Below, piece after piece: positions 1 through 64,000 of a stretch of 64,000 nt of DNA; position 1 is the stretch's first letter, and every line of letters starts with the position of its first letter. The DNA comes from Alphaproteobacteria bacterium (GTDB taxonomy: Bacteria; Pseudomonadota; Alphaproteobacteria; Rhizobiales; Xanthobacteraceae), in contig JBBCGH010000001.1 in assembly GCA_037200445.1 (NCBI GenBank), positions 5,406,001 through 5,470,000 of the forward strand, in the 5' to 3' direction. Below the pieces are notes generated by a model. It saw only the letters and a program-made list of their open reading frames with translations. It had not been told where the DNA came from and made no database searches. The translations under genes and the position numbers were made by a program.

Positions 1-504
1 CGGTGCGAGCTTGTTGACGACGCCGGCCCAGTCATAGGCGACACGCGGCGCAATTGGAAACCCATCCTCGGCATGCCGGATCGCGGGGGCCAGCGTGCGA
101 TCAAGCCCGAAGCGGCCATGCGCCTTGAGGATCGCGTCCCAGGCTTCGATGGCGCCCGGGACGGTCACGGCATGCGGCGACGTCGCCTCGATTTTGTGAT
201 GCACGCCCTTGGCGCGGAGCTTCTCGGCAGACGCCCCAGAGCCCGCGCGGCCCGAGCCGTTGTAGCCCCAGACCGGCGCGTCGGGCTTCGCCACCAGACA
301 GAAGCAGTCGCCGCCGATGCCGGTCATGGCGGGCTCGACCACGCAGAGCGTGGCGACCGCCGCGATCGCGGCATCGGCGGCAGTGCCACCGGCCTTCAAC
401 ATGTCGATTGCGGCGATGCTCGCCAGCGGGTGTGAGGTCGCGGCCATTCCTTCGCGCGCATAGACGGGCGAGCGGCCGGGCAGGTGGAAATCGCGAAATG
501 TCAT
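1..504 (-). CDS. ggt: gamma-glutamyltransferase, N-terminal part (cut by window edge)
   Basis: Only the first 168 codons lie in the window; the gene continues past position 1. The N-terminus (MTFRDFHLPGRSPVYAREGM) leads into the Ntn-hydrolase large-subunit signature GGTAADAAIAAV at about residues 39-50 and GIGGDCFCLV at about 62-71, both typical of gamma-glutamyltranspeptidases and related cephalosporin-acylase-like enzymes. The family cleaves gamma-glutamyl bonds, as in glutathione. The self-processing threonine would lie outside the window and cannot be checked, so a catalytic call rests on the N-terminus alone. The ATG complement is at 502-504, and no strong Shine-Dalgarno sequence precedes it. 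Confidence 0.85.
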   Translation of the reverse strand, partial: MTFRDFHLPGRSPVYAREGMAATSHPLASIAAIDMLKAGGTAADAAIAAVATLCVVEPAMTGIGGDCFCLVAKPDAPVWGYNGSGRAGSGASAEKLRAKGVHHKIEATSPHAVTVPGAIEAWDAILKAHGRFGLDRTLAPAIRHAEDGFPIAPRVAYDWAGVVNKLAP

Positions 505-542
505 TGAGGAGGAGTCACGAGGGTGGGAAGCGGGACTTTAGA

Positions 543-1121
543 CTACGACCCGATTTTTTGCACGGGATCGACTTTCACCACCGGCTCCGCGGCGGGGGTG
601 AATGGAGAGGGCTCTGCGCGTGGCGGAGGCGGCGGGGGGACGGGCTCGGCGCGCACGACCACCGGTGCAGGCGCCGGCGCGACCACGACAGGTGTCTGCT
701 CGACCACGACTTTGCGCCGCGCGCGGCGCAGCGCCGTCGCAAAGCCTGCGAACAGATCGACCACGCAGATCGCGATGAACAGCGCAAACGTCGAGTTGCC
801 CATCTGTTGCGGGACATTCTGCTGGTTCATCAGCGCGGCGGGATTCACCATCGCGAACTCGGCAGCGGCACCGCACACCAGCAGCAGCGCCAGGAAGTGC
901 TCGATCAGCGACTTCCCATGCTTGGTCGACTTGATGACCTCGAACATCAGCATCAGCAGCGAGAACAGAATGAACGCGTCGCTCGCGGTCGGCTCGAAGA
1001 CGAGGCCGGAGGGCAACCGGAATCCGCCCGTGTAGAGCTTCGTGTTCCAGTCGAACGGCGTCAGGAACGCGATCATGTTGTAGATCGCGAACGGAATGAT
1101 CAGCAGCGGAAATCCGATCAC
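543..1121 (-). CDS. small integral membrane protein with proline-rich C-terminal tail
   Basis: Encodes 192 residues. Four hydrophobic stretches at about 1-20, 47-62, 74-92 and 108-130 look like membrane segments. A basic patch (RRARRK) follows, then a low-complexity tail of valine, alanine and proline with a run of seven prolines near residue 160. The start is taken as GTG because GGGAGG lies five bases upstream. No enzymatic motif is visible. The basic patch after the last helix suggests a cytoplasmic tail, possibly a protein-interaction segment, which is inference. I do not recognise a named family. Confidence 0.7.
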   Translation of the reverse strand: MIGFPLLIIPFAIYNMIAFLTPFDWNTKLYTGGFRLPSGLVFEPTASDAFILFSLLMLMFEVIKSTKHGKSLIEHFLALLLVCGAAAEFAMVNPAALMNQQNVPQQMGNSTFALFIAICVVDLFAGFATALRRARRKVVVEQTPVVVAPAPAPVVVRAEPVPPPPPPRAEPSPFTPAAEPVVKVDPVQKIGS

Positions 1122-1172
1122 GCGGGCCTCCCCGGGGTCGAGCGATCATGCTCGCTAACGGGCCACTAAGGC

Positions 1173-1207
1173 AAAAATATCGCGCGCCGGTTTCGTTCCG
1201 GCGCGCG
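1173..1207 (-). terminator. intrinsic terminator of rpmF
   Basis: A perfect 10-bp stem (1181-1190 with 1198-1207) around a 7-base loop is followed on the minus strand by a T-run (complement of AAAAA, 1173-1177). It lies just downstream of the rpmF stop, in the right orientation. Confidence 0.8.
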
Positions 1208-1230
1208 TCAATCCAGGCTCGTCGCGGCGC

Positions 1231-1416
1231 TCAGGCCTCGGTCTTGACCTTGAGCACCTGCCGGCCGCGGTACATGCCGGTCTTCAGGTCGATGTGGTGC
1301 GGGCGGCGCAGCTCGCCCGAATCCTTGTCGTCGACGTAGGCCGGGCGCTTGAGCGCGTCGGCCGAACGGCGCATGCCACGGCGCGAGGGCGAGGTCTTTT
1401 TCTTCGGAACAGCCAT
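1231..1416 (-). CDS. rpmF: 50S ribosomal protein L32
   Basis: Encodes 61 residues beginning [18 protein letters not shown], the hallmark N-terminus of bacterial L32, and ending in the basic [17 protein letters not shown] segment. The start is set at this MAVPKK methionine (1414-1416); the in-frame codon three residues upstream would add non-conserved residues. L32 is a large-subunit protein near the peptidyl-transferase region. The zinc-binding cysteines of some L32 proteins are absent, as in the alphaproteobacterial form. It is flanked by mtgA upstream on the same strand and an intrinsic terminator downstream. Confidence 0.97.
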
Positions 1417-1514
1417 TGAAATCACTCCGGAAATCGGCGCGCGCGCCCGCTGGCGGTCGCCCGAAACTGTCTGGGAAGGCGGGCTTATAAAGGATCGTTC
1501 CCGCCAAGGCTAGT

Positions 1515-2210
1515 CTAGCCCGGGCGGCGCAGGCACTCGGCCGTGATCCGCCCCGCCCGTCCCTCGTAAATGCCGGCGAGCCGGCGCACGCCCGGGCTCG
1601 GCCGCGCAGCGCTCCGGGCGACCGGATTGGGTAGGATCGCCGCAAGAAGCGCCGCCTCGCGGGCACTTAAGTCCCGCGCCGGCTTGCCAAAGGCATGGCG
1701 CGCCGCAGCCTCGGCGCCGAACTCGCCGTTCGGACCCCATTCGGCAATGTTGAGATAGATCTCCATCAACCGGCGCTTGCCGAGCACAAGGTCGAGCCAG
1801 AGCGCGAGCGGAAACTCCAGCGCCTTGCGCACCACCGACCGTCCCGGCCACAGGAACAGGTTCTTGGCGGTCTGCTGCGCGATGGTCGAGCCGCCACGCA
1901 TCTCGGAGATGTCATCCGCATCCTCGATGGCGGCGCGCAGCTCGCCGAAATCGATGCCGTGATGGACACAGAAGCGCGCGTCTTCGGCCGCCATGACGGC
2001 GCGCGGGAGCGCGGGCGCGATCGCGCCGAGCGGAACCCAGATGCGCTCGACACGGTGCCCGGTCGAGCGCCGCCACAGCGTCAGGGCCGAGACCGGATCG
2101 ACGATGCGATAGAGCGGAGCCAGCACATAGGGCAGCAGCAGGACGATCAGGACCAGGATGACGGCCGCGCGCAGGACACGGAATGCAACGCTTCGCGGCT
2201 TTCTCGCCAT
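1515..2210 (-). CDS. mtgA: monofunctional biosynthetic peptidoglycan transglycosylase
   Basis: Encodes 231 residues. A short cytoplasmic N-terminus precedes one membrane anchor (about 11-34), then a GT51 domain facing the periplasm. Visible family motifs are [12 protein letters not shown] (catalytic Glu at about 76), [20 protein letters not shown] at about 106-124 and [15 protein letters not shown] at about 145-159. There is no transpeptidase domain, so this is the stand-alone glycan polymerase that extends lipid II into peptidoglycan strands, not a bifunctional PBP1. Length matches the family. It lies upstream of rpmF on the same strand, a pairing I believe is common in this order. Confidence 0.95.
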
Positions 2211-2288
2211 GCGGCCCGGTCCATAACCCCTGTGCGCAGGTCGGCGTGCGCCCTTGAGCTAGCCTGCAATTGAGGCTCGAATAGCTCA

Positions 2289-2984
2289 ATGAGCTCCGAG
2301 AGCACCAGTGCGCCGAACTATCCGCGCCGGACACCGCGGATTATTCGCATCATCCGCACGCGCCCGCGGCTGTTCATTTCGATCCTGGTGGGACTGATCG
2401 TCGCTGGCCTTTTGTTTGCCGTCACGGACTGGCGCGCCGCCACCAAGCTTCTCTTCGGCTGGGACATTGCTGTCGGGCTTTATCTCGTGCTCGCCGCCAC
2501 CCTCGTCTCCCGCTCCGACGTGCATCGCCTCAAGCGCCGCGCCGCCAACCAGGACGAAGGCAACCTCGCGATCCTGTTCCTGGTTGTCGCGGCGGCGATC
2601 GCAAGCCTCGGCGCGATCTTCGCCGAGCTCGGCACGGCGGCTGGACAGACCCGCCAGCCGGGGCAGCTCATCCTGGCGACCGCAACGGTGGTCCTCTCCT
2701 GGGCCTTCATTCATTCGATTTTCGCGCTGCATTACGCGCACGAGTTCTACGGAGAAGGCCGCGACCGGCAGATCGGCGGCATGTCGTTTCCGGACGACAA
2801 TGAGCCCGACTACTGGGATTTCGCCTACTTCGCCTTCACCGTCGGAATGTGCGCGCAGGTCTCCGACGTGACGGTCTCGTCCAAGTCGATCCGCCGCACC
2901 GTGCTGACGCACAGCATCGTCTCGTTTCTGTTCAATGCCGCGTTGCTGGCGCTCACCGTGAACATCGCGGCGAGCGCGATCTGA
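2289..2984 (+). CDS. DUF1345 family membrane protein
   Basis: Encodes 231 residues with about five to six hydrophobic helices (roughly 29-46, 54-72, 92-111, 124-144, 165-185, 205-228). The conserved DUF1345 features are seen: a DEGNLAILFLVVA segment, an HYAHEFY motif in the loop after the fourth helix, DYWDFAYFAFTVGMCAQVSDV, and a C-terminal SIRRTVLTHSIVSFLFN stretch. Function of the family is not established. It is transcribed divergently from mtgA, with 78 bases between them. Confidence 0.85.
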   Translation: MSSESTSAPNYPRRTPRIIRIIRTRPRLFISILVGLIVAGLLFAVTDWRAATKLLFGWDIAVGLYLVLAATLVSRSDVHRLKRRAANQDEGNLAILFLVVAAAIASLGAIFAELGTAAGQTRQPGQLILATATVVLSWAFIHSIFALHYAHEFYGEGRDRQIGGMSFPDDNEPDYWDFAYFAFTVGMCAQVSDVTVSSKSIRRTVLTHSIVSFLFNAALLALTVNIAASAI

Positions 2985-3027
2985 AAATGCTTTCAGCCCC
3001 GCGCTGAAAGGAGCGTTGGAGGCGGCA

Positions 3028-3786
3028 ATGGCAGCTAAGCGCAGCCCGCTCGAGATGGCGCGCGCCGCAAGCGCAAGCGCGCGTGCTGCGGCCGACATGC
3101 TGCAGAAGACCGAAGACTTAAGCCCGCGTCTCGCGATGCTCTATACCGGCGTGGTGCATGACGTGATGCGCGGCATGGGGCTCACGGACTTCACGCTGCC
3201 GCACACGTTGCATCCCGTCACCGTCGCGCGCACGATCGCGGGTCCGGTCTTCACGGTGCGCGGCAAGGTCTCTCCAATGGCCGAGCCGCACGACACACTG
3301 CTCGCCTGGACCGGCTTTCTTTCCAAGGCAAAATCCGGCCACGTGGTGGTGATCGCGGCCAACGACGAGGAGGTCGCCCACATGGGCGAGCTCTCCGGCG
3401 AGACGCTGGTGCGCAAGGGCGTGCCCGGCGTGATTGCCGATGGCGGCTGCCGTGACGTCGAATTCCTGATCGAGATGGGCTTTCCGGTTTATGCGCGCTA
3501 CGCGACGCCGCGCGACATCGTCGGCTACTGGATGGTCGACGCGATGGACGTGCCGATCAAGATCGGCCCCGTGTCGATTGCACCGCAGGACTATCTGCTC
3601 GCGGACCGCGACGGCATCATCGTGCTCCCCGCGCAAAAGCGGCCGAAATCGTGTCGGCGGCAGCCGTCGCGGTCGGCACCGAGAGCCAGATCCGCACCGC
3701 GATTCTGTCCGGCATGGATCCGCAGGAGGCGTATCTCAAGTTCGGGAAGTTCTAGCGGCGGGCGGGAGGTCCCGACACGATCGTGA
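3028..3786 (+). CDS. RraA-family protein, C-terminus frameshifted
   Basis: Resembles the RraA / 4-hydroxy-4-methyl-2-oxoglutarate aldolase / dimethylmenaquinone-methyltransferase-like family. VIADGGCRDV with the RDV motif that binds metal and substrate is seen at about residue 130. The ATG at 3028 has GGAGG five bases upstream and is preferred over the in-frame TTG at 3016. Near 3639 the reading frame departs from the family. In the next frame the expected C-terminus reads AEIVSAAAVAVG and ends with a stop at 3753-3755, so one G appears to be missing in AAAAGCGG. As read, the protein ends in a non-homologous arginine- and serine-rich tail that overlaps the convergent cupin gene. This may be a sequencing error or a real mutation; the end of the intact gene would be 3755. 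Confidence 0.75.
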   Translation: MAAKRSPLEMARAASASARAAADMLQKTEDLSPRLAMLYTGVVHDVMRGMGLTDFTLPHTLHPVTVARTIAGPVFTVRGKVSPMAEPHDTLLAWTGFLSKAKSGHVVVIAANDEEVAHMGELSGETLVRKGVPGVIADGGCRDVEFLIEMGFPVYARYATPRDIVGYWMVDAMDVPIKIGPVSIAPQDYLLADRDGIIVLPAQKRPKSCRRQPSRSAPRARSAPRFCPAWIRRRRISSSGSSSGGREVPTRS

Positions 3787-4273
3787 CTTCCTCGTGCAGC
3801 TTCGGAACCTGGTCGAAAACCTTTTCGGGCACGCCGAAGGTCGCCGCCAGCACATGGTTCGGGATACCGCCGAGTGAGACCGAAACACCGATGTCGTCGT
3901 CACTCTCCGCGCCGGAGTTGTTGAACGACACCAGAAAATGCAGGTCCTCGTCGCCTATGTTCTCGAAGTAGTGGAAGAAGCCCATCGGCACGAAAACCAC
4001 CTGCCCGGGCTCGACGTCAAAGAGCTTCCATTCGTTGTTCGGGCCGACCACCGACATGCGCGCCTTGCCCTTGATGCAGTAGTCGAATTCCCAGGCATCC
4101 GGATGCCAGTGCGGCTCACGGATGCCGCCAGGCTTGAGCACCACGAGAAACATCGCGGCCTTCTGCCCCGTCACGATCGGGAACACCTTTTCGTAAGCGC
4201 CCTGCACCGTGCCGCCCGGCTTCACCACCGCCGGCTTCGATTTCGCGAGATCGAACAAATAGGGATTGTTCAT
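3752..4273 (-). CDS. monocupin, oxalate-decarboxylase-like
   Basis: Encodes 173 residues with a single beta-barrel cupin. Motif 1 is GGIREPHWHPDAWEFDYCIKG (two His, one Glu as metal ligands, about residues 49-69). Motif 2 is GQVVFVPMGFFHYFEN (the fourth His ligand, about 90-105). The wording of both motifs and the phrase AWEFDYCIKGKARMSVVGP resemble one half of the bicupin oxalate decarboxylases and germin-like oxalate oxidases, which bind manganese. The sequence does not settle whether this one-domain form acts on oxalate. AGGAGG lies upstream of the ATG. It is notable because a full oxalate-degradation locus is present about 45 kb away. Confidence 0.75.
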   Translation of the reverse strand: MNNPYLFDLAKSKPAVVKPGGTVQGAYEKVFPIVTGQKAAMFLVVLKPGGIREPHWHPDAWEFDYCIKGKARMSVVGPNNEWKLFDVEPGQVVFVPMGFFHYFENIGDEDLHFLVSFNNSGAESDDDIGVSVSLGGIPNHVLAATFGVPEKVFDQVPKLHEEVTIVSGPPARR

Positions 4274-4310
4274 CAGAATGCCTCCTGAGATTGAAGGCCT
4301 CTGGGTAGCA

Positions 4311-4352
4311 CAAAAAGCAAGAGGCGAGCGCAGCGCGCGCGACCCGCCTCTT
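4311..4352 (-). terminator. intrinsic terminator after the class II aldolase gene
   Basis: An 8-bp perfect stem AAGAGGCG / CGCCTCTT (4319-4326 with 4345-4352) is followed on the minus strand by GC and then TTTTT (complement of 4312-4316). It lies 19 bases past the stop of the aldolase gene. Confidence 0.7.
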
Positions 4353-4370
4353 CAATGTGATGCTGTATTC

Positions 4371-5147
4371 CTAGTTCTTGTAGTCCGGCTCTTTCTTATC
4401 GAGGATGCGCTTCATCGCCTCGAAGTGCCAGACGTGCGGCTTCTTGTTGCCGTAGCCGGGCGCGGTCTTGAACTCCTTGATCGCGTCGTCGATCACGTGT
4501 TGCGGCAGGATGTTGAGCTCGCGCCCTGTCTGCATCGCCAGGATGATCTGCTGGCAGGCGCGCTCAGCGTAATAGAGCAGATCGAAGGCCTCGGAGATCG
4601 TCGGGGTCACAGTCGCAATGCCATGGCTCGCCATCATCAGGATCTTCTTGTCGCCGATGACGCCGACGAGCCGCTCGCCTTCCTTGGGATCGAACGCGGG
4701 CCCGCCATAGCTGTTGTCGTAGGCGGTGTGCATGCCGATCGCGATCTCGGTCTGGCCGATCGGCAGGATGCGCTGGTCTTTGAGCCGCGACAGCGCGCTC
4801 GCGTACGGCATATGGGTATGGAAGACCGCACCGGCGTGCTGCGCGAGCTTATGGATCGGCGCATGAATGCAGTAGCAGGAGCGCTCGACCTCGCCTTCGC
4901 CCGACAAGCGCGTGCCATCATAGCCCACTTCCATGAAGCAGCTCGCCGTCACCTCGGACCAGTAGAGGCCGAACGGGATCTGGTAATAGCGATCGTTGGT
5001 GCCGGGCACGCGGTAGGTCAGGTGATTGAAGATGCCCTCATGAAAGTCGTTCATCACGCAGAGCCGGTGCGCGGCGGCGAGATCGACGCGTGCCTGCCAG
5101 CGCTCGGTTTCGAGTTCGACGCCGTTCTTGATCGCTTCCTGGAGCAT
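4371..5147 (-). CDS. class II aldolase/adducin family protein
   Basis: Encodes 258 residues of the fuculose-aldolase/adducin fold. Visible features are the N-terminal DLAAAHRLCVMNDFHEGIFNHLTYRVPG segment, a central HTHMPYASALS motif (zinc-binding His pair at about residue 112) and MASHGIATVTPTISEAFDLLYYAERAC containing the third ligand His. Members cleave or decarboxylate phosphorylated or acidic hydroxy compounds, or act as epimerases; the substrate here cannot be told. The ATG at 5147 is preceded by a purine-rich GGAGGG-like signal. Followed by an intrinsic terminator. It lies in an accessory catabolic zone with the cupin gene next on the same strand. Confidence 0.85.
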   Translation of the reverse strand: MLQEAIKNGVELETERWQARVDLAAAHRLCVMNDFHEGIFNHLTYRVPGTNDRYYQIPFGLYWSEVTASCFMEVGYDGTRLSGEGEVERSCYCIHAPIHKLAQHAGAVFHTHMPYASALSRLKDQRILPIGQTEIAIGMHTAYDNSYGGPAFDPKEGERLVGVIGDKKILMMASHGIATVTPTISEAFDLLYYAERACQQIILAMQTGRELNILPQHVIDDAIKEFKTAPGYGNKKPHVWHFEAMKRILDKKEPDYKN

Positions 5148-5239
5148 CGTTGCCCTCCTGTGACGGGGTTGGGCACAGAATCGGGCAAGGTTCCCCTCAG
5201 GTCAATGCGGCCAAACGCAATCCAGCGATGCGGCCGCCC

Positions 5240-5641
5240 TTACTCGGGCTGGAAATTCATCGCTACGCCGTTGATGCAATAGCGCAATCCGGTCGGCGGC
5301 GGCCCGTCCGGGAAGACGTGGCCCAGATGGCTGCCGCAGCGGCTGCAATGGCATTCGGTGCGGACCATGCCGTAGGAACGGTCGTGCGATTCCTCGACCG
5401 CGCCCGCTTCCGGATCGTTGAAGCTCGGCCAGCCGGTGCCGCTCTCGAACTTCTTCTTCGACTTGAACAGCACCTGGCCGCAGCCCGCGCAGGTAAAAGT
5501 GCCGGCGCGCTTCTCATAATTGAGCGCGCAGCTCCCCGGCCGCTCGGTGCCGTGCTCGCGCATGATGTGAAACTGCTCGGGGGTCAAAATCTTGCGCCAC
5601 TCGGCGTCGGTGTGCGTGACCGGATAAGTCTTTACGTCCAT
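5240..5641 (-). CDS. msrB: peptide-methionine (R)-S-oxide reductase
   Basis: Encodes 133 residues of the MsrB (SelR) fold that reduces methionine-R-sulfoxide in proteins. Two structural zinc-binding CxxC pairs, CAGC and CSRC, flank the FESGTGWPSFNDP motif. RYCINGVAM near the C-terminus carries the catalytic cysteine (a cysteine form, not selenocysteine). Length is typical for a stand-alone MsrB. The GAGGAG signal nine bases before the ATG supports the start. It lies between catabolic genes and is not obviously co-transcribed with either. Confidence 0.95.
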   Translation of the reverse strand: MDVKTYPVTHTDAEWRKILTPEQFHIMREHGTERPGSCALNYEKRAGTFTCAGCGQVLFKSKKKFESGTGWPSFNDPEAGAVEESHDRSYGMVRTECHCSRCGSHLGHVFPDGPPPTGLRYCINGVAMNFQPE

Positions 5642-5674
5642 CGGATTAGGCTCCTCTCTGCGCCGCCTATGTAG

Positions 5675-6625
5675 TTATTGCGCCTTGATGTTGCCTTCCT
5701 TCACGACGCGGCCCCACTTCACGATTTCGTTCTCGATGTACTTGGCGAACTCCTCCGTGCTCATGGTCACGGCGGCGGCGCCTTCACGGTCGAAGGCCTG
5801 GGTCAACTCCGGCGACTTCAGCGTCGACTGGATGTCTTTGTAAAGGCGATCCACGATCTCCTTTGGCGTCCCGGCGGGCGCCATGATGCCCCACCAGTTG
5901 TTCGCCTCGTAGCCGGGCACGCCCGCTTCCGCGATGGTCGGCACGTCGGGCAGGATCGGATTGCGCTTCGTCCCGCCGACGCCGAGCGCGCGCAACTGGC
6001 CGGACTGGATGAACGGCGTGGTTTGCACCAGCGAGGAGAACATGATCTTCACGTGGCCGGCGATCACGTCCTGCATCGCCGGGCCGCCCCCCTTGTAGGG
6101 CACGTGCTGCAGGTTCACGCTGGCGGTGAGCTTGAACAATTCGCCACCGAGATGCTGGAAGCTGCCGACGCCCGCGGAGGCATAGTCGAGCTCGCCCGGC
6201 TTCTCCTTCGCGAGCGCGACCAACTCGGCCACAGTCTTGACCGGCAGTTGCGGATTGACGGCGAGTACGTTCGGCCCGGTGGCCAGGATCGAGATCGGCG
6301 TGAAGGATTTGATCGGATCGTAATTGAGCTTGTAGAGCGCCGGGTTCACGGCATGCGCGATCGAGACGATCAGCAGCGTGTAGCCGTTCGGCGCCGCGGC
6401 GGCGGCGGCTTCCGTGCCCAGCACGCCGCCAGCGCCGCCACGGTTGTCGACGAACACCTTGTGGCCGAGTTTCTCGGAGAGCTGGTTTGCGACCAGCCGC
6501 CCGACCACGTCGTTGCTGCCCCCAGGCGGGAACGGGATGATCAGCCGCACCGGATGATCGGGATATTCGGCCGCGGCCGGCGCGGTCAGAGCCAGCAGCA
6601 GCGCAAGCGCACTCCAAACCTTCAT
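5675..6625 (-). CDS. Bug/TctC-family periplasmic solute-binding protein (first orphan)
   Basis: Encodes 316 residues. A Sec signal peptide (MKVWSALALLLALTAPAAAE) precedes the Bug-family opening YPDHPVRLIIPFPPGGSNDV, which forms the carboxylate-binding loop. Later family stretches include VPYKGGGPAMQDVIAGHV and VPTIAEAGVPGYE. The frame is open far upstream of this methionine, but that part reads as low-complexity antisense sequence, so the start is set at 6625, where it overlaps the upstream VOC gene stop by four bases. Family members capture small carboxylates for tripartite tricarboxylate transporters. No TctA or TctB is adjacent, so it is an orphan receptor or sensor component. Confidence 0.92.
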   Translation of the reverse strand: MKVWSALALLLALTAPAAAEYPDHPVRLIIPFPPGGSNDVVGRLVANQLSEKLGHKVFVDNRGGAGGVLGTEAAAAAAPNGYTLLIVSIAHAVNPALYKLNYDPIKSFTPISILATGPNVLAVNPQLPVKTVAELVALAKEKPGELDYASAGVGSFQHLGGELFKLTASVNLQHVPYKGGGPAMQDVIAGHVKIMFSSLVQTTPFIQSGQLRALGVGGTKRNPILPDVPTIAEAGVPGYEANNWWGIMAPAGTPKEIVDRLYKDIQSTLKSPELTQAFDREGAAAVTMSTEEFAKYIENEIVKWGRVVKEGNIKAQ

Positions 6626-7011
6626 TGGCCGGCGCGCTCCAGCACCTCGATCGACACGCCTTCGGGTCCGCGGACGAAACAGATCTTGATACCGGGCCGC
6701 GGCGAGTTGAGCTCCATGGTGAACTCCGCGCCCTTCGCCTTCAGGTCGGCCACCACCTGGTCGATGTTCTTCACGCGCAGTCCGAAATGATCGAGCCCCT
6801 GATAGGGCGTGACCGGCGGCGGGTTGACGCCGCTTCCCGGCGCCACCGGCGCGATGAACACATCCTGCCCGCCGATCTTCATGTCGATGCGCGTTTTGCC
6901 CTCCTGCATCGAGCGGATGATCTCTGCGCCAAACATGCGCTCGTAATAAGCCGCGGTCTTTTCCGGATCGGTGCTGCGGATGTGGATGTGGTCGTAGGTG
7001 AAGGTCGACAT
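6622..7011 (-). CDS. VOC/glyoxalase superfamily protein
   Basis: Encodes 129 residues. The start is set at MSTFTYDHIHIRS, with GGAG a few bases upstream. The glyoxalase/extradiol-dioxygenase fold is marked by DHIHIRSTDPEKTAAYYERMFGAE (metal-ligand His in the first repeat), GLDHFGLRV in the second, and a C-terminal GVSIEVLE with the last ligand Glu. The family covers glyoxalases, epimerases and extradiol dioxygenases, and nothing in the sequence fixes the reaction. It overlaps the Bug gene by four bases (ATGA), so the two are translationally coupled, suggesting the enzyme works on whatever the receptor binds. Confidence 0.88.
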   Translation of the reverse strand: MSTFTYDHIHIRSTDPEKTAAYYERMFGAEIIRSMQEGKTRIDMKIGGQDVFIAPVAPGSGVNPPPVTPYQGLDHFGLRVKNIDQVVADLKAKGAEFTMELNSPRPGIKICFVRGPEGVSIEVLERAGQ

Positions 7012-7041
7012 GAGCGCTCCCTGATGTTTTCCAGCCAAACC

Positions 7042-7072
7042 TAGCCCGGATGAAGCGCCAGTGAAATCCGGG
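7042..7072. repeat. partial copy of the TAGCCCGGAT...GAAATCCGGG palindromic repeat
   Basis: TAGCCCGGATGAAGCGCCAG followed by TGAAATCCGGGG matches the arm of the longer repeat at 9888-9949. It lies between the epoxide hydrolase and VOC genes. Confidence 0.6.
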
Positions 7073-7077
7073 GTTCG

Positions 7078-8193
7078 TCAGGCAAGCTCTGCGAAAAACG
7101 CGATCATCTCCCGCGCCAGCGCTTCCGGCTGCTCCAGCGCCGCGAAGTGGCCGCCCCTTTCCATGCGCGTCCAGCGGCGGATATCCGTGAAGGTGCGCGC
7201 GGCAAGCGAGCGCGGAGGCGACAGGATCTCGCGCGGGAATTCCGCATAGCCCATCGGCACCGTCACGGTTTCGCCGTCGGGGATCGGCCACGGCCCGTGC
7301 ATGCGCGCATAGTAGGGCCAGAACGATGAGCCGATCGCGCCGGTGAACCAGTAGAGCGAAATGTTGGCGAGCATCTCGTCGCGGCTGACCGCATCCTCCG
7401 GATTGCCGCTGTTGTCGGTCCAGGCGTGGAATTTCTCCACGATCCAGGCGGCGAGGCCGGCCGGCGAGTCGGTCAGGCCGAACGCAAGCGTCTGCGGCTT
7501 GGTGCCCTGGATCCACTGGTAGCCGGTTTCCTCCTTCAGGAAATTATTGAGCTGCGCGAGGTAGGTTTTTTCCTCGGTGTTCGGGTTTTGCAGCATCGCG
7601 GGATCGCGCCGTACTGGCAGCAGATTGAGATGGATGCCTGTGACGCGGTCCGGGAAACGATGGCCGAGTACGGACGTGATGAACGAACCCCAGTCGCCGC
7701 CCTGCGCGCCGAATTTGTCGTACCCCAACGCCGTCATCAGTTCGGGAAACAGCTCGGCGATCTCGATGATGCCGAAACGGTGTTGGCCCGGCCGATAAGA
7801 GAGCGTGTAACCGGGCAGCGATGGCGCAATCACGGTGAAATGCTCGGTGAGCAGCGGGATGATCTTGTGGAACTCGAACACCGAGCCAGGCCAGCCATGC
7901 GAAAGCAAAAGCGGCGGTGCATCCGGCCTCCGCGACGGCGCGTGGATGAAATGCAGATCGATGCCGCCGATGGCCAGCGTATACTGCGGAAATGAGTTGA
8001 GCTTTCCCTCCCAGGCGCGCCAGTCGAAGCCGTTCTGCCAGTAACCGATGAGCGACTTGAGATACGCGACGCTGGTGCCCGTGGACCACGGCGCGAGCGG
8101 CGGCTCGTCGGGCAGGCGCGTGCGCGCGAGGCGCTCGCGCAGATCGGCGATCGCCGCGTCGGGAATCTGAAGCCGGAATGGCTCTGCTTTCAT
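7078..8193 (-). CDS. epoxide hydrolase (microsomal-type, with N-terminal EHN domain)
   Basis: Encodes 371 residues. The N-terminal EHN domain (FRLQIPDAAIADLRERLARTRLP, then a WQNGFDWRAWEGKLN stretch) leads to an alpha/beta-hydrolase core with HGWPGSVFEF (oxyanion-hole HGWPG) and GAQGGDWGS, where the aspartate is the nucleophile. The acid and His members lie later, with ERGGHFAALEQPE near the C-terminus supplying the His. The enzyme opens epoxides to vicinal diols, in detoxification or catabolism. Length fits the family. It is divergent from the small secreted protein gene at 8331. Confidence 0.9.
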   Translation of the reverse strand: MKAEPFRLQIPDAAIADLRERLARTRLPDEPPLAPWSTGTSVAYLKSLIGYWQNGFDWRAWEGKLNSFPQYTLAIGGIDLHFIHAPSRRPDAPPLLLSHGWPGSVFEFHKIIPLLTEHFTVIAPSLPGYTLSYRPGQHRFGIIEIAELFPELMTALGYDKFGAQGGDWGSFITSVLGHRFPDRVTGIHLNLLPVRRDPAMLQNPNTEEKTYLAQLNNFLKEETGYQWIQGTKPQTLAFGLTDSPAGLAAWIVEKFHAWTDNSGNPEDAVSRDEMLANISLYWFTGAIGSSFWPYYARMHGPWPIPDGETVTVPMGYAEFPREILSPPRSLAARTFTDIRRWTRMERGGHFAALEQPEALAREMIAFFAELA

Positions 8194-8330
8194 TCCAAAA
8201 CCCTCGCCGAGTTCATGAAAGACGCAACGGCCGCGTGCCGCCGTTTACCTTCAAGCCTCAGGTTGCTTGTCACCGTGGATCGGCCGGTCCACGGTACCGC
8301 CGGGCGACGAGGAACCGACCAGAGGACATC

Positions 8331-8597
8331 ATGAAATCTATCACCTTCGCGCTGCTGCTTGGCGTGTCCGCTCTTGCAAGCAACGCCACGCTCGCGGCCA
8401 CCACCGACGACGTGAAGTGGATCAATCAATGCGCCGACGACAACAAGAACGAGGGCGCGAAGAAGGACGTCGTGCTGAAGTACTGCACCTGCATGAACAA
8501 CAAGATGGACAACAACGAAACCCGCTCGATCACCCAGTGGGAGAAAACCCACCAGAAAGAGCAGGCCGCGTGCAGCAAGGAAGCGGGCTGGAAGTAG
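8331..8597 (+). CDS. small secreted cysteine-containing protein
   Basis: Encodes 88 residues. A clear signal peptide (MKSITFALLLGVSALASNATLA, cleavage near ALA-A) precedes a mature domain of about 65 polar, charged residues with four cysteines (INQCAD, KYCTCMNN, AACSKE) and a C-terminal EAGWK. AGAGGA lies upstream of the ATG. The pattern suggests a small disulfide-bonded periplasmic or secreted protein. I do not recognise the family. Helical charged segments (DDVKWINQCADDNKNEGAKK) are visible, with no enzyme motif. Confidence 0.7.
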   Translation: MKSITFALLLGVSALASNATLAATTDDVKWINQCADDNKNEGAKKDVVLKYCTCMNNKMDNNETRSITQWEKTHQKEQAACSKEAGWK

Positions 8598-8605
8598 CCG
8601 CATTA

Positions 8606-8654
8606 GAGCATGATCCCGAAAAGTGGGAACCGGTTTTCGGAAAAGATCATGCTC
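8606..8654. repeat. palindromic repeat GAGCATGAT...ATCATGCTC
   Basis: Nine-base perfect inverted arms (8606-8614 and 8646-8654) surround CCCGAAAAGTGGGAACCGG and TTTTCGGAAAAG. I recall this sequence type as an interspersed element common in Bradyrhizobium relatives. Confidence 0.75.
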
Positions 8655-8664
8655 AAACAAAAGG

Positions 8665-8707
8665 CTAGAGCGCGACTCCGATTCAACCAAGAACGATGGC
8701 GCTCTAG
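8665..8707. repeat. second palindromic unit CTAGAGCGC...GCGCTCTAG
   Basis: Perfect nine-base inverted arms (8665-8673 and 8699-8707) lie directly after the preceding repeat. The two units form a composite element of about 100 bases. Confidence 0.65.
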
Positions 8708-8803
8708 CGGCTCGCCGACCGAACGAACCAGCCGATTTCCGCTCATTCAGCTCGGCGAGGACTCCGGGGAACCGGGTCCCCGCCGAACCATTTTGCGTCC
8801 CCA

Positions 8804-8821
8804 GTGTGAACTACTTCACAC
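8804..8821. promoter_or_regulatory. candidate operator, 7-bp inverted repeat
   Basis: GTGTGAA-CTAC-TTCACAC is a perfect 7+4+7 inverted repeat with no long T-run, so it is more like a protein-binding site than a terminator. It stands 88 bases before a plus-strand terminator and could control the short transcript proposed for that interval. Confidence 0.4.
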
Positions 8822-8847
8822 AGCGCCGCGCGCGCCCCGCCTATCCT

Positions 8848-8944
8848 GACCCGGCTGAACTTCCGCGGCTTTCATAACGTGATTGTTCTGAGCACCCGCA
8901 TTTCAGCTGACGGGCCGCGCGCAAGCGTGGCCCGTCTTTTTCTT
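8848..8944 (+). ncRNA. candidate small RNA ending in an intrinsic terminator
   Basis: No open reading frame on the plus strand explains the terminator at 8909-8944. It lies about 310 bases after the only upstream plus-strand gene, beyond two palindromic repeats. TATCCT at 8842-8847 could serve as a -10 element and the inverted repeat at 8804-8821 as an operator, giving a transcript of about 90-95 bases. The 5' end is a guess, and no RNA family is recognised. The rest of the 8708-8956 gap shows nothing else. Confidence 0.3.
8909..8944 (+). terminator. plus-strand intrinsic terminator
   Basis: GACGGGCC (8909-8916) pairs with GGCCCGTC (8929-8936) and is followed at once by TTTTTCTT. It faces the end of the convergent dioxygenase gene. 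Confidence 0.7.
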
Positions 8945-8956
8945 ATCCATGGCACG

Positions 8957-9850
8957 CTAAACCGGCCGTTCGCCCTTCACGGTGACGCGATTGCCCGAGC
9001 GCGTGTGCGGCCAGTAGTCCCACATGGCGCGATGCTGCGCGCAGCGATTGTCCCAGAACGCGATCGCGTTCTCGGTCCAGCGGAAGCGGCACTGGAACAA
9101 CGGGTTCTCGCAGTGCTCATAGAGATAGCGCAGGATCGCGTCGCTCTCGTCGCGCGGCAGGCCGATGATGTGCGAGGTGAAGCCGCGGTTCACATAGAGC
9201 GCCTTCCTGCCCGTCACCGGATGCGTGCGCACCACCGGATGTTCCGCGCGAGGGTAGGCCTGCTTGTCCGCCACGCCGTAGTTCGCATAGAGCCCGCGAT
9301 AGGCCATTTCGCCGTCGTGCAGCGCGGTCAGCCCCTCGAGATAGGCCTTCATCCGGTCCGACAGCGACTCGTAGGCCGCATACATGTTGGCGAACAGCGT
9401 GTCGCCGCCGCGCGGCGGGCATTGCTTGATGTAGAGGATCGAGCCCATCGGCGGCTCCTCGTCGCACGAGACGTCGGTGTGCCAGCCCTCGCCATTCGCG
9501 CGCGGCGAATTCCTGTCCGCATAGATCTTCATCAGCGCCGGCTCGCCCTCCTCGTGCGGCGCCGCCGGATGGATGTGCAGCTCGCCGAACTTGCGGCCGA
9601 AGGCGAGATGCTGCTGCGGTGAGATCTGCTGGTCGCGGAAAAAGATCACCACGTTCTCGGCAAGCGCGCGATGGATTTCGTCCATCTGCGAGTTCGAGCG
9701 CTCGTCGGACACGAGCTTGCCGATGTCGACGCCGGAAATCTCCGCGCCGATGATCGGGGTGAGCTTCTCGACGCTGATCGTCTCGTAGGGCTCCTCCTCG
9801 CCTGCGGTGTGGCGATAGCGCGGGCCCGATTTGCTGGCGAGCGATGACAT
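8957..9850 (-). CDS. TauD/TfdA-family alpha-ketoglutarate-dependent dioxygenase
   Basis: Encodes 297 residues. The Fe(II) ligand pair HTD is seen at about residues 124-126 (GEGWHTDVSC), the distal His in CAQHRAMWDYWPH near residue 273, and the 2-oxoglutarate-binding Arg in the C-terminal SGNRVTVKG. IGAEISGVDI at the N-terminus is the usual TauD opening. Family members oxidise taurine, 2,4-D, alkyl sulfates or amino-acid derivatives; the substrate is not evident. It is flanked on both sides by repeats and appears monocistronic. Confidence 0.9.
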   Translation of the reverse strand: MSSLASKSGPRYRHTAGEEEPYETISVEKLTPIIGAEISGVDIGKLVSDERSNSQMDEIHRALAENVVIFFRDQQISPQQHLAFGRKFGELHIHPAAPHEEGEPALMKIYADRNSPRANGEGWHTDVSCDEEPPMGSILYIKQCPPRGGDTLFANMYAAYESLSDRMKAYLEGLTALHDGEMAYRGLYANYGVADKQAYPRAEHPVVRTHPVTGRKALYVNRGFTSHIIGLPRDESDAILRYLYEHCENPLFQCRFRWTENAIAFWDNRCAQHRAMWDYWPHTRSGNRVTVKGERPV

Positions 9851-9887
9851 GCGGTTCCTCCAAATGTTTCAGGCATCGTAGCCCGGA

Positions 9888-9949
9888 TGGAGCGCCAGCG
9901 AAATCCGGGTCTTCAGTCCCCGCATTGCGCTTCGCTCCATGCGGGCTAC
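9888..9949. repeat. palindromic repeat GTAGCCCGGAT...GCGGGCTAC
   Basis: About 62 bases with inverted ends (GTAGCCCG... / ...CGGGCTAC) and the internal words GAAATCCGGG and GCGCTTCGCTCCATGCG. It lies between two minus-strand genes. Diverged relatives occur at 7042-7072 and 13184-13272. Confidence 0.7.
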
Positions 9950-9953
9950 GTGA

Positions 9954-11180
9954 CTACGTGACCGCGCCCGGTTTCGGCAACGGAACTTCGCGCCACGCAC
10001 CGAACCGCAAGATCTCCTCCAGCGCCGTTACCGCGTCGAACACATCGACGTAGCGCACATAGAGCGCGCCAAACCCGAAGCGCATGACGTCGGGCGCGCG
10101 GAAATCGCCGATAATGCCGCGTGCGATCAGCGCCTGCATGATGCGATGGCCCTCAGGGTGCGTGAGCGAAACGTGGTTGCCGCGCGGCGCGCCATCGCGC
10201 GTGCTCGCGATGCCGACGCCGTGCGGCACAAGGCGCTCGTCGGCGAGCGCGATCATCAGGTCGCCGAGCGCGCGGCCCTTGGCCTGCACGTCACGCATCG
10301 CGATGCCGTCGAAGGCAGTAAGCGCGGCCTCGAACGCCACCATCGACAGCATCTGCGGCGTGGAACACAGCATTGCGCGGATGCCGCCGGCGGGCGCGAA
10401 ATCGTCGGCGAACGCGAACGGCGCCGCATGCGCGAACCAGCCGGTGAGCGGCTGGTCGAGCGCCGGCAAGTGCCGTTCCGCCACATAGACATGCGCCGGC
10501 GCGCCCGGGCCGCCGTTGAGAAACTTGTAGCCGCAGCCGACCGCGAAATCCGCTTGGTCGCGATCCAGATGCAGCTCAACCGCGCCGCTCGAATGCGCGA
10601 GATCCCAGACGATCAGCGCGCCCTTCTCATGCGCGGCGCGCGTGATCGCCGCCATGTCCTGGATTTCGGCGGTGCGATAGTTGACGTGGGAAAGCTCGAC
10701 CACCGCCGTGTCCGCGTCGATCGCGGTGGCGATCTCGCCCGCCGGCACGAAGCGCGCCGTGAGTCCCATCATGCGCGCGACGCTCTCGACGATATGGTTG
10801 TCGGAGGGAAAGTTGCCGCGCTCGGCGAGGATCACCTTGCGCTCCGTGCGCATGCGCGCGGCCGCAACCAGCAGCTTGAACAGGTTGACCGAGATCGTGT
10901 CGGTGACGGTCACCTGATGCGGCGCGGCGCCGAGCAGCGGTGCCAGCTTCGCGCCGATTCGCCCAGGTGCCTCGTACCAGCCGGCCGCGTTCCAGGAGCG
11001 GATCAGGCCTTCACCCCACTCGTGTGTAACGGTTTGCGCAACGCGTTCGGCCAGGCCCCTCGGCAGCGAGCCCAGCGAATTGCCGTCGAGATAGTTGACG
11101 CCCTGCGGCAGCACGAAACGCGCGCGGGCGTGCGCCAAAGGATCGGCGCGGTCGAGGGCGAGTGCGTCGTCGCGTGTCAA
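9954..11180 (-). CDS. kynU: kynureninase
   Basis: Encodes 408 residues of a fold-type I PLP enzyme. Visible family features are the N-terminal YLDGNSLG (about 30-37), WGEGLIRSWN, the PLP-region VTDTISVNLFK, DLAHSSGA with the PLP-binding Asp, and GCGYKFLNGGPGAPA, where Lys at about 219 forms the Schiff base. It hydrolyses kynurenine (or 3-hydroxykynurenine) to anthranilate (or 3-hydroxyanthranilate) plus alanine. It starts within the stop of the upstream Bug-type receptor gene (ATGA overlap), an unusual partner. kynA and kynB are not adjacent, although a cyclase-family hydrolase and an ACMSD-like amidohydrolase occur elsewhere in the window. Confidence 0.92.
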   Translation of the reverse strand: MTRDDALALDRADPLAHARARFVLPQGVNYLDGNSLGSLPRGLAERVAQTVTHEWGEGLIRSWNAAGWYEAPGRIGAKLAPLLGAAPHQVTVTDTISVNLFKLLVAAARMRTERKVILAERGNFPSDNHIVESVARMMGLTARFVPAGEIATAIDADTAVVELSHVNYRTAEIQDMAAITRAAHEKGALIVWDLAHSSGAVELHLDRDQADFAVGCGYKFLNGGPGAPAHVYVAERHLPALDQPLTGWFAHAAPFAFADDFAPAGGIRAMLCSTPQMLSMVAFEAALTAFDGIAMRDVQAKGRALGDLMIALADERLVPHGVGIASTRDGAPRGNHVSLTHPEGHRIMQALIARGIIGDFRAPDVMRFGFGALYVRYVDVFDAVTALEEILRFGAWREVPLPKPGAVT

Positions 11181-12166
11181 TCGAGTTTCAGCCCGAGCGA
11201 CTTCACCACCGGGGCCCAGAGCGCCACGTCGGCGGCGAGCACGCGGCGGAAATCCTCCGGATCCGACTCCGGCGTTGCCTCGAAGCCCATGTCGATCATC
11301 AGCTGCTGATACTCGGCTGTAGACAGAAGCGTCCGCGACGCCTGCGCAACCTTGTCGATGATGGGCCTCGGCGTGCCGGCCGGCGCGAGCAGCCCATAGG
11401 ACGACTCATTGGTGATCCCCGGAAAGCCTGCGCTCTCCGCGATCGGCACATCGGGCGCCGCCGCCAGCGGCTTTTTACTGGTCACGGCGAGAATCCTGAT
11501 CGAACCGCCGCGATGGAAGCCAAGGCTTTGCGCCTGCACCCCGACGATGCCCATCGGGATCTGTCCGCTGACGAGGTCGCCCATCGCGGGGCCCGCGCCG
11601 CGATACGGGATCTGAATGAGATCGGGAATGCCCGCGACCGATTTGAACAGCTCGCCGATGAGGTGATTGGTCCCGCCGACCCCGCTGTGTCCGTAGGAGA
11701 CCTTGCCGGGGTTCTGTTTAATATACGCGACCAGCTCGGCCAGCGTGTTCACCGGCACGGATGGGTGCACCGCGATCGCCAGCGCGCCGACCGCAATGCG
11801 CATGATCGGATCGAGGTCTTTGACCGGATCGTAGAGCGGCTTTGACTTCAGCAGCGCCTCGTTGACATGCGGCAGCGTGCCACCGAGCAGGATCGTGTAG
11901 CCATCCGGCCGCGAGCGCGCGGCCGCCGCCGCGCCCAACGATGCGCCACCGCCCCCGATGTTCTCGATGACGACCGTGCCGAGATGCGGCTTGATCCGAT
12001 CGGCCCATGGGCGGCCGAGGGTGTCGTAGGCGCCGCCCGGCGGAAACGGCACGATCAGCCGGATCGGACGGTCGGGATAGGTTTGCGCGCGTGCGCTACG
12101 CGGCGCGGCGAGCAGTACCGTGGCGCCTGCGGTCGCGGCGAAGAGATGTCGCCGAGAGAATTGCAT
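11177..12166 (-). CDS. Bug/TctC-family periplasmic solute-binding protein (second orphan)
   Basis: Encodes 329 residues. The signal peptide starts MQFSRRHLFAATAGATVLLA, with a twin-arginine-like pair, ending near SARAQ. The mature protein opens TYPDRPIRLIVPFPPGGAYD as in the Bug family, with IPYRGAGPAMGDLVSGQI later. The start at 12166 is chosen for this signal peptide; upstream in-frame codons give no leader. It overlaps kynU by four bases, so the pair is co-translated. The receptor may bind kynurenine, anthranilate or a related carboxylate (inference). No TctAB is adjacent. The intergenic space to 12313 also holds the control region of the divergent toxin-antitoxin pair. Confidence 0.9.
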   Translation of the reverse strand: MQFSRRHLFAATAGATVLLAAPRSARAQTYPDRPIRLIVPFPPGGAYDTLGRPWADRIKPHLGTVVIENIGGGGASLGAAAAARSRPDGYTILLGGTLPHVNEALLKSKPLYDPVKDLDPIMRIAVGALAIAVHPSVPVNTLAELVAYIKQNPGKVSYGHSGVGGTNHLIGELFKSVAGIPDLIQIPYRGAGPAMGDLVSGQIPMGIVGVQAQSLGFHRGGSIRILAVTSKKPLAAAPDVPIAESAGFPGITNESSYGLLAPAGTPRPIIDKVAQASRTLLSTAEYQQLMIDMGFEATPESDPEDFRRVLAADVALWAPVVKSLGLKLD

Positions 12167-12268
12167 GCTTCGTCCCCGTTGTCCGCGGGAGGCGAGAGTG
12201 GCAACAGGCGCGGGGGGACGCAAGAAATGACCGGAGGCCAGGCTCCCCAATCTCGCCTTGACTCGTGT

Positions 12269-12292
12269 TACACACATGATACACAGTGTGTA
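12269..12292. promoter_or_regulatory. candidate operator of the toxin-antitoxin pair
   Basis: TACACA at 12269 and again at 12280 are spaced 11 bases, about one helical turn. The second forms a perfect palindrome TACACA-G-TGTGTA (12280-12292). It lies 9 bases before the Shine-Dalgarno AAGGA of the DUF7662-like gene, where an autoregulator would bind. Confidence 0.5.
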
Positions 12293-12312
12293 TATGCATG
12301 AAGGACGCCCAA

Positions 12313-12744
12313 ATGGGCAAATACGAACCGCTCGGCCAATTCCTGCGCAAGCAGCGCACCCAGGAAGTACCGCTTACCTTCCGCGAGATCGAGAAGATCA
12401 CCGGGGTGAAGCTGCCGCCCAAGGCGCAGCATCACCGCGCGTGGTGGAGCAACAACCCGGACAACAACGTGATGACCAAGGTCTGGCTCGCAGCCGGATT
12501 CGAGAGCGCGCAGGTCGACATGGAAGGACGTAAGCTGGTGTTCCGTCGCGCCAAAGCCACCGAGCCGGCCAGCGGCCTCTCAGAGCCTGCGCAGAAGCTA
12601 TACGCAACCAACGATGGGCGGCATCCGATCTTCGGCGCCTTGAAAGATATCACGCGGCTTGTCCCAGGCGTTGACCTCACCGAACCAGCCGATCCGGAGT
12701 GGGCCGACCTGGCGGACAAGAAGTACGGACCGCCGCCGCGGTGA
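12313..12744 (+). CDS. DUF7662-like protein, probable antitoxin
   Basis: Encodes 143 residues. The N-terminal half (GKYEPLGQFLRKQRTQEVPLTF, then REIEKITGVKLPPKA and HHRAWWSNNPDN) resembles the DUF7662 domain, with a basic helical part and a WWSN motif. The C-terminal half is acidic and proline-rich (DLTEPADPEWADLADKKYG), as often seen in antitoxins that wrap their toxin. The start is set at 12313 because AAGGA lies seven bases upstream; GTG 12286 and ATG 12298 lack one. It is followed after 8 bases by a PIN-domain gene. I assign the antitoxin role from context, not from a known antitoxin family. Confidence 0.65.
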   Translation: MGKYEPLGQFLRKQRTQEVPLTFREIEKITGVKLPPKAQHHRAWWSNNPDNNVMTKVWLAAGFESAQVDMEGRKLVFRRAKATEPASGLSEPAQKLYATNDGRHPIFGALKDITRLVPGVDLTEPADPEWADLADKKYGPPPR

Positions 12745-12752
12745 CCTGACAA

Positions 12753-13166
12753 ATGCCACCGCTCCTGCTCGACACACACACCGCGATCTGGCTCGTCCAC
12801 AACGAGCCAATCGCGCGACAGGCAGAGGAGGCAATCAACGCTGTTCAACAGACCGACGGCACGCTTCTTGTCTCGCCTATCACAGCGTGGGAAGTCGGCA
12901 GTCTCGTCTCACTCAAGCGAGTTAACCTGCTGGCGACGCCGCAACGCTGGTTCGCACGCCTGCTATCCATCCCGAACGTTCAACTCGCCGAAATGTCACC
13001 CGACATTCTCATTGCGGCATCGTTCCTGCCCGGCGCGCCGCCCCGCAACCCGGCCGACCGCATCCTGATCGCGACCGCGCGCGAACTTGCCGCAACGCTG
13101 GTGACGCGCGACCGCGAGATCATCGTATACGGCGAGCAGGGGAATGTGAGTGTGGTGGTGTGTTGA
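12753..13166 (+). CDS. vapC: PIN-domain ribonuclease toxin, VapC-like
   Basis: Encodes 137 residues of the PIN fold. The acidic metal-binding residues are visible: Asp7 in LLLDTHTAIW, Glu47 in SPITAWEVGS, Asp102 in NPADRILIATA and Asp120 in VTRDREI. The DTH opening and the NPADRIL motif are typical of VapC-type tRNA- or rRNA-cutting toxins. Length is normal. It lies 8 bases after the DUF7662-like gene, in the usual antitoxin-then-toxin order. The usual VapB partner fold (AbrB, Phd or RHH) is not recognisable next to it, so the partner type is uncommon. Confidence 0.88.
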   Translation: MPPLLLDTHTAIWLVHNEPIARQAEEAINAVQQTDGTLLVSPITAWEVGSLVSLKRVNLLATPQRWFARLLSIPNVQLAEMSPDILIAASFLPGAPPRNPADRILIATARELAATLVTRDREIIVYGEQGNVSVVVC

Positions 13167-13183
13167 AGTGGCTGGCGCCGGGT

Positions 13184-13272
13184 GTAGCCTCGATTGACCT
13201 CTGGCGAAATCCGGGATCGGCAGACCAGCTCGGGCGGCGGTCCCGGATTTCGCTGCGCTTGATCCCGGCTAC
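13184..13272. repeat. palindromic repeat, diverged GTAGCC...GGCTAC family
   Basis: GTAGCC at the left and GGCTAC at the right enclose GCGAAATCCGGGATC and TCCCGGATTTCGC, which pair. Related to 9888-9949. It separates the toxin gene from a decayed gene. Confidence 0.6.
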
Positions 13273-13293
13273 GCTTGCTAACCTGCACTGCGT

Positions 13294-13813
13294 GTGAAAC
13301 TCGGTTTGAAGGGTCCGTTCGTGGACTGGATTGAACAACACCTTGGCATCGTTCTCCAAGCGACGCTGACAGCAATCGGCAGCAGCGTTGCGATCTGGAT
13401 TGCGTATTTTCAACAGCGAGCAATTGGGTACCGCGAAAGGTAGGCGCTGGAATACAAAACTCGCGCCATAGCTCCGATAGTAATGAGGGAGGTGTTTGAG
13501 TTCACTTTGGACGCGAGCATCAAGATTGCTTCGCTAGGACACCACAAGGAGTTATGGCCAACATCTACGGATGCGGAGATTCTTGAAAAAACAACAATCA
13601 ATTCCCTCAAAGCAATGTGCGAGCTTTGAGAACGCAGGGATCTTTGGGCCAATTCTTTCGGACCTACTTGTTAAGCTACAAGTCAAAGTAACAATGTACA
13701 ATGAGCAACGGACAATCTCTGGCCGCGTACAAGCGTCCGCAGATCTCGGCCCGAGAATCCGTGATTTGGATAAAGCGCTCGGATCGATTGTGAGGTCAAT
13801 CTCACTTCTTTAG
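13294..13813 (+). pseudogene. decayed gene for a membrane-anchored protein
   Basis: From GTG 13294 one frame reads VKLGLKGPFVDWIEQHLGIV, then a hydrophobic LQATLTAIGSSVAIWIAYF helix, to an in-frame TAG at 13441-13443. The same frame then continues ALEYKTRAIAPIVMREVFEF and on to TGA at 13627. A +1 shift near 13624 gives a plausible continuation (FENAGIFGPILSDLLVKLQV, then NEQRTISGRVQASADLG) to TAG near 13811. One stop and one frameshift therefore break what looks like a protein of about 170 residues. Base composition is visibly less GC-rich than its neighbours, fitting acquisition together with the toxin-antitoxin pair. No family is recognised. Confidence 0.5.
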
Positions 13814-13830
13814 GACGCTTCGAGATCGCC

Positions 13831-15090
13831 CTACTCCGCCGCCGTCCTCGTGCCTGCCCCCGCCGCGCCATACCGCTTCTCGATATAATCGATCACCATC
13901 TTCTTGAAATCCGCCGCCACCGTCGGGCCGCGCAGGGTCACGGACTTCTTGCCGTCGATGAACACGGGCGCGGCCGGCGTCTCGCCGGTACCGGGGAGCG
14001 AGATGCCGATGTCGGCGTGCTTGCTCTCGCCCGGGCCGTTCACGATGCAGCCCATCACGGCGACGTTCAGCGCTTCGACGCCGGGATACTGCGTCTTCCA
14101 GGCCGGCATCGACTCGTGGATGAAGCCCTGGATGTCGCGCGCGAGCTCCTGGAACGTGGTCGAGGTGGTGCGCCCGCAGCCGGGGCACGCGGCCACCAGC
14201 GGCACGAACACGCGGAAGCCCATGGTCTGCAAAATTTCCTGCGCGACCTTCACCTCGACCGTGCGGTCGCCGCCAGGCTCCGGGGTGAGCGAAATGCGGA
14301 TGGTGTCGCCGATGCCCTGCTGCATCAGGATGCCGAGCGCGGCGGATGACGCGACGATGCCCTTCGAGCCCATGCCGGCTTCGGTGAGGCCCAAGTGAAT
14401 TGCGTAATCGGAGCGGCGCGCGAGCTCTTGGTAGACCGCGATCAGGTCCTGCACAGCCGAGACCTTGGCCGAGAGGATGATCTTGTCCTTCGATAAGCCG
14501 ATCTCCTCGGCGCGCTTCGCCGAGAGCAGCGCCGACTGCACCATCGCCTCGCGGGTGATGGCGCGCGCGTCCTGCGGGTTCGCGGACTTGGTGTTCTCGT
14601 CCATCAGCGTGGTGAGCAGTTCCTGGTCGAGCGAGCCCCAGTTCGCGCCGATGCGCACCGGCTTGCCGTGCTTGATCGCAGTCTCGACGATGGCCGAGAA
14701 CTGCGTGTCCTTCTTGTTGCCGAAGCCCACATTGCCGGGATTGATGCGATACTTGTCGAGCGCCTCGGCGCAGGCCGGATGCGCGGCCAAGAGCTTGTGG
14801 CCGATGTAGTGAAAGTCGCCGACGAGCGGTACATTGACGCCCATCCGCAGGAGCTTGTCCTTGATGTGCGGCACGGCGGCCGCCGCCTCGTCGCGGTCGA
14901 CCGTGATGCGCACGATCTCGGAACCCTGCCGGTGGAGGGCCGCCACCTGCTGCGCGGTGCCGTTCACGTCCGCGGTGTCGGTGTTGGTCATCGACTGCAC
15001 CACGATGGGCGCGCCGCCGCCGACCTTCACATGGCCGACGCGAACCGGAATGGTCGTATGCCGCTCGCTGGGGGCTGCGGACTGGGTCAT
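13831..15090 (-). CDS. ispG: 4-hydroxy-3-methylbut-2-en-1-yl diphosphate synthase (GcpE)
   Basis: Encodes 419 residues of the penultimate MEP-pathway enzyme, which reductively converts MEcPP to HMBPP with a [4Fe-4S] cluster. Visible features are the TIM-barrel opening [56 protein letters not shown], and cluster ligands in [16 protein letters not shown] and [15 protein letters not shown]. The C-terminus ends in a lysine- and alanine-rich extension. The ATG start gives [20 protein letters not shown], a normal length for alphaproteobacteria. It is an essential housekeeping gene and appears monocistronic. Confidence 0.97.
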
Positions 15091-15192
15091 CTGGAACTTG
15101 CTCCTGAGGCCGGCCAGTGAGTGCCAGAGGCGGCCGACAAGGTCAATTTAGGGACTGCTGATGCGGTAAACATCTCCCGGAACTCGGTTTTT

Positions 15193-15290
15193 ACCTCCCC
15201 CTGAAAGGGGGAGGTCGGCGCGAGGCGCCGGGTGGGGGTCATCTCTTACGCTGACCCCCTCCCCAACCCTCCCCCTTTCAGGGGGAGGGA
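15193..15290. repeat. palindromic repeat, CTCCCCCT...AGGGGGAGG family
   Basis: ACCTCCCCCTGAAAGGGGGAGGT at the left and CCCTCCCCCTTTCAGGGGGAGGG at the right are each hairpins. Between them GGGTGGGGGTCA pairs loosely with TGACCCCCTCCCC. The same family is seen at 23214-23336, 28385-28482 and 37980-38092. Confidence 0.75.
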
Positions 15291-15314
15291 GCACACCGGA
15301 GTTCGCCGCACGTC

Positions 15315-16178
15315 CTAATTCGGCCGGTTCACCAGCACCAGGCCGCCCACCACCAGCGCCACAGCCAGCGCAAAGGCCCAGGAAATCGGTTCCCCGAGCA
15401 CGAAATGCCCGGAGGCTACGCCAAATAATGGCGTGAGGAATGTGAAGGCCGAAAGACGGCTCGCCGAATAGCGCTGCACCATCGCGAACCACACCGCATA
15501 GGTGAGGCTCACCACCCAGAAGGTCTGGTAGGCGAGCCAGCTGAGCGCGAAGGCGGATGGCGTGCCCATGCGTTCGCCCATGACGAGCGCGCCCGCCGCC
15601 AGCATCGGTATCGACACGCTAAGCTGATACGCCAGCACCTTCTTGGCCGCCGCGCTGCGCAGGCGCGACGCCTTGATGACCAGCGTGGTCGCGCCCCAGC
15701 AGGCGCCCGCGCCGACCATCATGATGTCGCCGATGAGCTGGCGTCCGTCGCGCGAAGCGTCGGGCACGCCGAACGCAACGACAAGTCCCGCGAGCGAGCA
15801 GAGCAGTCCGAGCCACTGCACGGCGCGCAGTCTCTCGCCGAGCAGGACGCCGGAGCCGAGCGCCACGAAAAACGGCGCCGTGTAGATGAACAGTGTCGCG
15901 CGGCTCGCCGCGGTGAACTGCAGCGCCGGGAAGATCAGCAGGAATTCGAGCCCGAACAGCGCGCCCGCCAGCAGGCCGCCGGCGAGCGTGCCGTCGCGCA
16001 CGGAAAGCGACACGCCGCGCGTGCGCGCCCACATTGCGATGATGAGGAACGCGCCGGTCGAACGGATGGTCGCCTGGATGAACGGCGGGATCTCCGGCAA
16101 CGCGAGCTTGATGGAAACCTGGTTGAGGCCCCACGAGAGCGTGAGGCCGACCATGATCAGCGCCGCGACGGCGTCCAA
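15315..16178 (-). CDS. DMT-superfamily transporter, two EamA domains
   Basis: Encodes 287 residues with about ten predicted membrane helices in two EamA repeats (about 5-135 and 148-285). Characteristic stretches are LSWGLNQVSIKLALPEIPPF in the first repeat and FLTPLFGVASGHFVLGEPISW in the second, with a C-terminal LVLVNRPN. Such inner-membrane carriers export amino acids or other small metabolites, or take up some compounds; the substrate cannot be read from sequence. A palindromic repeat lies upstream and another downstream, so the gene is probably a single transcription unit. Confidence 0.9.
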   Translation of the reverse strand: MDAVAALIMVGLTLSWGLNQVSIKLALPEIPPFIQATIRSTGAFLIIAMWARTRGVSLSVRDGTLAGGLLAGALFGLEFLLIFPALQFTAASRATLFIYTAPFFVALGSGVLLGERLRAVQWLGLLCSLAGLVVAFGVPDASRDGRQLIGDIMMVGAGACWGATTLVIKASRLRSAAAKKVLAYQLSVSIPMLAAGALVMGERMGTPSAFALSWLAYQTFWVVSLTYAVWFAMVQRYSASRLSAFTFLTPLFGVASGHFVLGEPISWAFALAVALVVGGLVLVNRPN

Positions 16179-16213
16179 GGACGGGAGGTGTTGTTGTTCA
16201 AATCTCTCTCCGC

Positions 16214-16350
16214 GTCATTCCGGGGCACGCCGAAGGCGTGAGCCCGGAATCCATAACCACCATAGGTAACTGGGATGGATGGCTGAGCGACTTCCAACGA
16301 ATTGTGGTTATGGATTCCGGGCTCGCCGCTGCGCGGCGCCCCGGAATGAC
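16214..16350. repeat. nested palindromic element with two inverted-repeat pairs
   Basis: Outer arms GTCATTCCGGGGC / GCCCCGGAATGAC (16214-16226 with 16338-16350) enclose a second perfect pair of 19 bases, GCCCGGAATCCATAACCAC (16242-16260) with its complement at 16304-16322. About 137 bases in all, resembling a MITE. It lies between the EamA transporter and zur. Confidence 0.75.
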
Positions 16351-16360
16351 GGAGACAGTC

Positions 16361-16840
16361 TCACCCCGCCCGGCAATGCTTGCACACGCCGGTGATCTCG
16401 ATCACGCGGCTCTTCGGCGCAAAGCCGGCGCTCTTCGCCGCCGCGTTCAGGCTGTCGGTGACGGCCGTGGAGGGCGCCTCGCCGACCGCGCCGCATTGCT
16501 CGCAAATCAGGAACACGACCGGCGCGTCGCTCGGGTGATTGTTGATGCAGGCGAGGAACGCATTGCGGCTCTCGATGCGGTGCACGAGACCCTGTGCGGT
16601 GAGGAAATCGAGCGCGCGATAGATCGTGATCGGCGCGGGGCGCGGCCCACGCGCCGCGACTGCGTCGATGATCTCGTAGGCGCCGACCGGCTTGTGGCTG
16701 GCGGCCAGCACTTCGAGCACATGCCGGCGCATCGCTGTGAGCCGCTCGCCGCGCTTGGCGCACAGCGCCTCGGCGTGCTTGAGCGTGTCCGCCGAGCAGC
16801 GGCCGTGGTCGTGGTCAGGTGTGGGAAAAACGGAGGGCAT
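16361..16840 (-). CDS. zur: Fur-family zinc uptake regulator
   Basis: Encodes 159 residues. The winged-helix DNA-binding domain (AEALCAKRGERLTAMRRHVL, then KPVGAYEIIDAV) is followed by the dimerisation domain with CEQC and CKHC pairs that form the structural zinc site. HRIESRNAFLACINNHPSD carries further metal ligands. These features and the length fit Zur rather than Fur or Irr. The start is set at MPSVFPTPDHDHGRC (16838-16840), with an upstream GGAG-like signal. It is divergent from the 3-hydroxybutyrate dehydrogenase gene. No zinc-uptake genes are adjacent. Confidence 0.88.
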   Translation of the reverse strand: MPSVFPTPDHDHGRCSADTLKHAEALCAKRGERLTAMRRHVLEVLAASHKPVGAYEIIDAVAARGPRPAPITIYRALDFLTAQGLVHRIESRNAFLACINNHPSDAPVVFLICEQCGAVGEAPSTAVTDSLNAAAKSAGFAPKSRVIEITGVCKHCRAG

Positions 16841-16907
16841 ACGGGACTTTCTACACGATTCCGGTCGAGGCCTCGCGCATTCGTGAAAGGCCGGGTTGAC
16901 CTTTATG

Positions 16908-16932
16908 TTGCGGCGCAGCAATGCTGCCGCAA
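16908..16932. promoter_or_regulatory. inverted repeat between zur and bdhA
   Basis: TTGCGGC (16908-16914) and GCCGCAA (16926-16932) are perfect inverted arms, with GCAGC/GCTGC nested inside. It lies in the divergent promoter space, 68 bases from the zur ATG and 37 bases from the bdhA ATG. Could be an operator. It does not look like the AT-rich Zur box I know from related species. Confidence 0.35.
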
Positions 16933-16968
16933 TATCCGATATAAGGGCCCCATCCGAAAGGTCACGTC

Positions 16969-17754
16969 ATGCCGCTCAAAGGAAAATCCGTCGTCGTCAC
17001 CGGTTCCACCTCCGGCATCGGGCTTGCGATTGCGCGCGCGTTTGCCAAGGAGGGCTGCAACCTCACCATCAACGGCTTCGGCGATGCCGCCGCGATCGAA
17101 AAGGAGCGCGCCGGCATCGAGAAGGAATTCGGCGGCAAAGCGGTCTACTCGGGCGCCGACATGACCAAGCCGGCCGAGATCTCCGAGATGATCGCGACCA
17201 CCGAGAAGACGTTCGGCGCGTGCGACGTGCTGGTGAACAACGCCGGCATCCAGTTCGTCGCCAAGGTGGAGGATTTCCCGGTCGAGAAGTGGGATGCCGT
17301 GATCGCCACGAACCTCTCGGCCGCATTCCACACCTGCCGCGCCGCGCTGCCGGGCATGAAGAAGCGCAAGTTCGGCCGCATCATCAACATCTCGTCCGCG
17401 CACGGTCTCGTCGCGAGCGCCGAGAAGGTCGCCTACGTGGCGGCAAAGCACGGCATCATCGGCCTCACCAAGGTGGTGGCGGTCGAGACCGCGAACGACG
17501 GCGTCACCTGCAACGCGATCTGCCCCGGCTGGGTGCTGACACCGCTGGTGCAGAAGCAGATCGAGGATCGCGCCAAGGCAGAAGGCATTCCGGTCAAGCA
17601 GGCGAACGACGACCTGCTTCGCGAAAAGCAGCCGATGCTCAAGTTCTCGACGCCCGAGAATGTCGCCGCACTCGCGGTGTTTCTCGCCGGCGACGCGGCC
17701 GAGAGCATCACCGGCTCATCCTACTCGATCGACGGCGGCTGGACGGCGCAGTGA
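16969..17754 (+). CDS. bdhA: D-3-hydroxybutyrate dehydrogenase (SDR)
   Basis: Encodes 261 residues. The Rossmann motif TGSTSGIG is at 11-18, NNAGIQ at 90-95, Ser at about 143 in NISSAHG, and the catalytic Tyr156 and Lys160 in AYVAAKHG. NAICPGWVLTPLVQKQIED is the substrate-side signature of 3-hydroxybutyrate dehydrogenases. It oxidises 3-hydroxybutyrate to acetoacetate with NAD, the step after polyhydroxybutyrate (PHB) breakdown. Its stop overlaps the GTG start of a patatin-like gene (GTGA), so the pair is translationally coupled, which favours a role in PHB or lipid turnover. The ATG is the first residue of MPLKGKSVVVTG. Confidence 0.93.
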   Translation: MPLKGKSVVVTGSTSGIGLAIARAFAKEGCNLTINGFGDAAAIEKERAGIEKEFGGKAVYSGADMTKPAEISEMIATTEKTFGACDVLVNNAGIQFVAKVEDFPVEKWDAVIATNLSAAFHTCRAALPGMKKRKFGRIINISSAHGLVASAEKVAYVAAKHGIIGLTKVVAVETANDGVTCNAICPGWVLTPLVQKQIEDRAKAEGIPVKQANDDLLREKQPMLKFSTPENVAALAVFLAGDAAESITGSSYSIDGGWTAQ

Positions 17755-18836
17755 AGTCGCTGCTCAGGAAACTTCGCCGCGAACCCGCGAAGCCGGAGCC
17801 GAATCGCAAGAAGATCAATCTCGGCCTGCAGGGCGGTGGCGCGCACGGCGCGTTCACCTGGGGCGTGCTCGACTATCTGCTGGAGGACGGGCGGCTCGAC
17901 ATCGAGGGCATATCCGGCGCGTCGGCCGGCGCGATGAATGCCGTGATGCTCGCCGATGGGCTCGCGCGCGGCGGGCCCGAGGAAGCGCGCAAGCGGCTTG
18001 CGGATTTCTGGCGTGCCGCCAGCCTCGATGGAAAGTTGCCTGGCCTGCAGCGCGCGGTGTTTGACCGGCTGTTGTCGTTCACGCCGTTTCAGGGCGCGCC
18101 GGCCGAGGCCTTTCTCGGCGCGCTCTCGCGCTACCTCTCGCCCTACGACATCAATCCGCTCAACATCAATCCGCTGCGCGATGTGATCGAGCGCTTCGTC
18201 GATTTCGAGGCCGTCCGCGCCTGCAAGGACGTCTCGCTCTTCATCTCGGCCACCAACGTGCACACCGGGCGCGTGCGCATCTTCCCGCAGGAGGCGCTCA
18301 ACGCGGATATCGTGATGGCGTCGGCCTGCCTGCCGTTTCTGTTTCGCGCGGTCGAGATCGACGGCGTGCCCTACTGGGACGGCGGCTACATGGGCAATCC
18401 GGCGATCTTCCCGTTCTTCGACGCGACGCTCTCCGAGGACGTTCTGATCGTGCAGATCAATCCGATCGAGCGAAAGTCGACGCCGCACACGCAGACCGAG
18501 ATCACGAACCGCATCAACGAAATCACGTTCAATTCCTCGCTGCAGGCAGAATTCCGCGCGATCGATTTCGTCACCCGGCTGATCGACCAGGGCCGCTTGC
18601 CGCACGGCACCGGCGAGGGTGAGTACCGCCGCATCAATGTGCACCGCATTCCCCTCGACGCAACGTTCAGGAATCTCACCGCCGGCTCGAAGCTCAACTC
18701 GGATTTCGATTTCTTCGAGTCGCTATTCCGCGGCGGCCGCAAAGCCGCGCGCAACTTTCTCTCGGAGCATTTCGAGGATATCGGGAAGCGCTCGACGATC
18801 GATCTGCGCGCCGAGGCGAAGGCGGAGTGGGCGTGA
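17751..18836 (+). CDS. patatin-like phospholipase/esterase
   Basis: Encodes 361 residues from a GTG that overlaps the bdhA stop; the open frame extends upstream but reads as shadow of bdhA. The oxyanion loop LQGGGAHGAFTWG is at about 27-39, the nucleophile elbow GISGASAG at about 53-60 has Ser58, and the dyad Asp is in YWDGGYMGNP at about 210. A basic N-terminus (KSLLRKLRREPAKPEPNRKK) precedes the domain. Patatins hydrolyse acyl esters. Coupling to 3-hydroxybutyrate dehydrogenase suggests PHB granule or storage-lipid mobilisation, but no PHB depolymerase motif proves this. Confidence 0.9.
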   Translation: MKSLLRKLRREPAKPEPNRKKINLGLQGGGAHGAFTWGVLDYLLEDGRLDIEGISGASAGAMNAVMLADGLARGGPEEARKRLADFWRAASLDGKLPGLQRAVFDRLLSFTPFQGAPAEAFLGALSRYLSPYDINPLNINPLRDVIERFVDFEAVRACKDVSLFISATNVHTGRVRIFPQEALNADIVMASACLPFLFRAVEIDGVPYWDGGYMGNPAIFPFFDATLSEDVLIVQINPIERKSTPHTQTEITNRINEITFNSSLQAEFRAIDFVTRLIDQGRLPHGTGEGEYRRINVHRIPLDATFRNLTAGSKLNSDFDFFESLFRGGRKAARNFLSEHFEDIGKRSTIDLRAEAKAEWA

Positions 18837-18859
18837 GGCCCTCCCCGCGCTCCTCTTTC

Positions 18860-18883
18860 CCTCTCCCCGCAAGCGGGGAGAGG
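18860..18883. repeat. stem-loop CCTCTCCCCGC / GCGGGGAGAGG
   Basis: A perfect 11-bp stem with an AA loop lies between the patatin and macrodomain genes. It belongs to the short CTCTCCCCGC hairpin type also found at 24122-24158 and 55284-55307. Confidence 0.6.
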
Positions 18884-18898
18884 TGACAGAATGAGAGG

Positions 18899-19453
18899 AT
18901 GCCGCAACCTCTCCTCACTTTCTCCGCCGGCCCCGCGACCTGCGACATCCTCGTCGCCGACATCACCACGCTCTCCGTCGACGCCATCGTGAACGCCGCG
19001 AACCGCGCGCTGCTCGGCGGCGGCGGCGTCGACGGCGCGATCCATCGCGCGGCCGGGCCGGAGTTGCTCGCGGAGTGCCGCACGCTCGGCGGCTGCGAGA
19101 CCGGCTCGGCGAAGATGACACGCGGCTATCGCCTGCCCGCGCGACACGTCATCCATGCGGTCGGCCCGGTGTGGCACGGCGGCGGGTCGAACGAAGACGC
19201 GCTGCTCGCGTCCTGCTATCGCGTCGCACTCGATCTTGCCGCCGCGAGCAAGCTCACCTCGATCGCATTCCCGGCGATTTCGACGGGCATCTATTCGTTT
19301 CCCGCCGACCGCGCGGCGCGCATCGCGATCGGCACGGTCGCAGCCGAACTCTCCGCTGCGCCGCGCTCGATCGCTCGCGTCGTGTTCTGCTGCTTCGCGG
19401 AGCAATCAGCGCGGCATCACATGGACGCGGCGCGCGATCTGGGGCTGGCGTAG
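18899..19453 (+). CDS. macrodomain protein, O-acetyl-ADP-ribose deacetylase type
   Basis: Encodes 184 residues of a single macrodomain. The ADP-ribose-binding motif [27 protein letters not shown] is at about 27-53, with the conserved Asn and the glycine-rich loop. [10 protein letters not shown] and [13 protein letters not shown] follow in the order expected for the YmdB/MacroD class. These enzymes remove acetyl from O-acetyl-ADP-ribose or mono-ADP-ribose from protein aspartate and glutamate. It is 62 bases after the patatin gene, separated by a hairpin, so co-expression is possible but not certain. Confidence 0.92.
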
Positions 19454-19511
19454 TCGGTCCCCCGCCGTCTAAAGTCCCGCCCGAACAACGAACAAGCATG
19501 CGGGAGGCACA

Positions 19512-20447
19512 ATGGCGGCCAAGAACAAAGTCATCATCACCTGCGCGGTCACCGGCTCGATCCACACGCCATCGATGTCGCCGGCTATTCCGGTGACGGC
19601 CAGTGAAATCGCGGACGCGGCGATCGGCGCGGCCGAAGCAGGCGCCGCCGTGGTGCACCTGCATGCGCGTGACCCGAAGGACGGGCGCCCCGACCAGTCG
19701 CCGGACGCCTTCGCGCCGTTCCTGAAAGTGATCAAGCAGCGCTGCGCCGCCGTGATCAACATCACGACCGGCGGCGCGCCGACCATGTCGATCGAGGAGC
19801 GCGTCAAGCCGGCCGCGACCTTCAAGCCGGAGGTCGCGAGCCTCAACATGGGCTCGATGAATTTCGGCCTCTACCCGATGCTCAACCGCTTCAAGACCTT
19901 CAAGCACGACTGGGAGCGCCCGTATCTCGAAGGCTCGGTCGACCGCATCTTCAAGAACACGTTCAAGGATATCGAATACATCCTGACCACCTGCGCCGAG
20001 AACGGCACGCGCTTCGAGATCGAGTGCTACGACATCGGGCATCTCTACACGCTGGCGCACTTCCTCGAGCGCGGCGTCGTGAAGCCGCCGGTGTTCGTCC
20101 AATCCGTGTTCGGCATCCTCGGCGGTATCGGGCCGCATCCGGAAGACGTGATGCACATGCGCCGCACCGCGGACCGGCTCTTGGGCCGGGAGAATTATCA
20201 TTGGTCCGTGCTCGGCGCGGGGCGCAACCAATTGCCCATCGCCGCGCAGGCCGCCGCGATGGGCGGCAACGTGCGCGTGGGGCTGGAAGACTCGCTCTGG
20301 ATCGGCGCCGGCAAGCTTGCCGAGTCGAATGCGCAGCAGGTCACCAAGGCGCGGCAGATCATCGAGGGGCTGGGGCTGGAGATCGCGACGCCGGATGAGG
20401 CGCGCGAGATTTTGGTGCTCAAGGGCGGCGACAAGGTGAATTTCTGA
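19512..20447 (+). CDS. beta-keto acid cleavage enzyme (BKACE, DUF849)
   Basis: Encodes 311 residues of a TIM barrel. VIITCAVTGSIHTPSMSP opens the protein, GAAVVHLHARDPKDGRP carries the two zinc-ligand His residues (about 49 and 51), and NITTGGAPTMSIEERV and NMGSMNFGLYP are family stretches. Members condense a beta-keto acid with acetyl-CoA and split it into acetoacetate and a new acyl-CoA, as in lysine (Kce) or carnitine catabolism. The exact substrate is open. The upstream spacer is GGGAGGCACA before the ATG. It is followed by a palindromic repeat and a cyclase-family gene on the same strand. Confidence 0.92.
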   Translation: MAAKNKVIITCAVTGSIHTPSMSPAIPVTASEIADAAIGAAEAGAAVVHLHARDPKDGRPDQSPDAFAPFLKVIKQRCAAVINITTGGAPTMSIEERVKPAATFKPEVASLNMGSMNFGLYPMLNRFKTFKHDWERPYLEGSVDRIFKNTFKDIEYILTTCAENGTRFEIECYDIGHLYTLAHFLERGVVKPPVFVQSVFGILGGIGPHPEDVMHMRRTADRLLGRENYHWSVLGAGRNQLPIAAQAAAMGGNVRVGLEDSLWIGAGKLAESNAQQVTKARQIIEGLGLEIATPDEAREILVLKGGDKVNF

Positions 20448-20471
20448 TCGAAACGCGCAACACGCACAGAC

Positions 20472-20568
20472 GTCATCGCCCGCGCAGGCGGGCGATCCAG
20501 TAGACACCGGCGTCAGCAATCAAGCGCAGCGATGACTGGATGCCCCGCCTTCGCGGGGTATGACGGCG
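20472..20568. repeat. palindromic repeat, CCCGCG...GGATGCCC family (copy 1, diverged)
   Basis: Left arm GTCATCGCCCGCGCAGGCGG continues GCGATCCAGTAG; right arm is GACTGGATGCCCCGCCTTCG then CGGGGTATGACGGC. Family members at 47977, 51570 and 52611 are closer to each other than to this copy. Confidence 0.7.
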
Positions 20569-20590
20569 AGAGGAACGAGGACAAACAAGC

Positions 20591-21544
20591 ATGAGCATCA
20601 CCGTCAACGCCGCCGCCATCAAGGAGGCGTCAAACAAGCTCTCCAACTGGGGCAAATGGGGCAAGGACGACATGAGCGGCACGCTCAACTATGTCGAGCC
20701 GCACCACATCGTCGACGCCGGCAAGCTGATCAAGAAGGGCAAGTCGTTCGCGCTCGGTATTCCGCTCGACCGCACCGGCCCGCAGAGCGGACTGTTTGGC
20801 GGGCGCTTCAACCCGATCCATCAGATGCTCGCCACCGGCACCGATGCGCTCGCCGGCCAGCAGGACTGGAACAAGCTGCGCTATGCCGACGACACGCTGA
20901 TGCTGTGCGTGCAGGGCGCGACGCATTGGGATTCGCTCGGGCACATCTTCTACGAAGACAAGGCTTACAACGGCCATTCGCCGAAGCTGATCGACTCGCG
21001 TGGCCTCTCTGTGCTCGGCATCGAGCACTCCAAGGACAAGATGAACGGGCGTGGCGTGCTGCTCGACATCGCGCGTTTCCGCGGCGTGCCGTGGCTCAAG
21101 GACGGCGAAGGCATCGGCAACGACGAGCTCGACGCGTGCGCGAAAGCGCAGGGCGTGAAGATCGGCCGCGCGGATTTCGTCATCATCCGCACCGGGCAGA
21201 TGGAACGCTGTCTCGCCGAGAAGGAATGGGGCGGCTATGCGGGCGGCGACGCGCCGGGCGTCAAGTTCGAGAACTGCTACTGGTGCCACGAGAAGGAGAT
21301 CGCCGCGCTGATCACCGACACCTGGGGCTGCGAGGTGCGTCCCAACGAGACCAAGGAGGCGAACCAGCCGTGGCACTGGGTCGTGATCCCGGCGATGGGC
21401 CTGTGCATGGGCGAGATCTTCTATCTCAAGGAACTCGCCGAGGACTGCGCCAGGGACAAGGTCTATGAGTTCTTCTTCTGCGGCCCGCCGCTGATCATCA
21501 CGGGCGGGACGGGAAGCCCGATCAACCCGCAGGCGATAAAGTGA
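20591..21544 (+). CDS. cyclase-family metal-dependent hydrolase
   Basis: Encodes 317 residues. The cyclase/kynurenine-formamidase fold is marked by GATHWDSLGHIFY at about 109-121 (metal ligands His112, Asp114, His118) and FVIIRTGQMERC. It is longer than the 210-residue bacterial kynurenine formamidases (KynB) and closer to the larger cyclase proteins that often sit with catabolic genes. A formamidase role would complement kynureninase at 9954, but this is inference. GAGGA-type signals precede the ATG. Downstream genes on the same strand are a small membrane protein and a HisD-like dehydrogenase. Confidence 0.85.
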   Translation: MSITVNAAAIKEASNKLSNWGKWGKDDMSGTLNYVEPHHIVDAGKLIKKGKSFALGIPLDRTGPQSGLFGGRFNPIHQMLATGTDALAGQQDWNKLRYADDTLMLCVQGATHWDSLGHIFYEDKAYNGHSPKLIDSRGLSVLGIEHSKDKMNGRGVLLDIARFRGVPWLKDGEGIGNDELDACAKAQGVKIGRADFVIIRTGQMERCLAEKEWGGYAGGDAPGVKFENCYWCHEKEIAALITDTWGCEVRPNETKEANQPWHWVVIPAMGLCMGEIFYLKELAEDCARDKVYEFFFCGPPLIITGGTGSPINPQAIK

Positions 21545-21576
21545 ATCTGCGACACGGTGGATGATAGATTGGTCAT

Positions 21577-21861
21577 ATGGCCTGGATACTTCTTTCGATC
21601 ATCATTCTCGCTGCGTTCTTCAAACTGGCGCTTATTCTCGTTTGGACGCGCAGACTCCATGCCCGACATGGCCCGCACGCCAGCTTTGGCGAAATATTCT
21701 GCAAGATGTTCGCGCCACAATCAGAGGACAGTCTGGGGATTGAACTTTGGCAAGATTTTCAGCCAATTCAACGAATGAACTTTCTGTCAAACATCGCTCT
21801 TGGCCTGGTCGTCTTTATGTTGTTCGCCAGCGCCCTCACTCTTGCTCGGTTGTCAAAATAG
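21577..21861 (+). CDS. small two-helix membrane protein
   Basis: Encodes 94 residues with hydrophobic helices at the N-terminus ([20 protein letters not shown]) and C-terminus ([20 protein letters not shown]) and a charged loop between ([19 protein letters not shown]). Codon composition is less GC-rich than the flanking genes, and the gene is wedged 32 bases after the cyclase gene and 37 bases before the HisD-like gene. No family is recognised. The hydrophobic pattern and exact fit to the space support it as real. Confidence 0.55.
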
Positions 21862-21898
21862 CGCGAGTGAGCGCGTTCAGAGTTCCAAGGAGAGTTCT

Positions 21899-23206
21899 AT
21901 GCCCCGCTATCTCAAACGCGGAATGGACGCGAGCGCCATCAAGGCTGCCGACGCGAAGGTGCGCGAGACGGTGGAGAATATTCTCGCGCAGATCGAGGAG
22001 CGCGGCGACGCAGCAGTGCGCGACCTGTCCGAGCAGTTCGACAAATGGTCGCCGGCAAACTTCAAGCTGACGCCGCAGGAGATCGAGAAAGCGATCGGTC
22101 AGGTCGCGAAGCGCGATCTCGACGACATCAAGTTCGCCCAGGCGCAGGTGCGAAACTTCGCGCAGAAGCAGCGCGATACCATGAAGGATCTCGAGGTCGA
22201 GACGCTGCCCGGCGTCGTGCTCGGCCACCGGCACATCCCGGTGAACTCGATCGGCTGCTACGTGCCGGGTGGGCGCTACCCGATGGTCGCCTCGGCGCAC
22301 ATGTCGATCGTAACCGCACGCGTCGCGGGCGTGAAGCGCATCATCGCCTGCGCGCCGCCCTTCCGTGGCGGACCGCATCCTGCGATCGTCGCGGCGATGC
22401 ATTTCGGCGGCGCGGACGACATCTACGTGCTGGGCGGCGTGCAGGCAGTCGCCATGATGGCGCTCGGCACCGGCTCGGTCTTACCCGTCGACATGGTGGT
22501 CGGTCCCGGTAATGCGTATGTGGCGGAGGCCAAGCGCCAGCTTTACGGCCGCGTCGGCATCGACCTGCTCGCCGGCCCGACCGAGACGCTGATCATCGCG
22601 GATGATTCGATCGATGGCGAAATCTGCGCGACCGACCTGCTCGGCCAGGCCGAACACGGGCCGACCTCGCCGGCGATCCTGATCACCAACTCCGAGAAGC
22701 TCGCGCGCGACACGATGACCGAAGTCGAGCGGCTGTTGAAAATTCTCCCAAGCGCCGACCTCGCCGGCAAGGCGTGGGAGGATTTCGGCGAAGTCATCGT
22801 CTGCGCCGACGAGGCCGAGATGATTGCGGAAGCGGACCGCGTCGCCTCCGAGCACGTGCAGGTGATGACGCGCGACCCGGATGTGTTTCTCAACGGCATG
22901 AAGAACTACGGCTCGCTGTTCCTGGGCCCGCGCACCAACGTGGCCTACGGAGATAAAGTGATCGGCACCAACCACACGCTGCCCACAAAGAAAGCCGCGC
23001 GCTACACCGGCGGACTGTGGGTCGGGAAATTCCTCAAGACCTGCACCTATCAAAAGGTGCTCACCGACGAGGCGAGCGCGATGATCGGCGAATACTGCTC
23101 GCGTCTGTGCATGCTCGAGGGCTTCACGGGCCATGCCGAGCAGGCGAATGTGCGCGTGCGCCGCTACGGCGGGCGCAACGTGCCCTACGCGCAGGCTGCG
23201 GAGTAG
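21899..23206 (+). CDS. histidinol-dehydrogenase-like NAD-dependent alcohol dehydrogenase
   Basis: Encodes 435 residues of the HisD fold. Features are a [18 protein letters not shown] nucleotide-binding loop, [32 protein letters not shown] and [17 protein letters not shown] with zinc ligands Gln and His. The AEHGPTSPA wording differs from the biosynthetic AEHGPDAQS form and matches the catabolic branch that includes sulfopropanediol dehydrogenase (HpsN). No his genes surround it, which also argues against histidine synthesis. The start is at 21899 with AAGGAGAG upstream. An SDR gene follows, as in several polyol or sulfonate pathways, though the substrate is unproven. Confidence 0.85.
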
Positions 23207-23213
23207 CTTTCTT

Positions 23214-23336
23214 CACCTCCCCCTGGAGGGGGGAGGTCGCCACGCAAAGCGTGGCGGGTGGGGGTGAATTATCCTCGCCGTTTCACCCCACCCCGGCGGC
23301 TTCGCCGCCGACCCTCCCCCTCCAGGGGAGGGTGGA
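23214..23336. repeat. palindromic repeat, CTCCCCCT...AGGGGGAGG family
   Basis: ACCTCCCCCTGGAGGGGGGA at the left and CCTCCCCCTCCAGGGGAGGG at the right, with an internal GCCACGCAAAGCGTGGC hairpin and GGCGGCTTCGCCGCC. It lies between the HisD-like and SDR genes. Confidence 0.7.
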
Positions 23337-23346
23337 GGCACCGCCG

Positions 23347-24117
23347 ATGACGATCGATCTCCACTCCGTCCCCTCCTTCCGCCTCGACGGCAAGCGCGCG
23401 CTCGTGTCGGGAGCGGGGCGCGGGATCGGGCTTGCGGCCGCCTCGGCCCTTGCCGATGCGGGCGCGCATGTGACGCTTGTGGCACGCACCGCCACCGAGA
23501 TCGAGGAGGCCGCGCGGGCGATCCGCGCGCGCGGGCAGCAAGCCGGCACGATGGTGCTTGACGTGACCGACCTCGCCGCGATGCAGAAGGCGATCGCATC
23601 CGCCGAGCCGTTCAACATCCTGATCAACAACGCCGGCACCAACCGGCCGAAGCCGCTGATGGACGTCACCATCGAGGACTTCGACGTCATCATGGGGCTG
23701 AACGTGCGCGCGGCTTATTTCGTCGCGCAGGCAGTGGCGCGGCGGCTGATCGAGGCCAAACAAAACGGCTCGATCATCAATATCTCGTCGCAGATGGGCC
23801 ACGTCGGCGCGGCGCGGCGCACCGTGTACTGCGCCAGCAAGCACGCCATGGAGGGCTTCACCAAGGCGATGGCCATTGAGCTGGCGCCGCACGACATCCG
23901 CGTCAATTCGCTCGGGCCGACCTTCATCGAGACGCCGCTGACCAAACCGTTCTTCGAGAACGAGGCGTTCCGCCGCGAGGTGCTAGCCAAGATCAAGCTC
24001 GGCCGCATCGGGCAGATGGACGAGCTCACCGGCGCGATCGTGTTTCTGGCGAGCGATGCGTCGCGGCTGATGACGGGATCAGCGTTGATCGTGGATGGCG
24101 GCTGGACGGCGGAGTAG
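23347..24117 (+). CDS. SDR-family NAD(P)-dependent oxidoreductase
   Basis: Encodes 256 residues. The cofactor motif is GAGRGIG at 22-28, followed by NNAGTN, the catalytic NISSQMGHVG and TVYCASKHAMEG (Tyr and Lys), and a C-terminal ALIVDGGWTAE. The start is the ATG at 23347, immediately after a palindromic repeat. It resembles gluconate-5-dehydrogenase-type SDRs but lacks a decisive substrate signature. With the upstream HisD-like enzyme it could form a two-step oxidation of a polyol or sulfonate. Confidence 0.88.
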   Translation: MTIDLHSVPSFRLDGKRALVSGAGRGIGLAAASALADAGAHVTLVARTATEIEEAARAIRARGQQAGTMVLDVTDLAAMQKAIASAEPFNILINNAGTNRPKPLMDVTIEDFDVIMGLNVRAAYFVAQAVARRLIEAKQNGSIINISSQMGHVGAARRTVYCASKHAMEGFTKAMAIELAPHDIRVNSLGPTFIETPLTKPFFENEAFRREVLAKIKLGRIGQMDELTGAIVFLASDASRLMTGSALIVDGGWTAE

Positions 24118-24121
24118 CGCA

Positions 24122-24158
24122 CTTTTCCCTCTCCCCGCTACGCGGGGAGAGGGAAAAG
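24122..24158. terminator. 17-bp perfect stem-loop between convergent genes
   Basis: CTTTTCCCTCTCCCCGC (24122-24138) and its exact complement (24142-24158) flank a TAC loop. It lies 5 bases after the SDR stop and 7 bases before the stop of the convergent LLM gene, where a bidirectional terminator is expected. There is no long T-run beyond the stem; the AAAAG and CTTTT ends are inside the stem. Confidence 0.45.
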
Positions 24159-24164
24159 AAACGC

Positions 24165-25271
24165 CTACTCCGCTGCGACCTGGCGCTTTCCGATCGCGGC
24201 GTTGACCTGCGGTAGCACCTTTTCGGCGAGCAGGATCATGTTGCGGCGGCCGAGCTCGCGGTCCTTCCAGTCCTTGCCGGCAAGCAGCAGCGTACCGAAG
24301 TCGCCGACCTCCTCGCGGAACGCGAGGATCTGGTCCACGACGCGATTGGGCGAGCCCCAGAACACCAGCTTCTCGCACACCGCATCGAGCGACACGTCCT
24401 CGTCCGCCTGCTTCGGATCGGTCTTGAACGCGATCGCGCGTCCGCCGCGCTGCAGCTTGGTGAGCAGCTGGCCGTAGTAATAGCGATAGGGCCCGTTCGG
24501 CTCGGTGGCGTAGCGCTTCGCGGTTGCGTCGTCGTCCGCGACGAAAATCGATTTCGCGACGCGCCAGTTCGCCGGATCGGCGGGACGCCCCACCCGCTCG
24601 CAGCCTTCGGCATATTTCGGCCAATGCGTCTTGACCCATTGCGGCATCAAAAAATTCGCCGAGATCGGGTCCCAGCCGCGCGCGGCCGCCTCCGTCACCC
24701 CTTTGGAAAACGGCGCCACTGCCGTGACGACGATCGGCGGATGCGGCTTCTGCAGGGGCTTCGGCAAATGACCCTGTCCGAGATCGAGCATCAGCTGCTT
24801 CTCGAGAACGATGTTCCAGTACTTACCTTTGATGTTGTAGGGCGCATCGCTCGCCCAAATCTCCAGCACCTGGTTGATGCATTCGAGAAACATCGCGTTG
24901 CGGTCGGCATCGAGATTGCCGAACACCTCGGCGTCCGACATCAGCCCGCCCGGCGATATCCCCATGATGAAGCGGCCGTCGAGCATGTGGTCGAGCATCG
25001 CGACGTTCGCGGCGACCGCGGCCGGATGATTGTTCGGCATGTTGAGCGTGCCGGTGCCGAGCTTGATGCGCCGGGTCGCCTCGATCAGCGTGCAGATGAA
25101 CATCATCGACGAGGTGATGTTCTCGGCGCGGTCGGTGTGATGCTCGCCGACGTAACCTTCGGTGTAGCCGAGCTCGTCCGCGAGAATGAACGCCTCGCGG
25201 TCCTCGCGCATCGACTGGCGCCAGTCCTTCTCCAGCGGATGGATCGGCATGGTGAAGAAGCCGAGGTTCAT
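24165..25271 (-). CDS. LLM-class flavin-dependent oxidoreductase
   Basis: Encodes 368 residues of the luciferase-like monooxygenase TIM barrel. Visible stretches are MNLGFFTMPIHP at the start, GYVGEHHTD, RIKLGTGTLNMPNNHPA, LDGRFIMGISPGG and a GSPNRVVDQILAFREEVGDFG motif near the end. The closest family type is the limonene-monooxygenase or alkanal-monooxygenase-like group, which uses FMNH2 supplied by a partner reductase. None is adjacent. The start is set at ATG 25271, with GGAG eight bases upstream, rather than the GTG two codons earlier. Substrate unknown. Confidence 0.9.
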   Translation of the reverse strand: MNLGFFTMPIHPLEKDWRQSMREDREAFILADELGYTEGYVGEHHTDRAENITSSMMFICTLIEATRRIKLGTGTLNMPNNHPAAVAANVAMLDHMLDGRFIMGISPGGLMSDAEVFGNLDADRNAMFLECINQVLEIWASDAPYNIKGKYWNIVLEKQLMLDLGQGHLPKPLQKPHPPIVVTAVAPFSKGVTEAAARGWDPISANFLMPQWVKTHWPKYAEGCERVGRPADPANWRVAKSIFVADDDATAKRYATEPNGPYRYYYGQLLTKLQRGGRAIAFKTDPKQADEDVSLDAVCEKLVFWGSPNRVVDQILAFREEVGDFGTLLLAGKDWKDRELGRRNMILLAEKVLPQVNAAIGKRQVAAE

Positions 25272-25361
25272 CGACACGTCTCCGTACGTCGCACCGTGAC
25301 GCGATCATAACGTAAAACGAGGCACGTGACTCGCGTTCTTGCGCCGCGCAGCGATTTCACA

Positions 25362-26339
25362 TCATGCAATATCGCGCCACGCGCCCTTGCGTTCCGCCGA
25401 GTCGAACACCGCCTCCAGCGCCGCAACCGTATGAACGATTCCCGCATCGTCGATCTGGAACTTACCCTGCCCCAGCGCTGCCGCGGCGAACGAGTCGAGG
25501 TTGGCGCCGATATGATTGGTCTGCGCCACGTCGAACGTCTCAGGTCTGCCGTCCTTGCGGCAGATCGTCACCTTCGTCTCCGAGAGCGACTCCGCCCACA
25601 TCTCGGAGCCGTAGACCGCGAGCCGCCATACGAAGCCTGGCGTTTTGAGTGACGTCGCGATCGTGCCCGTCGCGCCGTTCGCGAACTGCAGCATCGCCTG
25701 CGTGGTGTCGCCAGATTCGAATGGGAGGACGCGTTTGGTCGAGAGCGCGCTGACGCGTACCATCGGACCGACGAGGAACGAGAAGCCGTCGAGCAGATGA
25801 ATGCCCATGCCGGTCATGCCGCCGGCCTTGGTCTCCTGCGGCGCGGAGCGCCAGTTGTCGAGCGGCGTGTTGGCCAGGATATCGTGGCTGTAATTGCCCT
25901 CGGCGAACATCACCGTGCCGAACTGCGGCGACGACACGACCTCCTTCAGCTTCACCATCGAGGGCCAGAGGCGGCGATTGTGCCCGACCCCGAGCGCGAC
26001 GCCCGCCTTGCGGCAAGCCGCGATCGCGGCCTTCGCGTCCGCGACGGTGAGCGCAAACGGCTTCTCGCAGAACACGTTCTTGCCGGCGGCGGCCGCCGCC
26101 TCGACCTGCGCGCGGTGCTTCGTGTGCGGCGTCGCCAGCACCACGGCGTCGATCGATTCGTCGGCGAGCACGTCCTCATACGACGTGCCGATCTCCAAAC
26201 TCGTCTCTTTCGCGAAATCGCGCACCGTGTCGGGCTCGAGCGTCACGCCGCGCGAAAAGCGCATCAACCGGCTCGTCCGCGCCGAGCGCACCAGCTCCTT
26301 GCCCCACCAGCCAAGCCCGACCATCGCGGCGTTGAGCAT
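25362..26339 (-). CDS. Gfo/Idh/MocA-family oxidoreductase
   Basis: Encodes 325 residues. The N-terminal Rossmann domain (AMVGLGWWGKELV) contains FCEKPFALTVADAK (EKP motif with catalytic Lys), and GVGHNRRLWPSM and GGMTGMGIHLLDGF supply the His of the C-terminal substrate domain. The family oxidises or reduces sugars, inositols or other polyols with NAD(P). The sequence does not define a substrate. It lies 90 bases from the LLM gene on the same strand, so they might be co-transcribed. Confidence 0.9.
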   Translation of the reverse strand: MLNAAMVGLGWWGKELVRSARTSRLMRFSRGVTLEPDTVRDFAKETSLEIGTSYEDVLADESIDAVVLATPHTKHRAQVEAAAAAGKNVFCEKPFALTVADAKAAIAACRKAGVALGVGHNRRLWPSMVKLKEVVSSPQFGTVMFAEGNYSHDILANTPLDNWRSAPQETKAGGMTGMGIHLLDGFSFLVGPMVRVSALSTKRVLPFESGDTTQAMLQFANGATGTIATSLKTPGFVWRLAVYGSEMWAESLSETKVTICRKDGRPETFDVAQTNHIGANLDSFAAAALGQGKFQIDDAGIVHTVAALEAVFDSAERKGAWRDIA

Positions 26340-26428
26340 CGTTCCTCCCTAGTCCCGTCCGACCATGCAGCCCTTGTCATCGACGGCGCAAGCAGGCAAT
26401 GGCTTTGCGACCAAACCGAGGAAACGCC

Positions 26429-26983
26429 ATGTCGCGCCTGCCTGAACTCGACCCTGCGAAATTTTCACCAGAGCAAAAGAACGTGCACGAAGCGATCCTG
26501 AAGGGGCCGCGCGGCAAGGTCGTGGGGCCGCTCAAGGTGTGGCTCAACAATCCGGGGCTTGCCGAGCACGCGCAGGCGCTCGGCGCCTATGCGCGCTTCA
26601 ACTCGAGCCTGCCGCCGCGGCTTTCCGAACTGGCGATCTGCGTCACCGGCGCGTTCTGGAAAGCGAACTTCGAGTGGTATGCGCACGCCCCGATGGCGAT
26701 CAAGGCCGGCATCGATCCGGCCGCGATCGAGGCGATTCGCGTAGGCGGCACGCCGAAGCTCACCAAGAGCGACGAGCAGGCGGTCTACGATTTCGCCATC
26801 GAGATCATCACCAGGCGCCGCGTCTCCGACGCGACCTTCGAGCGCGCCAAAAAGGAGATCGGGCTCACCAGCGTGATCGATCTGGTCGGGATCATCGGCT
26901 ACTACAGCCTCGTCTCGGTGACGCTGAACGCGTTCGAGATTCCGCTGCCGGAGGGCGAGAAGCCGCCGTTCGATGTGAAGTAG
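26429..26983 (+). CDS. carboxymuconolactone-decarboxylase-family protein
   Basis: Encodes 184 residues. The start is set at MSRLPELDPAKFSPEQKNVH, with GAGGAAA upstream, rather than ten codons earlier. The CMD/AhpD fold is shown by SSLPPRLSELAICVTGAFWKANFEWYAHAP and AVYDFAIEIITRRRVSDATF. The CxxC pair of AhpD peroxidases is absent, so a redox role like AhpD is unlikely. Family members decarboxylate or isomerise lactones or have unknown roles. It is divergent from the Gfo/Idh/MocA gene. Confidence 0.88.
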   Translation: MSRLPELDPAKFSPEQKNVHEAILKGPRGKVVGPLKVWLNNPGLAEHAQALGAYARFNSSLPPRLSELAICVTGAFWKANFEWYAHAPMAIKAGIDPAAIEAIRVGGTPKLTKSDEQAVYDFAIEIITRRRVSDATFERAKKEIGLTSVIDLVGIIGYYSLVSVTLNAFEIPLPEGEKPPFDVK

Positions 26984-26998
26984 GGCGGCGGGGCCGCG

Positions 26999-27889
26999 CT
27001 AATTCCCCGCTTCGAATTGCTGCCAGCGCGAAAACCAGAAGTCGATCGCCGCCTCGAATGAGCGTCCTTCGCGCCCGGACGGCCGGCGGCGGCTTCCGGG
27101 ATCGCGGCCAAGTGCGCGCGCCGTCACGGCCCGACCGGCATCGATCACGGTGTCGAGATCCTGCATGGCGAAATCGATATAGGCCGCGACCTTGGCGTAG
27201 CGCGCGATCGCATGGTCCTGCCGTCCAGCCGTCCAATCTGACACGATCGAGGATAGCGGCGCGGTCATCTCAGGGCCCGGGATGACGCCGGTTGCGCCGA
27301 TCCGCAGGTAGTCGATGAAATTCTGACCGTTGCGGCCGACCAGAAGGTCGAACTCCTTTCCGAGCGCCTTGAGGTGCGCATCGAGCTCGATGCTGTTGTA
27401 CTCGGCTTTCAGGAAGCTCACGCGCTGCGTGATGTCGGGCAGTGTCCGAAGCGAGGCGGCCGAGAACGCGGTGTCGATCAGGCCGGGTGCAAGCTGCAAT
27501 CCGATCTTGACGCTCACGGCGAGCGAAGGGTCGGCAGAGATGCTGCGGATCTGCGCGATCGACGGCGCGGGATCAGCGCCGATTTGCACGATCAGTCCGA
27601 CGTCGCGGCGGGATGTGAGCGCGATCCGCGCGATGTCATGCAGGTCATCGTCGGGGCGCGTCGTGACAAGCAGGGTTGCATCCGCGGACAGGTGCCGCGC
27701 GGTTTGCGCGATTGCGGCCTTTCGCTCGTCGTGCGTGAGCGATGCTCCCTCCGAGGCAAGCCCAAGCAAGGTCACACCCGCCGCACCGCGCGGCATGACC
27801 CAGTCGATTTGTTGCACATGCGTATCGAGGTCGAGGGCGCCCGACTGGCCGTAGTAGCTATAGAGAACCGGAATGACGCCGGGGATCAT
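26999..27889 (-). CDS. DapA-family (dihydrodipicolinate synthase-like) aldolase/lyase
   Basis: Encodes 296 residues of a TIM-barrel class I aldolase-like protein. GVTLLGLASEGASLTHDER is the pyruvate-binding-loop region, and FLKAEYNS at about 160-167 carries the Schiff-base Lys. It lacks the typical Tyr of DapA in the TGTTGE context (here LASEGAS), so it is probably not the lysine-pathway enzyme but one of the catabolic lyases. It is 10 bases from the GlcG-like gene on the same strand, indicating one transcript. Confidence 0.85.
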   Translation of the reverse strand: MIPGVIPVLYSYYGQSGALDLDTHVQQIDWVMPRGAAGVTLLGLASEGASLTHDERKAAIAQTARHLSADATLLVTTRPDDDLHDIARIALTSRRDVGLIVQIGADPAPSIAQIRSISADPSLAVSVKIGLQLAPGLIDTAFSAASLRTLPDITQRVSFLKAEYNSIELDAHLKALGKEFDLLVGRNGQNFIDYLRIGATGVIPGPEMTAPLSSIVSDWTAGRQDHAIARYAKVAAYIDFAMQDLDTVIDAGRAVTARALGRDPGSRRRPSGREGRSFEAAIDFWFSRWQQFEAGN

Positions 27890-27899
27890 GGGCGACGGC

Positions 27900-28331
27900 T
27901 CAAGCTCCGACCACAGCCTTCAGCCCCGCCGCCTCGATGCCGGCGACCGCGCAAACCTCGTCCTTGTCGGAGGTGTCGCCCGAAATCCCGACCGCGCCCA
28001 GCACGGTGCCGCCCGCATCCTTGACCAGCACGCCGCCCGGCACCGGCACGAGCCGGCCCTGGGAGACGGTCGCGAGCACGCCGAAGAACAGAGGGTTCTT
28101 GGCGGCGCGGTCGGCAAGCTCGCGCGAGCCGAAGCCCATGCCGAGCGCGCCCCAGGCTTTGCCGTAGGCGATGTCGAACCGAAGGATGCCGGACTTATCC
28201 TCGCGCTTCAACGCGACGAGATGCCCGCCGGCATCGAGCACTGCGACGGTCAAGGGTGCGCAATTCGTCTCACGGCCTTTCTTCAACGCGACATCGACGA
28301 TGGTGGAAGCCTGGGCGAGTGTTACGGACAT
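27900..28331 (-). CDS. GlcG/HbpS-family (DUF336) protein
   Basis: Encodes 143 residues. Recognisable from ASTIVDVALKKGRE, LTVAVLDAGGHLVALKREDK, VPGGVLVKDAGGTVLGAVGISGDTS and the C-terminal D/E-CAVAGIEAAGL. The family includes GlcG of the glycolate locus and HbpS haem- or cobalamin-binding proteins, and small adaptor-like domains associated with diol or aromatic degradation. AAAGAGGAAA lies upstream of the ATG. It precedes the DapA-like gene in the same transcript. Function in this context is unknown. Confidence 0.87.
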   Translation of the reverse strand: MSVTLAQASTIVDVALKKGRETNCAPLTVAVLDAGGHLVALKREDKSGILRFDIAYGKAWGALGMGFGSRELADRAAKNPLFFGVLATVSQGRLVPVPGGVLVKDAGGTVLGAVGISGDTSDKDEVCAVAGIEAAGLKAVVGA

Positions 28332-28384
28332 TTCGATTTCCTCTTTCTTGTATGCGACGGAGCGAGCCAAGCGCTCAGTCTGTT

Positions 28385-28482
28385 CCCCTCCCCCTTGCGG
28401 GCGGGGGGTCCCTGTGTCGAACGCACGGCGCGCAGCAACTTCGACCCCCTCCCCAACCCTCCCCCTCAAGGGGGGAGGGAGC
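28385..28482. repeat. palindromic repeat, CTCCCCCT...AGGGGGAGG family
   Basis: CCCCTCCCCCTTGCGGGCGG at the left and CCCTCCCCCTCAAGGGGGGA at the right. It lies between the GlcG-like gene and the upstream dehydrogenase gene on the same strand. Confidence 0.7.
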
Positions 28483-28507
28483 GCACCTGCGTTTGCGGCA
28501 CAAGCAA

Positions 28508-29383
28508 TCACTTGCTCGACCAATACACCGCGTGCATCGCGGCCTCTTTCCCGCCCAACCCCTGCGAGGCCGACTCTTCCATGCAGGCGAGCGTCATCTG
28601 CACCAGCGGCAAAGAAAGCCCCCGCGCTTTCCCTTCGGCCTGCATCGATTGCAGGTCTTTCATGCAGCCGGTCAGGTCGAACGTCACCGGCGTGTCCTCA
28701 CCCCTGAGCATCTTCGCGACGGTCGGTGCGCGCGCCTTCATCATGGTGGGAGCGCCCGACGTGTCGGCCAGCATATCCATCAGCCGCTCGGGATCGAGGT
28801 TCATGCCGCGCGCCAGCGATAGTGCTTCGCCGAGCGCCTGGTAGTAGATCATCAGCGGCATGTTGATGGTGAACTTGGCGAGCGCGCCGTTGCCGACCGG
28901 CCCGACATGCTCGAGCCGCCGGCAGAGCTGATCGAGGATCGGCTTCGCGAGCGACGCATCGCCTTCCTCCGCTCCCATGAAGCCGAACAGCTTGCCTTGC
29001 CGCGCCGGTCCCGTGGTGCCGCCGACCGGGCACTCGACGAAGCGTCCGCCGCTCGCGTGCACTACATTGGCGAGCGCGATCTGTACCTCGGGCCGCACCG
29101 TGCTCATCTCGATGAACAGCTTCTCGTGCGCATCGCCGGCGAGCAAGCCGTGCTCACCGTTGTAGACATGGTCGATCGCGTCCGCGTCCGTCAGCATCGT
29201 GATGATGACTTCGCTGTGCCCGGCAAGGTCCTCGGGCGTCGCGCAAAGCTTTGCACCCGCATCGGCGAGCGGCTTCGCCTTGCTGGGCGTGCGGTTCCAG
29301 ATCGCGACCGTGTGACCGACTTCCATCAGCCGCGCCGCGATCGCTGCGCCCATGCGGCCGAGCCCGGCTACTCCGATTTGCAT
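28508..29383 (-). CDS. NAD(P)-dependent beta-hydroxyacid dehydrogenase
   Basis: Encodes 291 residues of the 3-hydroxyisobutyrate/6-phosphogluconate-dehydrogenase superfamily. GVAGLGRMGAAIAARL is the NAD-binding loop, CPVGGTTGPARQGKLFGFMG the substrate-contact loop, and GNGALAKFTINMPL contains the catalytic Lys. The ATG at 29383 with GAGGGG five bases upstream is preferred over the GTG two codons earlier. Its substrate is not evident; relatives act on hydroxyisobutyrate, tartronate semialdehyde or glyoxylate. It is divergent from a second gene of the same superfamily, which is a notable arrangement. Confidence 0.9.
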   Translation of the reverse strand: MQIGVAGLGRMGAAIAARLMEVGHTVAIWNRTPSKAKPLADAGAKLCATPEDLAGHSEVIITMLTDADAIDHVYNGEHGLLAGDAHEKLFIEMSTVRPEVQIALANVVHASGGRFVECPVGGTTGPARQGKLFGFMGAEEGDASLAKPILDQLCRRLEHVGPVGNGALAKFTINMPLMIYYQALGEALSLARGMNLDPERLMDMLADTSGAPTMMKARAPTVAKMLRGEDTPVTFDLTGCMKDLQSMQAEGKARGLSLPLVQMTLACMEESASQGLGGKEAAMHAVYWSSK

Positions 29384-29436
29384 GGGCACCCCTCGCTGTG
29401 TTCACTTGCCCGCACATAACAAGACGCGGAGGCATC

Positions 29437-30336
29437 ATGAGCGCAGCCACGCCCAAGGGGCAAGTCGGAGTCATCGGCCTCGGCATCATGGGGGGCGCGA
29501 TTGCGAAGAACCTCGCTTCCGCCGGCTGGCAGGTGATCGGCTTCGACATCGCGAAAGAGCGCTGCGACGAGGCGAAGGCAGCGGGCGTCGAGATTGCGAA
29601 GGATGCGCCCGCGGTTGCCGGGAAGGCAGCGAACATTCTCGTCAGTCTGCCAAAGCCGGAAGCGCTGACCGCGACCGTCGCGGCGCTGGTGGACGCGAAA
29701 CTGCCGCGCCGCATGATCGCTGAGCTTTCCACGTTCTCAATGGAAGACAAGGAGGCGGCTGAGGCCCCGCTGCGCGCGGCGGGTCACGTGATGCTCGACT
29801 GTCCGCTCTCCGGCACCGGCGCGCAGGCGCGCACCAAGGACCTCGTCGTCTACGCGAGCGGCGACGCGCAGGCGATCCAGGGGCTGATGCCGGTGTTCGC
29901 GGACTTCTCGCGCCAGGCGCATGATCTCGGCGCCTTCGGCAACGGCATGAAGATGAAGTTCGTAGCGAATCTCCTGGTCGCGATCCACAACGTGGCGAGC
30001 GCCGAGGCGATGGTGCTCGGCATCAAGGCCGGGCTCGATCCCGCGCAGATCTTCAAGCTGATCTCCGCCGGCGCCGGCAACTCGCGCGTGTTCGAACTGC
30101 GCGCCCCGATGATGGTCGAGGACCGCTACGACGGCGACAACGTCACGATGCGCGTCTCGACCTGGCAGAAGGACATGAAAGTGATCGGCGAGTATGCGGC
30201 TAGCCTCGGCTGCCCGACGCCGCTGTTCTCCGCCTGCGAGCCGATCTATCGCGCGGCGCTGTCGACCGGGTACGGCGAGCAGGACACCGCGGCGGTGTGC
30301 GCGGTGCTGGAGGAGATGGCGGGGGTGAAGCGATGA
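29437..30336 (+). CDS. NAD(P)-dependent beta-hydroxyacid dehydrogenase
   Basis: Encodes 299 residues. The start at MSAATPKGQVGVIGLGIMGG is chosen for the NAD-binding loop near the N-terminus; the frame is open upstream. CPLSGTGAQARTKDLVVYASG and GNGMKMKFVANLLVAIHN (catalytic Lys) mark the superfamily. It is only distantly similar to the divergent gene at 28508-29383, so they are not recent duplicates. Its stop overlaps the next gene (ATGA), placing it first in a long plus-strand operon with an esterase and a branched-chain-amino-acid-type ABC transporter. It may process the product of the esterase. Confidence 0.9.
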   Translation: MSAATPKGQVGVIGLGIMGGAIAKNLASAGWQVIGFDIAKERCDEAKAAGVEIAKDAPAVAGKAANILVSLPKPEALTATVAALVDAKLPRRMIAELSTFSMEDKEAAEAPLRAAGHVMLDCPLSGTGAQARTKDLVVYASGDAQAIQGLMPVFADFSRQAHDLGAFGNGMKMKFVANLLVAIHNVASAEAMVLGIKAGLDPAQIFKLISAGAGNSRVFELRAPMMVEDRYDGDNVTMRVSTWQKDMKVIGEYAASLGCPTPLFSACEPIYRAALSTGYGEQDTAAVCAVLEEMAGVKR

Positions 30337-32105
30337 CCGCTCAAGCGCGTTCACGCGCGTCTGCGACGCGCTATGCCGAAACCCGCGACGGCATGCGCAT
30401 CGAGTGGGATGTGCCCGTCACGATGGACGACGGCCTGATGCTGCGCGCCGATATCTTCCGCCCGATCCCAGACGGAAAATATCCGGTGATCCTTACCTAC
30501 GGGCCTTACGCGAAAGGTCTCGCGTTCCAGGACGGCTACCCGAGCGCGTGGCAGCGCATGGTGGAGAAACATCCCGACGTCGCGGCGGGCTCGTCCAACC
30601 TCTATCAAAGCTGGGAAGTGGTCGACCCGGAGAAATGGGTCCCCGCGGGCTACGCCTGCGTGCGCGTCGACTCGCGTGGCGCCGGCTGCTCGCCGGGCTT
30701 TATCGACCACTTCTCTCCGCGTGAAACCAAAGACTTCTACGACTGTATCGAATGGGCCGGCGTGCAGCCGTGGTCGAACGGCAAGGTCGGGCTCAACGGC
30801 ATCTCGTACTACGGCATCAACCAATGGCATGTGGCCTCATTGCAGCCGCCGCATCTTGCCGCGATGTGCGTGTGGGAGGGCGCGGCCGACTGGTACCGCG
30901 ACATGACGCATCACGGCGGCATGCTATCGACGTTCTGGGCCAACTGGTACGACATGCAGGTGAAGACCGTGCAGCACGGCGCGGGCGAACGCGGCAAGCG
31001 CAGCCGCGTGCACGGCGAACTAGTGTGCGGGCCGGAGACGCTCTCCGAGGAACAGCTCTCGAAGAACCGCTGCGACTTCGGCGCAGAGATCCGCGCGCAT
31101 CCGCTCGATGACGACTATCACCAGGCGCGCTCGCCGCAGTGGGACAAGGTCACCGCGCCGCTGTTCTCGGCCGCGAACTGGGGCGGACAGGGTTTGCATC
31201 CGCGCGGCAATTTCGAGGGCTTCGTCCGCGCCGCCTCGAAAGACAAATGGCTGGAGGCGCACGGCATCGAGCACTGGACGCACTTCTATACCGACTACGG
31301 GCGCGAGCTGCAGCGCAAGTTCTTCGACTTTTTTCTCAAAGGCGAGGACACCGGCTGGAGCAAGCAGCCGCGCGTGCTGCTGCAGGTGCGCCATCCGGGC
31401 GAAAAGTTCGTCGAGCGCGCCGAGAGCGAATGGCCGATCGCGGGCACGAAGTGGACCAAGCTCTATCTCAACTCAGCGGACTTCTCGTTAGCCGAAACAA
31501 CGCTGACGGGGGAAGCGCGCGTGACCTTCGACGCGCTCGGCGATGGCGTCACCTTCATGACACCGCCGCTCCATGCCGAGACCGAGATCACCGGACCGGT
31601 CGCGGCGAAGCTGTTCATGTCGTCATCCACGACCGACGCCGACCTGTTCCTGATCCTGCGCGTGTTCTCCGCCGACATGAAGGAGATCGTATTCCAGGGC
31701 GCGATCGATCCGCACACGCCGGTCGCGCAAGGCTGGCTGCGCGCTTCGCACCGCAAGCTCGATCCCACACTGACCTTGCCCTACCGGCCGTACCACACCC
31801 ACGACGAGAGGCAGCCACTCACGCCCGGCGAGCCGGTCGAGTTCGACATCGAGCTGTGGCCGACGTCGATCGTGGTGCCAGCCGGCTATCGCGTCGCGCT
31901 CACTGTACGCGGCAAGGATTATGAATACGGCGGCGGCTCGGGAGGCAGGCTTTCCAACTTCAAGAACGAACTGAAAGGCTGCGGCCCATTCCTGCATGAC
32001 GATCCAGTGGATCGACCAAAGGCTATATTCGGCGGACAAACCACGCTGCACTTTGGAAGAGACCGGCAGGCTTATGTGTTATTGCCTGTGGTGCCGCCGA
32101 AATGA
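30333..32105 (+). CDS. CocE/NonD-family hydrolase
   Basis: Encodes 590 residues. The alpha/beta-hydrolase domain has VRVDSRGAGCSPG and the nucleophile elbow GLNGISYYGINQW (Ser in GxSYxG), then a helical cap, followed by a C-terminal jelly-roll (X-Pro dipeptidyl-peptidase-like) domain with VAAKLFMSSSTTDADLFLIL and VALTVRGKDYEYGG. This domain order is that of CocE esterases and of acyl- or amide-hydrolysing relatives. The start overlaps the stop of the dehydrogenase gene. Being inside an operon with an importer suggests a catabolic role on an imported ester or amide. Confidence 0.92.
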   Translation: MTAQARSRASATRYAETRDGMRIEWDVPVTMDDGLMLRADIFRPIPDGKYPVILTYGPYAKGLAFQDGYPSAWQRMVEKHPDVAAGSSNLYQSWEVVDPEKWVPAGYACVRVDSRGAGCSPGFIDHFSPRETKDFYDCIEWAGVQPWSNGKVGLNGISYYGINQWHVASLQPPHLAAMCVWEGAADWYRDMTHHGGMLSTFWANWYDMQVKTVQHGAGERGKRSRVHGELVCGPETLSEEQLSKNRCDFGAEIRAHPLDDDYHQARSPQWDKVTAPLFSAANWGGQGLHPRGNFEGFVRAASKDKWLEAHGIEHWTHFYTDYGRELQRKFFDFFLKGEDTGWSKQPRVLLQVRHPGEKFVERAESEWPIAGTKWTKLYLNSADFSLAETTLTGEARVTFDALGDGVTFMTPPLHAETEITGPVAAKLFMSSSTTDADLFLILRVFSADMKEIVFQGAIDPHTPVAQGWLRASHRKLDPTLTLPYRPYHTHDERQPLTPGEPVEFDIELWPTSIVVPAGYRVALTVRGKDYEYGGGSGGRLSNFKNELKGCGPFLHDDPVDRPKAIFGGQTTLHFGRDRQAYVLLPVVPPK

Positions 32106-32188
32106 CGGTCAGTGCTGATTTGCATGGTTGCGCCCAACGCAAACTTGCAACAGCATAAGCGGATAAAAATTTCACCGGAGGAAACAGC

Positions 32189-33436
32189 ATGAGCATGCAT
32201 CGCCGCAGCGTCCTGAAGGGGGCGCTCGCCGCGGGTGTCGCGACATCCGCGCTCAAGGTCCCGGCCGCAGTCGCGCAGGCGGGGCCGATCAAGATCGGCT
32301 TCCTCACCATCAAGACCGGCCCGCTGGCCTCGGGCGGTTTGCAGATGGAACAGGGCCTCACCGTGTTCCTGAAGCAGCGCAACAACATGATCGCGGGGCG
32401 CCCGGTCGAGCTGCAGACCGCGGACACCGGCGGCAACCCGGCGCAGGCCCGCACCAAGACACAGGAACTGGTCGAACGCTTCAACGTGCATTGCCTGATC
32501 GGCCCCCTCGCCGCCTTCGAGGCGCTGGCGATCGACGACTACATCAAATCGTCCAAGACGCCGATCCTCACGGTGGCGGGCGCCGAGGACATGACGCAAC
32601 GCAAGCCCAATCCGTGGCTGGTTCGCGCCAGCGCAACCTCCTCCCAGCCGAGCCACCCGATGGCCGACTACGCGGCGAAGGATCTCAAGCTCAAGCGCGC
32701 CATCGTCATGGCCGACGACTTCGCCTTTGGCCACGAGAACGTCGCGGGCTTCCAGCGCGTATTCGAGGATGCGGGCGGCAAGGTGATCCAGAAGATCTTC
32801 ACCCCGCTCAATGCGCCCGACTACGGCACCTACGTGTCGCAGTTCAAGAACGCCGACTGCCTCTACACCGGCCATGCCGGCTCGAACGGCCTGAAGCTGA
32901 TCCGCCAGATTTCCGAGTACGGGCTGAAGGGCAAGTTCACCATCGTCGGCGGCTTCACGCCGATCGACGAGTCGGTGCTGCAGCAGATGGGCGACGACGG
33001 TCTCGGCTGCTATTCGGGCTGCTGGTACTCGGCCGCGCTCGACAATCCGATCAACAAGGAGTTCGTCGCCACCGTCCAGCGCGACTACAAGGTGGACCCC
33101 GGCGTCTACGCGGCGGAAACCTACCTGAGTGCTGAAGTGCTCGAGCACGCCGCAAAGCAGATCGGCGGCAAGGTCGAGGACAAGGAGGCGCTGAACAAGG
33201 CGCTGCACGAGGCCAAGGTCCCGGCGACGCTCTGCGGCCCGCTTAGTTTCGATGAGCTCGGCAACGTCGTCGGCAACGTCTACATCCGCAAGGTCGAGAA
33301 GAAGGACGGCAAGTACGTCAACACGGTCGTGAAGACCTATCCGAACGTTTCCCAGTTCTGGACCTACGGCAAGGACGCATTCCTGAAGGACCCGGTCTAC
33401 TCGCGCGACTATCCGCCGGCGAAGAACTTGGAGTGA
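32189..33436 (+). CDS. livK: branched-chain-amino-acid-type ABC transporter, substrate-binding protein
   Basis: Encodes 415 residues. The N-terminus MSMHRRSVLKGALAAGVATS has a twin-arginine signal, followed by KIGFLTIKTGPLASGG in the mature protein, typical of the type I periplasmic-binding fold. TADTGGNPAQARTKTQELVE and VLTVAGAEDMTQ are family stretches. This group binds amino acids, amides, aromatic acids or other small carboxylates; the ligand here is unproven. GGAGGAAACAGC precedes the ATG. It is separated from livH by a palindromic repeat and lies in the operon with CocE. Confidence 0.93.
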   Translation: MSMHRRSVLKGALAAGVATSALKVPAAVAQAGPIKIGFLTIKTGPLASGGLQMEQGLTVFLKQRNNMIAGRPVELQTADTGGNPAQARTKTQELVERFNVHCLIGPLAAFEALAIDDYIKSSKTPILTVAGAEDMTQRKPNPWLVRASATSSQPSHPMADYAAKDLKLKRAIVMADDFAFGHENVAGFQRVFEDAGGKVIQKIFTPLNAPDYGTYVSQFKNADCLYTGHAGSNGLKLIRQISEYGLKGKFTIVGGFTPIDESVLQQMGDDGLGCYSGCWYSAALDNPINKEFVATVQRDYKVDPGVYAAETYLSAEVLEHAAKQIGGKVEDKEALNKALHEAKVPATLCGPLSFDELGNVVGNVYIRKVEKKDGKYVNTVVKTYPNVSQFWTYGKDAFLKDPVYSRDYPPAKNLE

Positions 33437-33442
33437 TCATCC

Positions 33443-33568
33443 GGTGTCCCGCACGCGGTGCAGCGCGTGAGCGGTGCACCGCAGATGCGGGACCGCCCAA
33501 CACTCCGGCACTTTGTGCGGTCCCGGGTCTGCAGCGCATCACTTCGTGCTGCGCGGCGCCGGGGACAC
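33443..33568. repeat. imperfect palindromic repeat between livK and livH
   Basis: GTGTCCCG at the left mirrors GGGGACAC at the right, and inner words GCGGTGCACCGCAGATGCGG and GCGGTCCCGGGTCTGCAGCG pair. It occupies almost the whole intercistronic space and could stabilise the livK message or attenuate the permease genes. Confidence 0.65.
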
Positions 33569-33596
33569 ACAGCTCTGGCGCAGGGCATCTGATTCC

Positions 33597-34457
33597 ATGC
33601 AATTCTGGATCATCCAGACGCTGAACAGCATCGCCTTCGGTGGCCTGCTGTTCCTGCTCTCCTCCGGCTTCTCGCTCGCCTTCGGGCTGATGCGCATTCC
33701 CAATCTGGCGCATGGCGGCTTCTTCATGCTTGGCGCCTATCTGGGCGCGACCGTCACCTACTACGGCGGCAACTTCTGGATCGCGATGCTCGCGGCCGGG
33801 CTCGGCGTCGGGCTGGTCGGCATTGTGTTCGAACGGCTGATCCTGCGGCGGCTTGCCGGCAATGTGCAGGGCCAGGTGCTGGTGACGCTCGGCGTCTCGT
33901 TCATCATCGCCGACCTCTGCCTGTTGATCTGGACCGGCGACCCGTGGACCCTGCCGGCGCCGTCCGAGTTGCGCCCGCCGATCCGCCTTGCGGGCTTCGC
34001 TTTCCCGACCTTCCGCCTCGTGGTGTTCGTCATCGCGCTCATCACCGCGGTGGCACTCTATTTCCTGATGGACCGCACCCGGCTCGGCGCCATGATCCGC
34101 GCCGGCGTCGACGACATGGAGATGGCGCGCGGCGTCGGGATTCCGGTCTCGCTCCTGTTCACCGTGGTGTTCTGTCTCGGCGCAGTGCTCGCCGGCATCG
34201 GCGGAACGCTCGGCGCGCCGTCGCTCAACGCCTACCCCGGCCTCGACGCCGATATGCTGCCGCTCGCGCTGATCGTGGTGATCCTCGGCGGCGCCGGCTC
34301 GCTGCTCGGCGCGTTTGTCGGCAGTTTCGTGGTCGGCTTTCTCTATAACTTCGGCATCGCGCTGTTTCCCGACCTCGCCTATTTCATCCTGTTCCTGCCG
34401 ATGGTGCTGGTGCTGGTGCTGATGCCGCAGGGCCTGTTCGGCCGGATCCCCTCATGA
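33597..34457 (+). CDS. livH: ABC transporter permease LivH
   Basis: Encodes 286 residues with about eight membrane helices. Start at ATG 33597 (MQFWIIQTLNSIAFGGLLFL); upstream sequence is repeat. Features include SGFSLAFGLMRIPNLAHGGF, DRTRLGAMIRAGVDDMEMARGVGI (the EAA-like loop contacting the ATPase) and VVILGGAGSLLGAFVGSFV. The ending overlaps livM by four bases. It forms the inner-membrane channel with LivM, together with livK, livG and livF in the same operon. Confidence 0.94.
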   Translation: MQFWIIQTLNSIAFGGLLFLLSSGFSLAFGLMRIPNLAHGGFFMLGAYLGATVTYYGGNFWIAMLAAGLGVGLVGIVFERLILRRLAGNVQGQVLVTLGVSFIIADLCLLIWTGDPWTLPAPSELRPPIRLAGFAFPTFRLVVFVIALITAVALYFLMDRTRLGAMIRAGVDDMEMARGVGIPVSLLFTVVFCLGAVLAGIGGTLGAPSLNAYPGLDADMLPLALIVVILGGAGSLLGAFVGSFVVGFLYNFGIALFPDLAYFILFLPMVLVLVLMPQGLFGRIPS

Positions 34458-35407
34458 GCCGTTCCTGGATCTGGCTCATCGTCGTCGCGATCGCGCTGCT
34501 CGCGGTGCCGCTCGTGGTGCGCAACGAGTTCTATCTCAATCTCGCGAGCCAGATTCTGATCTACGCGCTGCTCGCGGTCAGCCTGAACCTGCTGCTCGGC
34601 TACGGCGGCATGGTCTCGCTCGGCCATGCGTCGTTCATCGGGCTCGCGAGCTACGCCGCGGCGCTGCTGCTCAATGCCGGGTTCGGGCACCTGTCCTCCG
34701 CCGTGCTGGCGCTCGTGTTTTCGACCGCCTGCGGCGCCGTGTTCGGAATGCTGGCGCTGCGCGCCTCCGGCATCGGCTTCCTGATGATCACGCTGGCGCT
34801 CGGGCAGATCGTCTGGGGCGTCGCGTACCGCGCCAACACCATCACCAACGGCGACAACGGCCTGCGCTACGCCGAGCGCCCTCACCCGTTCGGCATCGAT
34901 ATCAATCACGCGCCGAATTTCTACTGGTTCACGCTGATCGTGTTCGCGATCGCGCTGTTCTTCATCTGGCGGCTCACGCGCTCGCCCTTCGGCGCCGCAC
35001 TGCAGGGTGTACGCGACCAGCCGCGCCGCATGCGCATGCTCGGGCATAACGTGTGGCTGATTCAGTGGCTCGCCTTCGTGCTCGCCTCGTTCTGGGGCTC
35101 GGTCGCGGGCCTTCTGTTCGTCTACTACAACCTGTTCATCTCGCCACATGCGATCTCGCTGCAGCAGTCTGCCGAGGTGCTGCTGATGGCGATCCTCGGC
35201 GGCGCCTCGACATTGACCGGGCCTATCGTCGGCGCGGTCGTCATCACGCTGGTGAAGAACGTCGTATCGACCTACGTCGACCGCTGGAACACGCTGCTCG
35301 GCGCGATCTTTGTCATCGTCATCATGTTCATGCCGTTCGGCATCGTGCCGGGTGTACGGCAGCTCTGGCTGCGCTGGCGCGCGCCGAAGAAGCAGGCAGC
35401 CGCATGA
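34454..35407 (+). CDS. livM: ABC transporter permease LivM
   Basis: Encodes 317 residues with about nine to ten hydrophobic helices. AVSLNLLLGYGGMVSLGHASFIGLASY is the standard LivM segment, SPFGAALQGVRDQPRRMRMLGHNV is the cytoplasmic coupling loop, and LLMAILGGASTLTGPIVGAV follows. The ATGA overlap with livH at the start and with livG at the end shows translational coupling. It is the second channel subunit of the transporter. Confidence 0.94.
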   Translation: MSRSWIWLIVVAIALLAVPLVVRNEFYLNLASQILIYALLAVSLNLLLGYGGMVSLGHASFIGLASYAAALLLNAGFGHLSSAVLALVFSTACGAVFGMLALRASGIGFLMITLALGQIVWGVAYRANTITNGDNGLRYAERPHPFGIDINHAPNFYWFTLIVFAIALFFIWRLTRSPFGAALQGVRDQPRRMRMLGHNVWLIQWLAFVLASFWGSVAGLLFVYYNLFISPHAISLQQSAEVLLMAILGGASTLTGPIVGAVVITLVKNVVSTYVDRWNTLLGAIFVIVIMFMPFGIVPGVRQLWLRWRAPKKQAAA

Positions 35408-36159
35408 CGCCCGCGCTCGAAGTCCCTGCTCTTGAGGTATCGGGACTGAACAAGCGCTTCGGCGGCTTGCCGGCGACGCGTGACGTCTCACTCACCGTGA
35501 TGCCGGGGGAACGGCGGCTCATCATCGGGCCGAACGGCGCGGGCAAGACCACGCTGTTCAATCTCGTCACCGGCGATCTGACGTCCGATGCCGGCTCGGT
35601 GAAGCTGTTCGGGCAGGAGTTGCTGAAGTTGCCGACGCAGCGGCGTGTGCATCTGGGTCTTGCGCGCACCTACCAGATTCTCACGCTATTTCCGAAGGAA
35701 ACGCTCTGCCACAACGTCGTGCTGGCGCTGCTCGGCTTGAACACGATGCGCTGGAACGTATGGACGTATCTGTCCGGCCAGCGTCATCTCTATGATGCGG
35801 CGCGTGAGGCGTTGGCGCTGGTTGGCCTGGGTGCAAGCGCGGACCGCACGGTGGCGGAGACCTCCTACGGCGAGCGCCGCCGCCTCGAAATGGCAATGGC
35901 GCTCGCGCAGAAGCCGAAGGTGCTCCTCCTCGACGAGCCGCTGGCGGGGCTTTCACAGGAAGAGCGTCAACAGGTCCGCGATGTGCTCGCGCGCGTGCCG
36001 CGGGATGTCACCATCGTGATGATCGAGCATGACATGGATTCGGCGCTCGCCTTCGCGGAGCGCATCACGCTGCTGCATTACGGCGAGGTGATCGTCGAAG
36101 GCACCCGCGGCGAAGTCGTCGCCGACCCGCGCACCAAGGAGGTGTACCTTGGCGAGTGA
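35404..36159 (+). CDS. livG: ABC transporter ATP-binding protein LivG
   Basis: Encodes 251 residues. Walker A GPNGAGKTT is at about 41-49, the signature loop reads SYGERRRLE (a variant of LSGGQ, as usual for LivG), Walker B is VLLLDEPLAGL, and the switch His lies in MIEHDMD. The C-terminal VVADPRTKEVYLGE tail is typical of LivG. The start overlaps the livM stop. It powers the LivHM channel with LivF. Confidence 0.94.
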   Translation: MTPALEVPALEVSGLNKRFGGLPATRDVSLTVMPGERRLIIGPNGAGKTTLFNLVTGDLTSDAGSVKLFGQELLKLPTQRRVHLGLARTYQILTLFPKETLCHNVVLALLGLNTMRWNVWTYLSGQRHLYDAAREALALVGLGASADRTVAETSYGERRRLEMAMALAQKPKVLLLDEPLAGLSQEERQQVRDVLARVPRDVTIVMIEHDMDSALAFAERITLLHYGEVIVEGTRGEVVADPRTKEVYLGE

Positions 36160-36859
36160 GGCGCTGCGCATCCGGGATGTCGACACCTACTACGGCGACA
36201 GCCATGTGCTGCACGGCGTGAGCTTCGCGCTGCAGGGCGGCCGCCTGCTCGGCCTGCTCGGCCGCAACGGCGCGGGCAAGACCACCTGCATGTCGACCAT
36301 CATGGGATTCCTCAAACCCCGGCGCGGCTCGATCATGCTGTTCGGCGAGGAGGTCGCCGGCCTTGCACCGGAAACGATCGCGCGCAAAGGCATCTGCCTG
36401 GTGCCGCAGGGGCGCCGCATGTTCCGGTCGCTGACTGTGCGAGAGAATCTCGAAGTGGCGCGGCAGGCGCGCCAAAACGGCACCTGGACCCTGGAGCGCG
36501 TGTTCGCGCTGTTCCCGCGCCTGAAGGAGCGCCACGCGCAGGTCGCGGGCTCGCTCTCGGGCGGCGAGCAGCAGATGCTCGCGATCGGCCGCGCGCTGAT
36601 GGGCAATCCGCGCGTGCTGTTGATGGATGAGCCCTCCGAAGGGCTCGCACCGCAGATCGTGGCCGAAGTAGGCCGCACCATCGCGCAGCTGAAGGCCGAG
36701 GGCCTCTCGATCGTGCTGGTCGAGCAGAACATCAAGCTCACCCTCGACCTTGCGGACGACGTGGTGATCGTGAATACCGGCGCGGTTGCGTTTTCCGGCA
36801 CCGCCGCCGAAACCCGTACTGACGAGAAGCGCATCGCGCAGCATCTGGGCGTATTCTAG
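36149..36859 (+). CDS. livF: ABC transporter ATP-binding protein LivF
   Basis: Encodes 236 residues from a TTG start that overlaps the end of livG and has AAGGAGGT upstream. Walker A is GRNGAGKTTC, the signature LSGGEQQML is intact, Walker B is VLLMDEPSEGL, and the switch is LVEQNIK. LivF and LivG form the heterodimeric motor. Thirteen bases after its stop begins the amidohydrolase gene, so the transport operon runs directly into a catabolic enzyme. Confidence 0.94.
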   Translation: MASEALRIRDVDTYYGDSHVLHGVSFALQGGRLLGLLGRNGAGKTTCMSTIMGFLKPRRGSIMLFGEEVAGLAPETIARKGICLVPQGRRMFRSLTVRENLEVARQARQNGTWTLERVFALFPRLKERHAQVAGSLSGGEQQMLAIGRALMGNPRVLLMDEPSEGLAPQIVAEVGRTIAQLKAEGLSIVLVEQNIKLTLDLADDVVIVNTGAVAFSGTAAETRTDEKRIAQHLGVF

Positions 36860-36871
36860 CAGGAGCAAAAA

Positions 36872-37948
36872 GTGGCAGAGACGAACAAATACGGCCCGAC
36901 CGCGGCGCGCAAGCAGGGAAGGCCCGGACGCGAGGTGCGGCCGAAGTCGACCACCATCGACATCCATTCGCATGTCGGCGTGCCGGCCGCGGCCGCGATC
37001 GCGCAGCCGCATCTCGATCTTTCGAAGGTGCCGCTCGCTAATTTCGCGACCGACAACGTCAAGGCGCTCAACGTCAAGCAGGAGGCGGACCGGCGCACGC
37101 GCATGACCGGGATCGAGAACGGACTCGACGAGCGGCTCCGCGACATGGACGACATGGGCCTCGACATGCAGCTCGTCATGCCGCCGCCGCCGCAATGCTA
37201 TTTCACGGTATCGGTCGAGATCGCCGTGAAGGCGACGCGTGTGTTGAACGACGGCATCGCCGCATACGTCGCGCGCAAGTCGGACCGCTTCGTCGCGCTC
37301 GGCACCGTGCCGCTGCAGGACGGCAACGAGGCCGCCAACGAGCTCGAGCGTTCGATGAAGGAACTCGGCTTCAAGGGCTGCCAGATCCTCACCAACGTGG
37401 CGGGCCGCGAGCTCTCCGATCCGGCCTTCGCGCCGTTCTGGGCCAAGGCCGAGCAGCTCGGCGCGCTGGTGGTGATTCACCCGAACGGATTCACGCAAGG
37501 CGAGCGCTTCTCGCGCCTCTATTTCTCCAACGTGATCGGCAATCCGCTCGATACCACCGTCGCGCTGCATTACCTAATCTTCGACGGCGTGCTGGAGCGC
37601 CACCCGAACCTGAAGATCCTCGCCGTGCACGGCGGCGGCTACCTCGGCGGCTATTCGGGTCGCATCGATCATGCCTGGGGGGCGCGAACGGATGTGGCGA
37701 ACAACCTGCCCAGGCCGCCGACCGAGTATCTGAAGAAGATCTACTTCGACACGGTCGTGTTCACACCGCACCAGCTCGAATATCTCGTGAAGGTGTTCGG
37801 CGCCGACCACGTCATCATGGGCACCGACTATCCGTTCGACATGGCCGACTACGATCCGGTCGGGCACGTGGCGAATACGGAGAGTCTCGACGCGAAGACC
37901 GTCGCGGCGATCTGCGGCGGGAATGCGAAGAAGTTGTTGGGAATGTGA
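36872..37948 (+). CDS. amidohydrolase-2 family protein (ACMSD-like)
   Basis: Encodes 358 residues from a GTG start with AGGAG upstream. TIDIHSHVG at about 28-36 has the HxH zinc pair, VVIHPNGF and LAVHGGGYL carry further His ligands, and MGTDYPFDM holds the catalytic Asp. The layout and the GVLERHPNLKI segment match the amidohydrolase-2 group that includes aminocarboxymuconate-semialdehyde decarboxylase (ACMSD) and gamma-resorcylate decarboxylase. Decarboxylation or hydrolysis of an aromatic-derived acid is likely. It ends the livKHMGF operon, suggesting it works on the imported compound. Confidence 0.88.
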   Translation: MAETNKYGPTAARKQGRPGREVRPKSTTIDIHSHVGVPAAAAIAQPHLDLSKVPLANFATDNVKALNVKQEADRRTRMTGIENGLDERLRDMDDMGLDMQLVMPPPPQCYFTVSVEIAVKATRVLNDGIAAYVARKSDRFVALGTVPLQDGNEAANELERSMKELGFKGCQILTNVAGRELSDPAFAPFWAKAEQLGALVVIHPNGFTQGERFSRLYFSNVIGNPLDTTVALHYLIFDGVLERHPNLKILAVHGGGYLGGYSGRIDHAWGARTDVANNLPRPPTEYLKKIYFDTVVFTPHQLEYLVKVFGADHVIMGTDYPFDMADYDPVGHVANTESLDAKTVAAICGGNAKKLLGM

Positions 37949-37979
37949 CGCGCGAAACGAGACTGGGCTCAGGTGCGTT

Positions 37980-38092
37980 CCCTCTCTCCTTGAGGGGGAG
38001 GGCTAGGGAGGGGGGTCGGAGTTTTTGGACTCTTCTGAATCGCTTAACGCTGACCCCACCCCTAACCCCTCCCGCAAGGGGGAGGGGAACAC
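37980..38092. repeat. palindromic repeat, CTCCCCCT...AGGGGGAGG family
   Basis: CCCTCTCTCCTTGAGGGGGA at the left and CCCCTCCCGCAAGGGGGAGG at the right, with GGGGTCGG and GCTGACCCC pairing between. It lies between two convergent genes. Confidence 0.65.
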
Positions 38093-38105
38093 AGCGGAGC
38101 GCGCG

Positions 38106-39299
38106 TCAAAACTCCATGATCGCAGTTTCGGTCAGCACGGCCTCCGGTGTGCGATGGCGCGCCGCGTAGGCGCGCTCGGCTTCGGTCTTCAGATCCGCCT
38201 GCACATAGGCGCCGAGATGGCGCGTGCGCGCGATGATCTTGGCGCCGACCGGCAGCCGTGCAGCTTCGAACGTCTTCAGCGCGCTCTCGACTTCGCTCGC
38301 CGCAAGCGCATCCGCAAGCACCAGCGCATCGTCCGCGGCCTTGGCGACGCCTGCGCCGATATGCGGGCGCGCCACGAACGCCGCATCGCCCACGAGCGCA
38401 ACGCGGCCGAACGCCATGCGCGGTACGTCGAGGTCGTAGATCGGCTGCAGGAAGGGCTGCTCGCAGAGCAAGACCATCTCGTTGAACTGCGGCGCGAGCA
38501 CGCGCGCCGCGCCAGTACGCATTTCGGCGATCACCGCGCGCGCGATCAGCGGCGGCGGGATCGAAAGCGCGTGCGTGCGGCCGGTCTCGTCGGTGAGCAG
38601 GCGCGCCAACTCGCGTTCCTCGCTCGCCGGGCGGTACCAGACGAAATTGTAGCGCCGACGCCCTCCCCGCAGATCGTTGTTCGCTCCCGCCACCGGGTAA
38701 CCCAGCATCTGCTCGTTGTCGGGCAGGCAGAACGAGAAGTGCTCGAACAGTTCGGCGTGCAGCGCGGGCGGGAACGCGGCTTCGTTCACAAGCCCGCGCC
38801 AGGCGGTGTATCCGGCATAGAGCGGGATCACGTCCGGCAGATATTGCTGGCGCACCGTGGAACGGATGCCGTCCGCGCCCACCAGCAGGTCGCCCTCCTC
38901 GGCCGAACCGTCGGTGAAATGCGCCGTGACGCGGCTGTCCTGCGCGATACCGCGCAGTTCCTTGCCGGGATGATAGTCGGCGTCGGGGAAGGCAGCTTTC
39001 AGCAAGTGAAACACCCGATCCCAGGCCGTCATCGTCTGCGGGATCGCCATGCGATGCGTGACGCGGCCGTCGCGCGAAAACATCAGCCGCCAGGGCACCT
39101 CGATGCCGAGGTCACGATCGGGATCGAGCCCAAGTGTGCGCAGCACGGCCTTGAGTTCGGGCTGCGCCACGATGCCCGCCCCACGCCCCGCGAGCGGCTC
39201 GGCGACGCGTTCGTACACCGAGACGTCGAACCCGCGCTGTCTCAGCGCGAGCGCGGCCAGGAGGCCGCTCATCGATCCGCCGATCACCAGCGCGCGCAC
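38106..39299 (-). CDS. FAD-dependent aromatic-ring monooxygenase (2,6-dihydroxypyridine hydroxylase-like)
   Basis: Encodes 397 residues of a class A flavoprotein monooxygenase. The FAD-binding loop is VIGGSMSGLLAALALRQRG, DLLVGADGIRSTVRQQY is the DG motif, and VALVGDAAFVARPHIGAGV is the GD motif. The VARPHIGAG ending and AGYTAWRGLVNE resemble 2,6-dihydroxypyridine 3-monooxygenase and related N-heterocycle hydroxylases rather than PHBH or salicylate hydroxylase. The reaction consumes NADH and O2. It is divergent from the cupin gene at 39369, which may act in the same pathway. Confidence 0.88.
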   Translation of the reverse strand: MRALVIGGSMSGLLAALALRQRGFDVSVYERVAEPLAGRGAGIVAQPELKAVLRTLGLDPDRDLGIEVPWRLMFSRDGRVTHRMAIPQTMTAWDRVFHLLKAAFPDADYHPGKELRGIAQDSRVTAHFTDGSAEEGDLLVGADGIRSTVRQQYLPDVIPLYAGYTAWRGLVNEAAFPPALHAELFEHFSFCLPDNEQMLGYPVAGANNDLRGGRRRYNFVWYRPASEERELARLLTDETGRTHALSIPPPLIARAVIAEMRTGAARVLAPQFNEMVLLCEQPFLQPIYDLDVPRMAFGRVALVGDAAFVARPHIGAGVAKAADDALVLADALAASEVESALKTFEAARLPVGAKIIARTRHLGAYVQADLKTEAERAYAARHRTPEAVLTETAIMEF

Positions 39300-39368
39300 G
39301 TCTCCTCCGGACTTTTCTCGCAGCGGCGAAACTTGCTATAGCTTGGCCATATTCGACGGAGGAATGCC

Positions 39369-39818
39369 ATGGCGATGACCATGAAGGACAAGGGCTCGCT
39401 CAGCCACGTGAAGACCGAATGGCCGGCGGCGCTGAAATCCGAGTTCGCGCGCGAGGCCGAGAAGCCGAACGGGTGTGTCGGTTCCGAGCTGCTCTCCGAG
39501 ACCGAGAAGCTGCGCGTGTGGACGATCCGCCTCAAGCCCGGCGAGCGCATCGGCTTCCATCGCCACGTGCTGAACTACTTCTGGACCTCGGTGAACGGCG
39601 GGCGCGGCCGCCAGCATCTCATGGACGGCACCACGGTCGAATACACCTACTATCCGGGCGAGACGCGCCACGAGGAATACGGCGCCGGCGAGTGCAAGGT
39701 GCACGATCTGGAAAACCTGGGCGAACAGGACATGATCTTCATGACCGTCGAGTCGATCGAAGGCTCGGCCAACAAGCCGCTGCCAATCCCGGATACGGTG
39801 CGGCTCAAGGCGGCTTAG
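39369..39818 (+). CDS. small cupin-fold protein
   Basis: Encodes 149 residues. A cupin-like barrel is suggested by RLKPGERIGFHRHVLNYFWT (two His) and GGRGRQHLMDGTTVEYTYYPGE, then HEEYGAGECKVHDLENLGEQ. Only part of the standard metal motif is seen, so metal binding is uncertain. GGAGGAATGCC precedes the ATG. The divergent FAD monooxygenase shares its short promoter region. No named family is recognised. Confidence 0.75.
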   Translation: MAMTMKDKGSLSHVKTEWPAALKSEFAREAEKPNGCVGSELLSETEKLRVWTIRLKPGERIGFHRHVLNYFWTSVNGGRGRQHLMDGTTVEYTYYPGETRHEEYGAGECKVHDLENLGEQDMIFMTVESIEGSANKPLPIPDTVRLKAA

Positions 39819-39829
39819 TCCTACGCTGC

Positions 39830-39873
39830 TGTCATCCCGGGCGAGCGTAGCGAGACCCGGGACCCATAACCGC
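39830..39873. repeat. short palindromic repeat TCATCCCGGGCGAGC...GACCCGGGA
   Basis: TCCCGGGCGAGCGTAGCGAG and then ACCCGGGA form a stem, ending in CCCATAACCGC, a word like the CCATAACCAC of the element at 16214-16350. Probably a shortened relative. Confidence 0.45.
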
Positions 39874-39912
39874 GAGCGGGTCGGTGTGGTACGGACGCCC
39901 AGCTGCGAGATC

Positions 39913-41856
39913 TTACTCCGGCGCCGCGGCTGTGGCTGCACGCTCCGGCGCGACCATGAACCCGTCGAAATACGCCGCGAGCTCCGCATATGCATCGAGC
40001 GGGAGAACGTGCGCGACGAACTGGTCCGGCCGCACGATTACCAGGCATCCCTGCTCTCGATCGATGCCGCGCATCGTGAAGATGTCCTGGCCGCTCTTCA
40101 GGTCGGGGGAAAAGACTTTCTCGTAGTCGCGTAACCCATACCGCCCCTTCTGCGGCAGCAGGAGCGAGGGCATCGCCTCGATCGCGAGCTCGCGATGTGG
40201 CTGCTGGAAGATTGCGCGCACATCGATCACCGCATCGATGTCCCCATCGGCCGGTGTGTATTTCCTGATCGGCAACTCCTGCGACTCCGCGAGCAAATCG
40301 CACAAAGCGCGAATGCTCGAATTCGCCGCGCCGATATCGTTCGCCCCCGCGAACGCAAAGATGCGCCAGCGCCCGTCCGCCTTCACGACATGTCCGAGAT
40401 GGACCGGCTTCGCATCCGCGACGCGAATAACCGGCGCTGAATGAAACCGCATCCCGATGGTCAGCCCTTTGGCGAGATGCTGGTGCGCCGCGTCGCCGGT
40501 GAGGAGCGCGGGCTGATAGCGCGTCGCCGTTCCGGCCGTGTAACGGCCATGCTGCACGAAATAGCGCTGCGTCTCCGCCGGATCGAACCCTTTGCTCGAG
40601 GCCATCAGTGCGGCCCATTCGCGATCGAAATCGATCAGCTCTTTTGCAATGGTCTGCCGCTCCGCCGAATAGGTGTGCAGCAGGTGCGGCGCGCAGCGTC
40701 CGCGCAGCACCGATGCGAGCTTCCAGCCGAGATTGAAGCCGTCCTGCATCGAAACGTTCATGCCCTGCCCGGCCTTCGGTGAGTGCGTGTGGCAGGCGTC
40801 GCCCGCGATGAACACGCGCGGCAGGCGCTCCGCGACGGCCGCTTCGGGCACATCATCGAACTTGTCGCAGAGGCGCTGGCCGATCTCGTAGACCGACCAC
40901 CAGGGAATCTCTTTCACGTCGAGGCCATGCGGCTTGAGGATGCGCCGCGCCTTGGCGATCAGATCGTCCGCCGTGACGTTGCGGTCGGACACGCGCTCGT
41001 CGGCACCGAGCTTGTCGAGCTCGATATAGAGGCGAAACAGATAACCGCCCTCGCGAGGAATGATGATGATGCTGCCGTCACTGGCCGACTGGATCAGTGT
41101 CTTGAAGCGCACATCGGGAAAATCCGTGACGGCAAGCACGTCCATCACGCCCCAGGCGTGGTTGGCGGAGTCGCCGGAGAGTGCGCGTCCGATGGACTTG
41201 CGCACTGTGCTGCGCGCGCCGTCGCAGCCCACGACATACCGCGCCCGCGCCGTCTCGATCTGTCCCTGATGCGCGTCGTCGAGGCGCTCCATACGTGCAG
41301 TCACCTGATAGGGATTGGTGTTGTCGCCGGCCTCGTCCATCTGAAGATCGATCAGCCGCCGCGCGTAGTGCGGCTCGAGCCGCGACGGCGACTTGCGCAT
41401 CACGTCGAGATAGAAGTCGTGCACGCGCGCCTGATTCAAAACGACATGCGGAAACTCGGACAACCCGTCCTCGACGTCCTGCACCCATCCGCTGCGCACG
41501 ATGTGGTCGCGCTTTTTCTCGTCAGGTTTCCAGAACGCCGTCTCGTTGATCCAGCATGCCTCCTTGGCGACACGCTCCGCAAAGCCGAACGCCTCGAACA
41601 TCTCCATGGTGCGGCAGGCGATGCCGTCCGCCTGCCCACGCAGCAGCGGGCCGGACTTCTGCTCCACGATTGCCGTCTTGATGTCGGGAAAGGCCGATAG
41701 CTGCGCGGCGAGCGTCAACCCGGCGGGTCCGCAGCCGACGATCAGGATATCGACCTCGTCCGGTACGGCGCCCGAGGCACCCGACGCGGGATACCGCTGC
41801 GTGGCGTCGGCAATCTCCGGGTCGCCGGGCTCGAATCCGTTCAGATGAAATTGCAC
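39913..41856 (-). CDS. FAD-dependent phenol 2-monooxygenase-like hydroxylase
   Basis: Encodes 647 residues from a GTG start with GGAGG five bases upstream; the frame is open 22 codons further but without a ribosome-binding site. The FAD domain has ILIVGCGPAGLTLAAQL, a central CDGARSTVRKSIG, and FIAGDACHTHSPKAGQGMNV with the GD motif. The C-terminal part (about 440-640) is the thioredoxin-fold dimerisation domain of phenol hydroxylase. This layout fits phenol 2-monooxygenase or 3-hydroxybenzoate 4-monooxygenase (MobA). Substrate specificity is not readable. It appears monocistronic. Confidence 0.9.
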   Translation of the reverse strand: MQFHLNGFEPGDPEIADATQRYPASGASGAVPDEVDILIVGCGPAGLTLAAQLSAFPDIKTAIVEQKSGPLLRGQADGIACRTMEMFEAFGFAERVAKEACWINETAFWKPDEKKRDHIVRSGWVQDVEDGLSEFPHVVLNQARVHDFYLDVMRKSPSRLEPHYARRLIDLQMDEAGDNTNPYQVTARMERLDDAHQGQIETARARYVVGCDGARSTVRKSIGRALSGDSANHAWGVMDVLAVTDFPDVRFKTLIQSASDGSIIIIPREGGYLFRLYIELDKLGADERVSDRNVTADDLIAKARRILKPHGLDVKEIPWWSVYEIGQRLCDKFDDVPEAAVAERLPRVFIAGDACHTHSPKAGQGMNVSMQDGFNLGWKLASVLRGRCAPHLLHTYSAERQTIAKELIDFDREWAALMASSKGFDPAETQRYFVQHGRYTAGTATRYQPALLTGDAAHQHLAKGLTIGMRFHSAPVIRVADAKPVHLGHVVKADGRWRIFAFAGANDIGAANSSIRALCDLLAESQELPIRKYTPADGDIDAVIDVRAIFQQPHRELAIEAMPSLLLPQKGRYGLRDYEKVFSPDLKSGQDIFTMRGIDREQGCLVIVRPDQFVAHVLPLDAYAELAAYFDGFMVAPERAATAAAPE

Positions 41857-42007
41857 GAGACCTCCATCGCCCCGGCGCCGCTGACGGCGAGCAAGCGATT
41901 TACCACTGACTAAGAATGACAACGAGTGCCTGACGGCGATTCATCAGTGCTTAGCCGGCGACCTCTAGGTTGCGCGTCACGACGCAGTCAGCGCGGGGCA
42001 AGTCCAA

Positions 42008-42124
42008 ATGCATCGCATCGAACAGGAATGGCGTCTCGCCGCGGTCAACCTCGCGGTCTTCGCCATCGTTTGCGTGCTGACTTTCGCGGTCGGCGGCATC
42101 GACGCGGCCGTGCTCGCGGCCTGA
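42008..42124 (+). CDS. possible single-helix micropeptide
   Basis: Encodes 38 residues (MHRIEQEWRLAAVNLAVFAI, then VCVLTFAVGGIDAAVLAA), with one hydrophobic helix after a charged N-terminus. It lies in the 594-base gap between the hydroxylase and the OxlT-like gene. A weak GCGGGG sits upstream of the ATG. The composition is right for a small membrane protein, but length and a poor ribosome-binding site make this uncertain. Confidence 0.25.
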   Translation: MHRIEQEWRLAAVNLAVFAIVCVLTFAVGGIDAAVLAA

Positions 42125-42334
42125 TCCGGCAATTCACTCCTCATCGTTTCGGCCGCGGATTGGGCGACCGCTCGGCATTTCCGGCTCGCCGTCCCAACCG
42201 GCAATGGTGACCCGAGATAGTCGCGCCAAGTGACGCTCTGCCTGAGATTGAGGCCTGCCCTAACGTAAATTCCTCAATTTTTTCCGTGGGATCACCCTCC
42301 CGCGACATATTGACCTACCTTCGTCGCCGCGGGT

Positions 42335-42348
42335 CTGGCATACTTTAT
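42335..42348 (+). promoter_or_regulatory. shared motif CTGGCATACTTTAT upstream of the OxlT-like gene
   Basis: An identical 14-mer occurs at 43896-43909 upstream of tctC, and a relative lies before gntR (47196-47209). It lies about 103 bases upstream of the start codon. Likely an operator or core promoter element shared by the locus. The rest of 42125-42450 shows no gene. Confidence 0.55.
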
Positions 42349-42450
42349 ACTTCGTAAACAAACCGCCTGCCCACGCCGGCTGGCGGACAAGGCAGCATCG
42401 ACTGCCCACAAAAGAACGACCCAACAGGGGTCGGGGTCAGGAGGAAACAA

Positions 42451-43731
42451 ATGTCAGTTGCATCAGGCGCCGCGACGCAGCCCACAACCGCGACCGCCTC
42501 GGAAGCGACCCGCTGGGGTCAGCTCATCTTCGGCATCATCTGCATGGTGATGATCGCCAACCTGCAATACGGCTGGACGCTCTTCGTCGGGCCGATCGAC
42601 CAGAAATATCATTGGGGCCGCGCGGCGATCCAGGTCGCCTTCACAATCTTCGTACTGACCGAAACCTGGCTGGTGCCGATCGAAGGCTACCTGATCGACA
42701 AGTTCGGTCCGCGCATCATGATCTCCGGCTCGGGCGCGCTCGTCGCGATCGCGTGGGTCATCAACTCCTACGCGGACTCGCTTGCGCTCCTCTATCTCGG
42801 CGCTGCGATCGGCGGCATCGGCGCAGGCGTGATCTACGGCGGCTCGGTCGGCAACGCACTGAAGTGGTTTCCCGACCGACGCGGCCTTGCGGCTGGCCTG
42901 ACGGCCGCGGGGTTCGGCGCCGGCTCCGCGCTCACCGTGATTCCGATCGCCAACATGATCAAGACGAGCGGCTTTGAGGCTGCATTCTTCTGGTTCGGCC
43001 TCGGGCAGGGGATCGTGGTGATCTTCGTCGCGCTGCTGCTGCGCGCGCCTGCGGCAGGCGAAGTTCCGCCGCCCTTGACGGGCGCCTTGCAGCAGACGCG
43101 GCGCGACTACACGCCGATCGAGGCGCTGAGGACGCCGGTGTTCTGGGTGATGTACGTGATGTTCGTCGCGGTCGGCGCCGGCGGCCTGATGGCGATCGCG
43201 CAGCTCGCGCCCATCGCCAAGGACTTCAAGGTGGCCGACATCCCGGTATCGCTGATCGGCATCACGCTGCCGGCGCTCACCTTCGCGCTCACCATCGACC
43301 GCGTGCTCAACGGCGTGTGCCGGCCGTTCTTCGGGTGGGTCTCTGACAACATCGGCCGAGAGAACACGATGTTCATTGCCTTCTTTCTCGAAGGCATCGG
43401 CATCTATGCATTGTTGATGTTCGCCGGACACCCGGTGCTGTTCGTGATGCTGTCGGGTCTCGTGTTCTTCGCATGGGGCGAGATTTACTCGCTGTTCCCG
43501 GCGACCTGCACGGACATCTACGGCAAGACCTACGCGACCACGAACTACGGCATGCTCTACACCGCGAAGGGAACCGCCTCGCTGCTGGTTCCGCTCGCCA
43601 ACGTCCTCACCAACGCGACGGGGAGCTGGCACGCGGTGTTCTATGTGGCGGCCGCGCTCAACATCGTCGCAGCCGTGATGGCGCTTCTCGTGCTGAAGCC
43701 GATGCGCATGCGCATCACGGCCAAAGGCTGA
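42451..43731 (+). CDS. oxlT: MFS oxalate/formate antiporter, OxlT-like
   Basis: Encodes 426 residues with 12 predicted helices. The opening LIFGIICMVMIANLQYGWTLFVGPI strongly resembles OxlT of Oxalobacter, and IGGIGAGVIYGGSVGNALKWFPDRRGLAAGL is the OFA signature loop. Helices with charged and aromatic residues (FGPRIMISGSGA, SLFPATCTDIYG) are seen. Members exchange external oxalate for internal formate, producing a proton gradient as oxalate is decarboxylated inside. GAGGA lies seven bases before the ATG. It opens a plus-strand series leading through tctCBA and gntR to oxc and frc. Confidence 0.9.
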   Translation: MSVASGAATQPTTATASEATRWGQLIFGIICMVMIANLQYGWTLFVGPIDQKYHWGRAAIQVAFTIFVLTETWLVPIEGYLIDKFGPRIMISGSGALVAIAWVINSYADSLALLYLGAAIGGIGAGVIYGGSVGNALKWFPDRRGLAAGLTAAGFGAGSALTVIPIANMIKTSGFEAAFFWFGLGQGIVVIFVALLLRAPAAGEVPPPLTGALQQTRRDYTPIEALRTPVFWVMYVMFVAVGAGGLMAIAQLAPIAKDFKVADIPVSLIGITLPALTFALTIDRVLNGVCRPFFGWVSDNIGRENTMFIAFFLEGIGIYALLMFAGHPVLFVMLSGLVFFAWGEIYSLFPATCTDIYGKTYATTNYGMLYTAKGTASLLVPLANVLTNATGSWHAVFYVAAALNIVAAVMALLVLKPMRMRITAKG

Positions 43732-43895
43732 CGCGCCGGCAGCTTCTCGCGCGGCTTTCGACTTTGGTCGGGAGCCGCGCAGTTTCACGCGACAGTCTGA
43801 CGCGCGACAACGTGGTCGAAATCAAAAAAAACCACTGCGGCTCAATAATATCTGAGATTGTGCGGCGCTTTCGCAGACGCGACGCGTCTTGCGCG

Positions 43896-43909
43896 CTGGC
43901 ATACTTTAT
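43896..43909 (+). promoter_or_regulatory. shared motif CTGGCATACTTTAT upstream of tctC
   Basis: Identical to 42335-42348 and at nearly the same distance (about 97 bases) from the start codon. Outside this motif the two upstream regions do not match, which argues for selection. Confidence 0.55.
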
Positions 43910-44005
43910 TTTTTGTTCGTTGGACGAGATCGCCTGTAACTCGGGCGTGACCGCGGCCGGGAAAACCCGGCGGGGCGACAAAAAACGAGTATAGGGAACA
44001 GCGCC

Positions 44006-45028
44006 ATGAAACGCGCATGCGTCTTTTCGCATTTCGCAGCAACCTGTGCGGCCGCCGTAAGCGCGGCCGTTTTGCTATCCGCAGTTCCCGCTCTCGCAGC
44101 ATGGGAACCGACACGTCCCGTTGAGTTCATCGTGCCGGCCGGCACCGGCGGCGGCGCCGACCAGATGGCGCGCGTCATCCAGGGCATCGTGACGAAGCAC
44201 GCCCTGATGAAGCAGTCGATGGTGGTGATCAACAAGTCCGGCGGCGCGGGCGGCGAGGGCTTCCTCGACGTGAAAGGCTCCAAGGGCAATCCGCACAAGC
44301 TTGTCATAACGCTCTCGAACCTGTTCACTACGCCGCTCGCGACCGGCATTCCGTTCTCGTGGAGGGACCTCACCCCGGTCGCCATGATGGCGCTCGACGA
44401 GTTCGTGCTGTGGGTGCCGGCGGATGCGCCGTACAAGACCGCGAAGGACTACGTCGACGCCGCCAAGGCCGCACCGGGCACGATGAAGATGGGCGGCACC
44501 GGCTCGAAGCAGGAAGACCAGATCATCACGGTGGCGATCGAGAAAGCGACCGGCGCCAAGTTCACCTACATTCCCTACAAGGGCGGCGGCGAGGTCGCGG
44601 TGCAACTCGTCGGCAAGCACGTCAACTCGACGGTGAACAATCCGATCGAAGCGGTTGCCCAGTGGCGCGCCGGGCAATTGCGTCCGCTCTGCGTGTTCGA
44701 CAAGGAAAACCTGCCAGTCAAGGACAAGATCGCGGGCGACATGGCCTGGAGCGACATCCCGACCTGCAAAAGCCAGGGTCTCGACATCGAATACCTGATG
44801 CTGCGCGGCGTCTTCATGACGCCGGGCGCGACGCCGGATCAGATCGCCTTCTATGTCGACCTGCTCAAGAAGGTGCGCGAGACGCCGGAGTGGAAGGCGC
44901 TGATGCACGACGGTGCATTCAACCAGACCTTCATGTCCGGCGCCGATTACGCCAAGTGGGTGGAGAACGAAGAGAACCGGCATCGCGACCTGATGAAGGA
45001 CGCCGGCTTCCTGGCGCAGACCAACTGA
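44006..45028 (+). CDS. tctC: TTT transporter substrate-binding protein TctC
   Basis: Encodes 340 residues. A signal peptide of about 31 residues (MKRACVFSHFAATCAAAVSA, cleavage near PALAA) precedes WEPTRPVEFIVPAGTGGGAD, the carboxylate-binding loop of Bug proteins. YIPYKGGGEVAVQLVGKHV follows in the expected place. It is the high-affinity receptor for the adjacent TctB-TctA permease. A C4/C6 carboxylate is the usual ligand. Lying between an oxalate antiporter and the oxc/frc genes makes oxalate or a related dicarboxylate an attractive candidate ligand (inference). The RBS is weak. Confidence 0.93.
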   Translation: MKRACVFSHFAATCAAAVSAAVLLSAVPALAAWEPTRPVEFIVPAGTGGGADQMARVIQGIVTKHALMKQSMVVINKSGGAGGEGFLDVKGSKGNPHKLVITLSNLFTTPLATGIPFSWRDLTPVAMMALDEFVLWVPADAPYKTAKDYVDAAKAAPGTMKMGGTGSKQEDQIITVAIEKATGAKFTYIPYKGGGEVAVQLVGKHVNSTVNNPIEAVAQWRAGQLRPLCVFDKENLPVKDKIAGDMAWSDIPTCKSQGLDIEYLMLRGVFMTPGATPDQIAFYVDLLKKVRETPEWKALMHDGAFNQTFMSGADYAKWVENEENRHRDLMKDAGFLAQTN

Positions 45029-45047
45029 CGCGACATGACGCGGGTGT

Positions 45048-45072
45048 GCCGGCGGATCATATCCGCCGGCCT
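45048..45072 (+). promoter_or_regulatory. intercistronic stem-loop between tctC and tctB
   Basis: GCCGGCGGAT (45048-45057) pairs perfectly with ATCCGCCGGC (45063-45072) around CATAT. There is no T-run, so full termination is unlikely. It may protect the tctC end of the message, allowing more receptor than permease. Confidence 0.5.
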
Positions 45073-45117
45073 GCCGCGCGCCTCGTCGCATACGAAGCAA
45101 CATTCCATGAGGATCAG

Positions 45118-45615
45118 ATGAGCGACACGTCGCACGCCGGCGCAGGCCCTTCGCATCGCGCTGTCGAGATCGGCACCGCGCTGGCGATGATCGCGTTCGG
45201 CGCACTGGTCATTGCAGGCAGCCTGCACGTCGGCATCGGCTGGGGTGCCGAAGGGCCGAAATCCGGCTTCTTCCCGTTCTATCTGGGCGTCGCGATCATC
45301 GCGGCGAGCGCCGTCAACGTCGTCGCAGCCTACGGGCAGGATCCACGCACGATCTTCGCCGAGTGGTCGCAGCTCGCCTCGGTGCTCTCGGTGGTGATCC
45401 CGACCACGATCTACGTCTTCGCCGTGCCGTGGGCCGGCATCTACGTATCGTCGCTCATCCTGATCGCCGTGTTCATGGTGTGGCTCGGCCGCTATCGCGT
45501 CGGCATGGCGGCGGCCGTCTCGATCGGCGTGACCGTCGCGACCTACCTGATGTTCGAGAAGTGGTTCCTCGTGCCGCTGCCGAAGGGACCGATCGAAGAC
45601 TGGCTCGGGCTGTAA
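45118..45615 (+). CDS. tctB: TTT transporter small membrane subunit TctB
   Basis: Encodes 165 residues with four hydrophobic helices (about 20-40, 50-70, 87-120 and 128-150). GPKSGFFPFYLGVAIIAAS is the TctB signature. It is the small integral subunit that pairs with TctA. GAGGATCAG precedes the ATG, so the start is MSDTSHAGAG; the open frame upstream is a shadow of tctC. It lies 26 bases before tctA. Confidence 0.92.
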   Translation: MSDTSHAGAGPSHRAVEIGTALAMIAFGALVIAGSLHVGIGWGAEGPKSGFFPFYLGVAIIAASAVNVVAAYGQDPRTIFAEWSQLASVLSVVIPTTIYVFAVPWAGIYVSSLILIAVFMVWLGRYRVGMAAAVSIGVTVATYLMFEKWFLVPLPKGPIEDWLGL

Positions 45616-45641
45616 ATTCCGCACGCTGAAAGACGACGCTA

Positions 45642-47147
45642 ATGATCGAAGATATCGGCAATCTGTTTCACGGCTTCGCGGTGGTTCTCCAGCCGTTCAA
45701 TCTGCTCTTGATGGTTGTCGGCATTCTGCTCGGCGTCATCATCGGCGTGCTGCCGGGTCTTGGCGGCGCGAATGGCGTCGCGATCCTGCTGCCGCTCACC
45801 TTCGGCATGTCGCCGACTTCCGCGATCATCATGCTGTCCTGCATCTACTGGGGCGCGCTGTTCGGTGGCGCCATCACATCGGTGCTGTTCAACATCCCGG
45901 GCGAACCATGGTCGGTCGCGACGACCTTCGACGGCCATCCGATGGCGCAGAAGGGTCAGGCGGGCGAGGCGCTGACCGCCGCGTTCACCTCGTCCTTCGT
46001 CGGCGCGCTGTTCGCCGTGATCATGATCACGCTGGTTGCGCCGCTCGTTGCAAAATTTGCGTTGCAGTTCGGCCCGACGGAGAAGTTCGCGGTGTTCTTC
46101 CTCGCCTTCTGCTCCTTCATCGGCATGGGCAAGGAGCCGCCGTTCAAGACCGTCGCCGCGATGATGATCGGCTTCGCGCTCGCGGCCGTCGGCCTCGACA
46201 GCGTGACCGGCCAGCTCCGTCTCACGTTCGGTTTTACGGAGTTGCTCAACGGCTTCGACTTCCTGGTCGCCGTCATCGGCCTGTTCGGCATCGGCGAGAT
46301 CCTGCTTACCATGGAGGAAGGCCTCTCCTTCAAGGGCCGCGCCGCCGGCATCAACCCGAAGGTCGTGTGGGAGACCTGGAAGGAGCTGCCGCGCTACTGG
46401 GCGACGTCGCTGCGCTCTTGCGTCATCGGATGCTGGATGGGCATTTCGCCCGCGGGCGCGACGCCCGCCTCGTTCATGAGCTACGGCATCGCCAAGCGCA
46501 CCTCGAAGCGCGGCGACAACTTCGGCAAGGGCGAGATCGAGGGCGTGGTCGCGCCCGAGACGGCGGCCCACGCCGCCGGCACCGCCGCGCTGTTGCCGAT
46601 GCTCGCGCTCGGCGTGCCGGGCTCGCCGACCGCCGCCGTGCTGCTTGGTGGCCTGTTGATCTGGGGCCTTCAGCCGGGCCCGCTGCTGTTCGTCGAACAG
46701 AAGGATTTCGTGTGGGGCCTGATCGCCTCGATGTATCTCGGCAACGTCGTCGGCCTCCTGATCGTGCTCACTTGCGTGCCGCTGTTCGCCGCGATCCTGC
46801 GCATCCCGTTCTCGATCATCGGCCCGATCATTCTGGTGATGTGCGCGATCGGCGCCTACACGGTGCACAACTCCGCCTTCGACGTGGTGCTGATGCTGGT
46901 GTTCGGCGTGATCGGCTACGTGCTGAAGAAAACCAATTACCCGCTTGCCCCGATGGTCCTGGCGATCGTGCTTGGCGACAAGGCCGAAGAAGCCTTCCGC
47001 CAGTCCTTGCTCGGCTCGGGCGGGAGCCTCGGGGTGTTCTTTTCCAACGGGCTGGTCGGCACGATCATGGTTCTCGGCCTGATCGCGCTGTTTTGGCCGC
47101 TGATCCAGAGCGCCTGGACCAAGGCGCGGCTCGCAACGGCCGCCTGA
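45642..47147 (+). CDS. tctA: TTT transporter large membrane subunit TctA
   Basis: Encodes 501 residues with about 11-12 helices. GVLPGLGGANGVAILLPLTFGMSP is the first TctA motif and a second inverted-topology copy is ALLPMLALGVPGSPTAAVLLGGL. IYWGALFGGAITSVLFNIPGE follows the first. The protein forms the ion-coupled channel for small carboxylates. It completes tctCBA, a secondary high-affinity uptake system. The gntR gene starts 87 bases downstream. Confidence 0.94.
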   Translation: MIEDIGNLFHGFAVVLQPFNLLLMVVGILLGVIIGVLPGLGGANGVAILLPLTFGMSPTSAIIMLSCIYWGALFGGAITSVLFNIPGEPWSVATTFDGHPMAQKGQAGEALTAAFTSSFVGALFAVIMITLVAPLVAKFALQFGPTEKFAVFFLAFCSFIGMGKEPPFKTVAAMMIGFALAAVGLDSVTGQLRLTFGFTELLNGFDFLVAVIGLFGIGEILLTMEEGLSFKGRAAGINPKVVWETWKELPRYWATSLRSCVIGCWMGISPAGATPASFMSYGIAKRTSKRGDNFGKGEIEGVVAPETAAHAAGTAALLPMLALGVPGSPTAAVLLGGLLIWGLQPGPLLFVEQKDFVWGLIASMYLGNVVGLLIVLTCVPLFAAILRIPFSIIGPIILVMCAIGAYTVHNSAFDVVLMLVFGVIGYVLKKTNYPLAPMVLAIVLGDKAEEAFRQSLLGSGGSLGVFFSNGLVGTIMVLGLIALFWPLIQSAWTKARLATAA

Positions 47148-47195
47148 TTGTTCCGAACCCGATTGATTTGAGTTCTCAAAGGTGCTTCATATGGA

Positions 47196-47209
47196 ATTAT
47201 GTATACCAG
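47196..47209 (-). promoter_or_regulatory. GntR-type operator-like site upstream of gntR
   Basis: On the minus strand it reads CTGGTATACATAAT, 11 of 14 bases identical to the motif at 42335 and 43896. It contains TGTATACCA (plus strand), close to the TGGTATACCA palindrome of FadR/FCD regulators. It lies 25 bases before the gntR ATG, where binding would block expression. Confidence 0.5.
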
Positions 47210-47234
47210 AGACCCGGCTGATCTGGAGGGGATC

Positions 47235-47945
47235 ATGAGCGATGCCCCAGCACGCGCCCCTGCCTCGCGCGTCGTCCTCGCCCCTCTGGAAGACACCTCG
47301 ACCTTCGCCGACCGCGCGTACGTGGCGCTGAAGGACACCATCGTGTCGCTCAATGTCTATGAGCAGGAAGGCGAGGTGCGGCTCGACGAGCGCCAACTCG
47401 CGAGCGATCTCGGCATCTCGCGCACGCCGGTGCGCGAGGCGATGGCGCAGCTCGAGCGCGAAGGCTTCGTGCGCTCGGTACCGCGGCGCGGCATCTATGT
47501 GGTGCGCAAGAGCAAGCAGGAAGTGATCGAGATGATCACCGCCTGGGCGGCGCTGGAAAGCATGGCGGCGCGCCTGATCACACAAAATGCCTCGACCGAG
47601 GAAATCGCGGCGCTGCGCAAAATGTTCGCCACCTTCGAGAACGGCGAGGCCCGCGCGCATCTCGACGAATATTCCGAGGCGAACATCGAGTTTCATCAGA
47701 CCATCATCCGCATGAGCAAGAACCACGTGCTCATCGATCTCGCGGAAAACCTGTTCACCCACATGCGGATGATCCGCCGCAAGACGATCGGCGAGCAGGA
47801 TCGTGTCGAGCGCTCGATCCGCGATCACATCAACATCATCGAGGCGCTCGAAGCGCGCGACACCGCGCGCGCCGAGGATCTCGTGCGCAACCACGCGCTC
47901 GGCCTCGCCGACCACGTGGCGAAATACGCGGATTATCTAGACTGA
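47235..47945 (+). CDS. GntR-family transcriptional regulator (FCD subfamily)
   Basis: Encodes 236 residues. The start is set at MSDAPARAP with GGAGGGG upstream. The winged-helix domain (EVRLDERQLASDLGISRTPVREAMAQ, then LEREGFVRSVPRRGIYV) lies at about 45-95, and the FCD effector domain (about 100-230) contains the metal or effector His residues around NIEFHQTI and ERSIRDHINI. FCD regulators bind small organic acids and usually repress uptake or catabolic genes. It lies between tctCBA and oxc on the same strand and so probably controls both. Confidence 0.92.
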   Translation: MSDAPARAPASRVVLAPLEDTSTFADRAYVALKDTIVSLNVYEQEGEVRLDERQLASDLGISRTPVREAMAQLEREGFVRSVPRRGIYVVRKSKQEVIEMITAWAALESMAARLITQNASTEEIAALRKMFATFENGEARAHLDEYSEANIEFHQTIIRMSKNHVLIDLAENLFTHMRMIRRKTIGEQDRVERSIRDHINIIEALEARDTARAEDLVRNHALGLADHVAKYADYLD

Positions 47946-47976
47946 GATGACACAAAGAGACGACAAGCTCTCAGCC

Positions 47977-48057
47977 GTCGTCCCCGCGAAGGCGGGGACC
48001 CAGTAAATACCGCGCCGTCAGCGATTACTGGATGCCCGCCTTCGCGGGCATGACGAC
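47977..48057. repeat. palindromic repeat, GTCGTCCCCGCG... family (copy 2)
   Basis: GTCGTCCCCGCGAAGGCGGG then GACCCAGTAA at the left, TTACTGGATGCCCGCCTTCG then CGGGCATGACGAC at the right. It lies between gntR and oxc, ending 28 bases before the oxc ATG, so it would be in the oxc leader if the two are co-transcribed. Confidence 0.75.
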
Positions 48058-48085
48058 GGAGAGGAAAAGAACGAGGGAGAGAAAC

Positions 48086-49828
48086 ATGGCGGAAGCCGCA
48101 CTGAAGGAAAGCCCTGCGAGCGCTGCGGAAGACGAGCGCGAGCTGACCGACGGCTTTCATCTCATCATCGATGCGCTGAAGCTCAATGGCCTCACCACCA
48201 TCTACGGCGTGCCGGGCATTCCGATCACGGATTTCGGCCGCATGGCGCAGGCCTCAGGGCTGCGCGTGCTCTCGTTCCGCCACGAGCAGAACGCCGGCTA
48301 TGCGGCCTCGATCGCGGGCTTCCTGACCAAGAAACCGGGCGTCTGCCTCACCGTCTCGGCACCGGGCTTCCTCAACGGCCTGACCGCGCTCGCCCACGCC
48401 ACCACCAACTGCTTCCCGATGATCCTGATCTCCGGCTCTTCCGAGCGCGAGATCGTCGATCTGCAGCAGGGCGACTACGAGGAGATGGACCAGCTCGCGA
48501 TCGCCAAGCCGCTCTGCAAGGCCGCCTATCGCGTGCTGCACGCGGCCGATATCGGGATCGGCATCGCACGCGCGATCCGAGCCGCGGTGTCGGGCCGTCC
48601 GGGCGGCGTCTATCTCGACCTGCCGGCCAAGCTGTTCGGCCAGGTGATGGACGCCGAAGCCGGCAAGAAGTCGCTGGTGAAGGTGATCGACGCCGCGCCG
48701 GCGCAGATCCCTGCGCCCGACGCGGTGAAGCGCGCGCTCGATCTCCTCAAGAGCGCCAAGCGCCCGCTGATCATCCTCGGCAAGGGCGCAGCCTACGCGC
48801 AGGCCGACGACGCGATCCGGGCGTTCGTCGAAAAGAGCGGCGCGCCGTTCCTGCCGATGAGCATGGGCAAGGGCCTCCTGCCCGACACGCATCCGCAATG
48901 CGCGGGCGCGGCGCGCTCGACCGTGCTGGCGCAGTCCGACGTTGTGATGCTGATCGGCGCGCGGCTCAACTGGCTCCTGTCGCACGGCAAGGGCAAGGCC
49001 TGGGGCACCGAGCCCAAGAAGTTTATCCAGATCGACATCGAGCCGAAGGAAATGGACTCCAACATCGAGATCGTGGCGCCGGTGGTCGGCGATATCGGCT
49101 CGTGCGTCGCCGCACTCAATGAGGCGATGGGCGCCAGCTTCCCGAAGGCGCCGGCGGACTGGGCGAAAACAGTGACCTCCAAGCGCGACGAGAACGTCGC
49201 CAAGATGGCGCCACGCCTGATGAACAACAACGTGCCGATGGACTATCACGGCGCGCTCGGCGTGCTGAAGAACGTCGTCAAGGAGCGCCCCGACGCGATT
49301 CTCGTCAATGAGGGCGCCAACACGCTCGACCTCGCGCGCGGGATCATCGACGTCTACCAGCCGCGCAAGCGCATCGATGTCGGCACCTGGGGCATCATGG
49401 GCATCGGCATGGGCTATGCGATCGCCGCAGCGGTCGAAACGGGCAAGCCGGTGCTTTGCGTCGAGGGCGATTCGGCGTTCGGCTTCTCCGGCATGGAGGT
49501 CGAGACGATCTGCCGCTACCAGCTGCCGATCTGCGTGGTGATCTTCAACAACGACGGCATCTATCGGGGCACCGACGTCAACAATGCGAGCGCCGATCCG
49601 GCGACCACCGTGTTCGTGAAAGGCTCGCGCTACGACAAGATGATGGAAGCGTTTGGTGGCGTGGGCGTCAACGCGACGAGCCCCGACGAGCTTCGCCGTG
49701 CCGTCAACGCCGCCATGGATTCCGGCAAGCCGACGCTGATCAACGCGGTGATCGATCCCGCGGCGGGCAGCGAGTCCGGCCGCATCGGAAATCTCAACCC
49801 GCAGAGCAAGCTGAAGAAGAAAGCGTAG
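48086..49828 (+). CDS. oxc: oxalyl-CoA decarboxylase
   Basis: Encodes 580 residues of a ThDP enzyme that decarboxylates oxalyl-CoA to formyl-CoA. [12 protein letters not shown] at about 64-75 has the ThDP-activating Glu, and [20 protein letters not shown] at about 461-480 leads to FNNDGIYRG, the Mg-ThDP motif of GDx25-30NN type. [18 protein letters not shown] and the C-terminal basic SKLKKKA tail match known oxalyl-CoA decarboxylases. The start follows GAGGGAGAG. It is central to oxalate breakdown; frc follows after a 145-base palindromic spacer. Confidence 0.97.
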
Positions 49829-49950
49829 GGTGGGCAAAGGCGGCGCACGTCAGTGCGCGCCGTGCCCACGCGTATTGATGACAATGAGAACAATTGATCG
49901 CAACCGAAATGAGCTTGTTCGCGTGGGCACGGCGCCTTTGCTCACCCCAC
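49826..49950. repeat. palindromic element between oxc and frc
   Basis: GGGTGGGCAAAGGCG (49828-49842) pairs with CGCCTTTGCTCACCC (49933-49947) with one mismatch, and inner GCCGTGCCCACGCG (49859-49872) pairs perfectly with 49920-49933. The outer left arm begins at the oxc stop codon. Confidence 0.7.
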
Positions 49951-49973
49951 GAGACTGAGACAAGGAGACACAT

Positions 49974-51563
49974 ATGGCCAAGAAGGCAAACCGCGCCGCA
50001 GCGCGCGTGACCAGGAAGGCGGCAGCCGCGCGGCGCGCTGCCGCACACGCCAAGGCGCGCGGTGGCGCCGGCGCCGCGAAGCCCTCCGCCAAGCGCGCTC
50101 GCGCGCCGAAGAAGGCGCTTGCCACCAAGCAGAGCATGCTGGCCGCCGACGCGCGTGCGGCGCGCTCCGCCAAGCAGGCCGCCCGCAAGGCCGAGAAGCG
50201 CAGCGCCAAGGCCACCAAGGGGACTGCGGCGAACAGCAACGGTCTCCCGAAGCCGTCGACCAAGCCGTTCGGCCAGGCCGGCAAGGCGCTCGAAGGCGTG
50301 CGCATCCTCGACTTCACGCACGTGCAGTCGGGGCCGACCTGCACGCAGCTGCTCGGTTACATGGGCGCGGATGTCATCAAGGTAGAGCGCCCGGGCGTCG
50401 GCGACATCACGCGCGGCCAGTTGCGCGACGTGCCGAACGCAGACTCGCTCTACTTTACGATGCTCAACGGCAACAAGCGCTCGATCACGATCGACTCGAA
50501 GCACCCTAAGGGCCGCGACATTCTCGATCGCCTGATCATGCAGTGCGACGTGCTGGTCGAAAATTTCGCGCCCGGCGCGCTCGACCGCATGGGGTTGACC
50601 TGGGAGCACATCCACAAGCTCAACCCGCGCATGATCGTCGCGTCGGTTAAGGGCTTCGGCCCCGGCCCGTACGAGGACTGCAAGGTCTATGAGAACGTCG
50701 CGCAGTGCGCGGGCGGCTCGGCCTCCACCACCGGCTTCCGCGAGGGCCCGCCGCTGGTCACCGGCGCGCAGATCGGCGACTCAGGCACCGGCCTGCATCT
50801 CGCGCTCGGCATCGTGTCGGCGCTCTACCAGCGTATCCGCACCGGCCGCGGGCAGAAGGTGCTCTGCGCCATGCAGGACGGGGTTCTCAACCTTGCGCGC
50901 GTGAAGCTGCGCGATCAGCAGCGCCTGACGCACGGCCCGCTGAAGGAATACAGCCAGTTCGGCGAGAACGTGGCGTTCGGCAAGGCGGTGCCGCGCGCCG
51001 GTAACGACTCCGGCGGCGGACAGCCCGGCTGGATCCTCAAGTGCAAGGGCTGGGAGGAAGACCCCGACGCCTACATCTATTTCATCACGCAGGCACCCGT
51101 GTGGGGCGAGATCTGCGACCTGATCGGCAAGCCGGAGTGGAAGACCGATCCGGACTACGCGACGCCGAACGCGCGGCTGCCGCGGCTGAAATCGATCTTC
51201 GGCACCATCGAGGAGTGGACCAAGACCATGACCAAGTTCGAGGTCATGGATAAGTGCAATGCGCTCGACATTCCGGTCGGTCCGATCCTGTCGATGAAAG
51301 AGATCGCCGAGGAGAAGTCGCTGCGCGACACCGGCACGGTGGTCGAGGTCGATCACCCGACGCGCGGCAAGTACCTGACCGTCGGCAATCCGATCAAGCT
51401 GTCGGATAGCCCCTGCGAGGTGGCGCGCTCGCCGCTGCTCGGCGAGCACACCGAGGAAATCCTCGGCAAGGTGCTCGGCTATTCGGCTGCCGAGATCACG
51501 GAGATCAAGGGGTCGGGCGCGATCACGCCTGCCGAGAAGGGCGCGCGCGCGGAAGCGGCTTAG
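49974..51563 (+). CDS. frc: formyl-CoA:oxalate CoA-transferase with histone-H1-like N-terminal tail
   Basis: Encodes 529 residues. The catalytic part starts at about residue 104 ([20 protein letters not shown]) and is 426 residues long, like Oxalobacter Frc. The catalytic Asp lies in [10 protein letters not shown] at about 269, and the glycine loop is [10 protein letters not shown]. It transfers CoA from formyl-CoA to oxalate. The first 90 residues are an extra domain rich in alanine (35), lysine and arginine (26) with only two acidic residues, resembling histone H1 or AlgP tails. AAGGAGACACAT precedes the ATG, and no ATG, GTG or TTG lies at the usual Frc start, so the tail is probably translated. 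Confidence 0.95.
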
Positions 51564-51569
51564 CGCAGG

Positions 51570-51652
51570 CTGTCGTCCCCGCGAAAGCGGGGACCCAGTA
51601 ACCACCGAACAAGCGGTGTTTACTGGATGCCCGCCTACGCGGGCACGACGAC
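51570..51652. repeat. palindromic repeat, GTCGTCCCCGCG... family (copy 3)
   Basis: GTCGTCCCCGCGAAAGCGGG then GACCCAGTAA, and TTTACTGGATGCCCGCCTAC then GCGGGCACGACGAC. It lies between frc and the formyltransferase gene, ending 22 bases before its ATG. Confidence 0.75.
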
Positions 51653-51674
51653 GGAGTGTGGGAGGGTTGTTGCA

Positions 51675-52601
51675 ATGCGTATTGTGGTCCACGGCCAGCA
51701 GGCGTTCGGCAAGGCGGTGCTCGAGGCACTGTTGAAGCGCGGCGAGAACGTGGTCGCCGTCTACGTCGCGCCGACCAAGCCGGGCGCGAAGGCCGACCCG
51801 CTGCTCGATGCCGCGATGGCGGCGAATCTGCCGGTCTATCAGCCGGCCTCTTACAAGGACCCGAAGGTGTGGGAGGAGTTTCGTGCGTTGAAGCCCGACC
51901 TGCAGGTGATGGCGTTCGTGACGTTGTTCGTGCCGGAGGACTTCCTCAACATCCCGACGCATGGCTCGATCCAGTATCACCCCTCGCTGCTGCCGGCCTA
52001 TCGCGGCGCAAGCGCGATCAACTGGCCGATCATCAAGGGCGAGACCGAAACCGGGCTTTCGATCTTCTGGCCTGACAACGGGCTCGATACCGGCGATGTT
52101 CTCATCCAGAAGAAGACTCCGATCTCCGGCACCGACACGCTCGGCACGGTCTACTTCGACCGTCTGTTCCCGATGGGCGTCGACGCGATGCTCGAGGGCG
52201 TCGACCTCGTGAAAGCCGGCAAGGCCCCGCGCATCAAGCAGGACGAATCGAAGGCGACCTATGAGGGCCGCTGCGGCGCCGGCAACGCACATATCGACTG
52301 GGGGAAGCCCTGGGAGCAGATCGACCGGCTGATCCGCGGCTGCAACCCGGCGCCTGGCGCCTGGTCGAAATTCGGCGACCAGACGGTGAGGATCTTCGAC
52401 GCGAAGCCTATCCCCGCCACGAGCCCGAAAGGCATCGCCGGCAAGCTCGGCGAGATCGTCGAAGTTGGCGCCGACGGCATCACGGTGGTGTGCGCCGACG
52501 GGCGCTTCAAGGTCACGCGCGTGCAGGCCGACGGCCCGAAGGTCGGCGCCGGCGAGTGGGCCAAGAGCGCCGGCATCGAGAAAGGCGCGATCTTCACATG
52601 A
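51675..52601 (+). CDS. stand-alone 10-formyl-THF hydrolase-type formyltransferase
   Basis: Encodes 308 residues, started at [20 protein letters not shown] because the frame upstream is repeat sequence. [20 protein letters not shown] at about 101-120 and [17 protein letters not shown] match the N-terminal hydrolase domain of 10-formyl-THF dehydrogenase (ALDH1L1). His102 and Asp138 sit 36 residues apart, as in that enzyme. A C-terminal formyl-transferase domain (from about 210) follows. The aldehyde-dehydrogenase part is absent. It could hydrolyse 10-formyl-THF or move a formyl group. Located between frc and fhs, it is likely part of formyl-CoA to THF traffic. Confidence 0.85.
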
Positions 52602-52610
52602 CGTGTTTTC

Positions 52611-52690
52611 GTCGTCCCCGCGAAAGCGGGGACCCAGTAAACACCGAGCCGGCGGTGTCAACTGGATGCCCGCTTTCGCGGGCATGCAGC
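52611..52690. repeat. palindromic repeat, GTCGTCCCCGCG... family (copy 4)
   Basis: GTCGTCCCCGCGAAAGCGGG then GACCCAGTAA at the left, CAACTGGATGCCCGCTTTCG then CGGGCATG at the right. It lies between the formyltransferase gene and fhs. Confidence 0.75.
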
Positions 52691-52725
52691 GGAGTAGCCT
52701 CACCCCTCACTGTACGGACCCCCAC

Positions 52726-54423
52726 ATGCCCGCCTCGCAGCATCAGAACCCGAAATCCGACATCGAAATCTCGCAGGACGCCAAGAAGCGGCGCATCCTT
52801 GAAGTTGCCAAGGACAAGCTCGGCATCGCGGCCGAGAACCTCGAACCCTACGGCCACTACAAGGCCAAGGTGTCGATGGACTACGTGAAGTCGCTCCAGG
52901 ACAAGAAGAACGGCAAACTGATCCTGGTCACGGCGATCTCGCCGACGCCGGCCGGCGAAGGCAAGACGACGACAACCGTCGGCCTCACCGATGCGCTGAA
53001 CCACATCGGCAAGAAGGCGCTGTGCGCGCTACGCGAGCCTTCCCTCGGCCCCTCGTTCGGCATGAAGGGCGGCGCGGCGGGCGGCGGCTATGCGCAGGTG
53101 ATCCCGATGGAGGACATCAACCTCCATTTCACCGGCGATTTCCACGCCATCACGTCGGCGCACAACCTCCTCTCCGCGCTGGTCGACAATCACATCTACT
53201 GGGGCAATGCGCTGGGCATCGACTCGCGCCGCGTCACCTGGCGGCGCGTGATGGACATGAACGACCGTGCGCTGCGCGAGATCGTGTGCTCGCTCGGCGG
53301 CGTTGCCAACGGCTATCCGCGCGAAGCCGGCTTCGACATCACGGTCGCGTCCGAAGTCATGGCGATCTTCTGCCTCTCGAAGGACCTCGACGATCTCAAG
53401 ACGCGGCTCGGCAACATCATCGTTGCCTATACGCGCGATCGCAAACCCATTCGCGCCAGGGATCTCAAGGCGAATGGCGCGATGACCGCGCTGCTCAAGG
53501 AAGCGATTGCGCCGAACCTGGTGCAGACGCTCGAAGGCACGCCCGCCTTCATCCACGGCGGGCCGTTCGCCAACATCGCGCATGGCTGCAACTCGGTGGT
53601 CGCCACCACGACCGGGCTGAAGCTCGCCGACTATGTGGTGACCGAAGCCGGCTTCGGTGCGGACCTTGGGATGGAGAAATTCCTCGACATCAAGTGCCGC
53701 AAGGCGGGGCTGAAGCCCGACTGCGTCGTGGTCGTGGCGACGATCCGCGCGCTCAAGATGCACGGCGGCGTGAAGAAAGAGGACCTCAAGAAGGAGGACC
53801 TCAAGGCGCTCGAGGCCGGCATGGCGAACCTGCAGCGCCACATCGAGAACGTGAAGAAGTTCGGCCTGCCCGCGGTCGTCTCGATCAATCGCTTCTCGGC
53901 CGACACCGACGCCGAGATCGCGCTGGTGAAGGAGAAGTGCAAGGCACTCGGCGTCGAGGCGCTGATGGCCGATCACTGGGCGATGGGCGGCGAAGGCGCG
54001 GCCGACGTCGCGCGCGCCGTTGTCAAAATCTGCGACGACGGCAAGGCGAACCTGAAGCTGCTCTATCCGGACGACATGCCGCTGTTCGAGAAGGTGCGCA
54101 CCATCGCCAGGGAGCTCTACCGCGCCGACGATGCGACCGCCGACAAGTCGGTGAAGGACCAGCTCAAGACCTGGGAAGAGATGGGCTTCGGCAAGCTCCC
54201 GGTCTGCATCGCCAAGACGCAGTATTCGTTCTCGACCAACCCGGACGCCAAGGGCGCGCCCAGCGGATTCAATATCCCGGTCCGCGAGGTGCGCCTCTCG
54301 GCCGGCGCCGAATTCATCGTGGCTATCTGCGGTGAGATCATGACCATGCCGGGCCTGCCCAAGGTGCCGTCGGCGGACTCGATCGACGTGAACGAGCAGG
54401 GTAAGATTGTGGGTCTGTTCTAG
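52726..54423 (+). CDS. fhs: formate-tetrahydrofolate ligase
   Basis: Encodes 565 residues. The start at [20 protein letters not shown] is chosen because upstream sequence is repeat. The P-loop is [14 protein letters not shown] (about 74-87). [20 protein letters not shown] binds ATP and THF, and [24 protein letters not shown] and the C-terminal IVGLF are further family landmarks. It ligates formate to THF using ATP, giving 10-formyl-THF for assimilation. The gene is a natural exit from the formate made by Oxc/Frc. No clear Shine-Dalgarno is seen before the ATG. Confidence 0.97.
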
Positions 54424-54433
54424 TCCCTCTCCG

Positions 54434-54542
54434 CCTCATCCTGAGGAGCGCCCGCAGGGCGCGTCTCGAAGGACCGAGGCGGCCACCGACCGTGCCGCCA
54501 TGCTTCGAGACGGCTGCTCTTGCGGCCTCCTCAGCATGAGGG
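54434..54542. repeat. palindromic repeat CCTCATCCTGAGGAGC...CTCAGCATGAGG
   Basis: CCTCATCCTGAGGAGCGCCC at the left and GGCCTCCTCAGCATGAGG at the right are terminal arms, with GTCTCGAAGG and CTTCGAGAC pairing inside. It lies between fhs and the GST gene. Confidence 0.7.
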
Positions 54543-54571
54543 CGGAGTAAAATCCAACACGAGGAAAAACA

Positions 54572-55255
54572 ATGCTCAAGTTCTATTACTCAGGCGCGCC
54601 GAACCCGACCAAGATCGCCCTGATGCTGGAAGAGACCGGGCTCCCCTACGAGCCGATCCCGGTCGACACGCGCAAGGGCGATCAGCACAAGCCGGATTTC
54701 CTCAAGATCAATCCGAACGCCAAGGTCCCGGCGATCGTCGACGGCGATGCGACCGTGTTCGATTCCTCCGCGATCCTGCTCTATCTCGGCGAGAAGACCG
54801 GCAAGTTCATCCCCGCAAAGTCGGACAAAGCGCGCGGCGAACTGCTCTCCTGGATGTTCTTCGTGTCGTCCGGCGTCGGGCCGTACTCCGGCCAGTCTGT
54901 GCATTTCCGCGTCTATGCGCCGGAGAAGAACGAGTACGCGATCAACCGCTATATGTTCGAGGCGCAGCGCCACTTCGGCATCATCAACGAGCGCCTCGCC
55001 AAGAACAAATACGTGCTCGGCGACTATTCGATCGTCGACATGAACATCTGGGGCTGGGCGCGCCTGATCCCGAACATCCTCGGCGAGAAGGGCTGGGAGA
55101 AATTCCCGAACCTGAAGCGCATGGTGGATGAGATCAGTGCACGCCCCGCGGCCGCGAAGGCCATTGCGCTGAAGGACCAGCACAAGTTCAAGACCGAGAT
55201 GGACGACGAGGCGAAGAACGCGATGTTCCCCCATCTCACCACGAAGGTGGCGTAG
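54572..55255 (+). CDS. glutathione S-transferase-family protein
   Basis: Encodes 227 residues. The thioredoxin-fold domain MLKFYYSGAPNPTKIALMLE with VDTRKGDQHKPDFLKINPNA and VPAIVDGD leads to FDSSAILLYLGEKTGKF, the glutathione-binding DSSA or ESxA motif. The C-terminal helical domain has NKYVLGDYSIVDMNIWGWA. It resembles the nu-class YfcG/Ure2-like disulfide reductases, which bind GSSG. GAGGAAAAAC precedes the ATG. Position after fhs suggests co-regulation with C1 genes, perhaps for detoxification of a reactive thioester or formaldehyde; this is inference. Confidence 0.9.
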   Translation: MLKFYYSGAPNPTKIALMLEETGLPYEPIPVDTRKGDQHKPDFLKINPNAKVPAIVDGDATVFDSSAILLYLGEKTGKFIPAKSDKARGELLSWMFFVSSGVGPYSGQSVHFRVYAPEKNEYAINRYMFEAQRHFGIINERLAKNKYVLGDYSIVDMNIWGWARLIPNILGEKGWEKFPNLKRMVDEISARPAAAKAIALKDQHKFKTEMDDEAKNAMFPHLTTKVA

Positions 55256-55283
55256 ACAACTTCGCGCCGCGCTGACCTCTTTC

Positions 55284-55307
55284 CCCTCTCCCGCTTGCGG
55301 GAGAGGG
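55284..55307. repeat. stem-loop CCCTCTCCCGC / GCGGGAGAGGG
   Basis: An 11-bp perfect stem with a TT loop between the convergent GST gene and the small gene at 55325. Could act as a terminator for either. Confidence 0.55.
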
Positions 55308-55324
55308 TCTCCAGGCAGGCGATC

Positions 55325-55618
55325 TCAGATCGACAGAGCCGGCTCGAGCGGTCGCCAGCCGAGCGACGCATTGAACATCGCGGCCCGCACCACCGACACC
55401 GAATACGGGTCGCCGACCAGGCGCAGCGTCGCTTTGGAATTTCCCTGCACGACGACGACCTCAGCGCCGATCTCGCCGCGGGAATCGAGGCGCTCACGCA
55501 TGCGCGCCGCAATCTCATCGATCTCGGAGAGCGGCAGGATCTCGTCCTGTACACGCACCACGTAGATCGCCTGCCGCCGCGATTCGTGCACGGTTGCGAG
55601 GAGCAGACGATACTGCAT
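55325..55618 (-). CDS. conserved small protein of unknown function
   Basis: Encodes 97 residues from ATG 55618 (MQYRLLLATVHESRRQAIYV); a TTG at 55633 would add five residues. Content is an amphipathic, charged pattern ending in SLGWRPLEPALSI. EEIAARMRERLD-like helices are present, with no enzyme motif. It lies downstream of a minus-strand intrinsic terminator, so it is probably not read through from the transporter, and must have its own promoter or none. I do not recognise a family. Confidence 0.5.
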   Translation of the reverse strand: MQYRLLLATVHESRRQAIYVVRVQDEILPLSEIDEIAARMRERLDSRGEIGAEVVVVQGNSKATLRLVGDPYSVSVVRAAMFNASLGWRPLEPALSI

Positions 55619-55632
55619 GGGGCGCTCGTTCA

Positions 55633-55662
55633 ATAAAAAGCGCCGCCCCGAAGGGCGGCGCT
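55633..55662 (-). terminator. intrinsic terminator of the second OFA transporter gene
   Basis: A perfect 10-bp stem AGCGCCGCCC / GGGCGGCGCT (55639-55648 with 55653-55662) has a TTCG tetraloop on the minus strand and is followed by TTTTATTG. It lies 17 bases past the gene's stop. Confidence 0.9.
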
Positions 55663-55679
55663 CTTCGTGTTTTCTCGCG

Positions 55680-57317
55680 TCAGAATATCCTGGCGGCGTT
55701 CTTCAGCGTGATCCAGAATCCCCAGGCGAGCGGGACGCCGACGAACGCCCAGAAGATCGCCGCCTGGACATCGAGCCCACCCTTGCCGATGCCGTACGAG
55801 CCGCCCTGCGAGGCAGCACCCGCATTGGCGGCCTGCAGCTTCGCGACCTCGTCCTGGCTCATGTACCACTTCGGATCGACCGGCTTGACCAGGTAGTTGC
55901 AGATCAGGCCGATGACCAGCATGCCGCACAGCACGTACATGGTGGTGTTGTAGAGTTGGTCGCGCGGCACGCCAGCGGCGAGCTGGAATTCGCGGATATA
56001 GTTCACCACCACCGGGCCGATGATGCCGGCCGTCGACCACGCGGTAAGCAGGCGGCCGTGGATCGCGCCGACGAACTGCGTGCCGAACATGTCGGCGAGA
56101 TAGGCCGGCACCGTCGCGAACCCGCCGCCATACATCGACAGGATGATGCCGAAGGCGAGCACGAACAGAAGCTTCGATCCCATCGCGGCGAATAGCGGCG
56201 CCGACGCATAGAGCGCGATGCCGAGGATGAAGAACGTGTAGTAGGTATTCTTGCGCCCGATGTAGTCCGACAGCGAGGCCCAGCAGAAGCGGCCCGCGAT
56301 GTTGAACAGCGAGAGCAGGCCGGTGAAGCCGGCCGCGATCGCGGCGATCTGCACGCGTTGCTCCGGGGTCAGTGCGTTGAACTTGACTCCCGGCAGGCCG
56401 ATCAGATTACCCGCGAAGATCTCCTGCAGCATCGGCGAAGCCATGCCGATCACGCCGATGCCGGCGGAGACGTTGAGGGTGAGCACCCACCAGATCAGCC
56501 AGAACTGCGTCGTCTTGTGCGCGTCCTTCAGATGCACGTTGTGCTGCGAGATCATCGCATTCGACTTGGCGGGCGGCGTCCAGCCGTCCGGCCGCCAGCC
56601 TGCCGGCGGCAGGCGATAGCGGAAGGCGCCGATCATCATGAAGAAGAAGTAGATCGCCGCCATGGCGACGAAGGTCTGCCACGCGCCGACCGAGGTCGGC
56701 GTTTTGAAATAGTTCATCAGGATGTCGGCGAGCGGAGCGCCGATCATCGCGCCGCCGCCGAAGCCCATGATCGCCATGCCGGTCGCCATGCCCCGCCGGT
56801 CGGGAAACCATTTCACCAGCGTCGACACCGGCGAGATGTAGCCCAAGCCGAGGCCGATGCCGCCGATGACGCCCGCGCCGAGCCACATCAGCCAGAGCTG
56901 ATGCACGTAAACGCCGAGTGCACCGATGATGAGCCCGCCGCACCAGCACAGCGCCGCGACGACGCCCGCCTTGCGCGGGCCCGCGCGCTCGAGCCAGCCG
57001 CCCCACACCGCGGCCGCAATGCCGAGCAGCACGAAGAACAGCGTGTACATCCAGCCGAGGCTGGCGACGCGCCAGTTGCAACTTGTGGCGAACAGTTCCT
57101 GCCAGAGATCGGCGCAAACCGGCGCGCCCTGAACCGTGCGCGAGAGAGGCAGCCAGAACACCGAGAAGCCGTAGGCCATCCCGATGCAAAGGTGGATGCA
57201 GAGTGCCGCGGGCGGCACCAGCCAGCGGTTGAATCCCGCTGTTGCGATGATCCGTTCGCGGTCGAGAATGCTGGAGATGCCGGCGCTGCCGGACAGAGTT
57301 TCGCCAATTGCCGCCAT
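55680..57317 (-). CDS. OFA-family MFS antiporter (second oxalate/formate-type)
   Basis: Encodes 545 residues, about 120 longer than the first OxlT-like protein. Twelve core helices contain IGGIGLGLGYISPVSTLVKWFPDRRGMATGM, a close OFA motif, and GRFCWASLSDYIGRKNTYY. The C-terminus carries an added hydrophilic stretch and another helix (AAIFWAFVGVPLAWGFWITL). A large periplasmic loop between helices 1 and 2 has cysteines (VCADLWQELFATSCNW). Likely exports formate or imports oxalate, or another oxoacid. It ends in a strong UUCG terminator and lies downstream of a LysR gene. Confidence 0.9.
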   Translation of the reverse strand: MAAIGETLSGSAGISSILDRERIIATAGFNRWLVPPAALCIHLCIGMAYGFSVFWLPLSRTVQGAPVCADLWQELFATSCNWRVASLGWMYTLFFVLLGIAAAVWGGWLERAGPRKAGVVAALCWCGGLIIGALGVYVHQLWLMWLGAGVIGGIGLGLGYISPVSTLVKWFPDRRGMATGMAIMGFGGGAMIGAPLADILMNYFKTPTSVGAWQTFVAMAAIYFFFMMIGAFRYRLPPAGWRPDGWTPPAKSNAMISQHNVHLKDAHKTTQFWLIWWVLTLNVSAGIGVIGMASPMLQEIFAGNLIGLPGVKFNALTPEQRVQIAAIAAGFTGLLSLFNIAGRFCWASLSDYIGRKNTYYTFFILGIALYASAPLFAAMGSKLLFVLAFGIILSMYGGGFATVPAYLADMFGTQFVGAIHGRLLTAWSTAGIIGPVVVNYIREFQLAAGVPRDQLYNTTMYVLCGMLVIGLICNYLVKPVDPKWYMSQDEVAKLQAANAGAASQGGSYGIGKGGLDVQAAIFWAFVGVPLAWGFWITLKNAARIF

Positions 57318-57387
57318 GTAGATTCCCTCCCCGTGGCGTTTCTTATGAGTCGGGGGAGGGTGCTAATCGGCCAAAATCAAATCAAGC

Positions 57388-57411
57388 CGCTATTCTTATG
57401 GTGCGATAGCG
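57388..57411. promoter_or_regulatory. LysR-type box upstream of the second OFA gene
   Basis: CGCTAT (57388-57393) and ATAGCG (57406-57411) are perfect inverted arms with 12 bases between. It is centred about 82 bases upstream of the start codon, a normal LysR position. Confidence 0.45.
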
Positions 57412-57504
57412 AAAACAAATCTAATCATTAGACGAAAGTATCGTACGGTGTCCGGGAATAAAACTATTTGGCGCGAAGCCCCGAATATTTGGATGTTCGA
57501 TAGT

Positions 57505-57525
57505 TTGATCGAAACTTTCGATCAA
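57505..57525. promoter_or_regulatory. 21-base perfect palindrome
   Basis: TTGATCGAAA-C-TTTCGATCAA is a perfect 10-bp inverted repeat with a single central base. It lies 39 bases past the LysR gene stop and 188 bases before the OFA gene start, without a T-run. The size and symmetry suit a dimeric regulator site. Confidence 0.5.
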
Positions 57526-57563
57526 TTGTCGGCTATAGTCTCATAGCGCAGCACTATGGAATG

Positions 57564-58457
57564 TCAGGACGCCATCCGGGCCGCAGCCCGCCGCGCCTCG
57601 GTGGCGAGGGCAGTCGCCAACGGCGTCATCGGTTCACGGACCGGCATCACCAGTCCAATCGTGTGGACAACATCGGGTTCGACCAGCGGGACCGCCGTGA
57701 ACTCATCGCCCAGGCCGGCCGATTTCAGGATCCGCTCCGGCACGATGGTGGCCCAGGCGCCAGTGCGGACGTGCGCCAGCAGGACCATCATGGAGTCGGA
57801 CTCGAGCGTGATGTGCGGGTTGCCCCCGGTACCCCTGAGCACCGATTCGAGGATGCGGCGGTTCTGGGTTTCGCTTGTCAGGAGGCAGAGCGGCAGTTCA
57901 GCCGCCTGTGACCAAGTCACGCTCGCGCGCTTGCCGAAAGGCGAGTCGCCCGCGATCAGCAATCTGTATCGCTCCCGATAGAGCGGGATCGAGGTGACCC
58001 GCGCCATCGGATCGAGATCGAGGTAGGTGATCGCTGCGTCGATCTCGAGATTGTCGAGCAGGGACGCGACCTGATTCCACGGCCGCGAGACGATCTTGAA
58101 CTGCACCTCCGGATAACGCTGGTGCAGCGGGTGGGTCACGATCACGGCCATCGGCAGGGCGGCCGGAATGACCGCGACGCGCAACCGCCCTTTCAGGCCC
58201 TGTTTCAGCGCCTTGATGTCCTGCCGCATCGCGCGCGCATCGCCGACGATGCGGCGCGCCCATTCGAGCGTGCGCTCCCCTTCTTCGGTCAGCCCGATGA
58301 AGCGCGAGCCGCGCTGCACCAGCATCACACCGAGGCCTTCTTCGAGTTGCTTCAGACCTAGCGAAAGCGAGGGTTGCGATACCGAGCAAGCCTCTGCGGC
58401 GCGCCCGAAATGCTTCTCCTGCGCCAGCGCCAACAAGTATTCGAGCTTGTCGATCAT
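57564..58457 (-). CDS. LysR-family transcriptional regulator (first of a tandem pair)
   Basis: Encodes 297 residues. The N-terminal helix-turn-helix is LALAQEKHFGRAAEACSVSQPSLSLGLKQLEEGLGV, followed by the effector-binding domain with GRLRVAVIPAALPM and LVMPVREPMTPLATALATEA at the end. It is closely related to the next LysR gene upstream (shared MIDKLE start and VREPMTPLATAL end). It lies just upstream of the OFA transporter on the same strand and probably controls it. The related regulator in Cupriavidus is FdsR, beside the formate dehydrogenase operon. Confidence 0.92.
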   Translation of the reverse strand: MIDKLEYLLALAQEKHFGRAAEACSVSQPSLSLGLKQLEEGLGVMLVQRGSRFIGLTEEGERTLEWARRIVGDARAMRQDIKALKQGLKGRLRVAVIPAALPMAVIVTHPLHQRYPEVQFKIVSRPWNQVASLLDNLEIDAAITYLDLDPMARVTSIPLYRERYRLLIAGDSPFGKRASVTWSQAAELPLCLLTSETQNRRILESVLRGTGGNPHITLESDSMMVLLAHVRTGAWATIVPERILKSAGLGDEFTAVPLVEPDVVHTIGLVMPVREPMTPLATALATEARRAAARMAS

Positions 58458-58585
58458 CGTCTTCTACTCGCGATGACTGTCCGCCATCGCCAGGATTCGG
58501 ACTGGAATTCCGAGTGATAGGATTTGCCAATCGGGCGAGAAGATCAAGGGTTGTGGCCTGCGACGCGACACCACATGCCTTCGCG

Positions 58586-59491
58586 TCAGTCGGCCAACGC
58601 GGGCTCCAGGGTCTTCGCGAGCCGCTTCGCCTCGGCCACCAGGGCGGTGGCGAGCGGCGTCATCGGCTCGCGCGCCGGCACCACGAGCCCGACGGTGTGC
58701 ACGGCCTCCGGCTCGACGATCGGGATCGCACGCAGCGTCTCGGTGAGGCCGAGTGTTTCGGCGAGCTTCGCCGGCATCACGCTGGCCCAGCGCCCGGTGC
58801 GCACATGAGCGAATAGCACGATCATCGAGTTCGACTCGAGCGTGGGCTGCGCGCCACCGCCCGCACCGCGCAACAGACCGTCGATAATACGGCGGTTCTG
58901 CATGTTCGGCGTGAGCAGGCAGAGCGGCACCTTGGCGACTTCCGCCCATGTGACGCGCTTGCGGTCGCCGAGCGCCGCGTCGGCCGAAGTGAGCAGCCGA
59001 TAACGCTCGCGATAGAGCGGCACCGAGGAGACGCGGCCGAGCGGTTCGTTGTCGAGATAGGTCACGCCGGCATCGATCTCGAGATTTTCGAGCTGATCGA
59101 GCACCTCGATGGAGGTGCGCGACATGATGGTGAACTGCACGTTCGCATGACGCTGACGGAACGGCGTCGTGAGGCTCGCGGTCATCGCCAGCGCGGTCGG
59201 GATCGCGGCGATGCGCAGGCGGCCGGTGAGGCCGTGGCGCAGCTCGTTGATTTCTGCGCGCATGGCGCGGCTGTCACCGACAATCCGCCGCGCCCAGTCC
59301 AAAACCCGCTCTCCCTCGGGGGTGAAACCGCGGAAGCGCGAGCCGCGATTGACGAGCAAAACGCCCATCTGATCCTCGAGCTGCTTCACGGCGGCCGAGA
59401 GCGTCGGCTGGGTCACGCCACAGGCCTCAGCGGCGCGTCCAAAGTGGCGCTCGCGTGCCAGGGCAAGGAGAAATTCAAGTTTGTCGATCAA
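58586..59491 (-). CDS. LysR-family transcriptional regulator, FdsR-like (divergent from formate dehydrogenase)
   Basis: Encodes 301 residues from a TTG start. The helix-turn-helix is LARERHFGRAAEACGVTQPTLSAAVKQLEDQMGV, and the effector domain has GRLRIAAIPTALAM and LVVPAREPMTPLATALVAEA. The two LysR proteins are paralogues. This one is divergent from the formate dehydrogenase genes, as FdsR is in Cupriavidus, and so is the likely formate-responsive activator. The shared intergenic space holds an ATAG-N7-CTAT site. Confidence 0.92.
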   Translation of the reverse strand: MIDKLEFLLALARERHFGRAAEACGVTQPTLSAAVKQLEDQMGVLLVNRGSRFRGFTPEGERVLDWARRIVGDSRAMRAEINELRHGLTGRLRIAAIPTALAMTASLTTPFRQRHANVQFTIMSRTSIEVLDQLENLEIDAGVTYLDNEPLGRVSSVPLYRERYRLLTSADAALGDRKRVTWAEVAKVPLCLLTPNMQNRRIIDGLLRGAGGGAQPTLESNSMIVLFAHVRTGRWASVMPAKLAETLGLTETLRAIPIVEPEAVHTVGLVVPAREPMTPLATALVAEAKRLAKTLEPALAD

Positions 59492-59546
59492 TGTGTTGGC
59501 GTCCGACGGAGAGGCCGACTTCTCACGCTTCTCTTACCATCAAGCC

Positions 59547-59561
59547 ATAGAAAACGTCTAT
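59547..59561. promoter_or_regulatory. LysR box between lysR and the formate dehydrogenase genes
   Basis: ATAGA-AAACG-TCTAT is a perfect inverted repeat (ATAG-N7-CTAT), the classic LysR motif. It lies 55 bases from the lysR start and 70 bases before the dehydrogenase start, fitting divergent control. Confidence 0.65.
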
Positions 59562-59631
59562 CGTTCAATCGTTGTTGAAGGCTTGTTCTTAATCAACTAC
59601 TTCAGTGTTGTTCTAGTGAGAAGGGCAAGGA

Positions 59632-61347
59632 ATGGACGCGCGTACCCCGATGGAACACGGTGGCTCGGGCCGGAAGAAGAATCATCCGCGCCGCACGCCG
59701 AAGGGCCGCCAGGTCGATCCCCAGGCCCTCGATGAAGTGCGCGCGCTGCTCGGCGACAAACCGCGCCGACGCGATCTGCTGATCGAGCACCTGCATCTCA
59801 TCCAGGACAGATACGGTCACCTCAGCGCCGCGCATCTTGCGGCACTCGCCGCCGAGATGAAGCTTGCGCAGACCGAAGTGTATGAGGTCGCAACCTTCTA
59901 CGCGCACTTCGACGTCGTGAAGGAAGGCGAGGCTCCGCCTCCGCCGGTCACGGTGCGCGTGTGCGACTCGCTCTCCTGTGCGATGGCGGGCGCGGAGACA
60001 CTGCTCACTGATTTGCCGGCGAAACTCGGACCCAGCGTGCGCGTCGTGCGCGCACCCTGCATGGGTGCGTGCGACAGAGCGCCTGTCGCTGCGGTCGGGC
60101 ACGTGCAGGTAATGAAGGCCACCGAGGACAGCGTGACCACGGCCGCGCGCAAAAGCGCACACGCACATCCGCACAAGCCGCAGGTCGGCTTCGACGCGTA
60201 TCGCGCAGCGGGCGGTTACAAGCTGCTTGAGGACTGCCTCGCGGACCGCCGCACGCGTGAGGATACGATCAAGGCCGTCGACGATTCGGGCCTGCGCGGA
60301 CTGGGCGGCGCGGGCTTTCCGACGGGACGCAAATGGACGCTGGTGCGCCAGTCACCTGGGCCGCGCCTGATGGCGGTGAACGGCGACGAGGGCGAGCCCG
60401 GCACATTCAAGGACCGGCATTACCTCGGACTCGATCCGCACCGCTTCATCGAGGGCATGCTGATCGCCGCATGGGTGGTCGAGGCGGCCGACGTCTACGT
60501 CTATCTCCGCGACGAGTATCCCGAGCTGATCGAAATGCTGCGCGGGGATTTCGCACGCGTAAAGCAGGCGGGCCTCACGAAATACACGCGCATCCATCTG
60601 CGCCGGGGCGCGGGCGCCTACATCTGCGGCGAAGAGTCCGCGATGATCGAGAGTATCGAAGGCAAGCGCGGCCTGCCGCGTCATCGTCCGCCCTATGTGG
60701 CGCAGGTCGGGCTGTTCGGCCGTCCGACACTCGAGCAGAACATCGAGACGATGTTTTGGGTGCGCGATATCATCGAGAAAGGGGCCGCGTGGTTCACGTC
60801 GCATGGGCGGCGCGAGCGCAAAGGCTTCCGCTCATTCTCGGTCTCGGGCCGCGTGAAGAAGCCGGGCGTGGTGCTGGGACCCGCCGGTGTAACCGCGCGC
60901 GAACTGATCGACGAATACTGCGGCGGCATGGCAGACGGCCACACCTTCAAGGGCTACCTGCCGGGCGGCGCGTCAGGCGGCATCCTGCCCGCCTCGATGG
61001 CGGACGAGCCGCTCGATTTCGGCACGCTGGAAAAATACGGCTGCTTCGTGGGTTCCCACGCGGTTGTCATTCTGTCCGACAAGGACGACATCAAGGCCGT
61101 GGCGCTCAACCTGATGCGCTTCTTCGAGGACGAAAGCTGCGGCCAGTGCACGCCCTGCCGCGCCGGAACCGAGAAGGCCGTCAAGCTGATGGCAACCGGG
61201 CCATGGGATGAAGCGTTGCTGAACGAGCTCTCGACGGCGATGCGCGATGCCTCGATCTGTGGTCTCGGCCAGGCGGCGCCGAACCCGCTGACCTGCGTGT
61301 TCAAGTATTTCCGCGACGACCTAACCAAGCCCCTGGGCCACTGGTGA
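59632..61347 (+). CDS. fdsB: NAD-dependent formate dehydrogenase, fused gamma-beta (FdsG-FdsB) subunit
   Basis: Encodes 571 residues. Residues about 30-165 are the NuoE/FdsG-like [2Fe-2S] thioredoxin domain (cysteines 111, 116, 143, 147). Residues about 185-571 are the NuoF/FdsB-like diaphorase with the FMN and NADH loops [13 protein letters not shown] and [13 protein letters not shown], and a C-terminal [4Fe-4S] site (SCGQCTPC at 502-509 and Cys543). In Cupriavidus and Rhodobacter these are separate genes. The fused form is the type called Fdh1B in Methylobacterium. It passes electrons from the alpha subunit to NAD. AAGGG lies six bases before the ATG. Confidence 0.95.
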
Positions 61348-61351
61348 CACC

Positions 61352-64000
61352 ATGAACGATACCAACAAACCCGTCGGCTACGGCCACGACAAGAAGGGTG
61401 CGTCAGGTGGCGACACCAAGGTCGAAGGCCGGCCGAACGTCGCGCACACGGGACCCGCCGACAAGGTGCAGGGCAAGGGCGCAGGCGACGAGACCATTGC
61501 GTTTATCCTCGATGGCGAGGAAGTCCACGCGCGCAAGGGCGAAACCATCTGGCAGGTCGCCAAGCGCCAGGGCACCGACATTCCGCACCTCTGCTACGCA
61601 CCCGAGCCCGGCTACCGGCCGGACGGCAATTGCCGCGCCTGCATGGTCGAGATCGAGGGCGAGCGCGTGCTCGCGGCGAGTTGCATCCGCACGCCGAGCC
61701 CCGGCATGAAGGTGAAGAGCCAGTCGGACCGCGCCAAAACCGCTCGGAAAATGGTGTTCGAGCTGCTGATCTCCGACCAGCCCGACCGCAGCACTGAGGC
61801 GCACGATCCAGCGTCGAAGTTCTGGTCGTGGGCCGACCGCATGGGCATCGCGACAAGCCGCCTGCCCTCGCGCGAGAAACAGCCCGCACCCGACCGCAGC
61901 CACGTCGCGATGGCGGTCAATCTCGACGCGTGCATCCAGTGCAATCTGTGCGTCCGTGCCTGCCGCGAGGTGCAGGTCAACGACGTGATCGGCATGGCGG
62001 GGCGCGGCCACAACGAAAAGATCGTGTTCGACTTCGACGATCCGATGGGGAGCAGCACGTGCGTTGCGTGCGGTGAGTGCGTGCAGGCCTGCCCGACCGG
62101 CGCGCTGATGCCGGCGACCATGGTGGACGAGAACAACATCTATCTCGGCAAGCCCGACCGCACGGTCGACTCGGTCTGCCCTTATTGCGGCGTCGGCTGC
62201 CAGCTCACCTATCAGATCAAGGACGACAAGATCGTCGCGGTCGAGGGCAAGAATGGCCCCGCCAATCAGCAGCGGCTGTGCGTCAAGGGCCGCTTCGGCT
62301 TCGACTATGTGGCGAACCCGCAGCGCCTGCTCAAGCCGATGATCCGCAAAGACGGCGTGCCGAAGGTGCCGCACGAATTCATCGACCCGTCGAACCCATG
62401 GACGCATTTCCGCGAAGCCACCTGGGAGGAGGCGCTCGACCGCGCCGCCAACGGCCTGAAGAAAATCCGCGACCGCGACGGCGGCGATGCGCTCGCGGGC
62501 TTCGGTTCGGCCAAGGGCTCGAACGAAGAGGCCTATCTGTTCCAGAAGCTGATCCGCACCGGCTTCAGCACCAACAATGTCGACCACTGCACGCGGCTTT
62601 GCCACGCCTCGTCGGTATCGGCGCTGCTCGAAGGCGTCGGCTCGGCGGCGGTCACCGCCACGTTCAACGAGTGCAAGAATTCCGAAGTCATCATCGTGAT
62701 CGGCGCCAACCCGACCGAGAACCATCCGGTCGCCGCCACCTTCTTCAAGCAGGCCGCCAAGCGCGGCGCCAAGCTCGTCATCATGGACCCGCGCGGCACC
62801 GCGATGAAGCGGCACGCCTGGAAGATGATGCAATTCAAGAACGGCGCCGATGTCGCGATGCTCAACGCCATGTTGAACGTGATCGTCACCGAGAAGCTCT
62901 ACGACCAGCAATACATCCAGACTTACGTCGAGGGCTTCGACGCCTGGAAAAAGAACATCAAGGACTTCACGCCGGAGGAGATGGCGCCGATCTGCGGCAT
63001 CGATGCCGACACGCTGCGCGAGGTCGCGCGCGCCTATGCCCGCGCCGAGAGCGCGATCATCTTTTGGGGCATGGGCGTGTCGCAGCACACCCACGGCACC
63101 GACAATGCGCGCTGCCTGATCGCGCTCGCGCTGATCACCGGCCAGGTCGGCCGGCCCGGCACCGGGCTGCATCCGCTGCGCGGCCAGAACAACGTGCAGG
63201 GCGCATCCGACGCGGGGCTGATCCCGATGTTCTTCCCCGACTACAAGTCGGTCGAGAATCCGGAAGTCCGCGGCCAGTACGAGAAGGCCTGGGGCGTGAA
63301 GCTGCCGCCCAAGCGCGGCAAGACCGTGGTCGAGATCATGGACGCGGTCCATAACGACGAGATCAAGGGCATGTACATCGAGGGCGAGAACCCGGCGATG
63401 TCGGACCCCGACCTCAACCACGCACGCCAGGCGCTCGCGCACCTCGAACATCTGGTGGTGCAGGACCTCTTTCTCACCGAGACCGCCGTGTACGCGGACG
63501 TCGTACTGCCGGCGTCGGGCTGGCCCGAGAAGAGCGGCACCGTCACCAACACCAATCGTCAGGTGCAGATGGGTCGCCAGGCGATCCCGCTGCCCGGCGA
63601 CACGCGCCACGACATCTGGATCATCACCGAGATCGCCAACCGCATGGGCTGCGGCTGGAATTACAAAAGCGTCGGCGAGGTGTTCGACGAAATGGCCTCG
63701 ATGATGCCGGCGCTCGACAACATCACGTGGGATCGCGTCGACCGCGAATACGCCGTGACCTATCCTACGGACGGTCCGGATGTGCCGGGCCGCGACGTGG
63801 TGTTCGATGCCGGCTTCCCGCGGCCGGGCGGCTTTGCCAAGCTGGTCGCCACCAAGCTCCAGCCGCCTGACGAAGTGCCGGACGCCGAGTATCCGTTCAT
63901 CCTCTCGACCGGGCGCCAGCTCGAGCACTGGCACACCGGCTCGATGACGCGCCGCGCCACGGTGCTCGATGCGCTCGAGCCGAACGCGACCGTGCAGGTC
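61352..64000 (+). CDS. fdsA: NAD-dependent formate dehydrogenase alpha subunit (cut by window edge)
   Basis: 883 codons are in the window; the C-terminus lies beyond. An N-terminal [2Fe-2S] ferredoxin domain (cysteines 81, 94, 97, 111) is followed by two [4Fe-4S] sites (CIQCNLC + C204, and [11 protein letters not shown]) and the molybdopterin domain with CPYCGVGC plus Cys310. The metal-ligand residue is Cys417 in HCTRLCHAS, so it is a cysteine enzyme, not selenocysteine. It oxidises formate to CO2 with Mo- or W-bis-MGD. It starts 4 bases after the fused beta subunit. A non-conserved tail of about 45 residues precedes the ferredoxin domain. Confidence 0.95.

Follow-up and report, generated by a model that had tools for sequence, protein, structure and literature searches.

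The solved relatives of the formyl-CoA transferase (Frc) described here are homodimers. The key residues of the O. formigenes enzyme are Q17, W48, D169, G259, and G260, according to the available part of the source (PMC10192776). Tails rich in lysine and alanine have been described on other bacterial proteins. AlgP and PhaF have histone-H1-like C-terminal domains with KPAA repeats. DNA is bound by peptides and by a fragment from the C-terminus of AlgP, a protein located on polyphosphate (polyP) granules, and PhaF is believed to link PHA granules with the nucleoid (PMC9239181, available part). In E. coli, YihI and Rnr bind polyP through lysine-rich stretches, and PASK motifs are polyacidic and serine-rich (PMC12345225, available part). 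Such tails on Frc or malate synthase were found neither in a literature search with most subscription papers outside its scope, nor in a wider search by title and start of abstract.

The window, i.e., the whole stretch of 64,000 nucleotides analyzed here, encodes a Frc that has a tail of this type at its N-terminus. The features concerned are:

48086..49828, plus strand: oxc, oxalyl-CoA decarboxylase (Oxc), directly upstream of frc (TIGR03254, 1027.5 bits)
49962..49967, plus strand: Shine-Dalgarno sequence AAGGAG, ending 6 nt before the ATG at 49974
49974-51563, plus strand: frc open reading frame (ORF) including the tail, encoding 529 residues
49974..50240, plus strand: basic K/R/A-rich tail body, residues 1-89 (from composition, absence of a Pfam family, and the tails of relatives)
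50241..50282, plus strand: linker, residues 90-103 (14 residues), conserved with the tails
50283..51563, plus strand: formyl-CoA transferase core, residues 104-529 and stop (TIGR03253, PF02515, solved relatives YfdW and O. formigenes Frc)

The whole core is shared with known Frc proteins, to which the window protein adds 103 N-terminal residues. The formyl-CoA transferase model TIGR03253 covers residues 104-517 with 701.8 bits, above its cut-off of 504.2, and so begins where the initial annotation had placed the start of a normal Frc. The alignment with YfdW (1pt5) starts at residue 98 and that with O. formigenes Frc (1p5h) at residue 104; among the solved chains in the PDB, no matched stretch starts before residue 91. 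Residues Q118, D269, and G347-G349 appear to occupy the places of the key residues (YfdW alignment, by eye) and are invariant in the 27 tailed sequences of the similarity set; the counterpart of O. formigenes W48 is Gln149, as it is in YfdW. The protein is probably an ordinary formyl-CoA transferase, judging from TIGR03253 and the adjoining oxc. The gene order is oxc, frc, a formyl-transferase-like gene, and formate-tetrahydrofolate ligase. The third of these (51675-52601, plus strand) matches PF00551 and PF02911, and scores 165 bits against TIGR00460 (fmt), below the cut-off of 201.5.

The initial annotation counted 35 A, 14 K, 12 R, and 2 acidic residues among the first 90 residues, and the recount is exact (the acids are D59 and E74, and there are 5 S). 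Its comparison of this basic, acid-poor make-up to histone H1 also holds, with a computed pI of 12.0 for residues 1-104 and 6.1 for the core. With the composition of ten neighboring ORFs as reference, the binomial probability is 2e-20 for at least 61 A, K, or R in 90 residues and 0.005 for at most 2 acids, a crude yardstick that ignores low-complexity sequence growth. Residues 1-104 match no Pfam family, and tail and core have third-position GC fractions of 0.89 and 0.90. The good ribosome-binding site noted at the first ATG is matched by no comparable site further in: in the preceding 20 bases, the in-frame ATG or GTG codons 12, 55, 117, and 130 have nothing AGGAG-like, and GTG 109 has only AAGG. 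An AF2 model of the window protein, poor overall (mean pLDDT 57.9), gives pLDDT below 50 over residues 29-92 and a helix of moderate confidence over the first 28 residues (10-residue block means 61, 75, and 53); the model of a relative (L012), also poor overall (mean 63.0), is below 50 over residues 1-42.

Like the Frc tail, the C-terminal domains of AlgP and PhaF are lysine/alanine-rich, acid-poor, and predicted to be largely disordered. The Frc tail differs in being N-terminal, proline-poor, and attached to a catabolic enzyme; KPAA is absent from the window tail, and only 4 of the 91 distinct tails pooled below have at least two copies. The polyP-binding stretches of Rnr and YihI are similarly disordered and lysine-rich, whereas the Frc tail, with its 2 acids and 5 serines in 90 residues, does not correspond to a PASK motif (PMC12345225, available part).

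The initial annotation treated the tail as a lone oddity and proposed a search of Frc homologs for similar extensions. Among the best 80 of 583 Frc loci fetched by similarity and scored by a fixed K/A-rich rule, 26 have a K/A-rich tail (27 of 81 with the window). On the tree of Frc cores the tail label needs 3 changes, compared to a mean of 23.0 in shuffles, a pattern that fits one gain and two losses, the root not being known; of the apparent losses among these loci, L021 retains a linker-like start only and L023 has no trace. A profile of tail plus linker (model A1) was used to search genomes. In the host genome, a single contig of 5.84 Mb, it finds frc at E 2e-15; its one further match there (E 0.4) has an internal stop. 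In the family it matches 101 of 296 genomes in 24 of 47 genera, once in each genome, with open frames that are Frc-sized or fragments; where a genome has more than one Frc copy (three in G029, for example), a single match is tailed. The tail is thus not a lone oddity, and a sequencing or assembly error, which had been named as a possible refutation, is ruled against by its presence in 24 genera. As the model matches open frames across many family genomes, the 103-residue basic tail and linker ahead of an intact Frc core are real and no artifact.

Frc itself (E 1e-100) is present in 260 of the 296 family genomes. Within the 24 tailed genera 101 of 105 Frc-bearing genomes have the tail (exceptions G114, G131, G181, and G245), and the remaining 155 Frc-bearing genomes of the family give no match to model A1. 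In a sample of the class, the model matches 10 of 385 genomes, from four families, and Frc occurs at E 1e-100 in 43, of which 35 are above the cut-off; in three of the families (f58, f88, and f123) all 9 Frc-bearing genomes are tailed. In the phylum sample the only match in 289 genomes is the window's own. The tail thus belongs to one Frc lineage, and the four exceptions among 105 genomes, together with the two apparent losses, show it to be dispensable.

For comparison of the tails with each other, the window tail, the 26 found by the fixed rule, and 78 from model-matched loci, which are tailed by selection, were pooled to 105 tails, 91 of them distinct. Tail bodies, i.e., tails minus the 14 linker residues, have 25-124 residues (median 43, CV 0.33), while net charge per residue has a median of +0.38 (range 0.245-0.46, CV 0.10); 78 of the 91 bodies lack any acid and only 4 have an aromatic residue. 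Charge per residue is thus kept while sequence and length drift. The linker is Pro-rich, with the consensus P-[KR]-P-S-x-K-P-[FWY]-G-x-[AD]-G, an aromatic residue at a fixed place in 89 of 91 distinct tails, and G at -4 and -1 in all 91. A KVVKL-like motif, [KR][VIL][VLAI][KR]L, is found in 43 of the 91, starting 28-38 residues before the core; in 500 shuffles of the tails it occurs 0.36 times on average and 3 times at most, although relatedness inflates the observed count. Tails of the pooled relatives start with ATG in an open frame, and 84 of the 91 distinct tails open with MAK, MAT, MAV, MAA, or MAI. Across 41 non-overlapping pairs, changes at third codon positions are 2.7-fold as frequent as the average for first and second positions in tails and 4.6-fold in cores, which is expected of translated sequence, with alignment by protein favoring such an excess. 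In the similarity set (L009-L088), the mean net charge of the Frc core is +0.26 in 27 tailed and -5.59 in 54 untailed sequences; this lower acidity of tailed cores may be due to descent alone.

The window tail is a long, R/A-rich outlier and is not to be treated as the type of these tails. Its body has 89 residues, +0.27 charge per residue, 2% proline, and no KVVKL-like motif. The family sample includes two further genomes of the genus, whose Frc tails occupy this position, are 58 and 55 residues long, and contain KKIVRL and KKVVKL.

Tails of this composition are not a general feature of oxalate loci. A K/A filter applied to loci L009-L168 is passed by 98 Frc ORFs (105 of the loci hold a tailed Frc, the filter missing some short tails) and by none of 2546 other gene-like ORFs. 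At the loci of 8 of the 17 CaiB/BaiF matches in the host genome, no other protein of this kind passes it. In 1.6 Mb sampled from the host genome, 12 of 3707 gene-like ORFs pass a loose and 5 a strict form of the filter, presumably including topoisomerase I and a LigD-like ligase, besides the small proteins, GlmU, and malate synthase A described below. A proteome-wide K/A excess was rejected, as comparison with an untailed control showed no difference (G013; strict 0 and loose 4 in 0.4 Mb). Two small K/A-rich proteins (L224:13102-13536, 145 aa, and L242:7752-8060, 103 aa) have MAKK-type N-termini and no Pfam match. A K/A-rich C-terminal tail is found on the product of L180:12601-14010 (minus strand), which we take to be GlmU. 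GlmU was considered as a third partner and rejected: relatives occur in all 13 genomes read, and the tail only in the window's 3 genus genomes, being absent in 5 other Frc-tailed and 5 untailed genomes, so it does not track the Frc tail.

Malate synthase A behaves differently, and its kept tail extends the question from a single odd gene to a lineage. The host enzyme (PF01274; L195:9373-11259, genome 1659373-1661259) has about 100 extra basic, K/A-rich N-terminal residues, and is preceded by what we take to be glycolate-oxidase-like genes. Between these and the tailed enzyme lies an H1-like K/A/P-rich ORF of 117 residues (L195:9036-9389), which has an AGGAGG site and overlaps the malate synthase A start. 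The malate synthase core (E 1e-150) is present in 58 of 296 family genomes, and N-termini were read in 52 (the host and relatives L250-L305; left out were G058, G120, G129, G151, G216, and G224). Malate synthase A is tailed in 39 and plain in 13. Among these it is tailed in all 29 genomes with a tailed Frc and plain in all 10 with an untailed Frc, defined by absence of a tail-model match (in G013 and G073 the N-termini of six Frc copies were read, and each is plain). In genomes counted as having no Frc, including G136, G191, and G200, which give no Frc match, it is tailed in 9 and plain in 3; one tailed case (G020), whose Frc match is a fragment without the N-terminus, was set aside.

The malate synthase tails resemble those of Frc in being N-terminal, K/A-rich, and kept across genera; two of them (G029 and G054) are R-rich with less than 4% lysine. 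They differ in their linker, in lacking the KVVKL-like motif (0 of 52), and in having an H1-like ORF upstream in 16 of 39 cases, compared to 0 of 13 for plain enzymes, within the flanking sequence available. As called, they reach 491 residues. A start codon that lies at most 30 residues from the core and has a stretch resembling a ribosome-binding site is found in 13 of 13 plain and 5 of 39 tailed enzymes. On the malate synthase tree, the Frc-tail and malate-synthase-tail traits each change once and give one independent pair only, which indicates a single event in a shared lineage and no proof of a functional link; co-occurrence as proof of a joint role with Frc was rejected on this ground. 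A glyoxylate-shunt explanation was also rejected, isocitrate lyase matches in the host being partial only (about 90-100 of 526 positions). It is very unlikely, though conceivable, that the two C2-acid enzymes, Frc for oxalate and malate synthase A for glyoxylate, are tagged lineage-wide by H1-like tails and gather with the small H1-like protein on the nucleoid or a polyP scaffold, in a shared oxalate/glyoxylate assembly.

For Frc we infer, with a probability of roughly 0.4, that the tail is a disordered polycation tethering the enzyme to a large polyanion. It would hold the enzyme by many weak contacts, most likely on the nucleoid (DNA and RNA), possibly on polyP or nucleoid-tied granules; as the solved relatives are homodimers, two such arms per enzyme would be expected. 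Its role would be to position Frc in the cell, and it would neither alter the chemistry of the enzyme nor regulate genes. The initial annotation had listed DNA, a granule, a membrane, OxlT, and Oxc as candidate partners. Charge kept more closely than length, with few acids and aromatics, is as expected of sequence-tolerant electrostatics, and multivalent contacts are suggested by the near-constant charge density, the drift in sequence, and the low order predicted for most of the tail. Tethering is judged most likely because bacterial tails of like make-up bind DNA or polyP, as far as the available parts of the sources go (PMC9239181; PMC12345225); retention in 101 of 105 genomes and the H1-like ORF upstream of 16 tailed malate synthases also count in its favor. 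Against it count the modelled N-terminal helix, the lack of KPAA in the window tail, and the dispensability of the tail in some genomes, and the KVVKL-like motif and conserved linker hint at a more specific contact. If tethering is correct, a histone-like arm would determine the cellular location of an ordinary catabolic enzyme, and on a CoA-transferase such an arm was not found in the literature searched.

That more specific contact could be docking, in which the tail binds a particular protein (Oxc, an OFA transporter, or other) through the motif or through charge. The near-fixed distance of the motif from the core, and its frequency far above shuffles even if descent inflates it, speak for docking, but 48 of 91 tails, including the window's, and all malate synthases read lack the motif. 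Docking to Oxc by charge was made less likely by a weak test: Oxc is not more acidic in tailed species, with mean net charges of +1.18 (55 tailed) and -0.16 (43 untailed) for the body and -2.44 and -2.21 for the N-extension, all uncorrected for descent, and the Frc core is itself less acidic where tailed. Docking is unlikely. The polycation could instead serve as an electrostatic antenna that draws in and holds the anionic substrates (oxalate, formyl-CoA, oxalyl-CoA), so that their local concentration is higher or CoA esters stay close to Frc and Oxc; the same would extend to glyoxylate and acetyl-CoA for malate synthase. Frc and malate synthase both use small carboxylates and CoA esters, and they are the sole enzymes found with cross-genus tails. 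Salt screening, however, should weaken electrostatic attraction of substrates; in loci L009-L168 a tail is missing from Oxc, which shares the CoA esters and the operon with Frc, and most Frc proteins, as well as the malate synthases of 13 of 52 genomes, lack one. This role is rather unlikely.

The tail may also have no role: AAG/GCC-rich terminal repeats could expand with little harm and be kept mostly by descent. The wide range of body lengths, a window tail that greatly exceeds the two others from the genus in length, and other K/A-rich stretches in the host genome would agree with tolerated growth of this kind. It is nevertheless unlikely, given the near-constant charge density, exclusion of acids, linker and start conserved over 24 genera, and the third-position excess, even if alignment by protein favors the latter. 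That the tail is missing from the mature enzyme, through translation starting near the core or removal after synthesis, is most improbable: the ribosome site is at the distal ATG with none of like strength nearer the core, and the relatives have open frames and similar starts from their own ATG. Tethering to a polyanion remains the preferred reading of the Frc tail.

Two further observations concern the surroundings of frc. A palindromic, repeat-like stretch (51575-51660) lies between frc and the next gene, and related words are found close to further gene starts in the window, e.g., in the upstream reading of oxc (MPAFAGMT). An MFS transporter at 55680-57317 (minus strand) is related to oxalate/formate antiporters with scores below their cut-offs; the C-terminal 29 residues score above the cut-off of NF047966, 'MFS transporter small subunit', and may represent a separate small subunit fused onto the transporter.
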